Of a stretch of DNA of 64,000 nt, positions 1 to 64,000 are shown piece after piece. Under the pieces are notes generated by a model. That model was not told the origin of the DNA. It searched no databases and worked only from the letters and a program-made list of their open reading frames with translations. How positions within the stretch are numbered: the stretch's first letter is position 1; each line of letters opens with the position of its first letter. Source of the stretch: Hyphomonas sp. (GTDB lineage Bacteria; Pseudomonadota; Alphaproteobacteria; Caulobacterales; Hyphomonadaceae); NCBI GenBank assembly GCA_017792365.1, contig CP051229.1, forward strand, positions 868,001-932,000, read 5' to 3'. The translations under genes and the position numbers were made by a program.

Positions 1-426
1 CGTCGTCAGCAGGATATCCGGCGGCTTGGCCCGCTGCCTCTGGCGCCGCGACGAGGACGTATCCCCCGTCCGCACCTCGACGCTCACATTCAGACCCATC
101 TCCGAGATCGGCGTCGTCAGGTTCCGCGCCACGTCATTGGCCAAAGCCTTCAGCGGCGAGATGTAAAGCGTATGGAGCGAGGGCCGAACCCGCCCGGTAT
201 CCGTCGCCAGCTCGACAAGACTCGGCAGAAACCCCGCCAGCGTCTTGCCGCCGCCAGTCGGCGCAATGACCAGTCCGCCCTCGCCCCGCGCCGCCGCCGC
301 CAGCAAATCCGCCTGGTGCGAGCGCACCTCCCAGCCCCTGCCCGAAAACCAGTCCGCGAACACAGGCGGCAGCAGCGCGCACGCGTCGCTAGAGGCCTTC
401 TTTCTGGGGGATCTGGGTCTGGACAT
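1..426 (-). CDS. Lhr-type DEXH-box helicase (N-terminal part, cut by window edge)
   Basis: The N-terminal 142 codons of an ATP-dependent DNA/RNA helicase are present; the rest lies beyond base 1. After a basic lead (MSRPRSPRKKAS) come FADWFSGRGW and a Q-like SHQADLL, then the Walker A motif APTGGGKTLAGFLPSL at about residues 53-68, then TLYISPLKALAND (motif Ia), RTGDTSSSRRQRQ and PPDILLTT (motif Ib region). This order matches the Lhr / ligase-associated DEXH helicase family, which acts in DNA repair beside an ATP-dependent ligase and a metallophosphoesterase in many Alphaproteobacteria. The ATG at 426 is the only start that leaves room for the whole helicase N-terminus. The partner genes would lie outside the window, so the repair role is inferred from the family. 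Confidence 0.85.
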   Translation of the reverse strand, partial: MSRPRSPRKKASSDACALLPPVFADWFSGRGWEVRSHQADLLAAAARGEGGLVIAPTGGGKTLAGFLPSLVELATDTGRVRPSLHTLYISPLKALANDVARNLTTPISEMGLNVSVEVRTGDTSSSRRQRQRAKPPDILLTT

Positions 427-474
427 AATCTTTCCACTCTAGACGGTAACCTTTCCTTGTCGCCAACCGTCAGG

Positions 475-1170
475 ATGCCTCGCGTGCACCTTTCTGCAGT
501 CCTCGGCCCCGTCCTTGCCGCCAGCCTCCTGCCGGTCGCCGCAGCGCAATCCCCGGCCGTCCCGCCATTGCTTACCGCCGCGCTCAATCCGTCGGCCGAC
601 GAGACGCTCTACGCCTACGAATTCACGATGACGGAAACAGGTTCCCGCAACACCACCGTGCGCGGCCGCATCGATCCCACGAAACCCGAAGGCCAAAGGG
701 TCGAAATCATCGAAGGCGCCGGCAAGGACCTCGATCTCGAGGCGATGGACGAGCGGCTGGAAGATAATGCCGACGGCGACATCTGGTGCGACAGCATGAT
801 CAGCGGCGCGTCCGGGAAAATCGCGGAAACCGGCTCCTCATCCGGCAATCGCGCCTACCGCTTCACGCCAAAGGCCCGCCCCGACGCCGGGAACGACGAA
901 CGCAAGATGTTCGAACAACTCGTCGCCGATACGATCGTCGACGAGGACAGCCGCACCCTGAAGTCCTTCACCGCGCGCCTTGAGAAACCCTGGAAGCCAA
1001 ACATCGCGGCCAAGATCCACGAGTTCAATATGTCGGGCGATTGCGCGCTGGCGCCGAACGGCCGCGCCTACGCCCGCACCATCACCACCCAGATCCGCGG
1101 TTCCGCCCTGGGCCAGAATTTCAATGCCAAGAGCGTCCGCGAAATCACGAAGCTTGCGCCCGCCGGCTAG
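475..1170 (+). CDS. Secreted hypothetical protein
   Basis: A 231-residue protein of unknown function. The ATG at 475 gives a clear Sec signal peptide (hydrophobic stretch LSAVLGPVLAASLLPVAAAQS) with likely cleavage after AAA, so the mature protein is periplasmic or outside the cell. The frame is open further upstream, but that part overlaps the helicase gene on the other strand and has no signal-like start. The mature part is polar, with two cysteines (near WCDSM and GDCAL) that could form a disulfide, and no motif I recognise. It diverges from the helicase gene with about 50 bp between the two starts, so the promoters must be packed there. It converges on the AMP-ligase gene with an 18-base gap. 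Confidence 0.6.
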   Translation: MPRVHLSAVLGPVLAASLLPVAAAQSPAVPPLLTAALNPSADETLYAYEFTMTETGSRNTTVRGRIDPTKPEGQRVEIIEGAGKDLDLEAMDERLEDNADGDIWCDSMISGASGKIAETGSSSGNRAYRFTPKARPDAGNDERKMFEQLVADTIVDEDSRTLKSFTARLEKPWKPNIAAKIHEFNMSGDCALAPNGRAYARTITTQIRGSALGQNFNAKSVREITKLAPAG

Positions 1171-1188
1171 TCCCGGCCCAACCGCCAG

Positions 1189-2619
1189 TCAGCCCAACAG
1201 CTTCCGCAGCCCCACGTGGTCGACCTTGGAATTGTGACGCCTGTCCATCGGCACTTCGCGCACGCGCCGCACCTCCAGTTCGCCAAGCTTCCGCCCCCGC
1301 CGCACAAGGTCGGTGTCATCCAGCGCATCGCCACACACCGCCAGAATGTTTCGCCCCTCGATCACCGTGAAACCGGCAGCGCGCACCCCCGGCCAGCTCA
1401 GCGCCGCCGTCTCCACAGCAAACGGATAGAAGTCCCGGCTGACGGCTTCCTTCCGCCCTAGCAGCCACAACCGCCCCGCATCGTCCCGCCGCGCCGCGTC
1501 GGCCGTGCGATGCCAGAGCACGCCATCGCGGGTCACCTTGGTGCTGACGTCATCCACCGGGTCCAGATAACCCCGATTGACGTGCGGTCCGGCCACCCAC
1601 ACCTCGTCCTCAACGATATCGACATCGATCTCTTCAATCGGCGCCCCTGCCAGCAGACCAGCGCCCTCGGCCATCGCGACCCAGTCCTTGTCGCCAATGT
1701 CGTCATACTCAAGATGCGCAATCGGCTCAGCTTCCGTCGATCCATAGACAGCATGGATACGGGCCCGCGGCGCAAACTCCCGCATCCCGTGTAAAAGGTT
1801 CGGAAACACCGGCCCGCCGCCCGTGAACAAGGCCGACAACTCGTCAAGCTGCACGCCGCTATCCACCATTCGCGCACAAACGGCCGGCGGCGCGATCACC
1901 CGGTTCACCCGCTCCCGCTGCATCTGGCGAACGAGCTCGCCGCCATCCAGCTGCGCCGGCTTAGTAAGCTTGCCTTTGGGAATGACACTCGCCGCGCCTG
2001 CCGCGAGGTTCGATAGAATAAAGACAGGCAGGGAGATCAGATCCACATCATCCGGCGTCGTCTGCCGCAATCCCTCCAGCAGCCGATGCTGCAGCAGGAG
2101 GAAATCGACGGACCGCACGATCCCTTTCGGCCGCCCAGTCGAGCCAGAGGTGAAGGTAATCAGCGCAGGCGCATCGCCGCCAATTGCCGCAACCTCATCC
2201 CGACCCCCGCCGCCCCCTTCCGGGTCCGGTATCCGGTCCAGCCCCCGCAACTCCGGAACGAACGGCCGCAGCACCCGCGCGAGCAACGCCCCGGCAAACG
2301 CCTTCGGCTGCGCCATCCGCACCGCATGCCGAACCCCGTCCAGGCCGCCCGACGGCTCGGGAAACGTCGCCACAGCCCCGACCTGAAAGATCGCAAGCAG
2401 CACTTCATAGAGCTCGATGCTGACGCCTCGCGCCACCAGCACCCTGTCGCCCGCGCCAATCCCCATCCCGCGCAACACGCTGGCCCGCGCCGCCGCACGC
2501 TGCGCCAGCTGGCCAAACGACACGCGCCGACCCTCGCCATCAACGATCGCCAGGGCGTCAGGCCGCCGCTCGGCCTGCGCAAGAAACGTCTCGATCAAAC
2601 TCAAAGGCGCGCGCCCCAC
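1189..2619 (-). CDS. AMP-forming acyl-CoA synthetase / acyl ligase, last gene of lipid-like operon
   Basis: A 476-residue adenylate-forming enzyme of the ANL superfamily, which activates a carboxylate with ATP to the acyl-AMP and usually passes it to a thiol. Visible motifs: the P-loop-like ITFTSGSTGRPKGI near residues 153-166, AVYGSTEAEP (A5), WHRTADAARR and GRLWLLGRKE (A7/A8), and a C-terminal RHNSKVDH holding the lysine expected at A10. The family usually has 500-550 residues, so this is a compact member. Its start overlaps the end of the GNAT-like gene by 19 bases, which implies translational coupling. It is the promoter-distal gene of the seven-gene operon that begins at 10659. The substrate is unknown. 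A fatty or isoprenoid acid would suit the neighbours. Confidence 0.85.
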   Translation of the reverse strand: MGRAPLSLIETFLAQAERRPDALAIVDGEGRRVSFGQLAQRAAARASVLRGMGIGAGDRVLVARGVSIELYEVLLAIFQVGAVATFPEPSGGLDGVRHAVRMAQPKAFAGALLARVLRPFVPELRGLDRIPDPEGGGGGRDEVAAIGGDAPALITFTSGSTGRPKGIVRSVDFLLLQHRLLEGLRQTTPDDVDLISLPVFILSNLAAGAASVIPKGKLTKPAQLDGGELVRQMQRERVNRVIAPPAVCARMVDSGVQLDELSALFTGGGPVFPNLLHGMREFAPRARIHAVYGSTEAEPIAHLEYDDIGDKDWVAMAEGAGLLAGAPIEEIDVDIVEDEVWVAGPHVNRGYLDPVDDVSTKVTRDGVLWHRTADAARRDDAGRLWLLGRKEAVSRDFYPFAVETAALSWPGVRAAGFTVIEGRNILAVCGDALDDTDLVRRGRKLGELEVRRVREVPMDRRHNSKVDHVGLRKLLG

Positions 2620-3443
2620 AACGCATAGCGCCGGAAAACCTCGCCGCCCGTCTTGGTGGAATGCGCCGCCGAGACATTGTCGACATGCATCAACGCATGG
2701 ATCACCCGCTGATAATCCTTCTGCCGCACCCGCTCATGAAACGTGTCGGCAAGGAAAGAACCCACCCCCCGCATCGAAGACGCATAGGTCTTCAGGATCA
2801 CGCTCGCCGGACGCTCCCCCTCGGCAAAGTTCGGCAGCGAGAACAGAAACCCCGCCAACCGCCCGCCATCATCCTCGGCCAGCAACACCAGTTCCGGATC
2901 CAGCATCCCGATCACTGGCGCATACGCCCCGACGAACTCCTCCCGCGAAATCGGCGTGTAGAATGCATTGTTCGCAAACGTCCTCAGCGACAGATCATGG
3001 ATCGCCCCCAGCGCCTCGACCGCCTTCTCCGGCTCAAACGCCCGTAGACGAACCCCTTCAGGCGCCACCGGTTCCTTGCCCCCAATGTCCGCAGGCCGCG
3101 AAGACGAGACATAACGCGAGACAATCTCCATCCCCGCCCCCTCGAAGGCCGCCGGATACCAGGCCGGATTGCTCGGCTCCATCAGGAAGGGCGCAGAACC
3201 GTCACTCTCCACAACCAGCCGATACTTCGCCCACGTGCTCCCATCCATCGGCCCGAGCACCGCGCCAAACCCCTCGCCGCGCAGCCGCCCCATCACCTCC
3301 GCAATCAGCGCCGCTCCAGCCTCGGCGTCATCGCAGGTAAACCCACCAAGCACGGCCGTCCGCGCGCCATCCAGCGATGGCCCGTCCCGATAGATGGCCA
3401 GCGCCGCGCCATCGCCTGCAACAATCTCCGGATCTTTCTTCAT
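2601..3443 (-). CDS. GNAT-like acyltransferase
   Basis: A 280-residue protein. The pattern GAVLGPMDGSTWAKYR followed by FLMEPSNPAWYPAAFE and GAGMEIVSRYVSS is typical of YghO-like members of the acyl-CoA N-acyltransferase fold. A C-terminal segment (LVLLAEDDGGRLAGFLFSLP) looks like the central strands of a GNAT domain, and VIHALMHVDNVSAAHSTKTGG resembles a second such half. The ATG at 3443 is chosen because it overlaps the stop of the upstream kinase-like gene as ATGA; the open frame upstream of it lies inside that gene. In this operon it may acylate an amino group, for instance one added by the neighbouring BtaA-like enzyme, but that is inference. Confidence 0.7.
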   Translation of the reverse strand: MKKDPEIVAGDGAALAIYRDGPSLDGARTAVLGGFTCDDAEAGAALIAEVMGRLRGEGFGAVLGPMDGSTWAKYRLVVESDGSAPFLMEPSNPAWYPAAFEGAGMEIVSRYVSSSRPADIGGKEPVAPEGVRLRAFEPEKAVEALGAIHDLSLRTFANNAFYTPISREEFVGAYAPVIGMLDPELVLLAEDDGGRLAGFLFSLPNFAEGERPASVILKTYASSMRGVGSFLADTFHERVRQKDYQRVIHALMHVDNVSAAHSTKTGGEVFRRYALWGARL

Positions 3444-4771
3444 GGCGACAAAGGCAGAAGCGCCATCCCCGACACAGCCGACAGCGCGCCGAGACTCACC
3501 CAAGGCCGCGGCAGCTTCTTCTCCCGGAACACCCACCCCGCCAGCGCGACCAATAGGATGATTGCGGAGCCAATACTCGTAAACAACATCGCTTCCGTAC
3601 CACGCCCCTCGGCCCAGTAGGTCCGCACCGACATCGCCAGCGCCGCAACCACAATGGCCCCCAAGAGAACCGGCATGTTCGCGCCGAACCGCGCCACCAC
3701 GCCAGCCGCCAGAGCCGCAAACGCCAGATTGAACGAAAAGATCGTATCAAGCCGCGCCAGGTTCGAAACCACAAAGAACAGCAACGCGATCGCCAGCACC
3801 ACGACCAGCAGGTTCAGCGCGTCATGCTCCGGCCGCTCCGCTTCGAGATACCGCCGGCAGACAAGATACGCTCCAACCGCCAGCGCCGGCGTCAGCACGC
3901 TCTCGATGCCGGAAAACACCCCGATGCAGAAGAACAGCGTCGCGCCTGTCGCCAGGAAGTGCCGGTCCGCATTGGTATGCTGCGTCAGATACAACAGCCC
4001 AAGCAGCGCCAGCAGGAACGGCCCCGCCACCAGCGCAAGACCAACCGCCCCAAGGTGCATCAGGTTCGCAAGCAGGAAATAGAGCCCCAGCGGAATGAAC
4101 AGGTTGTCCAGCCCCCGCCAGCTCGCGCCCTCCAGCAGAGCCCCGAACGCCGCAACGATGAACCCGAGCAGGATCACCTCGCTCCTTCCGACATCAGACA
4201 ACAACAGCAGCGCAATCATCGCCACCAGCCACGCCGTCACAGCAAACGTCACGACCCCCTCGACGCTCTTCAGCCCGTCTTCCACCTGAAACGTCTGCTT
4301 CCCATACCGCACCCCCACCAGCGCGCTCGCCGCGTCGCACAGCGTCAGGATCGCAATCGGCAAAACGTACAGCAGCGGCCCGCGTGTCGCCCCGGCATCA
4401 GTCCCGGACAGGATGAAGTGCCCATCCGCCAGCCAGAACAGCAGCGCGACAGATACAGCAAAGAATATCTCGCCAAACGAAACCCGCTCCACCCCATGCA
4501 GCCCCTCTCCCAGCCCCTTCCGCATCGTGCCCCGCGCCAGCCCGAACACGGCCACCGACAGCCCGCACATCAGCGCCACTTCCCACGCCGCAGCAAACAC
4601 CCACGGAAACGTCAGGCAGTAGAGCCCAAGGGATATGTGAACCAGCTTGCGGCCCAGCTCGGCCGGCAGCGCCGTGGCCTTCGCCAGCCGCGACACGCCC
4701 CACAACACCACGATGAGCAGACTGACCGACGCAGCCACGCGCGAAAGCGCGAACCACAGCTCGCTGCTCAC
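3440..4771 (-). CDS. Phytol/dolichol-kinase-like membrane protein with a long C-terminal membrane extension
   Basis: A 443-residue polytopic membrane protein. The N-terminal half has the signature of the CTP-dependent polyprenol kinase family (dolichol kinase, phytol kinase VTE5, farnesol kinase): GRKLVHISLGLY near residue 40, LTLCDAASALVGVRYGK near residue 142-158 and KSVEGVVTF near residue 168. These enzymes phosphorylate a long isoprenoid alcohol with CTP in the membrane. Family members are usually 200-300 residues with 6-8 helices. Here about 200 more residues form a second block of hydrophobic helices with no recognised motif. It overlaps the flanking genes by four bases on both sides (ATGA), so it is co-translated with a prenyltransferase and a lipid headgroup-type enzyme. 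Its substrate is probably an isoprenoid or fatty alcohol. Confidence 0.78.
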   Translation of the reverse strand: MSSELWFALSRVAASVSLLIVVLWGVSRLAKATALPAELGRKLVHISLGLYCLTFPWVFAAAWEVALMCGLSVAVFGLARGTMRKGLGEGLHGVERVSFGEIFFAVSVALLFWLADGHFILSGTDAGATRGPLLYVLPIAILTLCDAASALVGVRYGKQTFQVEDGLKSVEGVVTFAVTAWLVAMIALLLLSDVGRSEVILLGFIVAAFGALLEGASWRGLDNLFIPLGLYFLLANLMHLGAVGLALVAGPFLLALLGLLYLTQHTNADRHFLATGATLFFCIGVFSGIESVLTPALAVGAYLVCRRYLEAERPEHDALNLLVVVLAIALLFFVVSNLARLDTIFSFNLAFAALAAGVVARFGANMPVLLGAIVVAALAMSVRTYWAEGRGTEAMLFTSIGSAIILLVALAGWVFREKKLPRPWVSLGALSAVSGMALLPLSP

Positions 4772-5865
4772 GCCACTTCCTCGACGATGAAGTCGGAATA
4801 GAAAAACGCCTTGTCGCGCGCCTTCAGTTCGTCAGCCAGCGCCTGGTTGCTCGACACCTTCCCAGCAAACGCGTCCGGCGCCCGCCGCGGCGCCATCATG
4901 TTCCAGTAGGCGATCCGCGCGCCCGGCCTGGCGGTCTCAAGGATCGTCCCATACGCCGCCTCGTGCGCGCCCGCCGACATGTATTCGAAGATATCCGAAA
5001 GGTTGAACGCGTCAGCCTTCACCCCCTCGCTCGCCAGCTCCTCGACGGTCGACTCGCGCACATCCAGCCGGTCGAGCCGCCCCCGGATTACCTCGAACGC
5101 CTCCTCGCGCAGCGCCCGCGGCAAGACAGCCCCATGACGCCCGCGCAGGATCCAGTGCAGGTACGGATTTTCGGACGGGTCCTGATCCACCAGCGCCTTC
5201 CGCGTCAGCCGCGCCACCTGCTCCGCCGGACTGCCATCCACGTGATCGAAAAAGCTCGGGTCCCGCCCCAGCCTGCCCATCACCGACTTGGAGAAGAACC
5301 CCTTCACCAAAGTGCGCCACCCCCACACATTCCAGCGCTCGTCATAGAATGCCGCGCGATCCTCCGCGTCCCGCCTCCGGAACACATCGTCCAGCGTCTC
5401 GCGATTGTGCACGAACGGCAAAAGCCAGTGCCGCAGGATACGGAAATAGCGCTCGAACTTCCCAACGCCCCCAACCCCATATCTCAGCACCAGCGGCCGT
5501 TTCGCCTTCCAGAAAGCCTGATCCCCCGCCGAAAGGTCCTTGCACACCTTCTCCAGGATCACATCCCGCCTGTGCGAGGCGCGCGACCCCATCACCTCGA
5601 GAAACTCGTCATGCTTCAGCTTGCCGTAAGCCGCCTGCCGGAACCGCACGCAAACCAGCTGCGCCGGATTCATGTCCACGGCGATGACGCGCTCGGCGCC
5701 CTCCGCCAAAAGCGCAAACGCATTGTCGCCCGCCGAAGCGATGCTCACCACCGTATCGCTCGGCTGGATGCGCAGCGCCTCGCAGAGGATGTCCGCATCC
5801 TCCCACACCTGCGCATACCGCACAGCGTCGAACTGCGCCTTGCCGGCAATCTCTGTCCCGCTCAT
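4768..5865 (-). CDS. DUF3419 / BtaA-like S-adenosylmethionine 3-amino-3-carboxypropyl transferase
   Basis: A 365-residue protein of the DUF3419 family, whose best-known member BtaA transfers the 3-amino-3-carboxypropyl group of S-adenosylmethionine to diacylglycerol, the first step of betaine lipid synthesis. Visible features are RYAQVWEDADIL near the start, the nucleotide-binding loop VVSIASAGDNAFALLAEG (about residues 39-56), VIAVDMNPAQL (about 60-70), LRYGVGGVGKFERYF and the late AYWNMMAPRR. No btaB-like N-methyltransferase lies beside it, so an ordinary betaine lipid is not the obvious product. The start codon overlaps the stop of the dikinase-like gene by one base (TGATG) and the end overlaps the kinase-like gene by four. 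A cytosolic, membrane-associated role is likely. Confidence 0.85.
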   Translation of the reverse strand: MSGTEIAGKAQFDAVRYAQVWEDADILCEALRIQPSDTVVSIASAGDNAFALLAEGAERVIAVDMNPAQLVCVRFRQAAYGKLKHDEFLEVMGSRASHRRDVILEKVCKDLSAGDQAFWKAKRPLVLRYGVGGVGKFERYFRILRHWLLPFVHNRETLDDVFRRRDAEDRAAFYDERWNVWGWRTLVKGFFSKSVMGRLGRDPSFFDHVDGSPAEQVARLTRKALVDQDPSENPYLHWILRGRHGAVLPRALREEAFEVIRGRLDRLDVRESTVEELASEGVKADAFNLSDIFEYMSAGAHEAAYGTILETARPGARIAYWNMMAPRRAPDAFAGKVSSNQALADELKARDKAFFYSDFIVEEVA

Positions 5866-8373
5866 CAGCCCGCCGCCCGCGCAATCCGTGTCACAGACCC
5901 GTCACCACCATCGAGACGCACTGTATCGCCCGTCTCAAGCCATTGTGTAGCGCCTTTCAGCGCCACAACACACGGCACCCCCATCTCCCGCGCAACAATC
6001 GCCGAGTGGGACAACAAAGACCCCCGCTCCGCAATCACGCCAGCCGCATTGGCGAACACCGCAATCCAGCCCGGATCGGTATGACGCGCCACCAGTATTT
6101 CGCCAGGCTCCAGCGCCTCGGTGCGCGGATCATTCACAACACGCACCTTCGCCGTCACGGAACCACGACAGCACGCCAGCCCGACCCGCTGCTCGCCGGC
6201 CTCGCCCGGCGCCGGCAGCGCCGATGCAACAACCGCGTCGAGGTCCACTGCCTCCCCCTGCGTGGAAAACCGTTCCGGCGGATCCGCCCTGCCAATTGAG
6301 GCGGCATCCTCACCTGCACGCAAAGCCACCAACGCCTTGAGGTCCGCCGTCACGGTCGTCCCATCAACCGCGCCGAGCAATTCCTCGACCGTCAAATGGA
6401 ACACATCGCGCCTGTCGCCCAATCGCCCTGCATCGACCAACCGGTCGCCAAGCGTCAGGAAAATCCGGCGCACGCGCCCGAACAGCCTCGTGCGTTCAAA
6501 TCTCAAATTCTCCCGATCCCGCACCCGCGTCCACCGCAGCAACCGCGAAGCAACAAACGCCTTCGTCCCGTCGACCACGCCAGAAACCAGCTCGGTCGTG
6601 ATCTCCTTTCTCCGCCAGCCCGGCACGCGTCTCCGTTCGCCCGGCTGAACGGGCCGCCGCCGCAACCGCCATCAGAACGGGCGAGGCGTCCTCATGCAGC
6701 GTCCGCGACTCCAGCTTCAGCTCCTGCGCACACCGGTCGCCGAACTTCCGCACATAATCCTCGAACTCGATCTTCAGCTCTGGCGCATCCTCCAGCGCCC
6801 CGATCTCACCCCGCTCCAGCCGGTCCGCCAGCCCCGAATGCCGCGCCGCTTCCTCGCCCATCGACCGGATGCGTCGCGCAGGCTCGGCGGAGATGATGTC
6901 ACCCTGTCCCACCAGCACCCGCGACAGGAGATCGGCGCCCTTGTCCCCGCCCCACTTGTCCATCGCCTTCTGCGTCACGCCAAAAGCGATCATGCAGAGG
7001 AAGTCGTTCACCAGCGGCGCATCCCAGCGCCGCAGCAGGCGGTCCTCAAGCTTGCGGTATTCCTCGACCAGCTCACCCGCGCTCATCTTGTCGATGGCGG
7101 CGTTCGAAGTATCCAGCGCCTCGTTCAGCCGCTTGTAGAATTGCCGCTTCGTCCACCACAGCCGCGCCTGGTGCCACACCAGTCCAAGCCCCACCTTCAC
7201 CAGCTTGGCCCGGTCCAGCAGCCGCACATAGAACTCATCCGTCGGCGGCGCGATCCGTTGCGCGATGGGCTCCGGCAGAGGCTCGGACACGCCCATCATC
7301 GTTTCCATGAACGCCCGGTTCGACTTGAACCCCGGAAACATCGCCAGCGCGCGATACCAGTTCAGAAGATTGTAATAGACCCGCCCGTCGATCCGCCCCA
7401 GCATCGCGCCGAACACATGCCGGTTCGCCAGCACATCCTTGCGCGGCACGCCCATCAGCCGCGAGAACGCCTGATAGACGTGACTGTAGGTGTAGCGCGC
7501 AAACGAAAACGTCAGCGCGGACGTCACGCCCGGATAACTCTCGACGATGTTCGAATTGTCCCAGATCGTGACCGCATCATCCGGCGCCTGCGGCTGCACG
7601 ATCTCGTCCAGCGTCGTGATCGGGCGCGACTGCAACAGGCGTACCTCGCCACCCTCAAACGCCCACTCGATATCCTGCGGCGAACCGAAATGCGCCTCGG
7701 CCCGACGCGCAAGATCCGCGACCACCTGCAGGTCAGCTTCGCTCGCCACCGGCCCCTCGCCGTCAAGCGACACCTGCTCCACCCGCCCATCGGCATGCAC
7801 CCGATAGCTGTCGCCATCCACCTCGCCACTGACCAGCTCATCCGCCAGCCCGCTGACCGCACTGATCACCACGACATCCCGCGCACCGCTGACCGGATCA
7901 GCGGAAAACGCGACACCCGCAATCCGCGCACCCACCATCTTCTGCACGACAACCGCCGGCGCCTGCGCCTCATCGCCCAGCCCGCGCTCCTTGCGATAGG
8001 CCGCAACGCTCCCCTCGGCGCCAGACTTCCACACCCGGAACGCAGCCGCCGCCACATCGTCAGCGGCGACATTCAGCTCCGTCTCGAACTGCCCCGCATG
8101 CGAGCCCTCCGCGCCATCCTCCTCGCGCGCCGAAGACCGCACCGCAAACGGCCCGTCGCCCAGCGCCTCAAGCGCTGCATCCACCTCACGCTTCGCCGCC
8201 GCCCGCAGGCCGCGCGTCATGAACGCCTCGGCGGAGATCACGAAGAAGTCCGGCACCGGAAAGTTCGCCGCCAGCTGAGCCAGCGCCGCGGCCTTGCCGC
8301 CCGCCTGCTCCACGGACAGGCGCGCCGCCTCATCCAGCACGAATGTCGATGCCTTGACCGTCAGCTCAGCCAT
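5865..8373 (-). CDS. Rifampicin-phosphotransferase-like ATP-grasp/PEP-utiliser dikinase (frameshift near 6617)
   Basis: Repaired length is about 835 residues. The N-terminal ATP-grasp domain has EQAGGKAAALAQLA, PFAVRSSAREEDG, SHAGQFETELNV, VVVQKMVGARIAGVAFSADP and IEWAFEGGEVRLLQSRPITT. A long middle part follows (from SNIVESYPGVTSAL), then a C-terminal phosphohistidine domain with ERGSLLSHSAIVAREMGVP, whose His is the expected phosphocarrier. This order and length match rifampicin phosphotransferase rather than PEP synthase (no C-terminal PEP barrel), so it probably phosphorylates a hydroxyl of a small molecule using ATP. The frame breaks near 6617: the upstream frame reads into TETRAGLAEK while the correct continuation is GWRRKEITTELVSG, consistent with one extra base. 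It overlaps UbiA by 13 bases. The substrate is unknown. Confidence 0.8.
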
Positions 8374-9332
8374 ACCCGCTCCGCCATCGGCCCGACGCCT
8401 AACAGAATGTAGTTTCCGAGGACATAAATGCCCGAAACCAATTCAAGGCGCTGCGCCGTCTTGCGCGTCCCCTCCGCAGCATAATCGATCGCAGCGAACA
8501 CCGCGATTGCGGCGACAATCAGCAATCCCGCCAGAAAAACCGGATGCGGGCCCGTCTCAACGTGCACGTAAGCCGACAACACCAGCCCGGCAAACATCGC
8601 CAACGCTGCGGCATATCCCGCCGTCTTCACACCCCACAGCTTCGAATACGTCTCAACGCCCTCGCGCTCATCCTCCGGCGCCCACGCCTTGCGCGCGATC
8701 TCCAGCGTCACGCCGTTCGCAAGCGACAACAACAGGAACGCCGCCAGCCCACCCCCATGCGCGCCGCCCGGCGCAACACCAGCCGGCAGCCAGTCCGTCG
8801 CTGTCGCGTAAAGATCGATCAGCGGCATCACCGCCATGTGCGAGACCATGTAAAGCAGCGGCCGGGCCTTCAGCGCTTCCGGAGCAAAGAACTCCTTCGT
8901 CATCAGCGCCATCCAACCCCACACCGCCAGCAATAGCCACGTCAGCCGCCAGTCCAGCCACCACGTCGCCGCCAGCGTCACCCCCGCCGCGCCCCACGCC
9001 ACCCAGCGCAGCTCCTTCAGCGAGATGAGACCCCGCGGCACCGGCCGCTCAGGTCGATAGCGCACGTCATCGGCATGATCCTTGTGCTCGTCCGCCACAC
9101 GCAGCTGAACAAAGAAACAGAACAGCGCCACAACCGCGACAATCATCGCGCCCGCCGACGGCGTCCCCTCGCGCAGCAAGGCCGACACGCAAACCGCAGA
9201 CGTTCCGAATGCCGCAATCAGCGCGCCATGCTTGAACACCGGAAACCGCTCGGCCTGGTACTCCCACAGCCGCGCTGCGAGCGGCCGCCCGTCGCGCCCT
9301 GCCGGAGCCGGCGGCTCAGCCGTCTCCATCAC
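8361..9332 (-). CDS. UbiA-family prenyltransferase
   Basis: A 323-residue integral membrane enzyme with about eight or nine hydrophobic helices. The first aspartate-rich site is seen in VADEHKDHADDVRYRPERP (about residues 78-96) and the second in PEDEREGVETYSKLWG (about 220-235). Both bind the Mg-diphosphate of a prenyl donor in UbiA enzymes, which transfer a polyprenyl group to an aromatic ring, sugar, glycerol phosphate or haem. The acceptor cannot be read from the sequence; it does not sit near quinone or haem genes. The GTG/ATG region at 9332 overlaps the HMG-CoA reductase stop as ATGA. Placement between an isoprenoid-precursor enzyme and kinase-like enzymes suggests a dedicated prenylated product. 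Confidence 0.85.
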   Translation of the reverse strand: MMETAEPPAPAGRDGRPLAARLWEYQAERFPVFKHGALIAAFGTSAVCVSALLREGTPSAGAMIVAVVALFCFFVQLRVADEHKDHADDVRYRPERPVPRGLISLKELRWVAWGAAGVTLAATWWLDWRLTWLLLAVWGWMALMTKEFFAPEALKARPLLYMVSHMAVMPLIDLYATATDWLPAGVAPGGAHGGGLAAFLLLSLANGVTLEIARKAWAPEDEREGVETYSKLWGVKTAGYAAALAMFAGLVLSAYVHVETGPHPVFLAGLLIVAAIAVFAAIDYAAEGTRKTAQRLELVSGIYVLGNYILLGVGPMAERVWLS

Positions 9333-10659
9333 TCACGCTCCCGCGCCAGCTTGCGATGGGCGCTCGTAAACTCGTTGGCGCACAACGCGCCGATGATCGA
9401 CAATTCTCCAGCCAGACACACGGCCGCACACACTTCCGCAAACGCACGCGCCTTGCCGCTCCCCTTCAGCCCCAGAATGTTCAGCGCCGCAGACTGGCTC
9501 GGCAAACCCGTCCCGCCGCCAACCGTCCCGACAATCACATTCGGCAGCATTACCGAGACAAATAGCCTGTCACCCTCCCGCCGCTCGATCCGCGTCACCC
9601 CGACGGCGCTCTCCGCCACACAGGCCGCATCCTGCCCCGTCGCAATGTACAGCGCCGCCAGCCCGTTGGCGTAATGCCCCTGCACCCCGATCGAACCGGA
9701 CATCACGCCCCCCAACGCCGACATCCGCCAGTAATCCTCCATCCGCTCCGGCGTCGTGTGCAGATGCGAGCGCACCAGTCGCCATCCAGCTCCACCGAAG
9801 CCGTCACCTTCCGCCCGCGCGACGACTGGAACGACATCGCCGACGCTTTCTTGTCGCCAGAAAAGTTGGCCTCCACAAACCAGTACCGCGGCTTGATCGG
9901 ACACGCCTCAAGGATCGCCTTGCACACCGCCTCGGTCGCGATCGTCACCATGTTCTGCCCGGCCGCATCCCCGGTCGTGTACGTACACACCAGATAGACA
10001 TGGTCGCCCTCGACATGCGGCGACACCTCAACCAGCTCGCCGTGGCTTGTCGTCGTCTTCGCCGCCGCCTTCAGCGTCTCGACCTGCTCGACCACCCACG
10101 CGACAAACAGACCTGCCTCGGTCACGCTTGCAAACGCAAACCCCGGCGCACGATGCACGCCCTCCGCCAGCACGCCCGTCGTGCACCCGCCCGCGCTCGA
10201 GATCAGCCGCGCCCCGCGCCCATAGCTCGCAACCAGCGCCGCCTCCGTCGTCGCCAGCGGCGCATAGAAATCGCCCTTCGCGAAAATGCCGTTCACCCGC
10301 AACGGTCCGATCACCCCGATCGGCACCTCCACCGTCCCGGCATAATTTTCGATGTTGTTGGCATAGGCCGAAAGGTCCGCCTGCGCGCGATCGCCATAGA
10401 GCCGGTCACGATCCGCCTCGCCCGCCCCCGAATGCTTCAGCAGCGTCCGCCAGTTGGCGCTGGTGAATTTCGGATCCAGCCGCCGCGACGGCCGCACCAT
10501 CGGCGGCAGCGGCGTCGTCCCGTCCGGCCGGCTCCCATCGGCTACCTGCTGTTGCGACCGCGCCGCCAGCATCTCGGCAATCAGCCGCCGCGTCGCCTCG
10601 TATGCGCTTGGCAAGACCGTCCCCTGAATCGCGTCCGTCCGGACTGCACCCGCGCACAT
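9329..10659 (-). CDS. Class I hydroxymethylglutaryl-CoA reductase (frameshift near 9795)
   Basis: Repaired length is about 443 residues. It has the hallmark motifs of HMG-CoA reductase: ENYAGTVEVPIGVIGPL, LATTEAALVASYGRGAR (catalytic Glu), TGDAAGQNMVTIATE (NADPH-binding DAMGMN-like), GHYANGLAALYIATGQD (catalytic Asp), LPNVIVGTVGGGTGLPSQ, and a C-terminal FTSAHRKLARE that could carry the catalytic His. The family reduces HMG-CoA to mevalonate with two NADPH. Most Alphaproteobacteria make isoprenoids by the MEP route, and no other mevalonate gene is in the window, so this enzyme may serve only this operon or reduce another acyl-CoA. The frame breaks near 9795 (VELDGDW versus LVRSHLH), explained by one missing C. 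The ATG at 10659 is preferred to the TTG at 10683. Confidence 0.85.
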
Positions 10660-10817
10660 TGTGAGCCCCGCGCACAAACTCAAGGTCCGCGCGACGGTGA
10701 AAAAGCAGCTGCAATCAGGCTTCTGCTCCAGCGCCCTGCGTCACGCCTTTCCCCGATCGATCAAATTTCACAGATCATCTTGGCCGGACATTTCCCACGC
10801 TCCAGTACAAGCCTCCC
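10660..10817. promoter_or_regulatory. Divergent promoter region of the HMGR operon
   Basis: This 158-base gap separates the minus-strand HMGR operon from the plus-strand receiver-like gene at 10818 and must hold promoters for both. It is less GC-rich than the genes around it, with a stretch ATCAAATTTCACAGATCATC near 10760-10780. I see no perfect palindrome or clear -35/-10 pair. It is the only sizeable gap ahead of the seven-gene operon, so control of the whole pathway is likely to act here. Confidence 0.4.
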
Positions 10818-11267
10818 ATGACCAACGTCATCGCCTTCCCAGAAAAGCTGTGCCGTGTCCTCGTGATCGACGCCGATCCGTCCACGTCTGACAGCGTTCG
10901 CGAAGCCCTGCAGACCGTTTCGCCGCGCGTACGCGTCCACAGCGCGCCCGATCTCGCCACGGCCGAACAGCGTCTGTCGCACGATGCGTGGGACCTCGTC
11001 GTCCTGAAACCATGGCAGGCCCAGCCCGGCAAACCGCTGCCGATCTCGATCATCCGCAAGGCCGGCTATACCGGCCCGGTCGTCCCCGTCACAGCTGGCG
11101 GCCCGCCGCTCAAACGCATCCAGAAGGCGGCCCGCCGCGCCGATGCGCCAACGCCGCAGCAGGTCGTGGTCCGTCAGAATACGCGCGCGAAAACAGAACG
11201 CTACGCCAGATCCTCTGTCGCGGCGATGATCTCGCAACTACTGGACGAGCCGGTAACCGGCGCCTAA
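10818..11267 (+). CDS. Receiver-like protein lacking the phosphoacceptor aspartate
   Basis: A 149-residue protein whose first 100 residues follow the receiver-domain pattern: CRVLVIDADPSTSDSVREAL (acidic pair at the end of strand 1), then WDLVVLKPW where a phosphoacceptor Asp is normally found, then GPVVPVTAG (strand 4 with the conserved Thr). The residue at the phosphorylation position is Lys, so it should not be phosphorylated in the usual way and is best called a pseudo-receiver. The C-terminal 50 residues are basic and without a known output domain. It is divergent from the HMGR operon. It shares the opening LVIDA/P pattern with the receivers at 14936 and 15851 but lacks their C-terminal region. 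Confidence 0.6.
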   Translation: MTNVIAFPEKLCRVLVIDADPSTSDSVREALQTVSPRVRVHSAPDLATAEQRLSHDAWDLVVLKPWQAQPGKPLPISIIRKAGYTGPVVPVTAGGPPLKRIQKAARRADAPTPQQVVVRQNTRAKTERYARSSVAAMISQLLDEPVTGA

Positions 11268-11318
11268 CCTCCTCCCGAAGCGCTGCGCCATCCGTTGCGC
11301 GCGAGAGGGAGATCTACC

Positions 11319-12925
11319 ATGACCGCACGGCTCATCGGCTCACGCCGCGCCATGCTCAAGGGCTCCGTCGCCCTGGCGGGCCTGTCTGCAATTGGCGGCC
11401 TCTCGGCATGCCAGCCCGGCGCTTCAACCGACAACGGCGTTCCCATCGCCGACACCGAATACGGCCAGGTCCGCGGCGCGGTCGAAGATGGCGTCAACGT
11501 CTTCAAAGGCGTCCGCTACGGCGCTGACACATCAACCTATCGCTTCGCGGCCCCGCAAAAGGCCCAGCCATGGGAAGGCGTCGCCGACGCGCTCGAATAC
11601 GGCGCCAGCGCGCCTCAATCCCCCGGCGGCGATGGCGGCGGCCTGTTCGCCGACTGGCGCCCGCAACGCCCCTGCCCACCAGCGAAGACTGCCTCTTCCT
11701 GAACGTCTGGACGCCCGCGCTCGATGACGGCGCACGGCCGGTCATGGTCTGGTTCCACGGCGGCGGCTTCTCCACCGGCTCGGGCTCCTCCTACGCCTAT
11801 GACGGCGTCCGACTGGCCAAGCGCGGCGACGTGGTCGTCGTCACCGTCAACCACCGCCTCAACATGTTCGGCTACATGAACCTCACCGGCTATGGCGACG
11901 CCTTCGCCGACAGCCCGGCGGCCGGCATCCTCGACATGGTCCAGTCGCTGCAATGGGTGCGCGACAACATCTCGAACTTTGGCGGCGATCCGAACAACGT
12001 GCTGATCTTCGGCGAATCCGGCGGCGGCTCGAAAGTCTGCACGCTGATGTCGATGCCCGCCGCGCGCGGCCTCTTCCACCGCGCCGTCGTCCAGTCCGGC
12101 CCGCGCGTCCAGCACCCGCCCGCAACCGCCGCCGCCGTCGCCGCCGGCGAAGTCGTCGCCAAGCTCGGCCTCTCATCATCGACGATCGAGCAGATCCGCA
12201 CGATCTCCGTTTCGGAAATTCAGGCCGCCGCCGAAGGCGTCCCGCTGGCCGGATCCGGCCCCACGCTCGACGGCAAGAACCTAATCGTCCACCCGTTCGA
12301 CCCGGTCGCCGCCCCCGCCGGCGCCACCGTACCACTTCTCATCGGCTGCAACCGCACGGAAGGCACCTCGCTCGCCGGCGGCCGCGACGCCACGCTCTTC
12401 GACATCACCTGGGAGACCCTGCCCGAACGCCTCGGCGAGGCCCTGCCCAACCGCGACGTTGCGGCCATCATCGACGCCTACCGCACCAACTACCCCAACA
12501 TGGACGCGCCGGAGGTCTACTTCACCGCCCAGTCCGACGCGACCTTCTTCGCCGGCTCGATCACCGTCGCCGACCGCAAGGCCGAACAGGGCGGCGCCCC
12601 GGTCTATTTCTACCACCTCGACTGGACCACGCCCGTCCACGACGGCAAGCGCTACGTCCCCCATGCGCTCGACATCGGCATGGTGTTCGACAACGTCGCC
12701 AAGTCCGAGAGCATGTCGGGCCCGCCCGGCCCCGAACCGCAGGCCATCGCCGACCAGATGTCGGAAAGCTGGCTCGCCTTCGCCCGCACCGGCGATCCCA
12801 ACAACGCGCAGGTGCCCGAATGGCCGGCCTACACGCTGGACAATCGCGCCATGATGGTCTTCCGCACCGACCCCGGCGTCGAGATCGACATCCGCGCCAC
12901 CGAACGCTCGATGCTCACCGGCTGA
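11319..12925 (+). CDS. Tat-exported carboxylesterase type B (frameshift near 11665)
   Basis: Repaired length is about 535 residues. The N-terminus carries a twin-arginine signal (SRRAMLKG) and a hydrophobic stretch ending in LSAC, so it should be exported folded and may be lipid-anchored at that Cys. The enzyme part has SEDCLFLNVWTP, VMVWFHGGGFSTGS (oxyanion loop), LIFGESGGGSKV (catalytic Ser), a Glu in GCNRTEGTSL and a His in YVPHALDIGMVF, which together fit the alpha/beta-hydrolase type B esterase family that cleaves carboxylic esters. The frame breaks between FADWRPQ and TPLPTSEDC near 11665, at a C-rich run. The ATG at 11319 follows a purine-rich GAGAGGGAG. It stands alone, with no clear operon partner. 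Confidence 0.8.
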
Positions 12926-13031
12926 CGCCTTGCCCCGCAATCATGTTCTGATACGCCAAGGGGCGACCGCGATCATCACCTGCGCCACGCGCGCAAACAC
13001 CATCGATGCATCGTCGATGAGGGGCTGAGAC

Positions 13032-14201
13032 ATGGACTGGCAGGCAGAATTCGAACGCTTCCGCGAATGGGCGTTCAACATGGACAGCGCCGGTCCGCGC
13101 GCGATGTGGGCTCTGCTCGCCGTCCTCGGCTCCTACATCCTCGGCGGCATCGTTTCGGGCATCCTTCGCAGCATCTTCCACCGCCTCGGCGGCCTCAAGA
13201 AGCACAAGGACGCCCAGCCCGAATCCGAGGCCTCAGGCGACAATGTCATGCTGGACATCGTCGGCTCCATGATCCGCGTCGTCTTCGTTCTCGGCGGCCT
13301 CGCCGTCGGCGCGGACATCATCGGCGTCTACGACATCACCGAAGCCCAGTCGCTCGGCGTCGCGGCGACCAAGGGCCTGATCATCCTGATTGCCGTATGG
13401 TTCCTCGGCTCATGGCTGTCCGGACGCGTCCGCCGCTTCGGCGACAAGATGGACCGCACCAACACCGGCGCCGGCAAGACCCTGTTCGCCTTCCTCGGCT
13501 CGCTGGTGAAGTTTGCGGCCCTCGCCGTCGGCCTCATCGCCGCGCTCCAGCAATTCGGCTTCCCTATCGCCTCGCTGGTCGCCGTCGTCGGCGCCGCCGG
13601 CCTCGCCATCGCGCTGGCGCTGCAGGACACGCTCAAGGCCGTCGCCGCCGGCGTCATCATCGCCATCCTGCGTCCCTACCGCATCGGAGACTTCGTCGAG
13701 ATCGACGGCGAACTCGGCACCGTCGCCGACATCACCCCGTTCACGACCATCCTTAACACGCTCGACAACAAGCAGGTCATCGTCACCAACGATGCAGCCT
13801 GGGCCGCGACCATCGAGAACTTCAACGCCAACCCGCGCCGCCGCCTCGACGAGATCATCGGCATCTCCTACGACGACGACATCCGCAAGGCGATGGCGAT
13901 CATGGAGCGCGTCGTCACCTCCGACCCCCGCGCCCTCAAGGACCCGCCCTTCTGGGTCAAGGTCAACACGCTCAACGAGTATTCCGTCGACCTGCGCTTC
14001 CGCATCTGGTGCAAGACAGCCGACTATTTCGACTTTCGCTGTGACATGCTGCAATACATCAAGGAAGCCTTCGACGAGGAAGGCATCACGATCCCCTTCC
14101 CGCACCAGGTCGAGATCGCCAAGGACGGCGCCCGCCTCGTCCTCGCGCGCGAAGTCGAAGACGACAGAAAACGGGATACAGAGTCAGAAAGAGGCGGCTA
14201 G
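13032..14201 (+). CDS. MscS-family mechanosensitive channel
   Basis: A 389-residue small-conductance mechanosensitive channel, which opens under membrane tension to release solutes during hypo-osmotic shock. Four or five hydrophobic segments lead to the pore helix and beta domain signature GAAGLAIALALQDTLKAVAAG and IAILRPYRIGDFVEIDGELG at about residues 185-230. Next come the conserved VIVTNDAAW, and a C-terminal alpha/beta domain with FRIWCKTADYFDFRCDM and ITIPFPHQVEI. The length is close to that of the longer MscS members with extra N-terminal helices. The start lies 106 bases after the esterase stop. It converges on the P-II gene, whose stop is 11 bases beyond its own. Confidence 0.9.
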   Translation: MDWQAEFERFREWAFNMDSAGPRAMWALLAVLGSYILGGIVSGILRSIFHRLGGLKKHKDAQPESEASGDNVMLDIVGSMIRVVFVLGGLAVGADIIGVYDITEAQSLGVAATKGLIILIAVWFLGSWLSGRVRRFGDKMDRTNTGAGKTLFAFLGSLVKFAALAVGLIAALQQFGFPIASLVAVVGAAGLAIALALQDTLKAVAAGVIIAILRPYRIGDFVEIDGELGTVADITPFTTILNTLDNKQVIVTNDAAWAATIENFNANPRRRLDEIIGISYDDDIRKAMAIMERVVTSDPRALKDPPFWVKVNTLNEYSVDLRFRIWCKTADYFDFRCDMLQYIKEAFDEEGITIPFPHQVEIAKDGARLVLAREVEDDRKRDTESERGG

Positions 14202-14212
14202 GTCAGGTCTCT

Positions 14213-14712
14213 CTAGTCCAGCGCCTTCTCGTTGCGCTCACCGGTGCGGATCCGCACCACGTCCGTCAGCGCCGAGACGAAGATCTTGCCGTCGCCGATC
14301 TTTTCCGACCCGCGACCTTCTCGATCGCCGAGATCACGGCCTCCACCATGCTGGACGCCACCGCCACGTCGATGCGGATCTTCGGCACCTCGGCGACCTT
14401 GTATTCCGCGCCGCGATAGAACTCGGTATGCCCGCGCTGCCGGCCAAACCCCTGCACCTGCGTCGCCGTAATCCCGGACACGCCCAGCTGCGTCAGCGCC
14501 TCGCGCACCGCATCGTATTTGTGCGGCCGCACAATCGCCGTCACCATCCGCATCGGCGCATCCTCCTCATACTGCAGACCAAGATGCACCAGCCGCCGGA
14601 TCGCCTCCGACCGCGACGGCAGGTCCTGCTGCGTCCGCCGCCACTCGTCGACCACCCGCCCGAACTCGACCGAAGCGACGAGTTGTATCCGCTGGTCAAG
14701 CTTGTCGGACAA
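14213..14712 (-). CDS. Ribbon-helix-helix domain joined to P-II signalling protein (frameshift near 14308)
   Basis: Repaired length is about 166 residues. Residues 1-53 look like a ribbon-helix-helix DNA-binding unit (VVDEWRRTQQDLPSRSEAIRRLVHLG). From the internal Met codon at 14553 the protein is a full P-II family protein of GlnB/GlnK type: MRMVTAIVRPHKYDAV, the T-loop GHTEFYRGAEYKV with the uridylylation Tyr, PKIRIDV, and, after repair, the ATP-binding B-loop GDGKIFV and a normal C-terminus ending NEKALD. The frame breaks where EKVAG should continue SEKIGDGK; one missing G in a G run explains it. P-II proteins bind ATP and 2-oxoglutarate and report nitrogen status. A GAGGAGGAT sequence just before 14553 could start P-II alone, so fusion and translational coupling with a lost stop are both possible. 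Confidence 0.75.
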
Positions 14713-14935
14713 GGCAACTCACTCCACGCGAAGGCGCAACGTCGCCCCCAAACCCTCTGCTAACGACCTGAACATAACAAACTTACACACTTATTGCCAA
14801 ACGGTGACGGAAACCATCAAACCCCAGCCGGCTTGGGCGGAAAATGCCGAAAGACCAGCAATCCGAGCGATTTTCGCAGGCAGTTTCAACGAGATAATTA
14901 CCAAATTCCCCTAGCGTCCTCCCAATCAAGTCGTG

Positions 14936-15846
14936 ATGGACGGACACGAGATGCACGATCCCCGCAAGCCAAGACGGCTCAAGCCACACGCGCTCAGCCT
15001 GCTGGTCATCGACGCCAACGCGTTCACCCGCGGGCTGATCACCGACATCCTCCGCAACTTCGACGCAACCGACATTCACGCCGCAAAAGACGCAGCCAGC
15101 GCAGAAGCCACCGTTCGGGAAAAGCCGATCGACGTCATCATCATGTCTGGAGAAGGAAGACGGCCTCGACGGCATGCGCTTCGTGCGCAACCTGCGCCGG
15201 TCAAGGATGACCGCATCCGCCGCCTCCCCGTTTTGTTCGTGACCTCCGGCCTCACCAAGCAGCTCGTCATCGACGCGCGCGATGCAGGCGTTGATGAATT
15301 CCTCTCAAGCCCATCGCACCAGCTGCGGTTCGTCAGCGCTTGGAAATGGTGATCGAGACCCCGCGTCCCTTCGTTGACTGCGCCGTCTACATCGGCCCCT
15401 GCCGCCGCCGCAAAAACCCCGCCGACTATCACGGCGCAATGCGCCGCGCCGGCGATCGCAGCCGCGATGACGAGAGCACGCCGACGGTCGACCACGACGA
15501 GGAAGCGCAGAAATCGCCGATCCGCGTCGCGCTTGCCGACGTCCGCGTCCTGTCCGCCAGCATCCGCGCCAACGACGCGGCGACGCTGAACGCCGTCATG
15601 GCCGCGCTGGCCAACGCCAAGCAGATCGCCACGGAGTGCAAGGACCACGCGCTGATCAGCGCGCTTGCCGCCTACGAAGCCTACGTCTCGGTCTCCGCCC
15701 CGCAGGGCCAGACCGAAGCCACGGTCGTCAATACTGCGCTCGGCGCACTAGAGCAGCTGGCCACCCTCCCGGTCGGCTTTACTGAGGCGCGAGAAAGCGT
15801 CGCTATCGCTTTGGGGAAAGCGATCCAGAGAAAACTGGCAGCCTGA
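14936..15846 (+). CDS. Receiver-domain protein with YIGPCRRR tail (three frameshifts)
   Basis: This is a paralogue of the next gene, broken by indels near 15156, 15205 and 15311. The receiver part begins LSLLVIDANAFTRGLITDIL and continues, across the breaks, with KEDGLDGMRFVRNLRR, RLPVLFVTSG and DEFLLKPIAPAAV. The tail carries DCAVYIGPCRRRKNPADY, which matches NYVGPCRRRRDDPEY in the neighbour, and then an alpha-helical region rich in Ala. The phosphorylation-site residue falls at a break and cannot be read. An ATG at 14951 is an alternative start. It has no DNA-binding output, so it would act through protein contacts. The gene ends 4 bases before its paralogue starts, so the two are probably one operon made by tandem duplication. 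Confidence 0.65.
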
Positions 15847-15850
15847 TCCT

Positions 15851-16774
15851 ATGACCAATACGCCTCGCGAACTGACCCCGGCAGCGCTCAAGCAATTGCG
15901 CGTGCTGATCGTCGACCCCAACGCATACATGCGCGGCGTCATCGCCGACGCCCTGCGCCGCGTGCAGATCGTCAACATCGCCTCCGCCGCCAACGCGATG
16001 GAATCGTTCACCGTCTCGCGCACGTTCAAGCCGGACCTCGTCCTCGTCGACTGGGACGCCGGCAAGATGTCGGGCCTCGAATTCACGCGCGAAGTTCGCC
16101 GCAACACCTCGGGCATGCCGCGCGAAACCGCGATCATCCTGCTGTCCGGTTCGATCGACCATGATCAGCTCATGGCCGCCCGCCAGGCGGGGATCAACGA
16201 ATTCCTTCTCAAGCCGATTTCGGCCCAGACGGTCCTGGGGCGCATCGAGGAAGTCCTCCTCAAACCGCGCCGCTTCATCGTCTCACGCAACTATGTCGGC
16301 CCCTGCCGCCGCCGCCGCGACGACCCGGAATACATGGGCCCGTGGCGCCGCCTCACCGACGAACCGTCCCGCACCGTCCCAAAGGACGCGGTCCGCGAAA
16401 ACACGATCCGCCTGCGCGCCATCATCGATAAACTCTCGGCCTATGCCGACGAGAACAATGAAGGCACCGGCGATCGCACGGCCGCCATCCGGGGCATGTA
16501 CCGCCTCCTCAGGGAACACGCCGAAGAGGTCAGCACGGTGGGCGACGACACCATCGTCCGCGTCTGGTCATCGGCGATCTCCTATGTCGAAGGCGTCGGC
16601 ATGACCGACAACTACGACCTCGACGTGATCCGCTTCCACTTCCAGACCATCGGCCGGATCCTCGACATGCCGGAGGAAGATTTCCACCACCGCGTGGCGG
16701 TCGCCAACGAGCTGGAACGCCTCGTTCACAAGAAGATCCAGGGCCTCACGGCGGGCGGCGGCGTCGCGGCCTGA
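15851..16774 (+). CDS. Receiver-domain protein with YVGPCRRR tail
   Basis: A 307-residue response-regulator-like protein. Residues 15-135 form a receiver: LRVLIVDPNAYMRGVIADAL, the phosphoacceptor Asp in PDLVLVDWDAG, ILLSGSIDHD with the conserved Ser, and NEFLLKPISAQ with the conserved Lys. The segment RRFIVSRNYVGPCRRRRDD and EYMGPWRRLTDE follows, a repeated YxGPxRR pattern, then a helical C-terminal domain of about 150 residues with no DNA-binding motif. All key receiver residues are present, so it can probably be phosphorylated. No histidine kinase is encoded nearby, so its partner is elsewhere. It lies directly behind a broken paralogue. Confidence 0.8.
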   Translation: MTNTPRELTPAALKQLRVLIVDPNAYMRGVIADALRRVQIVNIASAANAMESFTVSRTFKPDLVLVDWDAGKMSGLEFTREVRRNTSGMPRETAIILLSGSIDHDQLMAARQAGINEFLLKPISAQTVLGRIEEVLLKPRRFIVSRNYVGPCRRRRDDPEYMGPWRRLTDEPSRTVPKDAVRENTIRLRAIIDKLSAYADENNEGTGDRTAAIRGMYRLLREHAEEVSTVGDDTIVRVWSSAISYVEGVGMTDNYDLDVIRFHFQTIGRILDMPEEDFHHRVAVANELERLVHKKIQGLTAGGGVAA

Positions 16775-16783
16775 GCCCAGCCG

Positions 16784-17773
16784 TCAGGGCTTCAGCACAA
16801 CCTTCCCGACCAGCCCGCGGTCGCGCATCAGCTCGAAGGCCGTGCGCCACTCGGCGAGCGCGAATTCCGCGTGCACCAGCGGCCGCGTCTCGCCCGCCGC
16901 CAGCCGCCGCCAGATCGTCTCGCGCACCCTGCGCCCGCCTTCAGGATCGCGCCGGCCGAATTCACCGGCCCTGACCCCGACGATCGAGAACCCCTTGATC
17001 AGCGGCATGTTGGTCTTCACCTCGGCGATCCGCCCGCCGGCAAACCCCACCACCAGCAGGCGTCCGCCCCACGCGATGCACCGCACGGATTCATCGAACA
17101 CATCGCCGCCAACAGGATCGAAGATAACGTCAGCGCCGCGCCCGCCGGTCAGCTCCTTCACGCGCTCACGAAACCCGTCGCCCACCACCAGCACATGCTC
17201 AGCGCCATATGCCTTGAGCGCGTCGACCTTCTTCGGATCTCCCGTCGTCGCAATCACCCGGGCGCCGGCCAGCCTGCCAATGTCCACCGCCGCCAGCCCG
17301 ACCCCGCCGCTCGCGCCATGCACCAGCAGCCATTCGCCCGGCTTGAGCCCGCCGCGTTCGATCAGCGCGACATGCGCCGTCGTGTAAGCCGCCGGGTACG
17401 CCGCCGCGACAGAGAAGTTCACACCATCGGGTATCTCGCTGAGTCCTGCCGCAGGCGACGCAGCCAGCTCCGCAAACGCGCCCGTCTTGGCGCCGCCAGC
17501 CAGCCGCATCCCCACGCGCACCGGCCGCCCATCCGCCAGCACGGCGCCCTCCGGCGCCGCCTCGACAACCCCGGCCAGATCCATCCCGACAACGAACGGC
17601 AGCTCGGGTTTGAACTGGTACTTCCCCTCCAGCATCAGAAGATCGGGGAAATTCAGGCTGGCCGCTTCAACCCGAACCAGAACCTCACCGCCACCCGGAA
17701 CCGGCGCCTCAACCTCATCAAGGCCGACCCCACCGAAATCCTCAGCCAGCCGACGACAGACAAGCGCCTTCAC
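16784..17773 (-). CDS. NADPH:quinone oxidoreductase-like medium-chain reductase
   Basis: A 329-residue member of the zinc-free quinone reductase branch of the medium-chain dehydrogenase/reductase superfamily. It opens with MKALVCRRLAEDFGG, has SLNFPDLLMLEGKYQ and the cofactor-binding loop LLVHGASGGVGLAAVDIG (about residues 144-161), then VIATTGDPKKVDALKAYGA and DVIFDPVGGDVFDES. Such enzymes reduce quinones or alpha,beta-unsaturated ketones with NADPH in the cytosol. The zinc-binding cysteines of alcohol dehydrogenases are absent. It converges on the receiver gene with a gap of nine bases and is followed upstream by a palindromic repeat. The exact substrate is not predictable. Confidence 0.88.
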   Translation of the reverse strand: MKALVCRRLAEDFGGVGLDEVEAPVPGGGEVLVRVEAASLNFPDLLMLEGKYQFKPELPFVVGMDLAGVVEAAPEGAVLADGRPVRVGMRLAGGAKTGAFAELAASPAAGLSEIPDGVNFSVAAAYPAAYTTAHVALIERGGLKPGEWLLVHGASGGVGLAAVDIGRLAGARVIATTGDPKKVDALKAYGAEHVLVVGDGFRERVKELTGGRGADVIFDPVGGDVFDESVRCIAWGGRLLVVGFAGGRIAEVKTNMPLIKGFSIVGVRAGEFGRRDPEGGRRVRETIWRRLAAGETRPLVHAEFALAEWRTAFELMRDRGLVGKVVLKP

Positions 17774-17814
17774 GAGCCATCTCCTTCAACCCACACACCA
17801 GCCACACCCAAACT

Positions 17815-17865
17815 GTCATTCCGGGCGAAGGCGCGCAAAGCGCGCCGCAGACCCGGAACCCAGCC
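17815..17865 (+). repeat. Dispersed palindromic repeat, copy 1
   Basis: The element begins GTCATTCCGGGCGAAGG and ends ACCCGGAACCCAGCC. The outer arms TTCCGGG and CCCGGAA pair, and an inner hairpin GGCGCGC-AAA-GCGCGCC pairs perfectly. The copy at 28343 keeps both outer arms and has a different, still self-pairing inner stem. It lies in the gap between the quinone reductase start and the VOC gene end. Confidence 0.75.
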
Positions 17866-17944
17866 CTCAGAGCAACGCCACAGAGCCAGCCCAAAGTCCC
17901 CCAAAAACAATCCCCCAAAAACAATCGCCAGCGACCGTCCACCT

Positions 17945-18367
17945 TCACGCCTGCGGCAACATCTGCGGATTCCACACCACCTCCCACAGATGCCCGTCAG
18001 GATCGGCGAAGTATCCGGCATAACCGCCATAGAACGTCTCGCCCGGCGCCTTGATGATCGACGCCCCAGCCGCCTCCGCATCGCGCATCACCGCATCGAC
18101 CTCCTCGCGGCGCGAAACGTTGTGACCAATGCTGGCCGCCGTCGATGAAACCGGCTGCTTCGGCACACCCGTATCATGCGCAAGATCGTCCTGCGCCCAG
18201 ATCGCCAGCTTCATGCCGCCCGAAAGATCGAAGAACGCCACCGCGCCATGCGCAAACTCGCGGCCGACAATGCCCTCGGTCGGCAGGCCCAGCCCGTCGC
18301 GATAGAACGCCAGCGAGCGCTCAAGGTCGCCAACGCCAAGCGTCAGAACAGATATGCGGGGTTTCAT
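17945..18367 (-). CDS. VOC-family (glyoxalase-like) protein
   Basis: A 140-residue protein of the vicinal oxygen chelate fold. It shows the paired beta-alpha-beta pattern typical of the family: PRISVLTLGVGDLERSLAFY with FYRDGLGLP near the start, VAFFDLSGGMKLAIW at the end of the first half, and in the second half GYAGYFADPDGHLWEVVWNP. The Glu in LWEVVW is a typical metal ligand. Members are glyoxalases, dioxygenases or drug-binding proteins, so the reaction cannot be named. It is on the same strand as the quinone reductase but separated by 171 bases containing a repeat, so a shared transcript is uncertain. Confidence 0.85.
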   Translation of the reverse strand: MKPRISVLTLGVGDLERSLAFYRDGLGLPTEGIVGREFAHGAVAFFDLSGGMKLAIWAQDDLAHDTGVPKQPVSSTAASIGHNVSRREEVDAVMRDAEAAGASIIKAPGETFYGGYAGYFADPDGHLWEVVWNPQMLPQA

Positions 18368-18610
18368 GTGTCCATACCCTTCCTATCGGCGTCCGCACCG
18401 CGCAGACGCCTCGATAGTCTTGGGCCGCCGAAATGATGGCGGAAGGACCCGCAAAGCGGGGGCCGGGCCAACCGTCCCGAACCTAACCTGTTTCAGACAT
18501 GAAAACCGTACCCGCGCGACGGCGTCAGGGTCAATCTGGCCAGCGCTTCTGCACGAGACAGCCGGCGCCCTGCGCCCGACCGGCACAGCACTCACGTCTC
18601 GAGATGCCGC

Positions 18611-20011
18611 CTACTCCCCGAAACTCCCCGCAGGCCCCGGAAACACCACCGGCGACTCCGCCCCATCGGCCGAAACCGACGCCACGCCAAAGAAATAATT
18701 GTCGATCACGAGGTTCTCGAACGTCCACTCGCTGACATCGCCAACCCAGCGCGAATGCGTCCATTGCGGCGCATCCGTCAGCCGCCAGTAGACTTTGTAG
18801 CCCGCAAGGTTCGCCGCTTCCTCACCGCTCGGCCGGTCCCACATCAGCTTTGCCGACGGCTGCACCGCGCCCTCGATCCGAACATTCGCCGGAAACGGCG
18901 GCGCCGCCGCCATCCCCGCCAGGCTCACCACATTCAGCGCCGTCAGCTTGCGCGCATAGTCGAAGTCCACGCCCTCGATCACGTCGCCATACGCGCGCCC
19001 GTCCACCACCCGCACATCCTGGTGCTGGCGGTCATAGTGCTCGTTCGTCTCCATGATCCGCACACCGGGAATGCCCGCCTCGTTGAACGGCCGGTGATGC
19101 CCGCCGCGCCCGAACCGGTCGAGCCGGTACACCATCATGACATTGAGGTTCGGAATGAAACGATCCGCCATCACGTCGATATAGCGCGCCAGGTTCCGTG
19201 ACGGGCTGTCCACCTCCCCGCCGGTAAACCGCCTCTGCTCGCCCTCTTCGCGCGTCTCCACCGCCCGCACGCCCTCGGAGAACACACGCGCCGTCGTATT
19301 GTTCGTGACCCCGTTGATGCCGGAAATGTTGCCGATCATGTCGTTGTTCAGCACCGCCTTCAGCCGCCAGCCATTGTCGATGGCATGCGACGCCACGATC
19401 CGCCCGCCGAACAGACCCTGCTCCTCCCCGGCGAGCCCCGCATAGACGATCGTGCCCGCGAACTCGTGCTTCGACAGCACCCGCGCCGCCTCGATCGCGC
19501 CCGCCATCCCCGACGCATTGTCGTTCGCCCCCGGGCTGTCATCGGTCGCGTTCATGACATTGGTGATCCGGCTGTCGATATCGCCCGACATCATCACCAT
19601 CCGGTCGGGATCAGACGTCCCCCTCTGGATCGCCAGCACCGACAGCACCTCAACCGGATCCGGCACGCGCTGCTGCCCGAAGATCACGTTGGACACTTCG
19701 ATGATCTCGAGACACCCGCCGCATTCCGCGGAGATCTCCTCGAACTCCGCCCGGATCCACCGCCGCGCCGCCCCGATGCCACGCGTATCGCTCTCGATCT
19801 CCGAAGCCGTATGCCGCGTCCCGAACCCCGCCAGCGTCCGGATGTCCGCCTCGATCCGCTCCGCCGACACATCCGCCTGCAGCTGATGCAGCAGCGAGAA
19901 CTCCATCGGCGGCGCCACAGCCGGCGTCTGCGCCTGCGCCACGCCCTCGCCGCCAACCGGCGACGCACACGCCGCCAGCCCCACTGACCCCGCCAGCATC
20001 CAGCCCTTCAT
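18611..20011 (-). CDS. M28-family zinc aminopeptidase lipoprotein with C-terminal fibronectin-like domain
   Basis: A 466-residue exported metallopeptidase. The ATG at 20011 gives MKGWMLAGSVGLAACAS, a lipoprotein signal with the lipobox LAAC, so it is anchored to a membrane facing the periplasm. Zinc-binding and catalytic elements of family M28 are seen: SPGANDNASGMAG (Asp ligand), LAGEEQGLFGG (catalytic and ligand Glu), LNNDMIGN (Asp) and METNEHYDRQHQ (His). A GGHHRPFNEAGIPG loop precedes the last. The last 90 residues (from FPANVRIEG to the end) look like a fibronectin type III fold. It probably trims peptides for nutrient uptake. An ORF extension upstream to 20125 has no signal peptide and is rejected. 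Confidence 0.88.
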   Translation of the reverse strand: MKGWMLAGSVGLAACASPVGGEGVAQAQTPAVAPPMEFSLLHQLQADVSAERIEADIRTLAGFGTRHTASEIESDTRGIGAARRWIRAEFEEISAECGGCLEIIEVSNVIFGQQRVPDPVEVLSVLAIQRGTSDPDRMVMMSGDIDSRITNVMNATDDSPGANDNASGMAGAIEAARVLSKHEFAGTIVYAGLAGEEQGLFGGRIVASHAIDNGWRLKAVLNNDMIGNISGINGVTNNTTARVFSEGVRAVETREEGEQRRFTGGEVDSPSRNLARYIDVMADRFIPNLNVMMVYRLDRFGRGGHHRPFNEAGIPGVRIMETNEHYDRQHQDVRVVDGRAYGDVIEGVDFDYARKLTALNVVSLAGMAAAPPFPANVRIEGAVQPSAKLMWDRPSGEEAANLAGYKVYWRLTDAPQWTHSRWVGDVSEWTFENLVIDNYFFGVASVSADGAESPVVFPGPAGSFGE

Positions 20012-20397
20012 CTGCAACCTCTTCAGCGTGAAACGATTGCAGACGCGCAATCCCGCTTTCCTCTGTGCCACAACTTGCCCGAACCCGGCCACCTCACGCA
20101 CGAATCTTCCACGCGCCCCGGCCAATCAAGGCCGGTTCCGATGCCTGCATCGTCAGCAACCCTGCCCCGAAATCGCCCCAATAGATCGTCTTGACCGCGT
20201 ATCGTTTTTCGATGAACTATTATCGTGCGTCGAGCAGCCAATGCCGAAATGGGCCGTCCGACGAACCGCGTCAGTCCGAACGGCTCCACCCCGTCGGCTG
20301 ACGCAACCAGGGTCGCACAGCAGGTTGACCCCACAATGACCTGTCGAGCGATGGAGGCCGGGTCCACACGGGTCCGGCCTCTTGCATCGAAGCCTCG
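20012..20397. other. 386-base gap between the M28 peptidase and pyrD
   Basis: No convincing gene is seen on either strand. The part nearest the peptidase (20012-20125) should carry its promoter. A hairpin next to pyrD is listed separately. The middle contains an AT-richer stretch with TATCGTTTTTCG and ACTATTATCG near 20203-20226 that could be promoter sequence. Only short frames without start signals cross it. Confidence 0.4.
20354..20381 (-). terminator. Hairpin downstream of pyrD
   Basis: GAGGCCGG and CCGGCCTC form a perfect eight-base stem around a 12-base loop, 17 bases beyond the pyrD stop. There is no T run, so it is a terminator-like hairpin rather than a classical intrinsic terminator. 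Confidence 0.4.
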
Positions 20398-21458
20398 CTA
20401 GACCGACGGCCCCACGTCCTTGAGATCGCTCACGCCCTCGGCGCGCATGATCTCCAGCAATTCCCGCTTGATCCGCCGCACCAGCCCCGGCCCGCCATAC
20501 ACCAGCGCGGAATAAAGCTGCACGGCCTGCGCCCCCACCGCCAGCTTGCGCCAGACATCGCGCCCGCTCGCAATGCCCCCGGCGCCGATCAGGTCCTTCT
20601 CGCCGCCCAGCGCCGTCGCAAACTGCGCCAGCACCTCCGTCGACTTCTCCATCAACGGCGCACCCGAAAGCCCCCGGCCTCACCCTTGAAGGCCGAGACC
20701 AGATCATCCGGCCGCTCGATCGTGGTGTTCGACACGATCAGCCCGTCGAGATACCGCGCCGCTTTCACCGCCTCGCAGATCGCCCCGATCGCGCGCTCGT
20801 CGAGATCCGGGGCCACCTTCAGGAACACCGGCCGCCGCCCCATCTCCGCGTCCAGCGCCGCCGCCGCTTCACCCGTCGCGCCCAGCAGGTCCTCCAGCGC
20901 CGTCCCCTCCTGCAGCCCCCGCAGACCCGGCGTGTTCGGCGACGAGATATTCATCGTGACGTACGAGCACTTGCGCCACACCGCCTTCAGCCCGGCGACA
21001 TAATCCGCCACCCAGTCTTCGCTCGCCTTGTTGGCCCCGACATTGGCGCCGACCACACCCCATTTCGGCCGGGCGTCCAGCCGCCGCACAAACGCATCCA
21101 GCCCCTGATTGTTGAACCCCATCCGGTTGATCACCGCCTGGTCCGGCGTCAGGCGGAACAGCCGCGGCTTTGCATTCCCGACCTGCGGCAAGGGCGTAAC
21201 GGTCCCGCACTCGACGAAGCCAAAGCCGTAGCCCAGCATCGGCGTGAACACTTCCGCATCCTTGTCGAACCCCGCCGCCAGCCCAACCGGATTGGGCAAT
21301 TCCAGTCCCGACACGCCAAGCCGCACCTTCAGCTCCGGCGGATCAGCCTTGGGACGCCCCGGCCCGAACCCCGCCTTCAGGCCGGCAATCGCAGCACGGT
21401 GCGCCGCTTCCGGCGGCAGCATGCGCATCCCGACAGTCGCCATCCCGCCCAGGCTCAA
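20398..21458 (-). CDS. pyrD: Dihydroorotate dehydrogenase (quinone), class 2 (frameshift near 20660)
   Basis: Repaired length is about 353 residues, normal for the membrane-associated class 2 enzyme that oxidises dihydroorotate to orotate with FMN and passes electrons to quinone in pyrimidine synthesis. Motifs include NPVGLAAGFDKDAEVF, FGFVECGTVTPLPQVGN, VINRMGFNNQGLD, the active-site MNISSPNTPGLRGLQ with its catalytic Ser, VFLKVAPDL, IVSNTTIERP and, after the break, DLIGAGGIASGRDVW. The frame is lost at FKGEAGG near 20660; the continuation should be LSGAPLMEKS, which needs one added base. The gene is essential for de novo synthesis, so the break is probably a sequence error. It follows the DUF952 gene by 10 bases. 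Confidence 0.9.
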
Positions 21459-21468
21459 CGAAACCGCC

Positions 21469-21864
21469 TCACGAGATCACGTCCGGCTTCTTCTTGGGAT
21501 CAGTGTCGCGATCCCGCGCGCGGGCGACTTCATCCGGCACAAGCGGAACGCCGTCCTCATCCAGCTCCAGCAACCAGATCGATACCGCCTGCGATGCGCG
21601 CACCTCGCCGTACACATGCGGAAACTTGTCGCCGCCGCGCGCCTTCTCCCACTTCAACTGATGCTCGAAGACATCGGCGTCGAACGATGCGAGCACACAC
21701 CCCTCCACCCCGCGAAACCACTTCGCAAGCGTCTCCTGAAGCTGCGTGCGCGTCGAGAAATGAACATAGCCATCCTCGACATCAACCGGCGCACGGATCA
21801 GCGCGCCAGCCTCGGCTGCGGCCCACTGCTCCTTCGTCAGCACCTTGTAAATTCGCTGTCCCAT
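21469..21864 (-). CDS. DUF952 family protein
   Basis: A 131-residue cytosolic protein of the DUF952 family. Characteristic parts are RIYKVLTKEQWAAAEAG at the start, VDVEDGYVHFSTRTQLQETLAKWF and FPHVYGEVRASQAV. The family is common in Proteobacteria and has no established biochemical function. It sits 10 bases ahead of pyrD on the same strand, so the two are probably cotranscribed, an arrangement that suggests no specific role. The C-terminus is charged (DRDTDPKKKPDV). Confidence 0.85.
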   Translation of the reverse strand: MGQRIYKVLTKEQWAAAEAGALIRAPVDVEDGYVHFSTRTQLQETLAKWFRGVEGCVLASFDADVFEHQLKWEKARGGDKFPHVYGEVRASQAVSIWLLELDEDGVPLVPDEVARARDRDTDPKKKPDVIS

Positions 21865-21918
21865 GCCCGACTATTGCTACGCGCCGCCGCTGCGCGCAAT
21901 CCCGCCGTATACGCAGCA

Positions 21919-22617
21919 ATGGCCGTGTCAGGCGTGGTGCATGAAACCACACAGGACCAAGGGCGTTCTATCGGCAACAACCAACCGGCGGACGGCAAGA
22001 CTCAGGCAGACGACGTGGCGACCAACACCCCATTGGAAGACATCATCTCCGACGCGGTCGAAGACACCGACGGCGATGAAGTCTCGCTGCGCGACGTCCT
22101 GGAATTGTACGGCAACCGCTCGTTCGGCGCCATTTTCACCATTCTCGGCCTCCTCTGCGTCATCCCGCCGGTCGGCGCGATCCCGGGCCTGCCGGCCGCA
22201 GTCGGCGTCGTGATTATCCTCTTCTCGGTACAGATGCTGATCGGGCGCAGCCATATCTGGCTGCCCGGCCCGCTCGGCTCCCTGTCGATATCGAAGGACA
22301 AGCTGAAGAAGGCGGAAGATCGCGCATCTCCTGTTCTCTCCTTCATCGACGGCATGATCACCGACCGCCTCGAATGGGCGACTGGCGGCGTCGCGAGATA
22401 TGTTGGCGCCATCCTCGTCACGCTGATGGCGATTGCTCTGATTCCGCTGGAACTGGTGCCGTTCGCGGTGGCCGCGCCCGGCGCCGCCATCACGCTGGTC
22501 GGCGTCGCGCTGCTTGCCCGCGATGGCGCGCTGATGATCCTCGCCTACCTCATTTCCGCCGCCGCAATCTGGGTGCTTATCCAGTATTCGCCTTTGCTGA
22601 AATGGCTGGGCCTCTAG
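21919..22617 (+). CDS. ExoD-like exopolysaccharide synthesis membrane protein
   Basis: A 232-residue membrane protein of the ExoD family. A polar N-terminus of about 45 residues is followed by DGDEVSLRDVLELYGNRSFG, then the conserved ILGLLCVIPPVGAIPGLPA and LFSVQMLIGRSHIWLPGPL, and two to three further hydrophobic helices ending LKWLGL. ExoD was first linked to exopolysaccharide production and nodule invasion in rhizobia; the molecular role is unclear. The ATG at 21919 is preferred because it begins shortly after the divergent DUF952 gene; the frame is open far upstream but only as an antisense of pyrD and DUF952. Confidence 0.8.
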   Translation: MAVSGVVHETTQDQGRSIGNNQPADGKTQADDVATNTPLEDIISDAVEDTDGDEVSLRDVLELYGNRSFGAIFTILGLLCVIPPVGAIPGLPAAVGVVIILFSVQMLIGRSHIWLPGPLGSLSISKDKLKKAEDRASPVLSFIDGMITDRLEWATGGVARYVGAILVTLMAIALIPLELVPFAVAAPGAAITLVGVALLARDGALMILAYLISAAAIWVLIQYSPLLKWLGL

Positions 22618-22680
22618 GCGGATCGCTTCACCGCAGGAAAATCTATCCACGGCCCTCCGTGCTGAACCTACACTTCAGCC

Positions 22681-23184
22681 ATGACCGTCGCAGCAGACAT
22701 GCCGCCGCCCCAACGCGACCAGCCCTCATGGCTGGCCGCGCTTCTGGCGTTTGTCCAGACGCTGCTCGCTGAGTTGTTCGACGACATCATCCTGCCGCTG
22801 GCCTATGGGCCCCGCCCGTCCAGGCGGCGCCTTGCACAGATGGCGGAGCAATTCGCCCGCGCCGAAACCAGCCTCATACGCGCAATCCACAACACCGTAC
22901 GCCTGCACGCAGGCCTCGACCCTCAGGCTGACGATCAGATCTGCTTTCCGCCCCCGCCGCGAACCGGCCCGGAATTCGCCCGCCGCCTCAAGACCTACTA
23001 CCTCATGCTGAACGATCCGCAGACATATATCGGCCGCATGCTCTACCGGATGTTCAGGGACCATCGTCGCCGCCTCTGTGCTGCTGCGATGTTCGACCCG
23101 CTTCCACTCCACCCCGCTCGCCCGCCCCGCGCGCCTTCAAACCGACAGCCGCCGCTCCCGCGCGCGCTCGAACTCTCGGGCTGA
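22681..23184 (+). CDS. Hypothetical protein
   Basis: A 167-residue protein I do not recognise. It has a short hydrophobic stretch (WLAALLAFVQTLLAELFDDIILPLAYG, about residues 17-43), which is amphipathic rather than a clean membrane helix. A basic helical region follows (RPSRRRLAQMAEQFARAET), then RLKTYYLMLNDPQTYIGRM, and a Pro/Arg-rich tail. It starts 63 bases after exoD on the same strand. Codon use agrees with the neighbours (C-rich third positions), which supports it being real. Confidence 0.55.
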   Translation: MTVAADMPPPQRDQPSWLAALLAFVQTLLAELFDDIILPLAYGPRPSRRRLAQMAEQFARAETSLIRAIHNTVRLHAGLDPQADDQICFPPPPRTGPEFARRLKTYYLMLNDPQTYIGRMLYRMFRDHRRRLCAAAMFDPLPLHPARPPRAPSNRQPPLPRALELSG

Positions 23185-23196
23185 TCGCCATTGCGC

Positions 23197-23219
23197 TAGG
23201 ACTATTTTCCTACTAGGAA
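23197..23219. promoter_or_regulatory. Candidate operator of the S24-type regulator
   Basis: The 13-base perfect palindrome TTCCTACTAGGAA lies at 23207-23219, 44 bases before the regulator start. A further TAGGA half-site at 23197-23201 faces TCCTA at 23208-23212, giving three half-sites in a row. The AT-rich TATTTT between them may be a -10 element, so binding would block transcription. Autoregulation is typical for this family. Confidence 0.5.
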
Positions 23220-23263
23220 TTGCTTCCCGTCCTCTGGACGCAAGATAACGGGACATCGCCGCC

Positions 23264-23881
23264 ATGCGCCCTGCCGCCATCTGGTCCGCCATCGACGCCC
23301 TCGCAGAGCGCAATGGCCTGTCGCCCTCCGGTCTCGCCCGCCGCGCCGGCCTCGACGCCACCTCCTTCAACAAGTCCAAGCGCCGCGCGCCGGATGGTTC
23401 GCCGCGCTGGCTCTCCACCGAAAGCCTGATGAAAACGCTCGACGCCGTCGGCGCGACAATGGACGAGTTCATCGCGCTTGCCGAAAACCGCCCGGGCCCC
23501 TTCGCTCCGCTGCTGGGCTTCGCGAAAGCCGGCAATGACGGCTACTTCGACGCGGATGGCTTTCCCGCAGGCGATGGCTGGGAGGAAATCCGCTTCCCCG
23601 GCCTCGAAGGCCAGAACGTCTACGCCCTCCAGATCACCGGCGATTCCATGGAGCCGGTCTACCGCGCCGGCGACCGCATCGTCATCGACCCGGAAGCGGA
23701 ACTGCGCCGCGGCGACCGCGTCGTCGCCCGCACAACCGACGGCGAAGTCCTGGCCAAGCAGCTCGGCCGCCGCACCGCGCGCAGCGTCGAACTCCTCTCG
23801 CTCAATCCCGATTACGCCCCCCGCCAGATCCCAAGGCAGCACATCGCCTGGATGGCCCGCATCCTCTGGGCCAGCCAGTAG
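23264..23881 (+). CDS. XRE-like helix-turn-helix regulator with S24 (LexA-like) peptidase domain
   Basis: A 205-residue repressor of the LexA/CI type. Residues 1-70 form a helix-turn-helix domain (IDALAERNGLSPSGLARRAG, then FNKSKRRAPDGSPRWLS). The C-terminal domain has the self-cleavage signature YALQITGDSMEPVYRAGDR with the nucleophile Ser, IVIDPEAELRRGDRVVART and the catalytic Lys in EVLAKQLG. An Ala-Gly cleavage pair is not obvious: the linker has FAKAGNDGYF, where KAGND could serve. Such proteins respond to DNA damage or other stress, and many lack true autocleavage. A perfect palindrome lies just upstream. No SOS gene is adjacent, so the regulon is unknown. Confidence 0.85.
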   Translation: MRPAAIWSAIDALAERNGLSPSGLARRAGLDATSFNKSKRRAPDGSPRWLSTESLMKTLDAVGATMDEFIALAENRPGPFAPLLGFAKAGNDGYFDADGFPAGDGWEEIRFPGLEGQNVYALQITGDSMEPVYRAGDRIVIDPEAELRRGDRVVARTTDGEVLAKQLGRRTARSVELLSLNPDYAPRQIPRQHIAWMARILWASQ

Positions 23882-23902
23882 CGGCGGCTCCAGGACACAC
23901 CC

Positions 23903-23955
23903 GTCATTCCGGCCGGACCCCGGACCTGATCCGGGGGGAGAGCCGGAACCCAGCC
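23903..23955 (+). repeat. Dispersed palindromic repeat, variant copy
   Basis: It starts GTCATTCCGG and ends GCCGGAACCCAGCC like the other copies, but its inner part is CCCCGGACCTGATCCGGGG, which forms its own stem (CCCCGGA / TCCGGGG). It sits between two convergent genes, where it could act as a bidirectional terminator. Confidence 0.6.
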
Positions 23956-24030
23956 ATCAGAAGTTGCTTCAGGACTCAGGTTCCCGGTCTGCGACACTGG
24001 AGCCCCTACACCCGAGACCACTCGCGCTCG

Positions 24031-24787
24031 CTACAGAACGTCCAGCGCCATAACCTCCGCCGCATCGACGTCAGCGCGCAGCTCGCCCAGAAGCCGCTCC
24101 GCCCGCGCCTGCATCACCCGCTCGACATGATTGTCCGCTGACGCACTTATCGCCTTGACCAGCGCCGCCTCCGCAGGCTCGGTGCCGCCGCGTCGCAACC
24201 AGCGCCCGACCGTAACTCCAGTGCACCCCACATCATCCGGCGCCAGCCCTGCGGCCGCCTCATAATGCATCCGCGCATCCCAAGGCTCGCCCCCACCACC
24301 ATCGCGCCAAACGCCCCGGCCCGCCGCCGCGCCTCGACATGCCAGACCGCAGCAAACCCATGCGCATAAAATTGTCCGGCTCGTCCTCCAGCACGCCTTC
24401 AACGAGCTTTCCCAGATTTGCCAACCCGCTTCGATTGGCCTCCATCAGCGTCATCGACCGCGTCTGCAGCGAGGCCGCAATCGCCATCTGCAACCGCCCC
24501 TCGACATGCCCGCGATCGATCGAAACCGCCTTGGCCGCATTCTGGTAGGCGCGGTCCAGCACATCCGCATCAATATCGCTCGGCCCGGTCATGCACAGCG
24601 CCAGCAGCGACCGCGCCGCAAACGCCAGGTCGTCCGCCGACCCCAGCCGCTCGGCCGCCTCCGCTGCACGCAGGTATTTGCCATCCTCGAATTGCGCAGA
24701 AAGCATCGGATCGGTCGGCGCCGCCCACGCCGCCGCCCCAAATCCCGCCAGACCCAACACAGCCAGGGCTGCGATGCGCCGCTTCAT
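24031..24787 (-). pseudogene. Secreted hypothetical (tetratricopeptide-like) protein with several frameshifts
   Basis: The ATG at 24787 gives a signal peptide (MKRRIAALAVLGLAGFGAAAWAAP). The intact first part has helical pairs such as LRAAEAAERLGSADDLAFAA and AYQNAAKAVSIDRGHVEG, like tetratricopeptide repeats. After DEPDNF near 24375 the frame shifts; the right continuation is YAHGFAAVWHVEARRRAGAF, then near 24305 it shifts again to WDARMHYEAAAGLAPDD. At least one more pair of shifts follows before VKAISASADNHVERVMQ. With four or so breaks in 750 bases, this is either a decayed gene or a patch of poor sequence. The latter is plausible given the many breaks elsewhere. It lies just downstream of lysS on the same strand. 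Confidence 0.5.
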
Positions 24788-24868
24788 GCCCGCCATCCGC
24801 TCCACATAAGAACGCAGAGTCTGCCGCGCATCCACCTTTCCGGCAATGGCCTCGATCAGTCGGAGGAC

Positions 24869-26455
24869 CTAGTCGCGCGCCAGCGCCTCACGAATCATCG
24901 CCGCAGTCTCGGCGACGCCAAACAGCGCGATGAACGACCCGAACCGCGGCCCCTGGCTCTGCCCAAGACAGACCTCATAGATCGCCTTGAACCAGTCACG
25001 CAGCGGCTCGAACTCATGGTCCTTGCCCACCGCGAACACCACCGTCTGCAACGCCTCGCCTTCCAGCGCGCCGTCATAGCCATCGAGCCGCCCGGCCAGG
25101 TCCTCCAGCGCCGCGCGCTCCTTCGCGTCCGGCGCCCGGTAGGTCTTCGCCGGCTTCACGAAGTCCTCGTAATACTTCAGCGCAAACCCCACCAACCGGT
25201 CGAGCAACGGCTCGCTCTCCGGCGTCGCATCCGGCGCCTCGCGACGGATGAACCCCCACAGCACGTCCTTCGTATGCGCGTTCGCCGCCGACACCAGATT
25301 CAGCAGCATCGCAAACGACACCGGCGACGTCCGCTCCGGCGGCGCGCCGCCATGAATGTGCCAAACCGGATTCTCCAGCTGCGCGGCAGCCTCCTCCTCG
25401 CCATACTTCCCGAGAAATGTGATGTACTCATCCACCGCCTTCGGGATCACATCGAAGTAAAGCTTCTTCGCCGCCCGCGGCTTCTGGAACTGATACAGCG
25501 ACAGGCTCTCCTGCGGCGCATACTCCAGCCATTGCTCGACAGAGATCCCGTTGCCCTTCGTCTTCGAGATCTTCTCGCCCTTCTCGTCGAGAAACAGCTC
25601 ATAGACATATTGCTGCGGCGGCTCCGCCCCGAGGATCCGGCAGATCTTGGAATAGACCGGCGCATTCGCCTGGTGGTCCTTGCCGAACATCTCGAAGTCG
25701 ACGCCCAGCGCCGCCCAGCGCATCCCGAAGTCCGGCTTCCACTGCAGCTTCACCGACCCGCCCGTCACCGGCAGCGTGACCTCGCTGTCGTCCTCGTCAA
25801 GGAACGTCACAGTCCCGGCCTTCGCATCGACATGCTGCATCGGCACATACAGCACCCGCCCGGTCGACGGCGAAATCGGCAGGAATGGCGAATACGTCGC
25901 CCGGCGCTCATCGCCCAGCGTCGGCAACATCACCTTCATGATGTCGTCATACCGCTCCGCCGCGCGCTTCAGCATCTCGTCATACGCGCCCGACCGGTAA
26001 AGCTCCGTCGCCGAGGCGAACTCGTACTCGAACCCGAAACTGTCGAGGAACGCGCGCAGCCGCGCATTCATGTTGTGGCCATAGCTCTCATGCGTCCCGA
26101 ACGGATCCGGCACATCCGTCAGCGGCCTCTGCAGATGCTCCTGCAGGCTCCCCGGATTCGGCACCGTGTCCGGCACCTTCCGCATCCCGTCCATGTCATC
26201 CGAGACGCATATCAGCTTGGTCGCATACGCCCCGCCCGTCAGCGCCTCGAACGCCTTGCGCACCATAGTGGTCCGCACCACTTCGCCAAACGTCCCGATA
26301 TGCGGCAGACCCGACGGCCCATAACCCGTCTCGAACACGACCGGCGCATCCTTCGCCCGGCCCTTGCCTTCCAGCGTCTCGATCCGCCTCAACAGCTCGC
26401 GCGCCTGCTCGAACGGCCACGCTTTCGCCTCGGCGGCAATCGTCTGGATGGTCAT
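24869..26455 (-). CDS. lysK: Class I lysyl-tRNA synthetase
   Basis: A 528-residue archaeal-type class I lysyl-tRNA synthetase, which charges tRNA-Lys. The HIGH-type motif is in [17 protein letters not shown] (about residues 46-62) and the KMSKS-type motif is KISKTKGNG (about residues 288-296). Other family features are [32 protein letters not shown] and [12 protein letters not shown]. Many Alphaproteobacteria have this enzyme in place of the usual class II LysRS. The ATG at 26455 has GGAG seven bases upstream; the open frame to 26602 overlaps the next gene and is rejected. Length and motifs are complete, so it is probably the functional enzyme. Confidence 0.95.
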
Positions 26456-26505
26456 GAAATCAGCTCCGTAAGGAGCGCTCGGCCTAAGGTCACCCGCCCC
26501 AACGG

Positions 26506-27474
26506 TCAAGCAACCCCGCGTCCCTGCCGCCGCGCCCGCGGCAACGCGCCGGCCGGCAGGTCCGCCAGCGGCATGCCCGTCGGCCGCGACTTCGCCACCC
26601 AAAGGAACAGCGGCGGCGCCATCAGCGCCACCAGCCCCAGCTTGATGAACGCGATTCCCGGCACCCCATCGATCGGCAGCATGAACAGCAGCACCGCCAC
26701 CAGACCAATCAGCACGATCACGAACGCCAGCATCGCCACATACCCGAGGTACGAAGCCCCACGGCGCGCCTTCGCATAAGGCGCGATCTCGACAATCCGG
26801 TCGATCAGCCCGCGAACAAACGGCGCGTACGTCGCCGAACGGTCCTCGTAATTCGCAGTCCCCAAAAAATGCGCGTTATCGATCGCAATTCTCCGGCTGT
26901 CGCGCAGGCCCAGCACCGTCTGATGCCGCCACGGCCGAAACTTGGCGGGCGCCAGGCGCCACACCTGCACCTCAAGCACATCGCCAAGGTGCACCCGCTT
27001 CAGCCTTCCCCTGCCATCGCTCTCGACGAGATAGTCTTCCTCGATCCACCAGCCGCGATCCTGCTTGTCGCCGCTTGAGGCGCGCCGCGCATACTGGATG
27101 TCGGCATCATCAGTGTCCGCCGCCGAACGTTGCAGGGTCCTACGGGCGACCGGCGCGACAACAACCTCGTCTAGCGAGGCAATCGGCTCCACCTCGGCCT
27201 CCACCAGCCGCACTTCGGCGTCGTCCTCGTCGTCCTCGTCGTCCTCGTCGTCCTCGTCGTCCTCGTCGTCCTCGTCGTCCTCGTCGTCCTCGTCGTCCTC
27301 GTCGAGGAGATCATCCGTGCGCGCATCCTCCGCCGCAAGCTCATGCTCGCGTTCAGAGCGCTCCGCCGCTGCCATGTTCAATTCATCTTCGCCCGGCGCA
27401 ACGTCCTCGACAGCAGCCGCATGAGCCGTGCCCTGTTCATCGTCGCTCTCGAACTCGTCGTCTGTCTCACCCAT
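26506..27474 (-). CDS. Membrane protein with nine-copy Glu-Asp-Asp tract
   Basis: A protein of 322 residues (327 if the ATG at 27489 is used). The N-terminal 110 residues are extremely acidic and contain EDD repeated nine times. The middle part (about 140-235) is a folded-looking basic and aromatic region with [33 protein letters not shown] and [20 protein letters not shown]. Two hydrophobic helices follow ([21 protein letters not shown] and [19 protein letters not shown]), and a basic tail. I do not recognise a family. The acidic tract could bind calcium or a basic partner. It precedes lysS on the same strand with 50 bases between the two genes. Confidence 0.65.
27220..27300 (+). repeat. 9-bp tandem repeat, nine perfect copies
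   Basis: The unit GTCGTCCTC repeats nine times without a mismatch and encodes Glu-Asp-Asp on the minus strand. Because the unit is a multiple of three, gain or loss of copies would change protein length without breaking the frame. Confidence 0.95.
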
Positions 27475-27555
27475 GACGCTGCGTCCCATCTCACCGCATG
27501 GCCGGACGACACTTTCGCGCGCCGGCGCAACAGTGGCAACGCTTCCGGCGTGAAC

Positions 27556-28290
27556 TTATCCACGCCCCACGAACGGCATGTTAGAAGCCATGACCGTCAT
27601 GAAAAGCACGTTCGCATCCAGGGGGAGTTCGGCCATATGCACGACGGAACGTGCAACATCGTCCACGTTCATCATCGGCTCGGGCCGGATTTCGCCGTGC
27701 GCCTGCGGCACGCCCTTGCCGATCACCGCCGCCATCTCGGTCTCGGCATTGCCGATGTCGATCTGCCCGCACGTGATGCTGAACGGCCGGCCGTCCAGCG
27801 CGATGCATTTCGTCAGTCCGGTGATCGCGTGCTTCGTCACCGTGTAGGGCGTCGAGCCGGGCCGCGGCGCATGTGCGGAGATCGACCCGTTGTTGATGAT
27901 CCGTCCGCCTTGCGGCTCCTGCTTCCGCATCTGGGCGAACGCCGCGCGGGCGCACAGCACCGATCCCGTCAGGTTGACGTCCAGCACCCCGAACCAGTCC
28001 TCCAGCGGCATCTCGTCGATCGGCTTGCCGCGCGATCCCCGGCCGGCATTGTTGAACAGGAGGTCCAGCCGACCCAGCGCGTCGACCGCCTCGCCAAACA
28101 CCCGGTCGACCTCATCTGGCTTGGTCACATCGCCAACGACCACGACGCCCCCTTCGAACATCCCCGCCGTCTCCTCCAGCCGCTCCCGCCGTCGCCCCAC
28201 CAACGCCACGCGCCAGCCAGCCCTGCCAAGCGCCACAGCGCTCGCCCGCCCGATTCCACTGCCTGCCCCGGTTACAAGTGCCGTTTTCAT
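27556..28290 (-). CDS. Short-chain dehydrogenase/reductase
   Basis: A 244-residue SDR-family oxidoreductase using NAD(P)H. The cofactor motif is TGAGSGIGRASAVALG (residues 7-22), followed by LVGRRRERLEE, suggesting NADPH preference from the Arg cluster, then LFNNAGRG, NNGSISAHAPRPGS with the catalytic Ser, and YTVTKHAITGL with the catalytic Tyr and Lys. All active-site residues are present, so it should be active; the substrate is not predictable. It is divergent from the bacterioferritin genes, with a 327-base gap that contains a palindromic repeat. Confidence 0.9.
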   Translation of the reverse strand: MKTALVTGAGSGIGRASAVALGRAGWRVALVGRRRERLEETAGMFEGGVVVVGDVTKPDEVDRVFGEAVDALGRLDLLFNNAGRGSRGKPIDEMPLEDWFGVLDVNLTGSVLCARAAFAQMRKQEPQGGRIINNGSISAHAPRPGSTPYTVTKHAITGLTKCIALDGRPFSITCGQIDIGNAETEMAAVIGKGVPQAHGEIRPEPMMNVDDVARSVVHMAELPLDANVLFMTVMASNMPFVGRG

Positions 28291-28342
28291 CCTGCTCGCC
28301 CTTCAATTCCCCGCACAACCATCACCCACAACACCCCCACCC

Positions 28343-28390
28343 GTCATTCCGGGCGAAGGCGCGAATGCGCCGAAGACCCGGAACCCAGCC
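28343..28390 (+). repeat. Dispersed palindromic repeat, copy 2
   Basis: GTCATTCCGGGCGAAGG at the start and ACCCGGAACCCAGCC at the end are shared with the copy at 17815. The inner stem is GGCGC-GAAT-GCGCC here rather than GGCGCGC-AAA-GCGCGCC there, so pairing is kept while sequence differs. The rest of the 327-base gap (28291-28617) holds no gene. Confidence 0.75.
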
Positions 28391-28581
28391 AGCGCAGAAG
28401 CTCCAAAGAGATGGCATTCCGGTCTGCACTCAACCTAGGCCGGGAAGCCATTCAGCTCGAACCGGTCTCCCCCATCCACCCCTTCACCCTGAGCCCGTCA
28501 ACAAATGCCACCAACTCGCCGCCCTCCAGCGCATCTCAGCACCCTGCGACACCTCGGCCCGAAAACTGCACACGAACGCGA

Positions 28582-28618
28582 TTGACAATCACTCGCAAAC
28601 TGTTGCAAATGACTCGCA
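28582..28618 (+). promoter_or_regulatory. Promoter and Fur-like site of bfd
   Basis: A TTGACA box lies at 28582-28587, only about 30 bases before the bfd start. TGCAAAT-G-ACTCGCA (28604-28618) is an imperfect 7-1-7 dyad (five of seven positions pair) ending on the start codon, the layout seen in Fur-family operators. ACTCGCA occurs also at 28591. Iron control is expected for this gene. Confidence 0.35.
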
Positions 28619-28818
28619 TGATCGTTTGTGTCTGCCATCGCCTGTCGACGCGCCACGTGGATGCCGCTCTGGATGCGGGGGCCTGCTCGCCCCGGCAGGT
28701 CCACGCGCATCACAACACCCGGATAAACTGCGGAAAATGCAGCGAAACCGTCTGCCAGATGATCGGCGCGCGGCGCACGCTGGCGCCCCAGGACGCTGCG
28801 GCTATCCCCGCGGAATAG
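28618..28818 (+). CDS. bfd: Bacterioferritin-associated ferredoxin
   Basis: A 66-residue [2Fe-2S] protein. It starts MIVCVCHRLSTRHVD and has the second cysteine pair in NCGKCSETV, giving the CxC and CxxC spacing of the Bfd-like fold. Bfd binds bacterioferritin and reduces its stored ferric iron for release when iron is scarce. It lies 120 bases ahead of the bacterioferritin gene on the same strand, the usual pairing. The start at ATG 28618 is chosen because homologues begin directly with the M-x-V/I-C-x-C pattern. Confidence 0.9.
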   Translation: MIVCVCHRLSTRHVDAALDAGACSPRQVHAHHNTRINCGKCSETVCQMIGARRTLAPQDAAAIPAE

Positions 28819-28830
28819 TTGCGAACGCAA
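28819..28830. promoter_or_regulatory. Palindrome between bfd and bfr
   Basis: TTGCGAACGCAA is a perfect 12-base palindrome starting just after the bfd stop and 108 bases before bfr. It may be a regulator site for bfr. The following stretch to 28865 is AT-rich and could contain a bfr promoter. Confidence 0.35.
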
Positions 28831-28938
28831 ACGCCTCTCATACTCAAAAAGCAAATAAAACAACGCCTAGGTTCCTCCAGCCCGGCAAACCTGCTACGTA
28901 CGCAGGCAGAATCGAATTTCAGCCGAATGGAGATCGCC

Positions 28939-29430
28939 ATGAAGGGTGACGCAAAGGTCATCGAGTACCTGAACAAGGCGCTGAAGAACGAGCTGACCGC
29001 CATCAACCAGTACTTCCTCCACTCCCGGATGCTCCGCGACTGGGGCGTCTCCGAGCTGGCGCACAAGGAATACAAGGAATCCATCGAGGAGATGGAGCAC
29101 GCCGACTGGCTGATCGAGCGCATCCTGTTCCTGGAAGGGCTCCCCAACCTCCAAGACCTCGGCAAGCTGCTGATCGGCGAGGACGTAAAGGAAATCCTCG
29201 AGTGCGATCTCAAGATGGAGGAGCAGGCTATCCCGCTCCTGCGCGAGGCCATGAAATACGCCGAAACGCAGGGCGATTACGTCTCCCGCGACCTCTTCGG
29301 CAAGATCCTCCACAATGAGGAAGAGCACGTCGACTGGCTGGAAACCCAGTTCTCGCTGATCGAAAAAATCGGCATCCAGAACTACATCCAGCTCCAGTCC
29401 AAGCCGAACGCGGCGACCGCACAGGACTAG
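28939..29430 (+). CDS. bfr: Bacterioferritin
   Basis: A 163-residue haem-containing iron-storage protein that forms a 24-subunit shell and oxidises ferrous iron. It begins [19 protein letters not shown], as bacterioferritins do. Ferroxidase ligands are visible in [10 protein letters not shown] (Glu and Tyr), EEMEHADW (Glu and His) and [11 protein letters not shown] (Glu and His). The haem-ligand Met is present in IEEMEHAD, so the subunit can bind haem between dimers. The ATG at 28939 has GGAG upstream; an ATG at 28927 in the same frame is possible but adds four atypical residues. It forms an iron storage and release unit with bfd. Confidence 0.95.
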
Positions 29431-29468
29431 ACCCCGCAGTTCAGGGATCGGCTTCCCCCGACCCGCTC

Positions 29469-29494
29469 GTCCCCTCGAAAGCGGGGACCCAGCC
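29469..29494 (+). repeat. Short palindromic repeat of the ACCCAGCC type
   Basis: GTCCCCTCGAAAGCGGGGACCCAGCC has a GTCCCC / GGGGAC stem and the ACCCAGCC end shared by the longer repeats. It is between bfr and the hydrolase gene, which converge, so it may act as a terminator. Confidence 0.5.
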
Positions 29495-29505
29495 GGCGCC
29501 AGGCC

Positions 29506-30309
29506 TCATGCCCGGATCCCTGATCGCGCCTCCGCCGCGCGCAGATAGTCCTGCAACAGCGCCTCGGCGCGGCGCGTCAAACCGGCGTCATAGCGCACGC
29601 GCAGGTCAGTAGCCTCGACCTCGTCGAACGCGTGCGTCGCCTTGTCGAACAGCACGACCTCAACTGGCGCGCCTGGCGTCTTCATCCGTCGCAACGCTGC
29701 GCCAAGGCCGCGCCCGCCCACGATCACATCGCGCCCGCCAACGATAGCCAGCGGCGCCGCATCGACCCGCAACCCGCGCAGCCGCGCGATCGAAGGCAGG
29801 CTGGCGAACGGGTACATCAGGAATGCGCCGACCAGCCCCGCCAGCGGTTCTTCCACAAGCCCCGTCAGCCCGGTGAGCCGCTCGGCCTCCGCCCCGGGCT
29901 CCATCGCCATCGCGTCCAGCGCCGTCCAGCCGCCATGGCTCCATCCGGTTGCGACGATCCTCTCCGCATCGGCCCACGCCTGCCGCCGCACCCACTCCAT
30001 CGCGCCGAACAGATCCCCCGCCCGCTCCGCCCCACGAAGCCGCAACCCCGTGCAGACGGTCGCATAGGCCTGCGTATCGGAGATATTCCGATGCGCATAA
30101 CTGTCGACAATTACAGCAGCCCACCCCGCGTCCCGCACGACGCCCGCCCATCGGTCCTGCAACGGCTTGCGCCCGCCGCAGCCGTGCAACTGGATCACCA
30201 CCGGAAACGGGCCATCCCCATCGGGACGCACAACATCGATCCCGACAGCCAGCTTCTCGACCCGCGCCTCCAGCGGCTCAACCGCCGGCGCAAGGAAACC
30301 CGCCGCCAC
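29506..30309 (-). CDS. Dienelactone-hydrolase-like alpha/beta hydrolase
   Basis: A 267-residue alpha/beta hydrolase resembling dienelactone hydrolases. It has VVIQLHGCGGRKPLQDRWA (oxyanion region), a nucleophile in IVATGWSHGGWTALDAM (Ser of GWSHGG at about residue 128), an Asp in IVGGRDVIVGG and a His in FDKATHAFDE. A catalytic triad is therefore complete. A hydrophobic start (MAAGFLAPAVEPLEA) is too short for a clear signal peptide. It sits two bases after the DUF4105 gene on the same strand, so the two form an operon. The substrate is unknown. Confidence 0.8.
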   Translation of the reverse strand: MAAGFLAPAVEPLEARVEKLAVGIDVVRPDGDGPFPVVIQLHGCGGRKPLQDRWAGVVRDAGWAAVIVDSYAHRNISDTQAYATVCTGLRLRGAERAGDLFGAMEWVRRQAWADAERIVATGWSHGGWTALDAMAMEPGAEAERLTGLTGLVEEPLAGLVGAFLMYPFASLPSIARLRGLRVDAAPLAIVGGRDVIVGGRGLGAALRRMKTPGAPVEVVLFDKATHAFDEVEATDLRVRYDAGLTRRAEALLQDYLRAAEARSGIRA

Positions 30310-30311
30310 GA

Positions 30312-31184
30312 TCAGCCGCCAAACCGGTCGCGCAACGCGCCAAGAAGCGCACGATCGAACGCGTCCGGCGAAAGGTCATTCCAGCCCTTGATCTCATCCG
30401 TCAGACGCGCCGCCTGCTTCACCTCATCAAGATCATCGCCGGGTATCATGCCGAGGTCGAACAGCCGCTCGGCGGAATACCCCGTCATGATGAAGGCATG
30501 GTGCCAGTCGAGATCAGCGGTCTTCGCCAGCTCGTTGGTGCAGTTGGAAAACAGGGTGTTGTACCACCGCGCTTTCGTCGAGATCGTCTGCGTTTTCCGC
30601 AACAGCCGCGACAGGAACTCCAGCTCCTGCTCATCGCTCAGCGCCAGCGGATAAACCAGAATGTCATGGTCGAGATAAACCGCCCGCCGCGTCAGCAGGT
30701 CCTTCGGCGTCGCCCAGATGTAGGCCAGCTCGAACGCATTGAACGTCCCCCAGAAGGCGGAATAGCTCTCGCCCTCCTCCTTCCGCGCCTCGATCGTCAG
30801 CCCCACCATCCGGTCGTCCGCAAACTCGAACAGCACCAGCGTGTGTGCCATCATCTCGAGCCCCGGATGCGGCTCGATCACGAACCACACATTCCTCAGC
30901 TCGCCAAAGTCCGCGGCAAACGCCGCCTCGTCACGCGCCACATCGCTCGTCGGATCATAGGTCCAGTCACGCACCGGCGACATCGCAAAGCCCTCGGCCT
31001 CGATCTCTATATCCGGCATCCGCTCCAGGTTATCGACCCAGTCACGGTCCAGGCGCGGCGTCGCGCTGAACGCCAGCAACAGGAAGATCGCCAGCACCCC
31101 GACAACCGCATAGGCCGCCGCCCGCGCCGGGCGATGCTGCACGAACCCGATCAGCGTCGCCGCCCGCTCGCTCACAAACGACAT
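30312..31184 (-). CDS. DUF4105 membrane-anchored protein
   Basis: A 290-residue protein of the DUF4105 family. One N-terminal membrane helix (YAVVGVLAIFLLLAFSA, about residues 25-42) anchors a periplasmic domain. Family features are VWFVIEPHPGLEMMAHTLVLF, TFNAFELAYIW, and the late WYNTLFSNCTNELAK with a conserved Cys and Asn. The fold is related to papain-like or lipoprotein-processing domains, and the function is not known. It lies between the glutamate-synthase-like gene and the hydrolase on the same strand with gaps of 12 and 2 bases, so the three are probably cotranscribed. Confidence 0.8.
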   Translation of the reverse strand: MSFVSERAATLIGFVQHRPARAAAYAVVGVLAIFLLLAFSATPRLDRDWVDNLERMPDIEIEAEGFAMSPVRDWTYDPTSDVARDEAAFAADFGELRNVWFVIEPHPGLEMMAHTLVLFEFADDRMVGLTIEARKEEGESYSAFWGTFNAFELAYIWATPKDLLTRRAVYLDHDILVYPLALSDEQELEFLSRLLRKTQTISTKARWYNTLFSNCTNELAKTADLDWHHAFIMTGYSAERLFDLGMIPGDDLDEVKQAARLTDEIKGWNDLSPDAFDRALLGALRDRFGG

Positions 31185-31196
31185 GCCTTACCCCCG

Positions 31197-32788
31197 CTAG
31201 CTCAAAGGCGCGAAACTCGAAGCCTGCGCCCGCCGCCAGTCCTCCGCAAGATGTGTCGAGCCGGCGTCCCGGATCAGCGCGTCCCGCTCCAGCAACCTGA
31301 ACGCAACGCTACCCTCCGCCGTATGCCGGTCGTCGATCCGCCGGATCAGATCATCCGGCGACAGCTCACCCGGATGCCGCCGCCCCGCAGCGCCCACAAT
31401 CTCGGCGAAGGAATGCAGCGTATTGCGATGGAAGTTCGCAACCCGCACGGCCTTGTCCGTAACCACCAGTCCGCGCTGCAGCCCCGCATCCTGCGTCGCA
31501 ATCCCCGTCGGACAGTGGTTGTTGTGGCAGTTGAGCGACTGGATGCACCCCAGCGAGAACATGAACCCGCGCGCCGTATTCACCCAGTCCGCCCCCAGCG
31601 CCATCGACGAGGCCAGCGCGAACGCCGAGATCTGCTTGCCCGCACACGCCAGCCGCACCTCGTCCTTCAGCCCCGCCCCGACCAGCGCATTGCGCACGAA
31701 CACCAGTCCGTCCCGTAGCGGCGCGCCGACATGGTCCATGAACTCCGCGGGCGCTGCGCCCGTCCCGCCTTCCGCGCCGTCCACCACCACGAAGTCCGGC
31801 CGGATGCCCGTCTCGATCATCGCCTTCATCATCGCCATGACCTCGTGGCGCTTGCCGACGCACAGCTTGAACCCGACAGGCTTGCCGCCCGACCGCTCGC
31901 GCAACAGCGCAACGAACTCCATCAGCTCTACCGGCGTGGAAAACGCCGAGTGCCACGGCGGACTCTCACACCGCTGCCCGACTGGAATCCCGCGCGCCTC
32001 CGCGATCTCCTTCGTCACCTTCTCGCCCGGCAACACGCCGCCATGCCCGGGCTTCGCGCCCTGGCTCAGCTTGATCTCGATCATCTTGATCTGATCGAGC
32101 GCCGCCTGCTCGGCGAACTTCCCTCGTCAAAACCGCCATCGCTCGCACGGCATCCGAAATACCCAGACCCGATCTCCCACACGAGATCGCCACCGCCGCC
32201 TTGTGATAGCGCGACACGCCGCCCTCGCCGGTGTCGTGATAAAAGCCGCCCATCGCTGCGCCGCGATTCAACGCCTCGATCGCGCGCGCGCCAAGCGAGC
32301 CAAAACTCATCGCCGAGATATTGAACACGCTGGCCGAATAAGGCTGCCTGCAATCCTTCCCTCCGACCTCGATCCGGAAGGTCGCCGGGTCCGCCTTCAC
32401 GGGCGCCGCGGAATGCGTGATCCACTCATACGGCGGCTCGGCAAACGACAGGTGCGAACCAAACGGCTCGACGCTCATCACATCCTTGGCGCGCCGATAG
32501 ACCAGCGCGCGCTGCTCGATGTTGAACGGCTTCCTTCCGTCTCGCTCTCGACGATATAGCCGCGCAGGAACGGCCGCAGCCATTCGAACACCCACCGGAT
32601 CGCCCGACCAGCGGAAAGTTCCGCCACAGCGTATGGTCCTGCTGGAAGAAATCGAAACAACCGAACACCGCCCCGATCAGCAACGGCGCGGCGAGCATCC
32701 ACCACCACGGCGACAAGTAGACAGCCGCCGCAACAGCCAGCGCGGCGCCGACCAGCACGATCAGGAATGGCAGGATGCGGACCATCAT
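31197..32788 (-). CDS. Membrane-anchored FMN-binding glutamate-synthase-like protein (four frameshifts)
   Basis: Reassembled from four or five frames, the protein is about 530 residues. The start (ATG at 32788) gives two membrane helices (RILPFLIVLVGAALAVAAAV and WWWMLAAPLLIGAVFG), then RWVFEWLRPFLRGYIVES, KPFNIEQRALVYRRAKD, FNISAMSFGSLGARAIEALN, GGDLVWEIGSGYFGCR, IEIKLSQGAKPGHGGVLPG, and near the end MFSLGCIQSLNCHNNHCPTG, with Cys residues fitting the Fe-S site of the glutamate synthase central and FMN domains. Breaks are near 32605, 32540, 32207 and 32118. Stand-alone members of this family lack the glutaminase domain and their reaction is unproven. Given the general pattern of breaks, sequence error is likelier than loss of function. 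Confidence 0.7.
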
Positions 32789-32941
32789 GTCTCTCGCTCT
32801 CACGACCATTGCGGCCGGCTGATTCCACCAGAGTGCATACGCCAACACGAAAAACAAAGATGACAAGGAGTTGTCTTGATCTCGCCCACTCCTTCCGTCA
32901 TTACCCCTCGCCTGGATCAACCCCTTGTTGGAAAGCGCGTC

Positions 32942-33025
32942 ATGAAACGCTCTTACGCAACATTTCCAAACGTCGACGCGCTCCCATTGGAGCGTGATGA
33001 CGCCTGCATGGAGGGATTGATCTAG
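32942..33025 (+). CDS. Possible 27-residue leader peptide ahead of rtcB
   Basis: A short frame encoding MKRSYATFPNVDALPLER and nine more residues, with GGAAAG nine bases upstream of its ATG. It is followed at once by three hairpins, the last a strong terminator. There are no repeated rare or regulatory codons to suggest classical attenuation. It may simply be a chance frame within an untranslated RNA. Confidence 0.2.
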   Translation: MKRSYATFPNVDALPLERDDACMEGLI

Positions 33026-33026
33026 A

Positions 33027-33097
33027 GACTGGATCCGCCAGTCGACCGGCATCACGCCGGTTCATCCGCCCTCCGCGCATTCCGCCGGAGGGTTTTT
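33027..33097 (+). ncRNA. Candidate structured RNA or rtcB leader: three hairpins ending in a terminator
   Basis: Three consecutive stems are seen: GACTGG-ATCCG-CCAGTC (33027-33043), ACCGGC-ATCAC-GCCGGT (33045-33061) and CCCTCCG / CGGAGGG (33069-33092) followed by TTTTT. The first two have five-base loops beginning AUC. No protein gene on this strand ends here, so the terminator must serve a small RNA or an untranslated leader. The gap 32789-33199 is 411 bases, long enough for an sRNA. The rtcB start lies 102 bases after the terminator. Confidence 0.4.
33069..33097 (+). terminator. Intrinsic terminator upstream of rtcB
   Basis: CCCTCCG and CGGAGGG form a seven-base GC-rich stem with a ten-base loop, followed by five T residues. 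It is oriented to stop plus-strand transcription, though the only plus-strand gene nearby is rtcB, which starts downstream. Confidence 0.75.
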
Positions 33098-33199
33098 ATA
33101 TCCAGATCCGGGGTGCGCGGAGGTCTGCGCGGAAAGGCAAAGGGAGTTATCCTCCCCCAAGCCCGCCCGCGCTATGACAGCTCTGAAGGGAGCGCACAC

Positions 33200-34410
33200 A
33201 TGAGCACGTTTGAAGTGTTCGAAACCGCCCAGGGCGGTCGCATAAAGGCCTGGATCAAGGGCGTGCCGCTGGAAGATGCAGCGCGTACGCAGCTTGAAAA
33301 TGTCGCGGGCCTGCCATTCGTGCACTCGCACCTCGCCGTGATGCCCGACGTTCACTTCGGACGCGGCGCAACGGTGGGTTCGGTGATCCCCACGAAAGGC
33401 GCGATCATCCCGGCGGCGGTCGGCGTCGACATCGGTTGCGGCATGATGGCGGTGGAAACCACCCTCACCGCATCGCAACTGCCCGACAGTCTCGCCAAAC
33501 TGCGTTCGGACATCGAACGCAAGGTGCCGGTCGGCAACGGACGCGGCGGCGAATTCGGCAATGTGCCGGACTCCGTCGCCACGCGCCTGCGCACGTCGGA
33601 TCTCACGGAACGCCTCGATGCAATCCGCGCGAAGCACCGCAAGATCCCGTCGCACAAGGTGGCCACGCAACTGGGCACGCTGGGCGGCGGCAACCACTTC
33701 ATCGAGATCTGCCTCGACGAGTCAGATCGCGTATGGGTGATGCTGCACTCGGGATCACGCGGCGTCGGCAACCAGATCGGGCAATACTTCATCCAGGAAG
33801 CCAGACAGGCGCTGGAGAAGCGTGTGCTCGGCTACCACGTCCCGGACCGGGATCTGGCCTTCTTCATCGAAGGCGAGCCCATGTTCGACGACTACATCGA
33901 AGCGGTCGGGTGGGCGCAGGACTACGCGCGCGCCAACCGGGAAGCGATGATGGAACGCACGCTCCAGGCGATGCGTGACGCGCTTCGAAGTTCAAGCTCG
34001 GCAAGATGGCGGTGAACTGCCATCACAACTACGTCGAGAAGGAACGCCACTTCGACGCCGACGTCTGGGTCACCCGGAAAGGCGCCGTGCGCGCCGGCGC
34101 GGGCGACCTCGGCATCATCCCGGGTTCGATGGGCGCGAAATCGTTCATCGTGCGCGGGAAAGGCAATGCGGACTCGTTCTGCTCGTGCTCGCACGGCGCA
34201 GGACGGGCGATGTCCCGGACCAAGGCCAAGCAGACCTTCACCCTGAAGGATCACCGCGCGGCCACCGAAGGCGTCGAATGCCGCAAGGACGCCGCCGTGA
34301 TCGACGAAACGCCGATGGCCTACAAGGACATCGACGCCGTGATCGCCGCCCAGTCCGACCTGATCGAGGTGCTCCACACCCTGAAACAGGTGGTCTGCGT
34401 GAAGGGCTAG
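33200..34410 (+). CDS. rtcB: RtcB RNA-splicing ligase (frameshift near 33985)
   Basis: Repaired length is about 403 residues. RtcB joins RNA ends with 2',3'-cyclic phosphate and 5'-OH termini using GTP and Mn2+. Metal and catalytic motifs are present: VMPDVHFGRGATVGSV, GVDIGCGMMAVET (Cys ligand), LGTLGGGNHFIEI, VMLHSGSRGVGNQIG, the His pair in VNCHHNYVEKE, and CSCSHGAGRAMSR with the His that is guanylylated. The frame breaks near 33985, after MRDAL; the continuation RKFKLGKMAVNCHHN needs one added base. The ATG at 33200 has AGGGAG upstream. No rtcA cyclase lies beside it. Confidence 0.9.
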
Positions 34411-34417
34411 ACCCGCT

Positions 34418-34443
34418 CTCCGGGCGCTGCACAGCGCCCGGAG
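34418..34443 (+). terminator. Perfect hairpin after rtcB
   Basis: CTCCGGGCGCTG and CAGCGCCCGGAG form a 12-base perfect inverted repeat only eight bases after the rtcB stop. There is no T run, so termination may be partly Rho-dependent. Confidence 0.6.
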
Positions 34444-34621
34444 GGTGACCTAGAGGCGCCCAAATACAGAGAGGAGCGACCTCCGTCTTTTGTCTCATAT
34501 GGGCCTTACCACCCGTAATTAGTGTTACGTCTCTACCGTTTGTGATTTGACCGGACCATCAAAGCGGCAGAAAACGCCGGGGAACTCTCCAGTTTCCACA
34601 AGACCCGGAAGAAACGCTCTG

Positions 34622-36505
34622 ATGAAACGCCTCCTCGCAGCAGCCTCTCTCGCCGTCCTCGCCGCCGCCTGTTCGGCCGCGACCGACACCGCCCAATCCA
34701 GCCAGACTGACCAGTACCTGCCGCCAGTCGCCGAGAACTTCCAGCTCGTCGACCAGAACCGCGAAGCCTGGGAACTGCGCTACTACGCCAAGGCCCCCGC
34801 GATCGTCCTCGCATCCCACCAGGTTGGCGACGAAACCTCGATTGCCACCGGTAAGGCCCTCTCCAGCCTCCAGGCGACCCACGGCGCTGATGGCCTCGAA
34901 GTTTTCCTCCTCGACCCGACGGAAAGCTTCACATACGCCGGTGTGGCCGAGGCAGCCGAGGCCGCCGGCTATGCCGACGTCCGCGTCCTGATGGACGAAT
35001 ACCAGCTCGTCAGCGAAAACCTCAAAGTCGCGGCGACCGGCGAAGCCTTCGTGATCGATCCCGCGACCTGGCAGTTCGTCTACCGCGGCCCTGCCGACGA
35101 CAACATGGTCGCCGCGGTCGACAAACTGATGGCCGGCGAAACCGTCGAGCCCGTGGCCTATGCAGCCGCCGGCGCCCCGATCCAGCTCGTAGGCCTGCAG
35201 AACGCCGACGCCCACGCCAACATCTCGTTCAGCGACGAGGTCGCCCCGATCCTGATCGAAAAATGCGCAGGCTGCCACACCGAAGGCGGCATCGGTCCGT
35301 TCGCGATGACCAGCTACGACGTGGTCAAAGGCTTCGCGCCCATGATCCGGGAATCGCTGCGCACCGATCGCATGCCGCCGTTCTTCGCCAACCGTCACAC
35401 CGGTGAGTGGCTGAACGACCAGAACCTCACCCCGACCGAAATGAAAACGCTGGTCCACTGGATCGAAGCCGGCGCGCCGCGCGGCGAAGGCGAAGATCCG
35501 CTGGTCGCAGAAGTCAAACCGGCCGTCGAATGGCCGCTGGGCGAGCCTGACCTGGTCTACACGATCCCGGCCGCCGAAATCCCGGCGACCGGTGTCGTCG
35601 AGTACAAATACCCGGCCGTCCGCAACACCTCGACGGAAAGCAAGTGGCTGAAGGCGTCGACCATCATCCCCGGCGACCGCACGGTTCTGCACCACGTCCT
35701 GTCCGGCTACATGGATGAGATGCCAGCTGACGGCGAACAGGCCGCCCAGACGAAGTGGAAGGGCTCAGTCGGCTCCTACACCCCCGGCGCAGCCCCTCAG
35801 GTCCTGCCCGAAGGCACCGGTGTTGAAGTCCCGGCTGGCGGCGCAATCGGCTTCCAGATGCACTATACAACGACCGGCAAGGCGGCCACCGACGCCACCC
35901 GCATCGGCCTCTACTTCCACGACGAAGCGCCCAAATACATCAAGCGCTCCGCGGTTATCGCCGACGCAACGATCCGGCTTGAGCCGGGCAAGGCGGAGCA
36001 GAAGGAGGTCGCCTACATGACCTTCCCGCACGACGCCACGCTCTACACGGTCTATCCGCACGCCCACTACCGCGCAGTCCAGGCCAGCCTCGAGGCGCAC
36101 TATCCGGACGGCACGACCGAGCTGATCGTCGACCTGCCGCGCTACGACTTCAACTGGCAGCGCGACTACGACTTCGTCGAACCGAAACAGATCCCGGCCG
36201 GCACGCGCATGGTCGCCCGCATGACCTACGACAACTCGGAACTGAACCGCGCCAACCCGGACCCGACCGCCACGGTCACCTGGGGCGACCAGACCTTCGA
36301 AGAAATGTTCTACATGAGGATGAACTACCGCTGGAACGACGAGACCGTCGATAACCAGGTCGGCGAGCAGTATGACCGCGAACTCATGCAGTCGCTGATG
36401 ACCGGCATGGTCGACAACAACCTCAACGGCAAGGTCGATCCCGCAGAGGCTCTGCGCCTCACCACCGTGATGGAAGCATTCGGCGGCGCGATCGGCGCGG
36501 AATAA
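34622..36505 (+). CDS. Lipoprotein combining redoxin, cytochrome c and copper-monooxygenase-like domains
   Basis: A 627-residue exported lipoprotein (signal ending LAVLAAAC). Residues 35-170 resemble a thioredoxin-fold redoxin (FQLVDQNREAWELRYY, FVIDPATWQFVYRGPADD), but no active Cys pair is seen at the usual position. A haem c site CAGCH is at about residues 215-219 (EKCAGCHTEGGIGPFAMTSY), with a possible Met ligand in TDRMPPFF. The last 270 residues look like the copper type II ascorbate-dependent monooxygenase fold, with LHHVLSG (about 356), GFQMHYTTTG and YPHAHYRAV (about 479) as likely Cu ligands. A periplasmic redox enzyme is likely; the substrate is unknown. The ATG at 34622 is the only start giving the signal. 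A hairpin terminator follows. Confidence 0.75.
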   Translation: MKRLLAAASLAVLAAACSAATDTAQSSQTDQYLPPVAENFQLVDQNREAWELRYYAKAPAIVLASHQVGDETSIATGKALSSLQATHGADGLEVFLLDPTESFTYAGVAEAAEAAGYADVRVLMDEYQLVSENLKVAATGEAFVIDPATWQFVYRGPADDNMVAAVDKLMAGETVEPVAYAAAGAPIQLVGLQNADAHANISFSDEVAPILIEKCAGCHTEGGIGPFAMTSYDVVKGFAPMIRESLRTDRMPPFFANRHTGEWLNDQNLTPTEMKTLVHWIEAGAPRGEGEDPLVAEVKPAVEWPLGEPDLVYTIPAAEIPATGVVEYKYPAVRNTSTESKWLKASTIIPGDRTVLHHVLSGYMDEMPADGEQAAQTKWKGSVGSYTPGAAPQVLPEGTGVEVPAGGAIGFQMHYTTTGKAATDATRIGLYFHDEAPKYIKRSAVIADATIRLEPGKAEQKEVAYMTFPHDATLYTVYPHAHYRAVQASLEAHYPDGTTELIVDLPRYDFNWQRDYDFVEPKQIPAGTRMVARMTYDNSELNRANPDPTATVTWGDQTFEEMFYMRMNYRWNDETVDNQVGEQYDRELMQSLMTGMVDNNLNGKVDPAEALRLTTVMEAFGGAIGAE

Positions 36506-36519
36506 GATCAGAGCGAGAC

Positions 36520-36543
36520 GGGAGGCGGCCTCAGGCCCCTCCC
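36520..36543 (+). terminator. Hairpin after the redoxin-cytochrome gene
   Basis: GGGAGG-C-GGCC-TCA-GGCC-CCTCCC folds into a ten-pair stem with one bulge, 15 bases after the stop. No T run follows. Confidence 0.5.
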
Positions 36544-36642
36544 CGACCGCCTGTCGACCGCCTTTCGACCACCCTCGCACGACCTTCGTCCCACTGAGGC
36601 GAATCCCTATGATGCCGCATGGTTCCGGCGTATGTCCGAAAC

Positions 36643-37131
36643 ATGCGCCAGCTCATCCTCATGCGCCACGCCAAGACCGAGCAACCCGCCGCCGGTCAAA
36701 GCGATTTCAGCCGCGAACTCACCGAACGAGGCCGCCACGACGCCCCTCTGGTCGCCGAACAACTAGCGGCCTCCGGCGCGCGCCCAACTCTGGCGCTGAT
36801 CTCTGACGCCGTCCGCACCCGCCAGACCTGGGAACTGGTCCGCGACAGCTTCCCGGCCTGCCCGCATCGCAGTCTCTCGACACTGTATCTGGCCGAAGCC
36901 GAAGTCATCATCCGCGAAGCAATGCAATGCGGCGAGGACGCAGTGATCATCATCGGCCACAACCCGGGCCTTCATGAGCTAGCGTCCGTCATCGCCGAAA
37001 ACGACACGCAAGCGGGGCAGGAACTGCATCAGAAGTTTCCGACCAGCGCGGCTGCATTCTTCGAACGCGATGATCCCAAGCGGGCATGGAAGCTCCGCAG
37101 CTTCATCAGGCCAAAGGATCTTCGCGGCTGA
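36643..37131 (+). CDS. sixA: SixA-like phosphohistidine phosphatase
   Basis: A 162-residue histidine-phosphatase superfamily member. The catalytic RHG-type motif is LILMRHAKTEQPA at residues 4-16, followed by ELTERGRHDAP, ISDAVRTRQTWE and the second His in IIIGHNPGLHELA. SixA removes phosphate from phosphohistidine in HPt domains such as that of ArcB. The ATG at 36643 is preferred because SixA proteins start M-x-L-I/L-L-M-R-H. An upstream GTG or ATG would add eight residues. It is a short single-domain protein of normal length for the family. Confidence 0.85.
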   Translation: MRQLILMRHAKTEQPAAGQSDFSRELTERGRHDAPLVAEQLAASGARPTLALISDAVRTRQTWELVRDSFPACPHRSLSTLYLAEAEVIIREAMQCGEDAVIIIGHNPGLHELASVIAENDTQAGQELHQKFPTSAAAFFERDDPKRAWKLRSFIRPKDLRG

Positions 37132-37134
37132 ACC

Positions 37135-37151
37135 AGCCCGCTTAGCAGGCT
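37135..37151. terminator. Weak hairpin between convergent genes
   Basis: AGCCCGC-TTA-GCAGGCT pairs over seven bases with one wobble, in the 25-base gap between sixA and the exchanger gene. It may stop transcription from both sides. Confidence 0.3.
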
Positions 37152-37156
37152 CACAT

Positions 37157-38152
37157 TCAGCTCAGCGCCTCGCGGATCCCGCTGTACTCCCAGCCCTGGA
37201 CAAGCCCGAGAATATAGATCGCGTAACCGGCCAGGAATATCGCCCCGGTCATCCACCCCACCCGGCGGCGGATCAGCACCACGAAAGCAAAGACAAGCCC
37301 TGAAGCAAGCATGGCGTAGTGGCTATAGTCGTGGAACTCGTTGCTGAGCGTCTGCTGCCCGAACAGCGCAACAACGCCCCCGACACCCAGAATGTTGAAG
37401 ATGTTGGAGCCTAGGATATTCCCGATCGCGACTTCGCTCTGACGACGGATAGAGGCGGCCAACGCAGCGCCGAGTTCCGGGAGAGACGTGCCGAGCGCCA
37501 GAAGCGTCAGGCCGAGAATTTCTTCGCTAAGGCCCGTGGATTGCGCGACCCCGATGCCGCCCTGGATCAGGAGGTGGGCACCAAGTGGCAGGCCAACGAT
37601 GCCGATCAATACCAGCGTCAACATGCGCCAGAACGGCATGGCCTGGAGCTGGCGCTCATAGAAATGGTCTTCCGTCTTGTCGATGTGACCGAAGGATAGC
37701 GCGAAGACCAGACCGACCATCAGGGCGCTCAGAAAGCCGATGCCGATGACCGGATTGAGCCCCCAGAATAAGGTGATTAGGACCCAGGCGACCGTCGCGA
37801 AGTACATGAACATCGTCATGCCCAGGACGCGCGGAGCCATTGTAGTTACAGGAAAAATGATCGCCGGCGCCGCGATGACCAGCATGATGTTGGCGATGTT
37901 CGAACCCACGATGTTGCCGTGGGCCAGGCCGAAACTGCCTTCGCTTGCGGCCTCGACCGAGATGAAGAGTTCGGGGATCGACGTGCCGAAGCCCACGATC
38001 ACGATCGCAACGAGGATCGGGGCGATGTTGGTCTTGTGGGCGGCGGCAAGCGCGCCGCGGACGATGCAGTCGCCGGAATAGAGCAGGAAGATGAAGCCAA
38101 CCACCGTCACCACAATGGCGGAAGGCAGAAAATCCCCACTCAACTCAGGCAT
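37157..38152 (-). CDS. Calcium/sodium antiporter (YrbG-like, CaCA family)
   Basis: A 331-residue cation exchanger with about ten membrane helices. The two inverted alpha repeats are clear: VGFGTSIPELFISVEAAS with GNIVGSNIANIMLVI, and LALGTSLPELGAALAAS with GNILGSNIFNILGVG. Each holds the Glu and Asn that bind Ca2+ and Na+. Members expel Ca2+ in exchange for Na+ or H+ across the cytoplasmic membrane. The length is normal for bacterial YrbG-type proteins. It is preceded on the same strand by a possible 26-residue membrane peptide gene. Confidence 0.92.
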   Translation of the reverse strand: MPELSGDFLPSAIVVTVVGFIFLLYSGDCIVRGALAAAHKTNIAPILVAIVIVGFGTSIPELFISVEAASEGSFGLAHGNIVGSNIANIMLVIAAPAIIFPVTTMAPRVLGMTMFMYFATVAWVLITLFWGLNPVIGIGFLSALMVGLVFALSFGHIDKTEDHFYERQLQAMPFWRMLTLVLIGIVGLPLGAHLLIQGGIGVAQSTGLSEEILGLTLLALGTSLPELGAALAASIRRQSEVAIGNILGSNIFNILGVGGVVALFGQQTLSNEFHDYSHYAMLASGLVFAFVVLIRRRVGWMTGAIFLAGYAIYILGLVQGWEYSGIREALS

Positions 38153-38173
38153 TTGGCGTCCCCGGGACGGCCT

Positions 38174-38254
38174 CTAGTCCAGACGGCGGTACTCAAGCAG
38201 GTTCAGCAAGGCGAACACCAGAACCACACCGATAATCGCATAAAAAGCCGCCAT
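38174..38254 (-). CDS. Possible 26-residue single-helix membrane protein
   Basis: The frame encodes MAAFYAIIGVVLVFALLN followed by LLEYRRLD, one hydrophobic helix with a positive C-terminal flank. A GGAG lies ten bases before the ATG. It ends 21 bases upstream of the exchanger start on the same strand, so it may be a regulatory or assembly partner. It is too short to judge by codon use, so support is limited. Confidence 0.35.
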   Translation of the reverse strand: MAAFYAIIGVVLVFALLNLLEYRRLD

Positions 38255-38449
38255 TGGGAGCGCTCCAAGCCAGTCTGTAGATGCCGAGTCCTAACCCGGT
38301 TTTGAGCGTGATGCTATGCATTACCGCGCAACGCGAGAATCTGACACGGGGGGCGCCGAGGGTGAGCCTTGGCGGGCTCCATGGGGTGAATCGCGCGCCC
38401 GGCGGGACGTCCAAGGGGGCGCGCCGGGTGGGGCTGGACAGGATTACGG

Positions 38450-38902
38450 ATGCCGACACTTCGAGACAGACTGTTCCAATTCTACTGGCGGCGGCAGAGA
38501 CCACTGACGCTCGGCGTCCGCGGCATTGTCACCGACGAAGAGGGACGCGTACTCCTCCTCCGGCACACCTATACTCCGGGTTGGCATTTCCCCGGCGGAG
38601 GCGTCGAGAAGAACGAGACCGCTCTCACCGCCCTCAGCCGGGAGCTGAAAGAAGAGGCCCAGCTGACGATGAGCGGTACGCCTGAGCTGATCTCGATCCA
38701 CTCGAACCACAATGTCTTCCCGAACGACCACGTCCTCGTGTTTCGCGTGGGCGAATGGACCGCCGAGGCGTTCATCCCGAACGGCGAAGTGAAGGAGACG
38801 CGCTTTGTCGATCCGCTTGACCCGCCAGACGAAACAACCGGCGGCACGCGCCGCCGGTTGCTCGAGGTTTTTGGCGCGGCCCCAGTGAGCGAACACTGGT
38901 GA
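38450..38902 (+). CDS. Nudix hydrolase
   Basis: A 150-residue Nudix protein. The Nudix box spans GGGVEKNETALTALSRE and continues LKEEAQL (residues 48-71) with the expected Glu, Arg and Glu-Glu residues for Mg2+ binding. GVRGIVTDEEGRVLLLRH precedes it. Such enzymes hydrolyse a nucleoside diphosphate linked to another group; the substrate is not evident. The surrounding plus strand upstream (38300-38450) is G-rich without a gene. It converges on clpA with a 20-base gap. Confidence 0.88.
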   Translation: MPTLRDRLFQFYWRRQRPLTLGVRGIVTDEEGRVLLLRHTYTPGWHFPGGGVEKNETALTALSRELKEEAQLTMSGTPELISIHSNHNVFPNDHVLVFRVGEWTAEAFIPNGEVKETRFVDPLDPPDETTGGTRRRLLEVFGAAPVSEHW

Positions 38903-38922
38903 GCCGCTGACCCCGCGAAGTT

Positions 38923-41238
38923 CTAGTCAGCCATTTCCGGCGCAGACGACTTCTTCGAGGAAGGCTTGCCGTCAGCGACGTACTTGAACGTCAGCTTCTC
39001 GGGATCCTTCTTGTCGATGTCGATCTTGACGCCGCCGCCCTTCTGCAGAGCGCCGAACAGCAGCTCTTCTGCGAGCGGTTTTTTCACATGCTCCTGGATC
39101 AGACGCGACAGCGGACGCGCGCCGAACGCTTCGTCGTAACCGCGCACCGCCAGCCACTTCCGCGCCTTGGCAGTCAGCGCAATGGTGACGTTGCGGTCGG
39201 CCAGCTGGCTTTCCAGCTGCAGGATGAACTTGTCGACGACCTGCTCGATGATTTCCTGGCTGAGACCAGCGAACGGGATCGTGGCGTCGAGACGGTTGCG
39301 GAACTCCGGCGTGAACAGCCGCTTGATCGCTTCCTCGTCCTCGCCTTCCCGCTTGCCGCGGCCGAAGCCGATGGCTTCCTTCGCCGCATCGGATGCGCCA
39401 GCGTTTGTCGTCATGATGAGGATCACGTTTCTGAAGTCGACCTTCTTGCCGTTGGCGTCGGTCAGCTGGCCGTTGTCCATCACCTGCAAGAGGATGTTGA
39501 ACAGGTCGGGGTGGGCCTTCTCGATCTCGTCGAGCAGCAGCACGCAATGCGGATGCTGATCGACACCGTCGGTCAGAAGCCCGCCCTGGTCGTAGCCGAC
39601 ATAGCCCGGAGGGGCGCCGAGCAGACGCGACACGGTGTGACGCTCCATGTACTCGGACATGTCGAAGCGCAGAAGCTCGACGCCGAGCAATGACGACAGC
39701 TGGCGCGCGACTTCCGTCTTGCCGACGCCGGTGGGGCCGGAGAACAGATAGCAGCCGATCGGCTTGTTCGGCTCACGCAGCCCTGCCCGCGCGAGTTTGA
39801 TCGCAGCCGACAGCGCCTTGATCGCTTCGTCCTGACCAAACACGACACGTTTGAGATCGTTGTCGAGGCTCTTCAGCAACTGGGCATCGGACTTGGTGAC
39901 CTGCTTGGCCGGAATGCGAGCCATCTTCGCGATGACCTGCTCGATCTCGCGCGGACCAATCTGCTTGCGGCGCTTGCTGTCCGGCAGAAGCCACTGGCTG
40001 GCGCCGGCTTCATCGATCACGTCGATCGCCTTGTCCGGCAGTTTCCGGTCGGTGATGTAGCGCGCCGACATCTCGACCGCGGTGCGAACCGCTTCGTTAG
40101 TGTAGCGCAAGCCGTGGAATTCCTCGAAATACGGCTTCAAGCCCATCATGATCTTGATCGAATCCGAGACCGTCGGCTCGACGACATCGATCTTCTGGAA
40201 CCGCCGCGCGAGCGCACGATCCTTTTCGAAGTGCTGGCGATATTCCTTGTAGGTGGTCGAACCCATGCAGCGCAGCTGGCCGGATTGCAGCGCCGGCTTC
40301 AGCAGGTTGGATGCGTCCATAGCGCCGCCCGAGGTGGCGCCCGCGCCGATCACGGTGTGGATCTCGTCAATGAACAGCACCGCTTTTGGTTGCTCTTCGA
40401 GCTCTTTCACGACGGCCTTCAGTCTCTCTTCGAAATCACCCCGATAGCGCGTGCCGGCGAGCAGCGCGCCCATGTCGAGTGAGAAGATGACGGCGTCGTC
40501 GAGGATCGACGGCGCTTCACCATCGACAATCTTCTTGGCGAGGCCTTCGGCGATGGCCGTCTTGCCGACGCCCGGGTCGCCAACCAGAAGCGGGTTGTTC
40601 TTGCGTCGGCGGCACAGCACCTGGATCGCGCGTTCAACTTCGGCGGTACGGCCGATCAGCGGATCGGTCTTCCCCTTCTCCGCCTTCTCGTTGAGGTTCA
40701 CGCAGTAAGCCGCAAGCGCCTCGCCCACCGGCTTGGTTCCGGTTTCTTCCTCGCGCTCGTTCTGCGCGCCTTCGACGGACCGGGGCTTGGCCATGCCGGG
40801 CTTCTTGGCGATGCCATGCGAGATGTAATTGACCGCATCGTAGCGCGTCATGTCCTGCTCCTGCAGGAAGTACGCAGCGTGGCTGTCGCGCTCGGCGAAA
40901 ATCGACACCAGCACGTTGGCGCCCGTCACTTCATCACGGCTTGCGCTTTCGACATGCAACATCGCGCGCTGGATCACGCGCTGGAAAGCGGCCGTCGGAT
41001 GCACCTGGCCGCTGTCTTCGACAACGAAGCTGGCGCAGTCATTGTCGAGATAGTTCACGAGATCGCGTCGCAGCTTTTCGAGATCGACCTTGCAGGCGAT
41101 CAGCACTTCGCAGGCGTCTTCGTCTTCGGTAAGCGCCAGAAGGAGGTGCTCAAGTGTGGCGTATTCATGCTTGCGCTCGCCTGCCAGCTGCAGGGCGCGC
41201 TCGATACCGTGTTCCAGACTTGGCGTCAGAGAGGGCAT
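38923..41238 (-). CDS. clpA: ATP-dependent Clp protease ATPase subunit ClpA
   Basis: A 771-residue AAA+ unfoldase that feeds proteins to ClpP. An N-terminal Clp-N domain (LEHGIERALQLAGERKHEYAT) is followed by D1 with Walker A VGDPGVGKTAIAEGLA and VLFIDEIHTVIGAG, and D2 with FSGPTGVGKTEVARQ and VLLLDEIEKAHPD. The ClpP-binding region lies in D2: KEAIGFGRGKR. Order and length match ClpA, not ClpB, because there is no middle coiled coil. The adaptor clpS sits seven bases upstream on the same strand, the usual alphaproteobacterial pair. Confidence 0.97.
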   Translation of the reverse strand: MPSLTPSLEHGIERALQLAGERKHEYATLEHLLLALTEDEDACEVLIACKVDLEKLRRDLVNYLDNDCASFVVEDSGQVHPTAAFQRVIQRAMLHVESASRDEVTGANVLVSIFAERDSHAAYFLQEQDMTRYDAVNYISHGIAKKPGMAKPRSVEGAQNEREEETGTKPVGEALAAYCVNLNEKAEKGKTDPLIGRTAEVERAIQVLCRRRKNNPLLVGDPGVGKTAIAEGLAKKIVDGEAPSILDDAVIFSLDMGALLAGTRYRGDFEERLKAVVKELEEQPKAVLFIDEIHTVIGAGATSGGAMDASNLLKPALQSGQLRCMGSTTYKEYRQHFEKDRALARRFQKIDVVEPTVSDSIKIMMGLKPYFEEFHGLRYTNEAVRTAVEMSARYITDRKLPDKAIDVIDEAGASQWLLPDSKRRKQIGPREIEQVIAKMARIPAKQVTKSDAQLLKSLDNDLKRVVFGQDEAIKALSAAIKLARAGLREPNKPIGCYLFSGPTGVGKTEVARQLSSLLGVELLRFDMSEYMERHTVSRLLGAPPGYVGYDQGGLLTDGVDQHPHCVLLLDEIEKAHPDLFNILLQVMDNGQLTDANGKKVDFRNVILIMTTNAGASDAAKEAIGFGRGKREGEDEEAIKRLFTPEFRNRLDATIPFAGLSQEIIEQVVDKFILQLESQLADRNVTIALTAKARKWLAVRGYDEAFGARPLSRLIQEHVKKPLAEELLFGALQKGGGVKIDIDKKDPEKLTFKYVADGKPSSKKSSAPEMAD

Positions 41239-41245
41239 TTAGGAA

Positions 41246-41575
41246 TTAGTCCTCGCGTTCCATTGTGCACTGGAGAGGATGCTCGCTACGCCGCGCCAGG
41301 TCCAGCACCTGGGCGACTTTGGTTTCGGCGACGTCAAAAGGGTACACGCCGCAGACACCGACGCCGAAATTGTGAACATGGAGCATGATACGGGTGGCCT
41401 CTTCGCGGGACTTCCCGAAGCAATGCTCCAGTATGAGAACGACGAATTCCATCGGCGTATAGTCGTCGTTCAGGATCAGAACCCTGTACATGGACGGTTT
41501 CTTGGTCTTCGGCTTCGCCCGAGTGACGACGCCGACCTCCCGGTCCGTCTCGTTTGGTTTACGCTTGTCGGTCAT
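41246..41575 (-). CDS. clpS: ClpS adaptor
   Basis: A 109-residue adaptor that delivers N-end-rule substrates to ClpA. After a flexible, basic N-terminus come the conserved [17 protein letters not shown] and [19 protein letters not shown], then [14 protein letters not shown]. The residues lining the N-degron pocket (Asn and Asp of LNDDYTPM, His of HVHNFG) are present. It starts at the edge of a 429-base gap that must contain its promoter. Confidence 0.95.
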
Positions 41576-42004
41576 CAGATCCCGAGCAGTTGTCCTGAGC
41601 CAGTCTGCGGCCCTAACTCAATTCGGCCGGTTATAGCTCATTAGATATGCAAACCGGCGCCAACTGAAAGAGGCAAGGCTGTGGTCGACCGATTCTGACC
41701 CGTTCCACAGTTAACGCCGGTGGCCGGCGCAGGCGGCTCCAGAAACACAGCGCGCCACAGGCGAAATTGTTCTCGCCGGCCTCGCCTAGCACGGTTCATG
41801 CATCGTTCAACTCAGTCCTGATTTAAAGACAACTGGGCAGAACCGCAGGGAGAGATCGGGGCAGGAAGCAAATCAGAGGTTCTTGGAAGGGTGAGCGAGC
41901 CAACTTGCTGCATTTCGGTGGTGACGTTGGTTAAACAATAAGTAAGCTCGAACGATCACCTTTCAAGGGAATCCGGTTCGACTTGGATAAGGGATCCAGC
42001 CGTC
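41576..42004. other. 429-base divergent gap between clpS and the D,D-carboxypeptidase; possible origin-like region
   Basis: No gene is seen. The gap holds promoters for clpS (minus) and the carboxypeptidase (plus). It contains an inverted pair CTGTGG (41679-41684) / CCACAG (41705-41710), a seven-of-nine match to the DnaA box on the minus strand (CTTGGATAA, 41982-41990), and TTAA-N7-GTAA (41931-41945), one base from a CtrA site. It lies inside the zone where the strand composition changes. None of these alone is decisive. Confidence 0.4.
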
Positions 42005-43060
42005 ATGAATTCGTGCGTCTCACTGTCGCCGCTACGAACAATCCTGATTTCTGCCGTTGCGGCCTGTGCGTTTGCAACGCCCGCCTTTGCGGAAAAATAT
42101 GCCTCGATCGTCGTCGACATGGATACCGCTCAGGTCCTTCATGCGCGCAACGCCGACGCGGAGCGCTACCCCGCGTCGCTGACCAAGGTCATGACGCTTT
42201 ACATGGTTTTTGACGCGCTGGATTCTGGCGAACTGGCGCTTGATGACCGCATGAAGGTTTCGCGCACGGCTTCGCGCCAGCAGCCGTCCAAACTTGCGCT
42301 GAAGTCGGGTTCGACGATCCGTGTGGATCACGCCATTCGCGCGCTCGTCACCAAGTCGGCCAACGACGTTGCTGTTGTCATCGCTGAGCACCTTGGCGGG
42401 AACGAAGCCAACTTCGCGGAAATGATGACCGTGAAGGCGCGCGAGCTGGGCCTTACCGAAACGCGGTTCCAGAATGCGTCCGGCTTGCCCGACCGCAACC
42501 AGACGACGACCGCCCGCGACATGGCCAAGCTGGCCGAGGCGGTCTACCTCGATCACCGGGACTATTACTCCTATTTCTCGACGCCGGACTTTGTCTGGAA
42601 CCGTCGCACCTACAAGAACCACAATACGCTGCTGAAAGACGTGACGGGCGTGGACGGGATCAAGACCGGCTACACCAACGCATCGGGCTATAACCTGATG
42701 GCGTCGGCGGAGCGTGATGGCCAGCGTGTGATCGCCGTCATGCTTGGCGGGCGCACCGGGAAATCGCGTGACGAACACGTTCGCGACCTGTTGGAAGCGG
42801 CGTTCGCCCAGGTGAACGGGGTCCAGCTGGCTGAGGATCACTATCTGGTTCAGAACGTGAAGCTGTCCGAGCAGTCCAACCTGTCAGCCGAAGAACTCGC
42901 CGCAGCTCAACTCCGCAGGCTCGAGGAATTCGAGGCCGGCGAAGTGACCAGCGCGTCGCTGTGGGTCGAAGGACCGATCGCGCAGGGCGATGGCGAAGCG
43001 CCGGCCGGCTACGAGACGCAGGATTACGTCGATCCGGCGGCCGCGGCTTACGGCCAGTAA
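42005..43060 (+). CDS. D-alanyl-D-alanine carboxypeptidase
   Basis: A 351-residue low-molecular-weight penicillin-binding protein (DacA/DacF type). A signal peptide ends in TPAFA. The active-site motifs are SLTKVMT (SxxK) near residue 58, KSANDVA (SxN) near residue 117 and IKTGYTNAS (KTG) near residue 218. The enzyme removes the terminal D-Ala from peptidoglycan stem peptides in the periplasm. The C-terminal part (from about residue 270) does not show a clear amphipathic anchor and ends in a Gly/Ala-rich tail (AAAAYGQ). It converges on mipZ with a 16-base gap. Confidence 0.93.
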   Translation: MNSCVSLSPLRTILISAVAACAFATPAFAEKYASIVVDMDTAQVLHARNADAERYPASLTKVMTLYMVFDALDSGELALDDRMKVSRTASRQQPSKLALKSGSTIRVDHAIRALVTKSANDVAVVIAEHLGGNEANFAEMMTVKARELGLTETRFQNASGLPDRNQTTTARDMAKLAEAVYLDHRDYYSYFSTPDFVWNRRTYKNHNTLLKDVTGVDGIKTGYTNASGYNLMASAERDGQRVIAVMLGGRTGKSRDEHVRDLLEAAFAQVNGVQLAEDHYLVQNVKLSEQSNLSAEELAAAQLRRLEEFEAGEVTSASLWVEGPIAQGDGEAPAGYETQDYVDPAAAAYGQ

Positions 43061-43076
43061 CGACGGCCAGTCCCAG

Positions 43077-43967
43077 CTAGAACGCGATTTCGCGGCCTTC
43101 CAGTCCGGGAAGTTTGAGCACGATCAGGAGGTCGCGGATCTCCTGTCGGGCGGCGACGTGGCTCATCGTGAATGCGACGCTGGAGCCCGCTTCGTGCAGG
43201 TCGAGCAGCGATAATCCCATCGGGAAGAGCTCGCGGTAGATGACGCGTTCGGACAGGCCCGGCGCGATGCGGAAGCCGACCCTGCGGGAGAGATTGTCGA
43301 GCGCCTCGCCAACGCGCTGCTTGTTGCGGGCGTCGAGCGGCGACATCCGGTTGCGCATGACGACCCAGTCGATCGGCTTGCGGCTCGCCTGCGCCTTCTT
43401 CTTCCGGCAATCCCAGACCAGCTCGGAATAGAATGAAGGCCGGGTCACTTCCAGCGTTTGCGGGTCGACATCGCCCAGGAGGTCGAAGTCGACGAAGCTG
43501 TCGTTGAGAGGGGTGATCAGCGTGTCGGCGGATGAATGGGCCAGACGCGACAGGAAGGTGTCGCCGCCGGGGCTGTCGACGATGATGAACTGGCACGTCG
43601 TCGCCAGACGGTCGACGCTGTCCTGATAGGTGCGCGCTTCTTCCTCTTCAGCGGCGTTGAGATCGCGGGCCTGGCTGGCGTCGACCCGCACGGTTTCCGG
43701 CATGGGGAGCGTCGTCTTGGCGTTGCGGACCCAGCGGTTGCGGTTCTCGAGATATGTCGCGAGGCTGCGCTGACGCACGTCGAGGTCGAGGATGCCGACC
43801 TTCATCCCCATGCGGAGCAACGCCACGGTGAGGTGCATGGCGACTGTGGACTTCCCCGCGCCGCCCTTCTCGTTGCCGACCACGATGATGTGCGCCTGCC
43901 CCGTCTGGGCGCTCACCGGCGCGGAAGCCTGATCCACTGTCATCGGAGACATATTGCCCTCGGCCAT
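43077..43967 (-). CDS. mipZ: MipZ-like ParA ATPase that positions the division plane
   Basis: A 296-residue P-loop ATPase. After a short variable N-terminus come VVGNEKGGAGKSTVAMHL (deviant Walker A with the signature Lys), VGILDLDVRQRSLATYLENR and FIIVDSPGGDTFLSRLAH. This pattern is that of MipZ, which binds ParB at the origins and inhibits FtsZ polymerisation away from mid-cell in many Alphaproteobacteria. The Asn-Arg-rich WVVMRNRMSPLDARNK is also typical. Presence of MipZ supports placing the organism in this class. The gene stands alone and is divergent from panC. Confidence 0.92.
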   Translation of the reverse strand: MAEGNMSPMTVDQASAPVSAQTGQAHIIVVGNEKGGAGKSTVAMHLTVALLRMGMKVGILDLDVRQRSLATYLENRNRWVRNAKTTLPMPETVRVDASQARDLNAAEEEEARTYQDSVDRLATTCQFIIVDSPGGDTFLSRLAHSSADTLITPLNDSFVDFDLLGDVDPQTLEVTRPSFYSELVWDCRKKKAQASRKPIDWVVMRNRMSPLDARNKQRVGEALDNLSRRVGFRIAPGLSERVIYRELFPMGLSLLDLHEAGSSVAFTMSHVAARQEIRDLLIVLKLPGLEGREIAF

Positions 43968-44197
43968 ACCCTAACAACGCTCTATGTGACCGGCCGCTGC
44001 GCGGTCTCTGGCGGGCATGCATTCCAGCCGGAACAGATCGCAGAGCACGATGTGCAATCTGACATGGCACGACCATTGGATGGGGCGGTTAACACGGGAT
44101 TGATTTGGCCCCAGTGCGCCCATTAGAAGCGCGCAATGTTTCGAAAGGAGCCCGCGGGATTGGCTCTGTTTAGGGAATGCCGCGGCAGACTGGACGC

Positions 44198-45085
44198 ATG
44201 AGTGATTCGAACCTGCCGCGCATCGCACGCACCCGCGCCGAGATCGCCGCATGGCGGGAGGAGATGTCGCGCGCCGGCAAGCGTATCGGCTTTGTCCCGA
44301 CGATGGGTGCGCTTCATGATGGACACCTGTCGTTGGTCAAACTGGCGCTGCAGCAGGCGGACGTTGTTGCGGCCAGCATCTTCGTGAACCCGGCGCAGTT
44401 TGCGCCAAACGAGGACTTCGACACCTACCCACGTGCTGAGGACAGCGACCTTCAGAAGCTGGCCTCCGCCGGCTGCAGCCTTGCCTACTGCCCGACGCCG
44501 AATGAGATCTACCCGCCCGGCGACCGCACGCGGGTGCTGGTGACCGAAATGTCCCACATTCTGGAAGGCGCGTTCCGCCCTCACTTTTTTGAAGGCGTCG
44601 CAACTGTTGTGAGCCGACTGTTTGTGCACGTCCGGCCTGACGTCGCGGTCTTCGGCGAGAAGGACTACCAGCAATTGCAGATCCTTCGACGGATGACCAA
44701 GGACCTGGGGTTCAGCACCGAAGTGCTGGGCGGCCAGACGGTCAGGGAATCCGATGGTCTCGCGATGTCCTCGCGCAACGCCTACCTCAGCGCGCAGGAG
44801 CGGGAGCAGGCGTCCGCCATCTACAAGGCCCTCTCGGCCGCCAAGGCCGCAATCGAGAGCGGCACGCCCATCAAGTACGCGCTGGACAAGGCGCACGAAG
44901 CGCTGAACGCAGCGGGTTTCCGCTCGATCGACTATATCGCCGCCTGCGACGCCTTCACATTGGAAGCATTCGAGGATGAAAAGGCGCCGCTTGATCGCGA
45001 CGGGCGCCTGTTGCTGGCCGCATGGATGGGGACGACGAGGTTGATCGACAACCTGGCGTTTCGCCGAGAGGCCCAGAAATTCTAG
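44198..45085 (+). CDS. panC: Pantoate-beta-alanine ligase
   Basis: A 295-residue pantothenate synthetase that condenses pantoate and beta-alanine with ATP. It has the HIGH-type motif PTMGALHDGHLSLVKLA (about residues 31-47), SIFVNPAQFAPNEDF, GAFRPHFFEGVATVVSRLF, VFGEKDYQQLQIL and the KMSKS-like GLAMSSRNAYL. All are diagnostic. The ATG at 44198 is preferred; the open frame starts seven codons earlier. Its stop overlaps the stop of the convergent gene by four bases (the CTAG is shared). No panB or panD is adjacent. Confidence 0.97.
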   Translation: MSDSNLPRIARTRAEIAAWREEMSRAGKRIGFVPTMGALHDGHLSLVKLALQQADVVAASIFVNPAQFAPNEDFDTYPRAEDSDLQKLASAGCSLAYCPTPNEIYPPGDRTRVLVTEMSHILEGAFRPHFFEGVATVVSRLFVHVRPDVAVFGEKDYQQLQILRRMTKDLGFSTEVLGGQTVRESDGLAMSSRNAYLSAQEREQASAIYKALSAAKAAIESGTPIKYALDKAHEALNAAGFRSIDYIAACDAFTLEAFEDEKAPLDRDGRLLLAAWMGTTRLIDNLAFRREAQKF

Positions 45086-45771
45086 CGGGACGCCAGTTCC
45101 TGCCTTGCGTCGCCCGCCAGGCTGAAATTGACGTCGTTGATGATCACGCTGAAGCGCCGGCTGTCGCGAAAGCCCCAACGCCCGCCGCGCGCCTCGAGTT
45201 CGTAACGTGAGACGTAGCTGACATCGAAGCGGCTGGAATACCCGAACGTATACCGCTGCGCATATTCGCTGATGATCGTGCCGTCATCGAGCCGGACAGG
45301 CTTTACAATCTTGTAGTCGACATACCGCAGCCGCCCTGACTGCGGGTCCAGCGCCATCTCGCCAATCATGCGTGAAGACACCAGGGCGTCCACGGGTCCG
45401 TCATTCGGCGATATCTGGTGCCGGAACTCGAGATAGGTCTGGCCCGACCTATCGACCAATCGCGCCGCGCCCAGACTCATCCGAAGATCATCGGCAAACA
45501 GCCGCACATCCGCCTGTCGCTCGGCGCGCCAGCCCGCGACGATCGCGTCCAGTTCCTCATCCTGGCCGACCCGGCTCACGACCTGGAACGCGCGCGGCCC
45601 GGGCTGCGTCGGATCGTAGGTAATAGTTCTCTGGGCGATCTGGCTGGACAGGGTGGCCTTGAAGCTGGCCCGCAATGCCGGCGGCGGTTCAACGAGATCC
45701 AGGGCCGCCGTGAGCGCCTCGGCATCCGGCACCACGAGATGCAACATCAAATGCAAGGCGCCCAGCGTCAT
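45082..45771 (-). CDS. Secreted hypothetical protein
   Basis: A 229-residue protein of unknown function. The ATG at 45771 gives MTLGALHLMLHLVVPDAEA, a weak signal-like start; the frame is open to 45915 but that part has Cys and Ala-rich text without a signal. The rest is mostly beta-rich: QRTITYDPTQPGPRAFQVVS, LRYVDYKIVKPVRLDDGT and RFDVSYVSRYELEARGGRW. A C-terminal FSVIINDVNFSLAGDAR looks like a strand-rich domain. Similar short secreted proteins are common in this class. No motif for an enzyme is seen. Confidence 0.6.
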   Translation of the reverse strand: MTLGALHLMLHLVVPDAEALTAALDLVEPPPALRASFKATLSSQIAQRTITYDPTQPGPRAFQVVSRVGQDEELDAIVAGWRAERQADVRLFADDLRMSLGAARLVDRSGQTYLEFRHQISPNDGPVDALVSSRMIGEMALDPQSGRLRYVDYKIVKPVRLDDGTIISEYAQRYTFGYSSRFDVSYVSRYELEARGGRWGFRDSRRFSVIINDVNFSLAGDARQELASR

Positions 45772-45991
45772 CGCAATCCGTCCCCTTCCGATGAATCGAT
45801 CTGCATTGAAGACCGTCGCGGTCGAATGTGGCCGGATTTGGCCCCGGCAGATTACAGACGCAGTTGCGCCGGCCGCGATGACCGGGACAATCTGACAATC
45901 GACAGGCGCATCCATTTCGTCGGAGACGGCGGAGCGTGTAATACGAAATCAACACATTCAGCGCCCGATGCGCTGGAGGAGACCACACGAG

Positions 45992-47792
45992 ATGCCATTC
46001 CGGCTGAAAGGCAAAGCAGACGATACGGTCGAGGGGGTCGCTCCGCGCCTCCAGCAGATCCCGTTTGTCCGCGACGCCCCGGAACGCGCCCTGAAGGCCG
46101 CCGAAAAGGAGATCCAGTGGTTCTCCATTCCCGGCGGCTGGAAGCTGTTCGATGTGGGCGAGTCGTCCGAGGAAATCTATTTCGTGCTGTCGGGCTCGCT
46201 CGGCGCATTCAGGGAGACTGTGTCGGGTTCGCCCGAGCTCGTGGGACACATCCGCTCAGGTGAGCCTGTCGGCGAAATGGCGATGATCGCGGGCGAACCG
46301 CACGAGCGCGCGGTCTATGCCCTACGCGACTCTGAAGTCATCTCCATCTCCCGCACCGGCTTCATGCAGCTGGTCAAGTCCGACCCGCGCATCCTCGAAC
46401 GGCTGACCCGCGTGATCATGGTTCGGCTGCGTCAGGCCAAGCGCCGCACCGCGCGCGCATCCGAGCCGCGCATGTTCGGCCTGCTTTCGACCTCCCCCAC
46501 CATTGACCTGAAGTTGCGCGCCCAGGCGCTCGCGACGGAATTGCAGGCGATGGGTTTGCGCACGGCCATCGTCGGCGAAGAGGCGGTGGGGATGCCGCTC
46601 AGCTATTTCGATGAACTCGAAGCGCGCAATGACATCGTGATGATGCTGTCGAACATCGGCGACACGCACTGGTACAAGGTCGTCCAGCGCTATGCCGATC
46701 GCCTCTGGCTGTTTGCGCGCAACGACGCCCGGCCGTCTGTGCCGTTGTTGCCGGACGACCCCTCTCCCGCGCGACAATTCAGGCTGGTCGACGTGGTGCT
46801 CCTGCACCATCGGGGGGCGCAAAGCGGCGGAAACGCTGGAATGGAAGGGCGCTGCTGGCGCTGCACGCGTATTCCATTGGGACGGGATGGATCAGCAGGA
46901 TTCGCGGAGAATGGCCCGCACCATGGCGGGTCGGTCCGTCGGCCTGGTGCTGTCAGGAGGCGGGGCCCGCGCCTACGCACATATCGGCGCGATCCGGGCG
47001 CTACGTGAGATGAAATGCCCGATCGACTTCATTGGCGGGGCGTCGATGGGCGCGGTTGTCGCAGCCTGTGTTGCGAGCGGCTGGGACGATGACGAGATCG
47101 ACCGGCGCATCCGCAAGGCGTTCGTCGAGTCAAATCCGCTGTCTGATTATCACCTTCCCGTTGTGGCGCTGGTGAAGGGCCACAGGGTCGATTCGCGCCT
47201 GAAGGAGAACTTCCAGGACCAGCTGATCGAGGAACTGGATATCCCGTTCTTCGCGGTGTCGACCAATCTCACCCAGGGTTCCTACCGGGTTCATCGCGAA
47301 GGCATGTTGCGGCACGCCCTGAGGGCGAGCATCTCCTTGCCCGGCATCCTGCCGCCGATCGTTGTGGAAAAGCAGGTTCTGGTTGATGGCGCTGTGCTGA
47401 ACAACTTCCCGGTCGACGTGATGCGGGACCTGCACAGGGGCCGCATCATCGGGGTCGACGTTGCTCAGGCCCCGCAGGGCCTGTCAGCGGATGAATTCAG
47501 CGACCCGCCAGGCTTTCTGGGCTGGACGCTGGCGAAGGGTTTCAGGGCTGCGCCGCCGATCGCCAACCTGCTGATGCGCGCAGCGACCATCTCTGTGAAC
47601 CCGCTGGCGCACCGGGGTCTCACCGACGTCTTGGTGACCCCTCACCTAGAAGGGATCGAGCTGCGGGACTGGAAATCCTACGATGCGGCCGTTGAGGCGG
47701 GCTACACCGCCATGGTGGACGCGTTGAGCGACGCCGACGGCGCGTTAAGCGCGATTGTATCGCGCCGGGCGCCAAGTCCGGAGATCGCATAG
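45992..47792 (+). CDS. NTE-family patatin phospholipase with cyclic-nucleotide-binding domain (frameshift near 46818)
   Basis: Repaired length is about 599 residues. Residues 30-150 form a cNMP-binding fold (WKLFDVGESSEEIYFVLSG, SGEPVGEMAMIAGEPHERAVYAL), then a linker (about 165-300) with weak alpha/beta pattern, then a patatin domain with GLVLSGGGARAYAHIGAI (oxyanion), FIGGASMGAVVAA (catalytic Ser), and VDGAVLNNFPVDVM (Asp). This order is that of neuropathy target esterase and bacterial relatives, lysophospholipases at membranes. The break is at a run of six G near 46818; five G gives HHRGRKAAETLEW, in frame throughout. The ATG at 45992 has GGAGGAGA upstream. Confidence 0.85.
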
Positions 47793-47937
47793 CGGCCCGG
47801 CTTCGAGCCTCCACTGATTCGACACCCCTGAATTTCTCATCAGATTCGGCTCCACCCGCGCCGCCACATAAGCTAGGGAGAGCCTGTGGCCCCATGATCG
47901 GGGCGGTTGCAGGCGATCAGGCGAGAGACACGGAAAG

Positions 47938-49740
47938 ATGCCCTCACCTCACGCCATAGCCGTCATCTTACTTGCCATCGGCATGTTCGTGCTGTTCGCG
48001 CAGGGCCGCCTGCGCGTGGAGGTGATCTGTCTCGTTCTGATCGCCCTTCTGGCGCTGGGTTTCTACTTTTTCCCGCTGGAGGGCCGAAACGGGATGGAGA
48101 TCGCCTTCGGCGGTTTCGGCCATGAAGCGCTGATTACGATCTGTGCGCTGATGATTCTCGGGAGGGGGCTCGTCACCACTGGCGCGCTGGAACCGGCGTC
48201 CCAGCTTCTGGTTCGATTATGGAGCTATTCGACGCCTCTCGGGATGTTGGTGTCGCTGGTGCTTGCCGCCGGCATGTCGATGTTCGTCAACGATACGCCG
48301 GTGCTGGTGTTGACGATGCCGCTGCTTCTCAACCTCTCGGCCAAGACCGGCTACCCGGCGTCGCGCACGCTGATGCCGATCAACTTCGCCATCCTGATCG
48401 GCGGCATGGCGACCACGATCGGCACCTCGACCAACCTGCTGGTTGTCTCGCTGGCCAGCGAGAACCTGGGGATGGAACGCTTCGGCATGTTCGAGTTCAC
48501 CGACGTCGCGCTCGTCGCCGGTCTGATCGCGCTGCCCTATCTCTGGCTGGTGATGCCCCGCCTGCTGCCGGCCTATAACTCGGTGGCCGAGGAATCGCCG
48601 CGGCGGTTTTCAGCGTCGCTTTTTGTCGATCACGGCTCGAGCGTGGTGGACATGACGCTGGCCGAAGTGCGCGACCGGATCGGCGATGGTCCGGAAGTGT
48701 TCGGGGCCACGAGGCGCTATACGCACTTCCGCCGCAGCAATCCGACCATCCGGCTCCAGCCGGGAGACGTGGTGCAGATCGAAGGTTCGCTCAGCGAGCT
48801 GAGGCACGCCGCTGACCGGGCGAAGGGACACCTGGCCCATCCGGCAATCATGCGCGCAACGCGAAGCGACGCCAATGACGAACAAATCATCGCCGAGGTG
48901 GTGGTGGGAGCCGACTCAAGCCTGCTCGGCCAGACCATTCGTTCCGCCCAGATTGCGGAGCGCTATTCGGCGGCCGTCATCGGCATCTTCCGTCCGGACA
49001 GGACCTTCCACCACGAGGTTCTGGATACGAACGACGAGCGGCTCGAAGTCGGCGATGTGTTGCTGATCCAGGGCGCGCCGGATCGCCTGAAATCGCTGCA
49101 GGTCGATCAGGGGGCGATGGTTCTTGAGGGCGCTGCAGAGATCCCACGCACGGTGCGGGCGCCTGCAGCCATCGCGATTGTTGCGACCGTGATCACGCTA
49201 GCCGCGCTGCGGATCGTGCCGATCTCGGTCGCCGCGCTGGCCGGAACGATCGCCATGATCGTGACGGGGTGCGTGAAATTCGACCGGGTGGGCCGCGCAC
49301 TGAATGGCGAAGTGATCGTTCTGGTGGCCGCCAGTATCGCGCTGGGCCGGGCCATGCTCGAGACGGGGGCGGCCGCCTGGCTGGGTCAGGCGCTGGCGAT
49401 GGGGCTGGAGCCCGTGCCGCCGGCAGTCGCGCTGGCGGCGGTCATGTCGTTTGCGGCGCTGATCACGAACTTCTCGTCCAATACTGCGGCGGCTGCGGTG
49501 GGGACGCCGATCGCCGTCAGTATCGCAGAGCAGCTGGGCGTGGCGCCGGAGCCGTTGGTGCTGGCCGTGCTGTTCGGCTGCAACCTCTGTTACGCGACGC
49601 CGGTCGCCTACCAGACCAACATCCTGATCATGTCGGCGGGCGGTTATCAGTTCAAGGACTACGTCCGTGCGGGCCTGCCGCTGGTCATCATCATGGTGGT
49701 GACGCTGTCGATCCTGCTGGTCGCGAAGTACGACCTTTAG
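47938..49740 (+). CDS. SLC13-like permease with RCK-C domains
   Basis: A 600-residue transporter of the divalent anion:Na+ symporter/arsenical-pump superfamily. There are about 11 membrane helices in two blocks, with SMFVNDTPVLVLTMPLLL and TTIGTSTNLLVVSL in the first block and ALITNFSSNTAAAAVGTPIA in the second. Between them (about residues 205-390) are two TrkA-C/RCK-C domains (VQIEGSLSELRHA and LIQGAPDRLKSL), which bind ligands and may gate transport. Substrates in this family are sulfate, dicarboxylates or silicate. The N-terminal ATG at 47938 is preferred; it has GGAAAG upstream. A 145-base gap with a small GCCCC/GGGGC hairpin separates it from the patatin gene. Confidence 0.88.
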   Translation: MPSPHAIAVILLAIGMFVLFAQGRLRVEVICLVLIALLALGFYFFPLEGRNGMEIAFGGFGHEALITICALMILGRGLVTTGALEPASQLLVRLWSYSTPLGMLVSLVLAAGMSMFVNDTPVLVLTMPLLLNLSAKTGYPASRTLMPINFAILIGGMATTIGTSTNLLVVSLASENLGMERFGMFEFTDVALVAGLIALPYLWLVMPRLLPAYNSVAEESPRRFSASLFVDHGSSVVDMTLAEVRDRIGDGPEVFGATRRYTHFRRSNPTIRLQPGDVVQIEGSLSELRHAADRAKGHLAHPAIMRATRSDANDEQIIAEVVVGADSSLLGQTIRSAQIAERYSAAVIGIFRPDRTFHHEVLDTNDERLEVGDVLLIQGAPDRLKSLQVDQGAMVLEGAAEIPRTVRAPAAIAIVATVITLAALRIVPISVAALAGTIAMIVTGCVKFDRVGRALNGEVIVLVAASIALGRAMLETGAAAWLGQALAMGLEPVPPAVALAAVMSFAALITNFSSNTAAAAVGTPIAVSIAEQLGVAPEPLVLAVLFGCNLCYATPVAYQTNILIMSAGGYQFKDYVRAGLPLVIIMVVTLSILLVAKYDL

Positions 49741-49743
49741 TCC

Positions 49744-50961
49744 TCAGTCCTCGTCGGACAGCTGGCGCAGGATGTAATAGCCGCTCATCGCCAGCAGCAG
49801 CCCGAAGACCGCGATCATCGTGGGCGCTGCGCCACCGAGGAGGTCGTCCGGCCGCTCGCCGGTGGACGTCTCGACGACGGCCACGCCAAGGCCAAGCGCG
49901 CAGAGGACAGCGATCAGGAACCATGGCGCCAGAAGCCAGACGCGACGCTTGCCTGCCCCCTTGCGGGCGTTCTGCTGCGCCTCGATCTGGCGGGCGCGTT
50001 CGAGCGCCGCCTTGAAGACGGCGTCCGGCGTCCCGTTCGGCGCGATGATCTCGGTATCGTCGATCAGGACTTTCCGGCCGCCCTGACTTGCGCGGGAGCC
50101 CGGATTGGACAGATCCGGCAGGTCGAGCGGGATCTCTGGCTCGCTTGCTGGCGGCGAGCCCGGGGCGGAGGGCTTTGCAGCCGGACCCTCGACACGCGAG
50201 AGAATTTTCGAGAGGCGCTGTGCGGCGACCTGCGATGGGGACGCGGATGCGGCAGCGGGCTTTTCCGGCTCCTGGGCTGAGCCCTGCAGCGGCGATTTTC
50301 TCGGTTCGGACGGTCCGAGGCGACCGGCCAGCTCGGCGACAGCGCGGGCGATGTCCGGAGCAAAGATCTCTGCCGGAGGATCGTGATCCGCAGCGTCGTC
50401 TGGGTCAGCGCTTTCGGTCTGGTAGGGCTGTGGTTCATCAACCCGGGCGAGCACCGGCGCCGGCATGCCGGTATCGAGGATCGGCGTGACGATGGGCGTT
50501 GGCGCCGTGGGGCGACGGCCCACAGGTTCGAGAAAGAGTGCTTTCTCTGCAGCACGGCGCCGGACCAGCGCATCGACGATGATCATCCGACCGTTGACCC
50601 GCGCCTTGCGCCAACCGTCGAAAGCGGAGGCGGCGCCGATCTCGTCGCCAGCGTTCACGGCTTCCAGAACCTTGCTCTCACGGAACTGGCCGAGCGAGAT
50701 GTTGAAGGCGAACGAAACGAGGGCGTCGAACTGGTTCTGGTTGATGGACGCGTAGATCAACGTCGCGAAGGCATCTTCGATTGCGCCGAGATCGTGAACC
50801 AGAAGGTCGAGCGCATCTTGTTCGCTGATCCGGATGCCTTCGCGGGCGGTGCGCACATGGCCATAGCCGACCGTCCACCGGCCATCTGGCAGGCGGACTG
50901 AGGTTTCACGGAAACCTTCGAAGCTGCGGATCAGATCGAGACCCACGCTTGATGTGCGCAT
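49744..50961 (-). CDS. GH24 lysozyme-domain protein with C-terminal membrane helices
   Basis: A 405-residue protein. The N-terminal 140 residues are a GH24 lysozyme domain: LIRSFEGFRETSVRLPDGRW with the catalytic Glu, VGYGHVRTAREGIRISEQ, ALVSFAFNISLGQFRES and VDALVRRRAAEKALF. A long Pro/Ala-rich linker follows (about residues 145-340), and two hydrophobic helices lie near the end (WLLAPWFLIAVLCALGLGVAVV and APTMIAVFGLLLAMSGYYIL). There is no signal peptide, so the position of the lysozyme domain relative to the membrane is unusual. The ATG at 50961 has AGGA upstream; the frame is open to 51057 with other possible starts. It is convergent with SLC13. Confidence 0.75.
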   Translation of the reverse strand: MRTSSVGLDLIRSFEGFRETSVRLPDGRWTVGYGHVRTAREGIRISEQDALDLLVHDLGAIEDAFATLIYASINQNQFDALVSFAFNISLGQFRESKVLEAVNAGDEIGAASAFDGWRKARVNGRMIIVDALVRRRAAEKALFLEPVGRRPTAPTPIVTPILDTGMPAPVLARVDEPQPYQTESADPDDAADHDPPAEIFAPDIARAVAELAGRLGPSEPRKSPLQGSAQEPEKPAAASASPSQVAAQRLSKILSRVEGPAAKPSAPGSPPASEPEIPLDLPDLSNPGSRASQGGRKVLIDDTEIIAPNGTPDAVFKAALERARQIEAQQNARKGAGKRRVWLLAPWFLIAVLCALGLGVAVVETSTGERPDDLLGGAAPTMIAVFGLLLAMSGYYILRQLSDED

Positions 50962-51043
50962 TTGTCCTGTCATCGGAATGGCCCGATCTGGCACACACGG
51001 CGCCCCTACTCGCCTCAGTGGTGCAACCAGAGCGCCAGTCTCG

Positions 51044-52453
51044 TCAAAGGAGGACAACCGTCGCGAGACCCAGGAAGACGAAGAACCCCATCAGGTCGAT
51101 AGAGGTTAACACGAACACGCCGGACGCAACGGCGGGATCAACGCCCATGCGCTTGAGGATGAGCGGCGCGAGGATGCCGACAAGCCCCGCCCAGACGAAC
51201 GTAGAGACGAGCGCGCCGCCGATCACAACGCCGAGCCATGCGTCCGAGAACCAGAGCCAGGTGACGATGCCCGACAGGACGGCGATAATCACGCCGTTGG
51301 CCAGTGCGGTGAAAATCTCGCGCCGGACCGCACGCGCCACCAGCGGCCCTTCCAGATCGCGCTCGGCGATGGCGCGGACAGCCACTGCAAGACTTTGAGA
51401 GCCGGCATTGCCGCACAGTCCGGCGACGACTGGCATCAGGATGGCCAGCGCAACGATCTGGTCGATTGTCGCTTCAAACAGGGCGACGACGGTCGAGGCC
51501 AGAAACGCGGCGATCAGTGTGGCTGCGAGCCACGGCAAACGCGCCTTCACAGCCGAGAGAACCGACTGGTTCACGCCGGCCTCGGACACGCCGGACAGGG
51601 CAAGAAGGTCTTCGCGGTTTTCTTCCTGGATAACGTCGACCATGTCGTCGACGGTGATCATGCCGGTCAGCCTGCCTGCTTCGTCGACAACAGGAGCCGA
51701 GGCGAGGTTGTACTGCTGGAAGACGTAGGCGACCTCTTCCTGGTCCATTTCCGGCCGGATCGAAACCGCCGCTTCCTTCATGATCTGCTTCAGCGTGGTC
51801 TCGCGCGAGGACCGCAGGATCATCGAGAGGCTGACCGTGCCCTGAAGCCTAAAGCCGGGATCGACGGCGTAGATATCAAAGAATGTATCCGGCAGGTCAT
51901 CCTCGTCGACCGAACGGAGGTGATCGATCGTCTGTCCGACCGTCCAGAAGACTGGCGCAGCGACGAAATCGCGCTGCATCAGGCGACCGGCCGATTCCTC
52001 GTCGAACGAGAGCGAGGTTTCGATTGCGGCGCGGTCGCTGGCCGAGACCTTGGCGAGAATCTCGGCGCGGCGGTCTTCGTCGAGGTCGTTGAGGATGAAG
52101 CTGGCGTCGTCGGAATCCAGCTTTTCTGTCATCGCGGCGATGCCGCTGTCCGACAGGATATCCAGCGCATCGGCGCGGACGTCGTCGGCGAGCTCGGTGA
52201 CGGTTTCGCCCGGCAGGTAGTGGTCGAGGAGTTCGATGGCGCCCTTGAAGGCGTCGGAGGGCAATTGTTCGAGAAGGTCGGCGGCGTCGGCCGGGTGGAG
52301 CTCTTCGATCGTGCGGCGGACGGCGTGGAGGTCCTTGTCGCCGACCGCGCCGACGATCTGGGCGATCAGCGCGGGCGTGATGACCTGCGCGCTATCTGCG
52401 GCGTCGTTGTCGATTCCGGGCTTTTCGTCCTGCGGGTCAGGGGCGTCATTCAT
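51044..52453 (-). CDS. mgtE: Magnesium transporter MgtE
   Basis: A 469-residue Mg2+ channel. The N-terminal domain (about residues 50-150) has helical repeats such as VRRTIEELHPADAADLLEQ and ILNDLDEDRRAEILAKV. A CBS pair follows (VAPVFWTVGQTIDHLRSV, LTGMITVDDMVDVI), which senses intracellular Mg2+. The membrane part (about 310-469) has five helices with MPVVAGLCGNAGSQSLAVAVR, the selectivity segment of the family, and LVGILAPLILKRMGVDPA. All domains are in the standard order. A GGGAGCTC ribosome site precedes the ATG at 52453. The tRNA-Leu lies 60 bases upstream. Confidence 0.95.
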   Translation of the reverse strand: MNDAPDPQDEKPGIDNDAADSAQVITPALIAQIVGAVGDKDLHAVRRTIEELHPADAADLLEQLPSDAFKGAIELLDHYLPGETVTELADDVRADALDILSDSGIAAMTEKLDSDDASFILNDLDEDRRAEILAKVSASDRAAIETSLSFDEESAGRLMQRDFVAAPVFWTVGQTIDHLRSVDEDDLPDTFFDIYAVDPGFRLQGTVSLSMILRSSRETTLKQIMKEAAVSIRPEMDQEEVAYVFQQYNLASAPVVDEAGRLTGMITVDDMVDVIQEENREDLLALSGVSEAGVNQSVLSAVKARLPWLAATLIAAFLASTVVALFEATIDQIVALAILMPVVAGLCGNAGSQSLAVAVRAIAERDLEGPLVARAVRREIFTALANGVIIAVLSGIVTWLWFSDAWLGVVIGGALVSTFVWAGLVGILAPLILKRMGVDPAVASGVFVLTSIDLMGFFVFLGLATVVLL

Positions 52454-52513
52454 GGCGATGAGCTCCCTTTGGCCTTATCGGCGTCCCTTCAGACGTTTCA
52501 AACGATGGTTTGC

Positions 52514-52598
52514 TGGTGCGGTCGAGAAGACTCGAACTTCCACGGGTTGCCCCACAGCGACCTCAACGCTGCGCGTCTACCAATTCCGCCACGACCGC
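52514..52598 (-). tRNA. tRNA-Leu (GAG)
   Basis: On the minus strand an 85-base tRNA with acceptor stem GCGGTCG / CGACCGC and encoded CCA end is seen. The anticodon stem CAGCG / CGCTG encloses the loop TTGAGGT, so the anticodon is GAG, reading CUC/CUU. A long variable arm, GTGGGGCAACCC, and the T-loop TTCGAGT are as expected for a leucine tRNA. Confidence 0.95.
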
Positions 52599-52681
52599 AC
52601 GTCACAGCAAGCGGGGGTGATATACCCTTTGAGACCCGTTTGTGAAGGGCGGAAAAGCAAAGGAAAATCAGAAGAAAGCGA

Positions 52682-52945
52682 TCAGGCCGCGCCGGCGAAA
52701 TAATCCTCGACGGGGGCGGCGCGGGTGATGTTGACCTGTACCTTGTCGCCCTCGATCACCAGCTCGCCGCGCGCGATCGGGTGATTGTTGGCCAGAATCC
52801 ACACTTCGTCGTGCTCCTGTGTGTCGAGCTGGATCACGGCGCCGCGGCCCATACGCAGCAATTGCTGCATGGGCATGGACGCACGGCCAAGCAGGACCGT
52901 GATCTGGACCTCGACGGCGCCGAGCTGAGAATCCACCACTTGCAC
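52682..52945 (-). CDS. fliN: FliN-like flagellar motor switch protein
   Basis: An 87-residue protein of the FliN/SpoA family. It has EVQITVLLGRASMPMQQLLRM, GRGAVIQLDTQEHDEV and NNHPIARGELVIEGDKVQV, the characteristic SpoA fold. FliN forms the C-ring of the flagellar switch with FliG and FliM. Its length is typical for the single-domain, alphaproteobacterial type. No other flagellar gene is in the window, so its association with the motor is based on family membership. It is divergent from lipB with 68 bases between the starts. Confidence 0.85.
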   Translation of the reverse strand: MQVVDSQLGAVEVQITVLLGRASMPMQQLLRMGRGAVIQLDTQEHDEVWILANNHPIARGELVIEGDKVQVNITRAAPVEDYFAGAA

Positions 52946-53013
52946 TCCAAACGCACAGATTCGGATACGATATTGGCTTCATTCGCCTTGCCTGAGGGTT
53001 AAGAGGTAGACCC

Positions 53014-53712
53014 ATGACTGCGACGGAATGGATCATTCAGCCCGGCCTGACCCCTTACGACACCGCCGTGAGGGTGATGGAAGAGCGCGTGGAGGCGATA
53101 CTGAGGGGGGAGGCAGGCGAGCTGGTCTGGCTGGTCGAGCACCCTCCCCTCTACACCAAGGGCGCAAGCGCCAAGGACAGCGACGTGCTGGACCCCGACC
53201 GCTTCCCGGTCTTCGAGACGGCGCGTGGCGGACAGGTGACCTATCACGGGCCCGGCCAGCGGGTGGCCTATGTGATGCTGGACCTGACCCGGCGCGGGCG
53301 GGATGTACGCGCCTTCGTCTGCAAGCTCGAGCAATGGGTGATCGACACCCTTTCGGAATTCAACGTGAAGGGCGAGCGCCGCAACGGTCGCGTCGGCGTC
53401 TGGGTCGACCGGTCCCAGCCCGGCGGCGAGACGCGCGAAGACAAGATTGCCGCGATCGGCGTGCGCCTGCGGCGGTGGGTGTCGTTCCATGGCATCAGCC
53501 TCAATGTCGATCCTGACCTGTCTCACTTCGACAGTATCACCCCCTGCGGGGTGGTGGATAAACGCTATGGCGTCACCAGCCTTGAGGCGCTCGGCTGGGT
53601 GATGCCGATGAGCGAGGTGGATGTCGCGCTGAAGAAGATGTTCGAGCGGACCTTCGGGGAGGTGCAGGCCGCGCCGCCGCTCGCCCTTCCCGAGGAAGAG
53701 CGAGCGGACTGA
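53014..53712 (+). CDS. lipB: Octanoyltransferase LipB
   Basis: A 232-residue enzyme that transfers octanoyl groups from acyl carrier protein to lipoyl domains. It contains [15 protein letters not shown], the signature [15 protein letters not shown], the catalytic Lys in [16 protein letters not shown] and the catalytic Cys in [13 protein letters not shown]. These are complete, and the length is normal. The ATG at 53014 has AAGAGG upstream. No lipA is adjacent. It converges on a secreted-protein gene with a 42-base gap. Confidence 0.95.
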
Positions 53713-53754
53713 TACGGCGCTTCGGCGATAAGCCCGCTGACGACGTGGTCGTTT

Positions 53755-54861
53755 TTACTTGCCGGCCTGTGCGCGTTCGCGGTCGCCCGCGCGGCCGCCG
53801 GAGAGGATGTTCTCGAGGCCGTAGTTTCCTTCGTGGCAGGCAAACTCGTAGAGGTCGCCGTCGACTGCGGAGAACTCATAGTCGCCGCCCCAAGGTTCGA
53901 CCCATGTGTCGGGGTCTTCGACGTGGAAGGCGTAATGCATCCGTGTCGGCGAGACGCGCGTGAAGCGTTCGATCGTCTTGAGGTCCGGACCGCCGCCGCG
54001 GACATCCTGCCGTGGATGATAGCCCTGCGTTTCGACGACCAGCGTGTCGCCGTCCCACCAGCCGACTGAATCGCCGCCCCACTTGCGCACGGCGCCGGCC
54101 TCACGGCCCTCGTCCATCCGCACGACGCGCACTTCGTGGATCATCTCGACCCAGATCGCGAGGTGGTCTTCGGTCTGCACGAACTTGTAGTTGTTGTTGT
54201 ACAGCGTGTCCGTCATGACCGGGCCGGACGAGCTGCCCCAGTAGATGCAGCGCTCGCTGAGGCCGCGCTCTTCGGGGTTTCCATCGCGGCCGCTGACGGT
54301 TGATTCCTCGCTGGACTGGACGACCTCGGCGCGGGCTTGTTCAGGTTCGGGGACGCGCTCGGGCAGCTGGCCGTTTGCGGGATAGGAGATGTGGGAGGTG
54401 CGGCCCTTGCCGCCGACCCGCATTACGAGATCGCCGGGCGCCGTCCAGAAGGCGTTGTAGCCGCACGCCGCCCCGGTCGAGCCGCTGCGGCATTCATCAA
54501 GCGTGTCCGGCTGCAGGCCGATCTCGCGCCAGTTCTCGACCAGTTCGCGCGGTGTTGGCGCATTCTGGCGGGCGTTGCGCGCATTGGTGGCGGTTTCGAG
54601 CGCGGCGACCTCTTCATCGGACAGCGTCAGGCGATCGCCGTATTCAGACGGGCGCGTCAGCGGCGTGGTGCTGGCGTTGGTCCAGACGCCGGTGAAGTCG
54701 GGCTTGCCGGTTGGCGTGCGCGGCGGTTCGTAGCCCTGCTGTACGCTGGGTTGCGCCATCTGCGCTGGCGTATCGGCGTTGGCTGTAGCGGCCAGCGAAA
54801 AGGCGATGGCGGCGCTGGACGCCATGCCGAACGCAATTGTCCTGAGGTTCATGTTCGTCAT
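53755..54861 (-). CDS. Secreted hypothetical protein with PDFTGVW motif
   Basis: A 368-residue exported protein. A signal peptide ends at ATANA. The mature part has GKPDFTGVWTNASTTPLTR and, later, GYNAFWTAPGDLVMRV, ERCIYWGSSSGP, VRKWGGDSVGWWDGDTLVVET, GYHPRQDVRG, TRMHYAFHVEDPDTW and LYEFACHEGNYGLEN. This G-x-PDFxGVW...W-DGDTLVVET...ACHEGNY pattern recurs in a widespread family of secreted proteins of unknown function in Proteobacteria and Acidobacteria. It is likely periplasmic or outer-membrane associated. The function is not known. Confidence 0.75.
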   Translation of the reverse strand: MTNMNLRTIAFGMASSAAIAFSLAATANADTPAQMAQPSVQQGYEPPRTPTGKPDFTGVWTNASTTPLTRPSEYGDRLTLSDEEVAALETATNARNARQNAPTPRELVENWREIGLQPDTLDECRSGSTGAACGYNAFWTAPGDLVMRVGGKGRTSHISYPANGQLPERVPEPEQARAEVVQSSEESTVSGRDGNPEERGLSERCIYWGSSSGPVMTDTLYNNNYKFVQTEDHLAIWVEMIHEVRVVRMDEGREAGAVRKWGGDSVGWWDGDTLVVETQGYHPRQDVRGGGPDLKTIERFTRVSPTRMHYAFHVEDPDTWVEPWGGDYEFSAVDGDLYEFACHEGNYGLENILSGGRAGDRERAQAGK

Positions 54862-54981
54862 CCTCCCGATGATCCGGCTGGATCAACGGCCAGAAGCCCC
54901 GTCCAACTCTGTTGGGCGGGAGCCTAGCACCATCCGGGAGGGCGACAATGGGAACGGCGCGCGAGGTGCGCCGCCAGCTTG

Positions 54982-56978
<1,997 letters not shown>

Positions 56979-57141
56979 CAACGACCCCGGATAGCCCTAC
57001 TGTGAAATGTGACGGCAAACTGACCATTGGCGGCGCAACGTCAAGTGTCTTCGCGCGCTGTGGCGTCCAATCGTTAGCAAGTCATTAACCTCACCAGTTG
57101 GAACCTCGACCATATATGGGTGAGCGAGGGAGGGATTCGCC

Positions 57142-57567
57142 ATGATGTTCTTTGGCCTGCATAGCTGGCGCGGCGAATCCGGTCGGCGGTACATGTTCAA
57201 GTCGGTGCTGACCAAGCATGGCCTGCCGGAAGATTCCGGCGGAATTTACATCTTCGTACGACGCCGGTGGGCGTTCTTCCTTGAGCCGCTTTATGTCGGC
57301 AAGGCCGCCAACCTGCGTGACCGCGTGCTGGGCCACGAGAAGTGGGGCTCGGCCTGGTGGCTGCATGGCGCAACGGAACAGCACGTCAAGCAGATCAAGT
57401 CGGAAGCCGAGAGGCGTGTGGTCGAGGAAGACCTGATCCGTGCGCTGCGGCCGAAGATGAACGACGTCCACATTCCGCGCGGCCTGGCGGATGCGCCGAA
57501 CTCGGAACAGCTGCGCAAGATCTGGGACTGGAAGCGCATGTTCATGCGCCGGGACGCGCAGGCCTAG
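57142..57567 (+). CDS. GIY-YIG nuclease-domain protein
   Basis: A 141-residue protein with a GIY-YIG-like core: GGIYIFVRRRWAFFLEPLYVG at about residues 33-53, an Arg in NLRDRVLGHEKWG and a Glu in VVEEDLIRALRPKMND. The family makes single-strand cuts in DNA, as in UvrC and homing nucleases. Here the domain is alone, as in the UPF0213/DUF-type proteins, so the target is unknown. Two adjacent start codons (ATG ATG) at 57142 and 57145 are both possible. It is divergent from pccA with about 160 bases between starts. Confidence 0.7.
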   Translation: MMFFGLHSWRGESGRRYMFKSVLTKHGLPEDSGGIYIFVRRRWAFFLEPLYVGKAANLRDRVLGHEKWGSAWWLHGATEQHVKQIKSEAERRVVEEDLIRALRPKMNDVHIPRGLADAPNSEQLRKIWDWKRMFMRRDAQA

Positions 57568-57599
57568 TCACCCGACGGACACAAGTGAGGCAAGAGACA

Positions 57600-57637
57600 G
57601 GCGGCGGCCGGCGCACCAGCCGCCGCCACCCCTCTTT
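57600..57637 (+). terminator. Intrinsic-type terminator of the GIY-YIG gene
   Basis: GGCGGCGGC and GCCGCCGCC form a perfect nine-base stem with a ten-base loop, followed by ACCCCTCTTT. It lies in the gap between two convergent genes, 33 bases after the nuclease stop. Confidence 0.55.
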
Positions 57638-57640
57638 GCA

Positions 57641-59344
57641 TCACTCCCGCGCGCGGGCGGCGTCGGCTGCGTGGCCGATATCCTTGCCCTTGGTCTCCGG
57701 CAGGAAGAAGAACGCGATCACGAAGGTGAAGCCGGCGATGACGACCGGATACCAGATGCCGGAATAGATGTTTCCGGTCGCTGCAATGATCGCGAACGCC
57801 GTGGTTGGCAGGAAGCCACCGAACCAGCCGTTGCCGATATGGTAGGGCAGCGACATCGAGGTGTAGCGCACCCTCGCCGGGAAGAGTTCGACGAGCATGG
57901 CTGCGAGCGGTCCGTAGATCATCGCCGTGAACAACTGGGTGACGAAGATCACCGCGACCACGAGGACATAGTTGATCTCGTCCCGCGCCGCCGAGGCCGG
58001 ATAACCGGCCGCGCTCAGGGCTTCACCGAGCTCGGCGCGATAGGAGGAAACGGCGTTCGCCCTCTCCTCTTCGCCCATGTTCTCAACCGCCGGAACGTCG
58101 AAGCGCTGGCCGCCGACCGTGACGAACGCGACCGCGCCTTCCGACAGCGGCTCGTTGGCGTAGCTGACGCCCGAGCTTGCGAGGAAGCTCTTGGCGACAT
58201 CGCACGAGCGGCGGTCGAAGCTGGTCTGGCCGACAGGGTCGAACTGGAACGAGCATTCCGACGCATCGGCGTGGACCACGACGGGTGACGCCGTCTGGGC
58301 CGCCGCCATGGCGGGGTTGGCCGCCTGCGACATGATGTTGAACATCGGGAAGTAGAGGAAGACCGGGAAGAACAGGCCCGCGAGGATCAGCGGCCTGCGC
58401 CCGACCTTGTCCGACAGCCAGCCGAAGAAGATGTAGAGCGGCGTGCCGAGCAACAATGACAGCGCGACCAGCCATTCGGCCGTGAAGCCGTCGACCTTGT
58501 TGATCTGCTGCAGGAAATAGAGCCCGTAGAGCGTGCCCGAATACCAGATCACCGCCTGGCCGGCGACGCAGCCGAACAGGGCGATCAAGATGAGCTTGAG
58601 GTTGCGCCACTGACCGAAGGCCTCAGCCCACGGCGCTTTCGAGATCGCGGCTTCTTCCTTCATCTCCTGGAAGACCGGGCTTTCGTTGAGCTGGAGACGG
58701 ATCCAGACCGAAATGCCGAGCAGGAAGATCGAGACAAGGAACGGAATGCGCCAGCCCCACTCGGCGAATTCCTCGGCACCCATCAGGCTGCGCACGCCGA
58801 GAATGATGACCAGCGAGATGAAGAGGCCGATCGTGGCGGTCGTCTGGAGCCATGAGGTGGCGAAGCCGCGCTTTTCCGGTGCGGCGTGTTCGGCGATGTA
58901 GATCGCCGCGCCGCCATATTCACCGCCGATGGCGAGGCCCTGCAGGATCCGCAGGCCGACGAGAATGATCGGCGCGAAGATGCCAAGCGTGTCGTAGCCG
59001 GGCAGCAGGCCCACCGCGAAGGTGGCTGCGCCCATGATGATCATGGTGACGAGGAAGGTGTTCTTGCGGCCGACGATGTCGCCGACCCGTCCGAACACCA
59101 GCGCGCCGAACGGCCGGACCACGAAGCCTGCAGCGAAGGTGGCCAGCGCGAGGATGAAGCGCGTCGAATCGTTCAGCGATTCCGGGAAGAAGTGCGTGCC
59201 GATATAGCCGGCCAGCGAACCGTAGAGAAAGAAGTCGTACCACTCGAACATGGTGCCGAGGCTGGACGCCCCCACCACCATCGTCTGGCTTGTTTCCTTC
59301 TTTTTTGGCGCAGCCTGACCGCCCGCCGCTGGCGCTTCGTCCAT
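57641..59344 (-). CDS. MHS-family MFS transporter with a large extramembrane insertion
   Basis: A 567-residue transporter of the metabolite:H+ symporter branch of the MFS (like ShiA or ProP). The N-terminal half has TMFEWYDFFLYGSLAGYIG and VRPFGALVFGRVGDIVGRK, the MFS A-motif, then LQGLAIGGEYGGAAIYIAEH. A hydrophilic insertion of about 100 residues (from VVHADASECSFQFD to ASAARDEINYV) with two Cys sits in the second half between hydrophobic helices. The final helices include TALFTAMIYGPLAAMLVELFPA-type text. The substrate is unknown; such carriers import dicarboxylates, shikimate or betaine. The ATG at 59344 is preferred to one six codons upstream. Confidence 0.88.
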   Translation of the reverse strand: MDEAPAAGGQAAPKKKETSQTMVVGASSLGTMFEWYDFFLYGSLAGYIGTHFFPESLNDSTRFILALATFAAGFVVRPFGALVFGRVGDIVGRKNTFLVTMIIMGAATFAVGLLPGYDTLGIFAPIILVGLRILQGLAIGGEYGGAAIYIAEHAAPEKRGFATSWLQTTATIGLFISLVIILGVRSLMGAEEFAEWGWRIPFLVSIFLLGISVWIRLQLNESPVFQEMKEEAAISKAPWAEAFGQWRNLKLILIALFGCVAGQAVIWYSGTLYGLYFLQQINKVDGFTAEWLVALSLLLGTPLYIFFGWLSDKVGRRPLILAGLFFPVFLYFPMFNIMSQAANPAMAAAQTASPVVVHADASECSFQFDPVGQTSFDRRSCDVAKSFLASSGVSYANEPLSEGAVAFVTVGGQRFDVPAVENMGEEERANAVSSYRAELGEALSAAGYPASAARDEINYVLVVAVIFVTQLFTAMIYGPLAAMLVELFPARVRYTSMSLPYHIGNGWFGGFLPTTAFAIIAATGNIYSGIWYPVVIAGFTFVIAFFFLPETKGKDIGHAADAARARE

Positions 59345-59598
59345 GGTGATCCTCCCGTACAACGCATCTTCGGCGTTTCCTCAGGGGTAGTGCTGCCCGT
59401 CAATGACGTAAAGGGCAAGCTCGCTCGCGCGCACGGTTTCGTGCTAGTAACGACGCCTTCGTTCTGCTCGCGAGCCCCGACCGCCTGGCTCTCGATCAGC
59501 CCTTGGGCCCCGGCGCCGGGGCCCCGTGCGTCGCAAGGTTGTCCTGCAAGCGGCTGCGCGCCAGTATCGCCTGACAGACAGGGCGGTGGAGAGATTTC

Positions 59599-60078
59599 AT
59601 GAAACTGGCAGCGAAAATGGCCTCTATGGCCGCAATCATGGCGCTGGGGCTTGCGGCGTGCGGTGGAGAGCCGGAACCGGAACCCGAGCCGATCGACATG
59701 AGCACGCCGGAAGGCGCGATGAGAGCGCTGGAGTCGATGGCCAACAGCAACGGCAACGCCACAGCGTCCGGACCGATGAAGGTCTATACCGACGGCATGG
59801 ACGATATCGCCGATGCCATCGCCAAAGTCGACAACGAAGCGAGCGCGCGGCAGGCGGCGCACCGGATCGCCGAGGTCGCCAAGGACATGGAAGGCTTGCA
59901 GGCGCAGTTCGACAGCATGTCGGACGCCGAGAAGACGGCGGCCGCGATGGCGAATGCGCAGGCGATCACCCAGTCCGGCACGCGGGTCGCAGCGGCGATG
60001 ATGACGCTTCAGACGCAGCATCCCGAGCTGATGGAGATCATCTCCGAGGAGATGGACAAGATCCCGGACATGAACTGA
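59599..60078 (+). CDS. Small hypothetical lipoprotein
   Basis: A 159-residue protein with a lipoprotein signal ending in LGLAACGG. The Cys is followed by a short Glu-Pro repeat (EPEPEPEPID), which resembles a linker through the cell wall. The remaining part is helical and Ala/Met-rich (AMRALESMANSNGN, QAAHRIAEVAKDMEGLQAQF). No enzyme motif is present. A strong terminator follows 26 bases after the stop. The gap upstream (59345-59598) holds its promoter and that of the transporter. Confidence 0.75.
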   Translation: MKLAAKMASMAAIMALGLAACGGEPEPEPEPIDMSTPEGAMRALESMANSNGNATASGPMKVYTDGMDDIADAIAKVDNEASARQAAHRIAEVAKDMEGLQAQFDSMSDAEKTAAAMANAQAITQSGTRVAAAMMTLQTQHPELMEIISEEMDKIPDMN

Positions 60079-60103
60079 GCGGGATCTACCTCCAGACAGC
60101 AAA

Positions 60104-60140
60104 CCGCCCGCAGCGGGGGGACGGTGCGGGCGGCTCTTTT
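60104..60140 (+). terminator. Intrinsic terminator
   Basis: CCGCCCGCA and TGCGGGCGG form a perfect nine-base stem with a 12-base loop, followed by CTCTTTT. It ends the lipoprotein transcript and may also act on the convergent fasciclin gene. Confidence 0.8.
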
Positions 60141-60200
60141 ACGGCGTTGCTGACTCAGGGGGGGACGGGCGCAACGCCGCAATTTCCAATTTGTAGTCGC

Positions 60201-60839
60201 TTACGAGGCGGGCGGCGTCAGCACCTTGTCGACGACATGGATGACGCCGTTGCTGGCCATGATGTCGGCGGTGACGACGGTTGCATCACCCACCATCACC
60301 GAGCCGGACTCGGAAGACGAGAGTTTGAGCGCGCGGCCGTCGACGGTCGCTGGCGCAGGACCGTCAGCCGCAATCTCGTCGGCCGTCACGTTTCCGGGGA
60401 GGATGTGATATTCGAGCAGCGAGACGAGATCGCCGCGATTGGCGGGCTCGAGCAGCTGCGACGTTGTGCCTTCCGGCAGCGCGGCGAACGCATCATCGGT
60501 CGGCGCGAAGACCGTGAACGGGCCCGGGCCTTCGAGCTTCATGGTGAGCCCGGCTTCCTGCACGAGATTGACGAAGGTGCTGAACTCGCCGGACTCGTTG
60601 GCGACTTCGATGATGTTGCCGGTCAGCGCATCTGGCAGCGGTGACGGCGGCGTATCGGCGTCGGTGCCGTTGATGCCGCCGTCGGCGACGCCGCCGGTCA
60701 TGCCGGGCTGGGTGGTGTCGTAGACGCCGGGATCGGCGAGGCCGGGGTCATTGCCGGCGAGTTCGGTGTTGTCTGACCCACCGCAAGCGGCGAGCGCGAG
60801 GGCGCTGCCGGTGGCGAGGAGGAGTTTCAGCTGGCTCAT
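60201..60839 (-). CDS. Fasciclin-domain lipoprotein
   Basis: A 212-residue protein. The ATG at 60839 gives a lipoprotein signal ending LALAACGG, with AGGA about nine bases upstream. After a Gly/Asp/Pro-rich linker (to about residue 68) comes one fasciclin (FAS1) domain with GEFSTFVNLVQEAGL, GPGPFTVFAPTDDAFAALP (the H1/conserved box), LLEYHILPGNVTADEI and ASNGVIHVVDKVLTPP (the H2 box). FAS1 domains mediate cell adhesion or surface contacts. It is likely surface exposed or periplasmic. Confidence 0.9.
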   Translation of the reverse strand: MSQLKLLLATGSALALAACGGSDNTELAGNDPGLADPGVYDTTQPGMTGGVADGGINGTDADTPPSPLPDALTGNIIEVANESGEFSTFVNLVQEAGLTMKLEGPGPFTVFAPTDDAFAALPEGTTSQLLEPANRGDLVSLLEYHILPGNVTADEIAADGPAPATVDGRALKLSSSESGSVMVGDATVVTADIMASNGVIHVVDKVLTPPAS

Positions 60840-61023
60840 AATCGTCATTCCTGGTCGAGCTTCGGCGCTGCGCCGGTCATGTGGCTGCAGCGTCCCATTG
60901 TCGGTCAATCAATGCGCGACTCTGGTGGGCGTTCCTGAGCGACTGGAAATTTTCATGCAGGCGCGCGGAGGCGCCCGCAGTCGTGAGGATTGCGGGGTTG
61001 TAACGTCCTGCGATTGCAGAGCT

Positions 61024-61818
61024 TCACCCGGACGGGCGGAAAGGTTCTGGCGGACCGATGAAGGCTTCAAGGTCGGCGCGCAGAGCGGTGAGCGCGCGGT
61101 GAAGCGCGTGGGAGCCAGGCGCCTGTGGGCCGGATCGTCGTGGCGGCCGGGGTGGAGTGAAACTGAATGCAGGCCGATGACGCTGCAACAATGATGTCAG
61201 GCGGTCGACATGGCTTGCGGGATCGTTGAGCACATCGAGCAGGGCATGCAGGCGGCGCACGAGGGGCGCGGACGCCCATTCGCTGCGGGAGGACGGAGCT
61301 GGGCTGGCGCGCCGCGCCTTCCGCCTTGCGATCCAGTCGAGATAGAGCTGTTCAGTCTCGGGCTTGTCGAAGTCGAACAGGATGTGGGTTTCCGGCGTGC
61401 GGCTCGACCAATAGCGGAAGCGCGGGGGTAGCGAGGTGGTGTCGGGTTGGCCAGAGGGTTGGCCAGTGGGTTGTGCGGAGGGTTGCGCGCGGGCGGCAGG
61501 CGGCATTGCGACGGCTTCCAGTTCGCGGACCGCCGGCGCGATGGGCTGCCGGATACGCAGAGTGCGCGGCGTCATGAGAAAGAGGATTGCGCGGACCAGC
61601 CGCTCGAGCGGGGCGAGCCAGAACAGGATGGCGGCCCGTTCGCCGCGGGTGATCGCGGAGCGGGTCGCGAAGGCTTCGAGATCCGGCGCACAGATCAGCC
61701 ACGCTTCACGCGCGACGAACAGGAGCGTTGAAGGCGTAGCGTCGGTTTCCGGATCGCCGGAGCCCTCCGGAAGCTCGTCCGGATCCCAGCGGATCGAAGG
61801 TTGGTCCTGAGATGTCAT
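61024..61818 (-). CDS. Hypothetical protein
   Basis: A 264-residue protein I do not recognise. The N-terminal half has ATPSTLLFVAREAWLIC and AAILFWLAPLERLVRAILFLM, hydrophobic but with charged residues, perhaps a membrane-associated helix pair. A Pro/Gln repeat (QPTGQPSGQPD) separates it from a basic C-terminal half with THILFDFDKPETEQLYLDW, RRLHALLDVLNDPASHVDRL and ALHRALTALRADLEAF. It lies between the fasciclin gene and pccB on the opposite strand to pccB. Codon use is like its neighbours, so it is likely real. Confidence 0.55.
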   Translation of the reverse strand: MTSQDQPSIRWDPDELPEGSGDPETDATPSTLLFVAREAWLICAPDLEAFATRSAITRGERAAILFWLAPLERLVRAILFLMTPRTLRIRQPIAPAVRELEAVAMPPAARAQPSAQPTGQPSGQPDTTSLPPRFRYWSSRTPETHILFDFDKPETEQLYLDWIARRKARRASPAPSSRSEWASAPLVRRLHALLDVLNDPASHVDRLTSLLQRHRPAFSFTPPRPPRRSGPQAPGSHALHRALTALRADLEAFIGPPEPFRPSG

Positions 61819-62077
61819 GCAAGGATTGTCCGCCGGTTCGACGCGTGTGGGATAGATCTGTCGCTATCCACGCCCGGCGCGGACACAACCTTTGCGCCAC
61901 CGAAGGCAGAAACGACACGCCCTTGCCCCGGTCTCTGCAGACGGCGTGAGACGCGGCTGACGCATGGGCCAGCAATGACGGCAAATCGCCCGGGTTAACC
62001 CTGCGATCCTTGCCTTTTGCCCTTCCCTGCCGCTATCTGCCGTCTGAGTACGGATCAGGGCTTCGAGGGCTGAAATC

Positions 62078-63610
62078 ATGAAGGAAATCGTCGCGCAGCT
62101 TGAGGCGAAGCGGGCCGAGGCGCGGGCTGGAGGCGGTCCGGACCGCATCGCCCGTCAGCACGCCAAGGGCAAACTGTCGGCGCGCGAGCGGATCAACCTC
62201 TTGCTGGACGAAGGCTCGTTCGAGGAATGGGACATGTTCGTCGAGCACCGCTGCAACGATTTCGGCATGGACGAGAACAAGTTCCCCGGCGACGGCGTGG
62301 TGACCGGCTGGGGCACGGTGAACGGCCGTATCGTCTATGTGTTCTCGAAGGACTTCACGGTGTTTGGCGGCTCGCTGTCGCTGGCGCATGCGGCGAAGAT
62401 CGTGAAGGTGCAGCGCGCGGCCGCGAAGATCGGCGCGCCGGTGATCGGCCTGTTCGATGCGGGCGGCGCGCGCATCCAGGAGGGCGTGGATTCGCTGGCT
62501 GGCTATGCCGACATCTTCATGGAGAACGTGCTGTCGTCCGGCGTCATCCCGCAGATCTCGGTGATCATGGGACCGTGCGCGGGCGGCGACGTCTACTCGC
62601 CGGCGATGACCGACTTCATCTTCATGGTGAAGGACACTTCCTACATGTTCGTGACGGGGCCGGACGTGGTGAAGACCGTCACCAACGAGAACGTCACCCA
62701 CGAAGACCTCGGCGGCGCGCGCGTGCACTCGCAGAAGTCGGGCGTGGTCGATGGCGCGTTCGAGAACGATATCGAGGCGCTGCAGCAGATCCGCCGGATG
62801 ATCGACTTCCTGCCGTCGTCGAACCGCGAGAAGCCGCCGGTGATCAAGTCCTTCGACGATCCTGATCGCCGCGACATGAGCCTCAACACGCTGGTGCCGT
62901 CCAATCCAAACACGCCCTATGACATGAAGGAGCTGATCGAGAAGGTGGCCGACGAAGGCGACTTCTTCGAGATCGGCAAGGATTTCGGCAAGAACATCAT
63001 CACCGGTTTCGGCCGCATGGAAGGCTCGACCGTCGGCTTCGTCGCCAACCAGCCGATGAGCCTCGCCGGCGTTCTCGACATCGACGCATCGCGCAAGGCG
63101 GCGCGGTTCGTGCGCTTCTGCGACTGCTTCAACATTCCGATCGTAACCTTCGTCGACGTGCCGGGCTTCATGCCGGGGACGAAGCAGGAGTATGGCGGCC
63201 TGATCAAGCATGGCGCCAAGCTGTTGTTCGCCTTCGCCGAAGCGACCGTGCCGAAGGTGACGGTGATCACCCGCAAGGCCTATGGCGGCGCCTATGACGT
63301 CATGAGCTCGAAACACCTGCGCGGCGACGTGAACTTCGCCTGGCCGACGGCAGAGATCGCGGTGATGGGGGCGAAGGGCGCAGTCGAGATCATCTTCCGC
63401 GCCGAAGCTGGCGATCCGGACAAGCTGGCCGAGCGGACCAAGGAATACGAGGACCGCTTCGCCAACCCGTATGTGGCGGCGTCGCGCGGCTATATCGACG
63501 ACGTGATCATGCCGCAGAACACCCGTCACCGGATTGTTCGCGCCCTGCGCCAGCTGCGCGGCAAGGACGTCACCAACCCGCCGAAGAAGCACGACAACAT
63601 TCCGCTCTAG
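62078..63610 (+). CDS. pccB: Propionyl-CoA carboxylase beta subunit
   Basis: A 510-residue carboxyltransferase that moves CO2 from biotin to propionyl-CoA. It starts [20 protein letters not shown], has [17 protein letters not shown]-like text ([20 protein letters not shown]), [57 protein letters not shown] and the oxyanion segments [16 protein letters not shown] and [15 protein letters not shown]. All are complete. The alpha subunit is at 54982-56978 on the other strand, so the two are divergent with five genes between. A truncated TetR gene follows on the opposite strand and could regulate it. Confidence 0.95.
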
Positions 63611-63684
63611 CGGTTTGGTCCGGTCGCAGCGAAAGCACGCGGCATAGTTCGAACAGGAGCAGAACGCTCGCCAGTCAGCGCTGA

Positions 63685-64000
63685 TCAAGTCGTCGGGGGG
63701 CCGAGCGCAGCGTCGACAAAGCGCGCCAGTGCGGCCTTGCGCGTGCGTGACTTCTGGGCGGCAAACGTTTTTCCCATATCGTTCATCGCGCCATCGATCA
63801 GCATGAGGATCATGGCGGCCGCAGCGTCCGGATTGACGGCGCCTGCAACCTCGCCGCGCGTTCTGGCGCGGGCGATGGCGCCTGCAAGCTGTTCGTGGGC
63901 TTCCTGTCCGGTTTCGCGGACGGTGGCGCCGACATCTTCGTTGCGCGCGCCTTCGGCCGCGATTTCGAGCGCGAGCGAGGCATAGTCCGGGTCGCTGACG
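63685..64000 (-). CDS. TetR-family regulator (C-terminal part, cut by window edge)
   Basis: The last 104 residues of a TetR-like regulator: SDPDYASLALEIAAEGARN, VRETGQEAHEQLAGAIARA, EVAGAVNPDAAAAMILML and DGAMNDMGKTFAAQKSR, ending in ALGPPTT. This is the all-helical ligand-binding domain; the DNA-binding part is beyond base 64000. Ala- and Asp-rich pattern and the conserved LMLIDGAM fit the family. It converges on pccB with 74 bases between the stops. Confidence 0.65.
   Translation of the reverse strand, partial: VSDPDYASLALEIAAEGARNEDVGATVRETGQEAHEQLAGAIARARTRGEVAGAVNPDAAAAMILMLIDGAMNDMGKTFAAQKSRTRKAALARFVDAALGPPTT

Follow-up and report, generated by a model that had tools for sequence, protein, structure and literature searches.

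Among described enzymes, the closest counterparts of those encoded by the locus analysed here are class I HMG-CoA reductases (HMGRs), UbiA prenyltransferases, PEP synthase-like phosphotransferases, BtaA of betaine-lipid synthesis, and the phytol, farnesol and dolichol kinases. Plants possess, in VTE5, VTE6 and HPT, a salvage route for isoprenoid alcohols; in the human HMGR, Ser684 and Lys735 hold the HMG carboxylate. A 2026 review noted that lone HmgR genes lying beside a full MEP pathway need study, and asked what role such single genes have (PMC13001223). The operon described below represents one lone-HMGR group for which a testable answer can be offered, combining a conserved operon with a rebuilt substrate pocket. 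No description of its gene set was found in a library of open-licence papers, in agreement with a sequence-only reading of the same DNA, which knew of no described pathway of this composition.

The window, a stretch of 64,000 nucleotides from a Hyphomonas genome whose record is a single closed contig of 3.4 Mb, carries seven genes on its minus strand between positions 1189 and 10659, in the order HMGR, UbiA, dikinase, DUF3419, PHK, GNAT and AMP-ligase (Table 1). Adjoining frames overlap by 1–19 bases at all junctions, the start ATG of the GNAT gene overlapping the PHK stop as ATGA. A Pfam scan of the window matched HMG-CoA_red, UbiA, PPDK_N together with PEP-utilizers, DUF3419 and AMP-binding, while the window's own PHK and GNAT proteins had no Pfam match. 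The reading frames and Pfam matches confirm the genes, the order and the overlaps listed in the sequence-only reading; its proposal that the genes are translated as a unit is also supported, overlapping junctions being near-universal in the relatives as well.

Table 1. Genes of the operon in the window, in order of transcription (junctions give the end of the gene and the start of the next)
Product	Position	Strand	Junction with next gene	Basis of assignment
HMGR-like NADPH acyl-CoA reductase	9329..10659	-	9329/9332	PF00368 in both halves; intact orthologues
UbiA-superfamily membrane prenyltransferase-like protein	8361..9332	-	8361/8373	PF01040; motif tallies, 69 sequences
PEP-synthase/Rph-like dikinase	5865..8373	-	5865/5865	PF01326 + PF00391; ATP-grasp, unique middle domain, swivelling phospho-His domain
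DUF3419 (BtaA-like) putative SAM:3-amino-3-carboxypropyl transferase	4768..5865	-	4768/4771	PF11899
Phytol/dolichol-kinase-like membrane protein (PHK)	3440..4771	-	3440/3443	RKxxH and K[STA]xEG motifs; stand-alone relative
Tandem-GNAT N-acyltransferase-like protein	2601..3443	-	2601/2619	AlphaFold2 model, structure matches; weak PF00583
AMP-forming acyl/amino-acid ligase (ANL superfamily)	1189..2619	-		PF00501; PRK09274 nearest NCBIfam model

All seven genes are present, but the HMGR and dikinase frames are interrupted in this genome record, which the same reading had missed. HMGR is broken over frames 9703–10683 (N-terminal part) and 9329–9904 (C-terminal part), with a switch near 9.76–9.79 kb, and the dikinase over frames 6496–8373 and 5865–6665, with a switch near 6.5–6.67 kb. 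In each case both halves match contiguous parts of one family (for HMGR, PF00368 profile positions 23–228 in one half and 221–368 in the other), and both genes are unbroken in relatives. Elsewhere in the window, at least three more genes are likewise split: a carboxylesterase gene (11295–12925), pyrD (20398–21458) and an FMN-glutamate-synthase-type gene (31197–32595). Because pyrD, which is normally essential, is split in the same way, sequencing errors in the genome record are a likelier cause of the frame breaks than pseudogene decay.

An alignment of the DUF3419 protein was scanned against one genome per species for 84,980 species (GTDB), giving 511 relatives; the analysis covered the best 80 of these loci. 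The sequence-only reading had proposed conservation of the gene order as a check, and within the reach of the contigs the seven genes do follow one order in every one of these best 80 of 511 loci; 60 of the 80 carry a complete and intact operon. Besides DUF3419, the best 80 contain HMGR in 71 cases, UbiA in 73, the dikinase in 79, PHK in 80, GNAT in 78 and the ligase in 77. Overlapping junctions are the rule in this set, with a spacing of -4 at the DUF3419–PHK junction in 68/80 and at the HMGR–UbiA junction in 53/66. A sister genus within the Hyphomonas family carries an intact operon, whose seven genes are 53–88% identical to those of the window and whose junctions are coupled. Since all of the 80 best loci drawn from 84,980 species keep the order, the arrangement is not due to chance; and since the genes are still joined though identities drop to about 35–60%, we conclude that the seven act together. 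The hosts are scattered among marine and soil bacteria and include the sister genus and members of the Rhodobacteraceae; named genera in the best 80 of 511 are Ruegeria, Roseovarius, Sulfitobacter, Yoonia and Paracoccus, further Devosia, Bosea, Hyphomicrobium, Rhizobium and Dongia, among others, and there is a single gammaproteobacterium, Halomonas salipaludis. Another genus of the Hyphomonas family has DUF3419 relatives (~30%), in whose examined flanks the other operon genes were not found.

The distribution of the operon is patchy. PHK occurs in 15 of 248 genomes in a draw from the Roseovarius family; among 385 genomes of the class, the operon-type kinase gene was found only in the present genome, together with two weak stand-alone relatives; and a kinase alignment run against 398 Pseudomonadota genomes gave a full-length match only in the present genome and no further operons. 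One copy of the operon lies on a plasmid. The DUF3419 tree places Halomonas together with Chelativorans and adjacent to Bosea, a strongly supported grouping, and for three further operon genes the nearest neighbour of Halomonas is the same; these sequence relationships indicate that the operon reached Halomonas by horizontal transfer. Patchiness and mobility fit a specialised metabolite better than a core membrane lipid.

Among the operon HMGRs, the catalytic residues E559, K691, D767 and H866 (human numbering) are kept in 66/66 sequences, as are D690 and K692. The PF00368 score exceeds its cut-off by far, and among enzymes of solved structure an archaeal HMGR comes closest (E=1.5e-80). The two residues assigned above to the HMG carboxylate are replaced in all 66, Ser684 by Glu and Lys735 by Ala or Ser; both are retained in two solved references and in five ordinary class I alphaproteobacterial sequences. 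Two alphaproteobacterial HMGRs with the highest identity in the draw from the class (L035 and L036) were considered and set aside; they lie outside the operon and differ again in their pocket residues. HMG-CoA synthase was detected in none of 28 host genomes, with positive controls, and DXR, an enzyme of the MEP pathway, in 24 of the 28; the four hosts without it may instead use DXR-II, a known alternative (PMC3847144). Because the synthase is absent, DXR is present and the HMG-carboxylate residues are replaced, the sequences indicate that the operon HMGR is not used for isoprenoid supply through the mevalonate pathway, and the conversion of HMG-CoA to mevalonate for isoprenoids, as first read from the DNA, is not supported. 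Furthermore, because the catalytic residues are kept and those for the HMG carboxylate replaced, the enzyme probably retains the chemistry of its family (reduction of a thioester to an alcohol with NADPH) on a changed substrate.

The two genes that follow encode a non-canonical UbiA protein and a dikinase. The former matches PF01040 (46.9 bits, cut-off 34.2) and contains the first Asp-rich motif, as DExKDxxDD...RPxRP, but the second Asp-rich motif, DxxxD, is absent downstream of it in 68 of 69 sequences, which have ExxRK instead. Attachment of a prenyl group, as the sequence-only reading had it, is consistent with the family match and the first motif and made uncertain by the loss of the second; the protein may use a substrate other than a prenyl diphosphate. 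The dikinase has the phospho-His motif LLSHSAIVARE in 66 of 68 orthologues and is composed of PPDK_N, a unique middle part and a C-terminal PEP-utilizers domain; no C-terminal PEP/pyruvate-binding barrel was matched in it by Pfam or NCBIfam models. Its target is probably a different compound, which it would phosphorylate or activate in the manner of rifampicin phosphotransferase and PigC.

The likeness of the DUF3419 protein to BtaA is supported by a full-length PF11899 match (E=1e-61, 209.7 bits, profile positions 3–382 of 385); no NCBIfam model matched the two orthologues scanned. No BtaB-type N-methyltransferase was present among the seven genes or their recurrent neighbours. Kinase likeness of PHK, also claimed from the letters alone, is borne out by its motifs: the Arg-Lys-x-x-His clamp described for prenol kinases (PMC10849223) is found in 77/78 sequences and K[STA]xEG, the CTP motif, in 78/78. 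Its N-terminal half shares 34% identity, across about 220 aa, with a protein of the same type that stands alone (221 aa) and is predicted to be a CTP-dependent alcohol-kinase-like domain; this is the half that carries the kinase likeness, and its C-terminal half consists of extra helices of about 180 residues. Pfam scores for PHK are marginal only (PF01148 in 1 of 27), and a structure search returned no credible solved relative, which is not evidence of a new fold. For GNAT, PF00583 is matched weakly in 7 of 25 orthologues; an AlphaFold2 model of one orthologue (pLDDT 92.9) matches tandem GNATs, mycothiol synthase included, along its whole length (Z 18.5 to tandem GNAT 7q3a over 245 residues with an rmsd of 4.1; Z 17.4 to mycothiol synthase). 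The predicted structure accordingly upholds the earlier GNAT identification and indicates that the protein has a tandem-GNAT fold, similar to that of an amine acetyltransferase. Profile searches of solved structures with PHK, GNAT and DUF3419 gave chance matches only. The ligase is an ANL enzyme (PF00501, E=1e-41). It does not reach the cut-off of any named model among those shown, including the OleC-like PRK09274 (E=4e-73, 246.6 bits, cut-off 478) and the NCBIfam equivalog for OleC-type beta-lactone synthetase (123.8 bits, cut-off 900).

Of the 77 loci that have flanks, 22 contain a cytochrome P450 gene no more than 2 kb away from the operon. A sulfotransferase gene stands between the two in 14 loci, in most of them upstream and divergent, and in L120 the P450/sulfotransferase pair is downstream and co-directional with the operon. 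An unrelated P450, oriented in the operon direction, is found directly upstream in four loci (L098, L106, L107 and L125) and downstream in two (L085 and L092). For the two P450s that were scanned, the best-scoring models were those of two terpene hydroxylases, pentalenene oxygenase and albaflavenone monooxygenase, with scores far under the cut-off. These neighbours are restricted to Rhodobacteraceae-type loci; neither the operon of the window nor that of the sister genus was seen to have them alongside. Recruitment apparently occurred repeatedly and independently; since the enzymes recruited hydroxylate and sulfate, it points to a lipophilic product.

We consider it moderately probable that these genes, coupled in translation and mobile by horizontal transfer, form a biosynthetic operon with a single product, a lipophilic specialised metabolite or a polar lipid, and that its HMGR-like enzyme acts on a non-HMG acyl-CoA. 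From sequence, we infer the substrates, order of steps and product as follows. The AMP-ligase would turn an acid into its CoA ester; the HMGR homologue, devoid of the HMG-carboxylate residues, would produce a primary alcohol by reducing some acyl-CoA that is not HMG-CoA; PHK, perhaps with the dikinase, would phosphorylate an alcohol; and the UbiA-like protein would couple the activated hydrophobic part to a partner. The DUF3419 enzyme would add a 3-amino-3-carboxypropyl group derived from SAM, and the tandem GNAT would acylate an amine, possibly the one added by DUF3419. In many Rhodobacteraceae, the P450 and the sulfotransferase would afterwards hydroxylate and sulfate the product. An amino-acid-headed lipid, the working idea of the sequence-only reading, is possible. 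That the seven-enzyme pathway yields a bacterial natural product of a new class, a lipid or terpenoid, with the HMGR family turned to a different acyl-CoA and an amino-acid head set by DUF3419 and then N-acylated, has in our estimate somewhat less than an even chance. Several points count against the favoured reading of the operon: it encodes neither a terpene cyclase nor a polyprenyl synthase dedicated to it, the second UbiA motif is non-canonical, the P450 and sulfotransferase neighbours are limited to Rhodobacteraceae-type loci, and two of the seven genes are frameshifted in this genome record.

It is unlikely that the operon contains a true HMG-CoA reductase, supplied with HMG-CoA from leucine breakdown and releasing mevalonate that is built into the product instead of serving as an IPP precursor, with the other enzymes decorating it. 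The intact catalytic residues, the strong PF00368 match and the closeness to archaeal HMGR would suit such an enzyme, but not the replacement of Ser684 and Lys735 in every operon sequence or the lack of HMG-CoA synthase in all 28 hosts. We give little credence to isoprenoid-alcohol salvage, analogous to the plant route, in which the two kinase-like proteins would convert prenols (phytol, farnesol) to prenyl diphosphates for UbiA. PHK does bear the clamp of prenol kinases and is encoded together with a UbiA-family protein; however, salvage, which the sequence-only reading had also offered, makes no use of the HMGR, DUF3419 and GNAT genes and has no role for the ligase, motif 2 of UbiA is degenerate, and the dikinase is not known to be related to the phytyl-phosphate kinase already described.

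A membrane lipid of the betaine or homoserine type, resembling DGTS, with DUF3419 acting as BtaA on ordinary diacylglycerol, agrees with the full-length PF11899 match, yet appears highly improbable: the seven genes include no BtaB-type N-methyltransferase, and the patchy spread and the P450 and sulfotransferase neighbours are better suited to a specialised metabolite. If the operon does make a lipophilic metabolite or polar lipid as we favour, its culturable hosts (Ruegeria, Roseovarius, Sulfitobacter, Paracoccus, Devosia and Bosea) should allow the product to be found by gene deletion and mass spectrometry, and substrates would be gained for the DUF3419 proteins that lack BtaB and for the non-canonical UbiA proteins, both of them poorly characterised.

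Compared with known systems, the operon proteins combine conserved and altered features. The HMGR shares fold family and catalytic E, K, D and H with class I HMG-CoA reductase of the archaeal/eukaryotic type (PDB 6hr7), but differs in the two pocket positions, in having DA(A/S)GQN for the DAMGMN loop in the aligned examples, and in that no mevalonate pathway partner was found in its hosts. The UbiA protein, whose nearest solved relative is, weakly, archaeal DGGGP synthase (6m31), has PF01040 and the first acidic motif in common with UbiA prenyltransferases, and ExxRK in place of their second DxxxD. With PEP synthase-like phosphotransferases such as rifampicin phosphotransferase (Rph) and the prodigiosin ligase PigC, the dikinase shares the ATP-grasp, the swivelling His domain and the catalytic His; in contrast, it has its own middle domain and no PEP/pyruvate barrel, and falls far under the cut-offs of every named model. 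The DUF3419 protein corresponds to BtaA of DGTS synthesis over the full length of PF11899, but sits in a seven-enzyme set without a BtaB partner. Finally, PHK resembles the phytol, farnesol and dolichol kinases (VTE5, PolK and DOLK) in its RKxxH clamp, its K[STA]xEG motif and its multi-helix membrane character, and is homologous to stand-alone small kinase-like proteins, whereas an extra C-terminal helical half, Pfam scores that are only marginal and the failure of PHK to match any solved structure set it apart from them.

The record of the closed Hyphomonas sp. genome probably contains many frameshift errors, and three genes of the window are each split into two frames (see table). At window 45968-47789 (+), the reading frames for a cyclic-nucleotide-binding domain and for a patatin phospholipase share more than 300 bases; these are perhaps a single NTE-like gene, broken by a further frameshift. 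ARAGORN placed a tRNA-Arg(CCG) at window 12715-12800 (-), on the opposite strand within the carboxylesterase frame; this prediction is likely to be false, or else the two genes overlap in an unusual way.

Split genes of the window and genes adjoining the seven-gene operon at related loci (L)
Feature	Position	Strand	Remark
Carboxylesterase	window 11295-12925	+	Two frames, contiguous parts of one Pfam family
pyrD	window 20398-21458	-	As above
FMN-glutamate-synthase-type gene	window 31197-32595	-	As above
Sulfotransferase/P450 genes	L120:14670-17071
Sulfotransferase/P450 genes	L094:2973-5344
P450 gene	L098:3988-5361
P450 gene	L085:14694-16067

In the Rhodobacteraceae, recruited sulfotransferase and P450 genes adjoin the operon in several arrangements. 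Three sister-genus loci (L015, L017, L019) encode a different DUF3419 protein (~30% identical), the gene for which adjoins a Rieske-like oxygenase-type gene and part of an adenylate-forming-type gene (both assigned by eye); this is an uncharacterised cluster, separate from the operon.

A second group of alphaproteobacterial HMGR homologues, at loci L035 and L036 (L055, L056), lies outside the seven-gene operon, that of L056 adjoining nucleotide-sugar genes. These proteins have Pro at position 684 and Asn at position 735 (human numbering) and, like the operon HMGRs, are unlikely to be ordinary HMG-CoA reductases.
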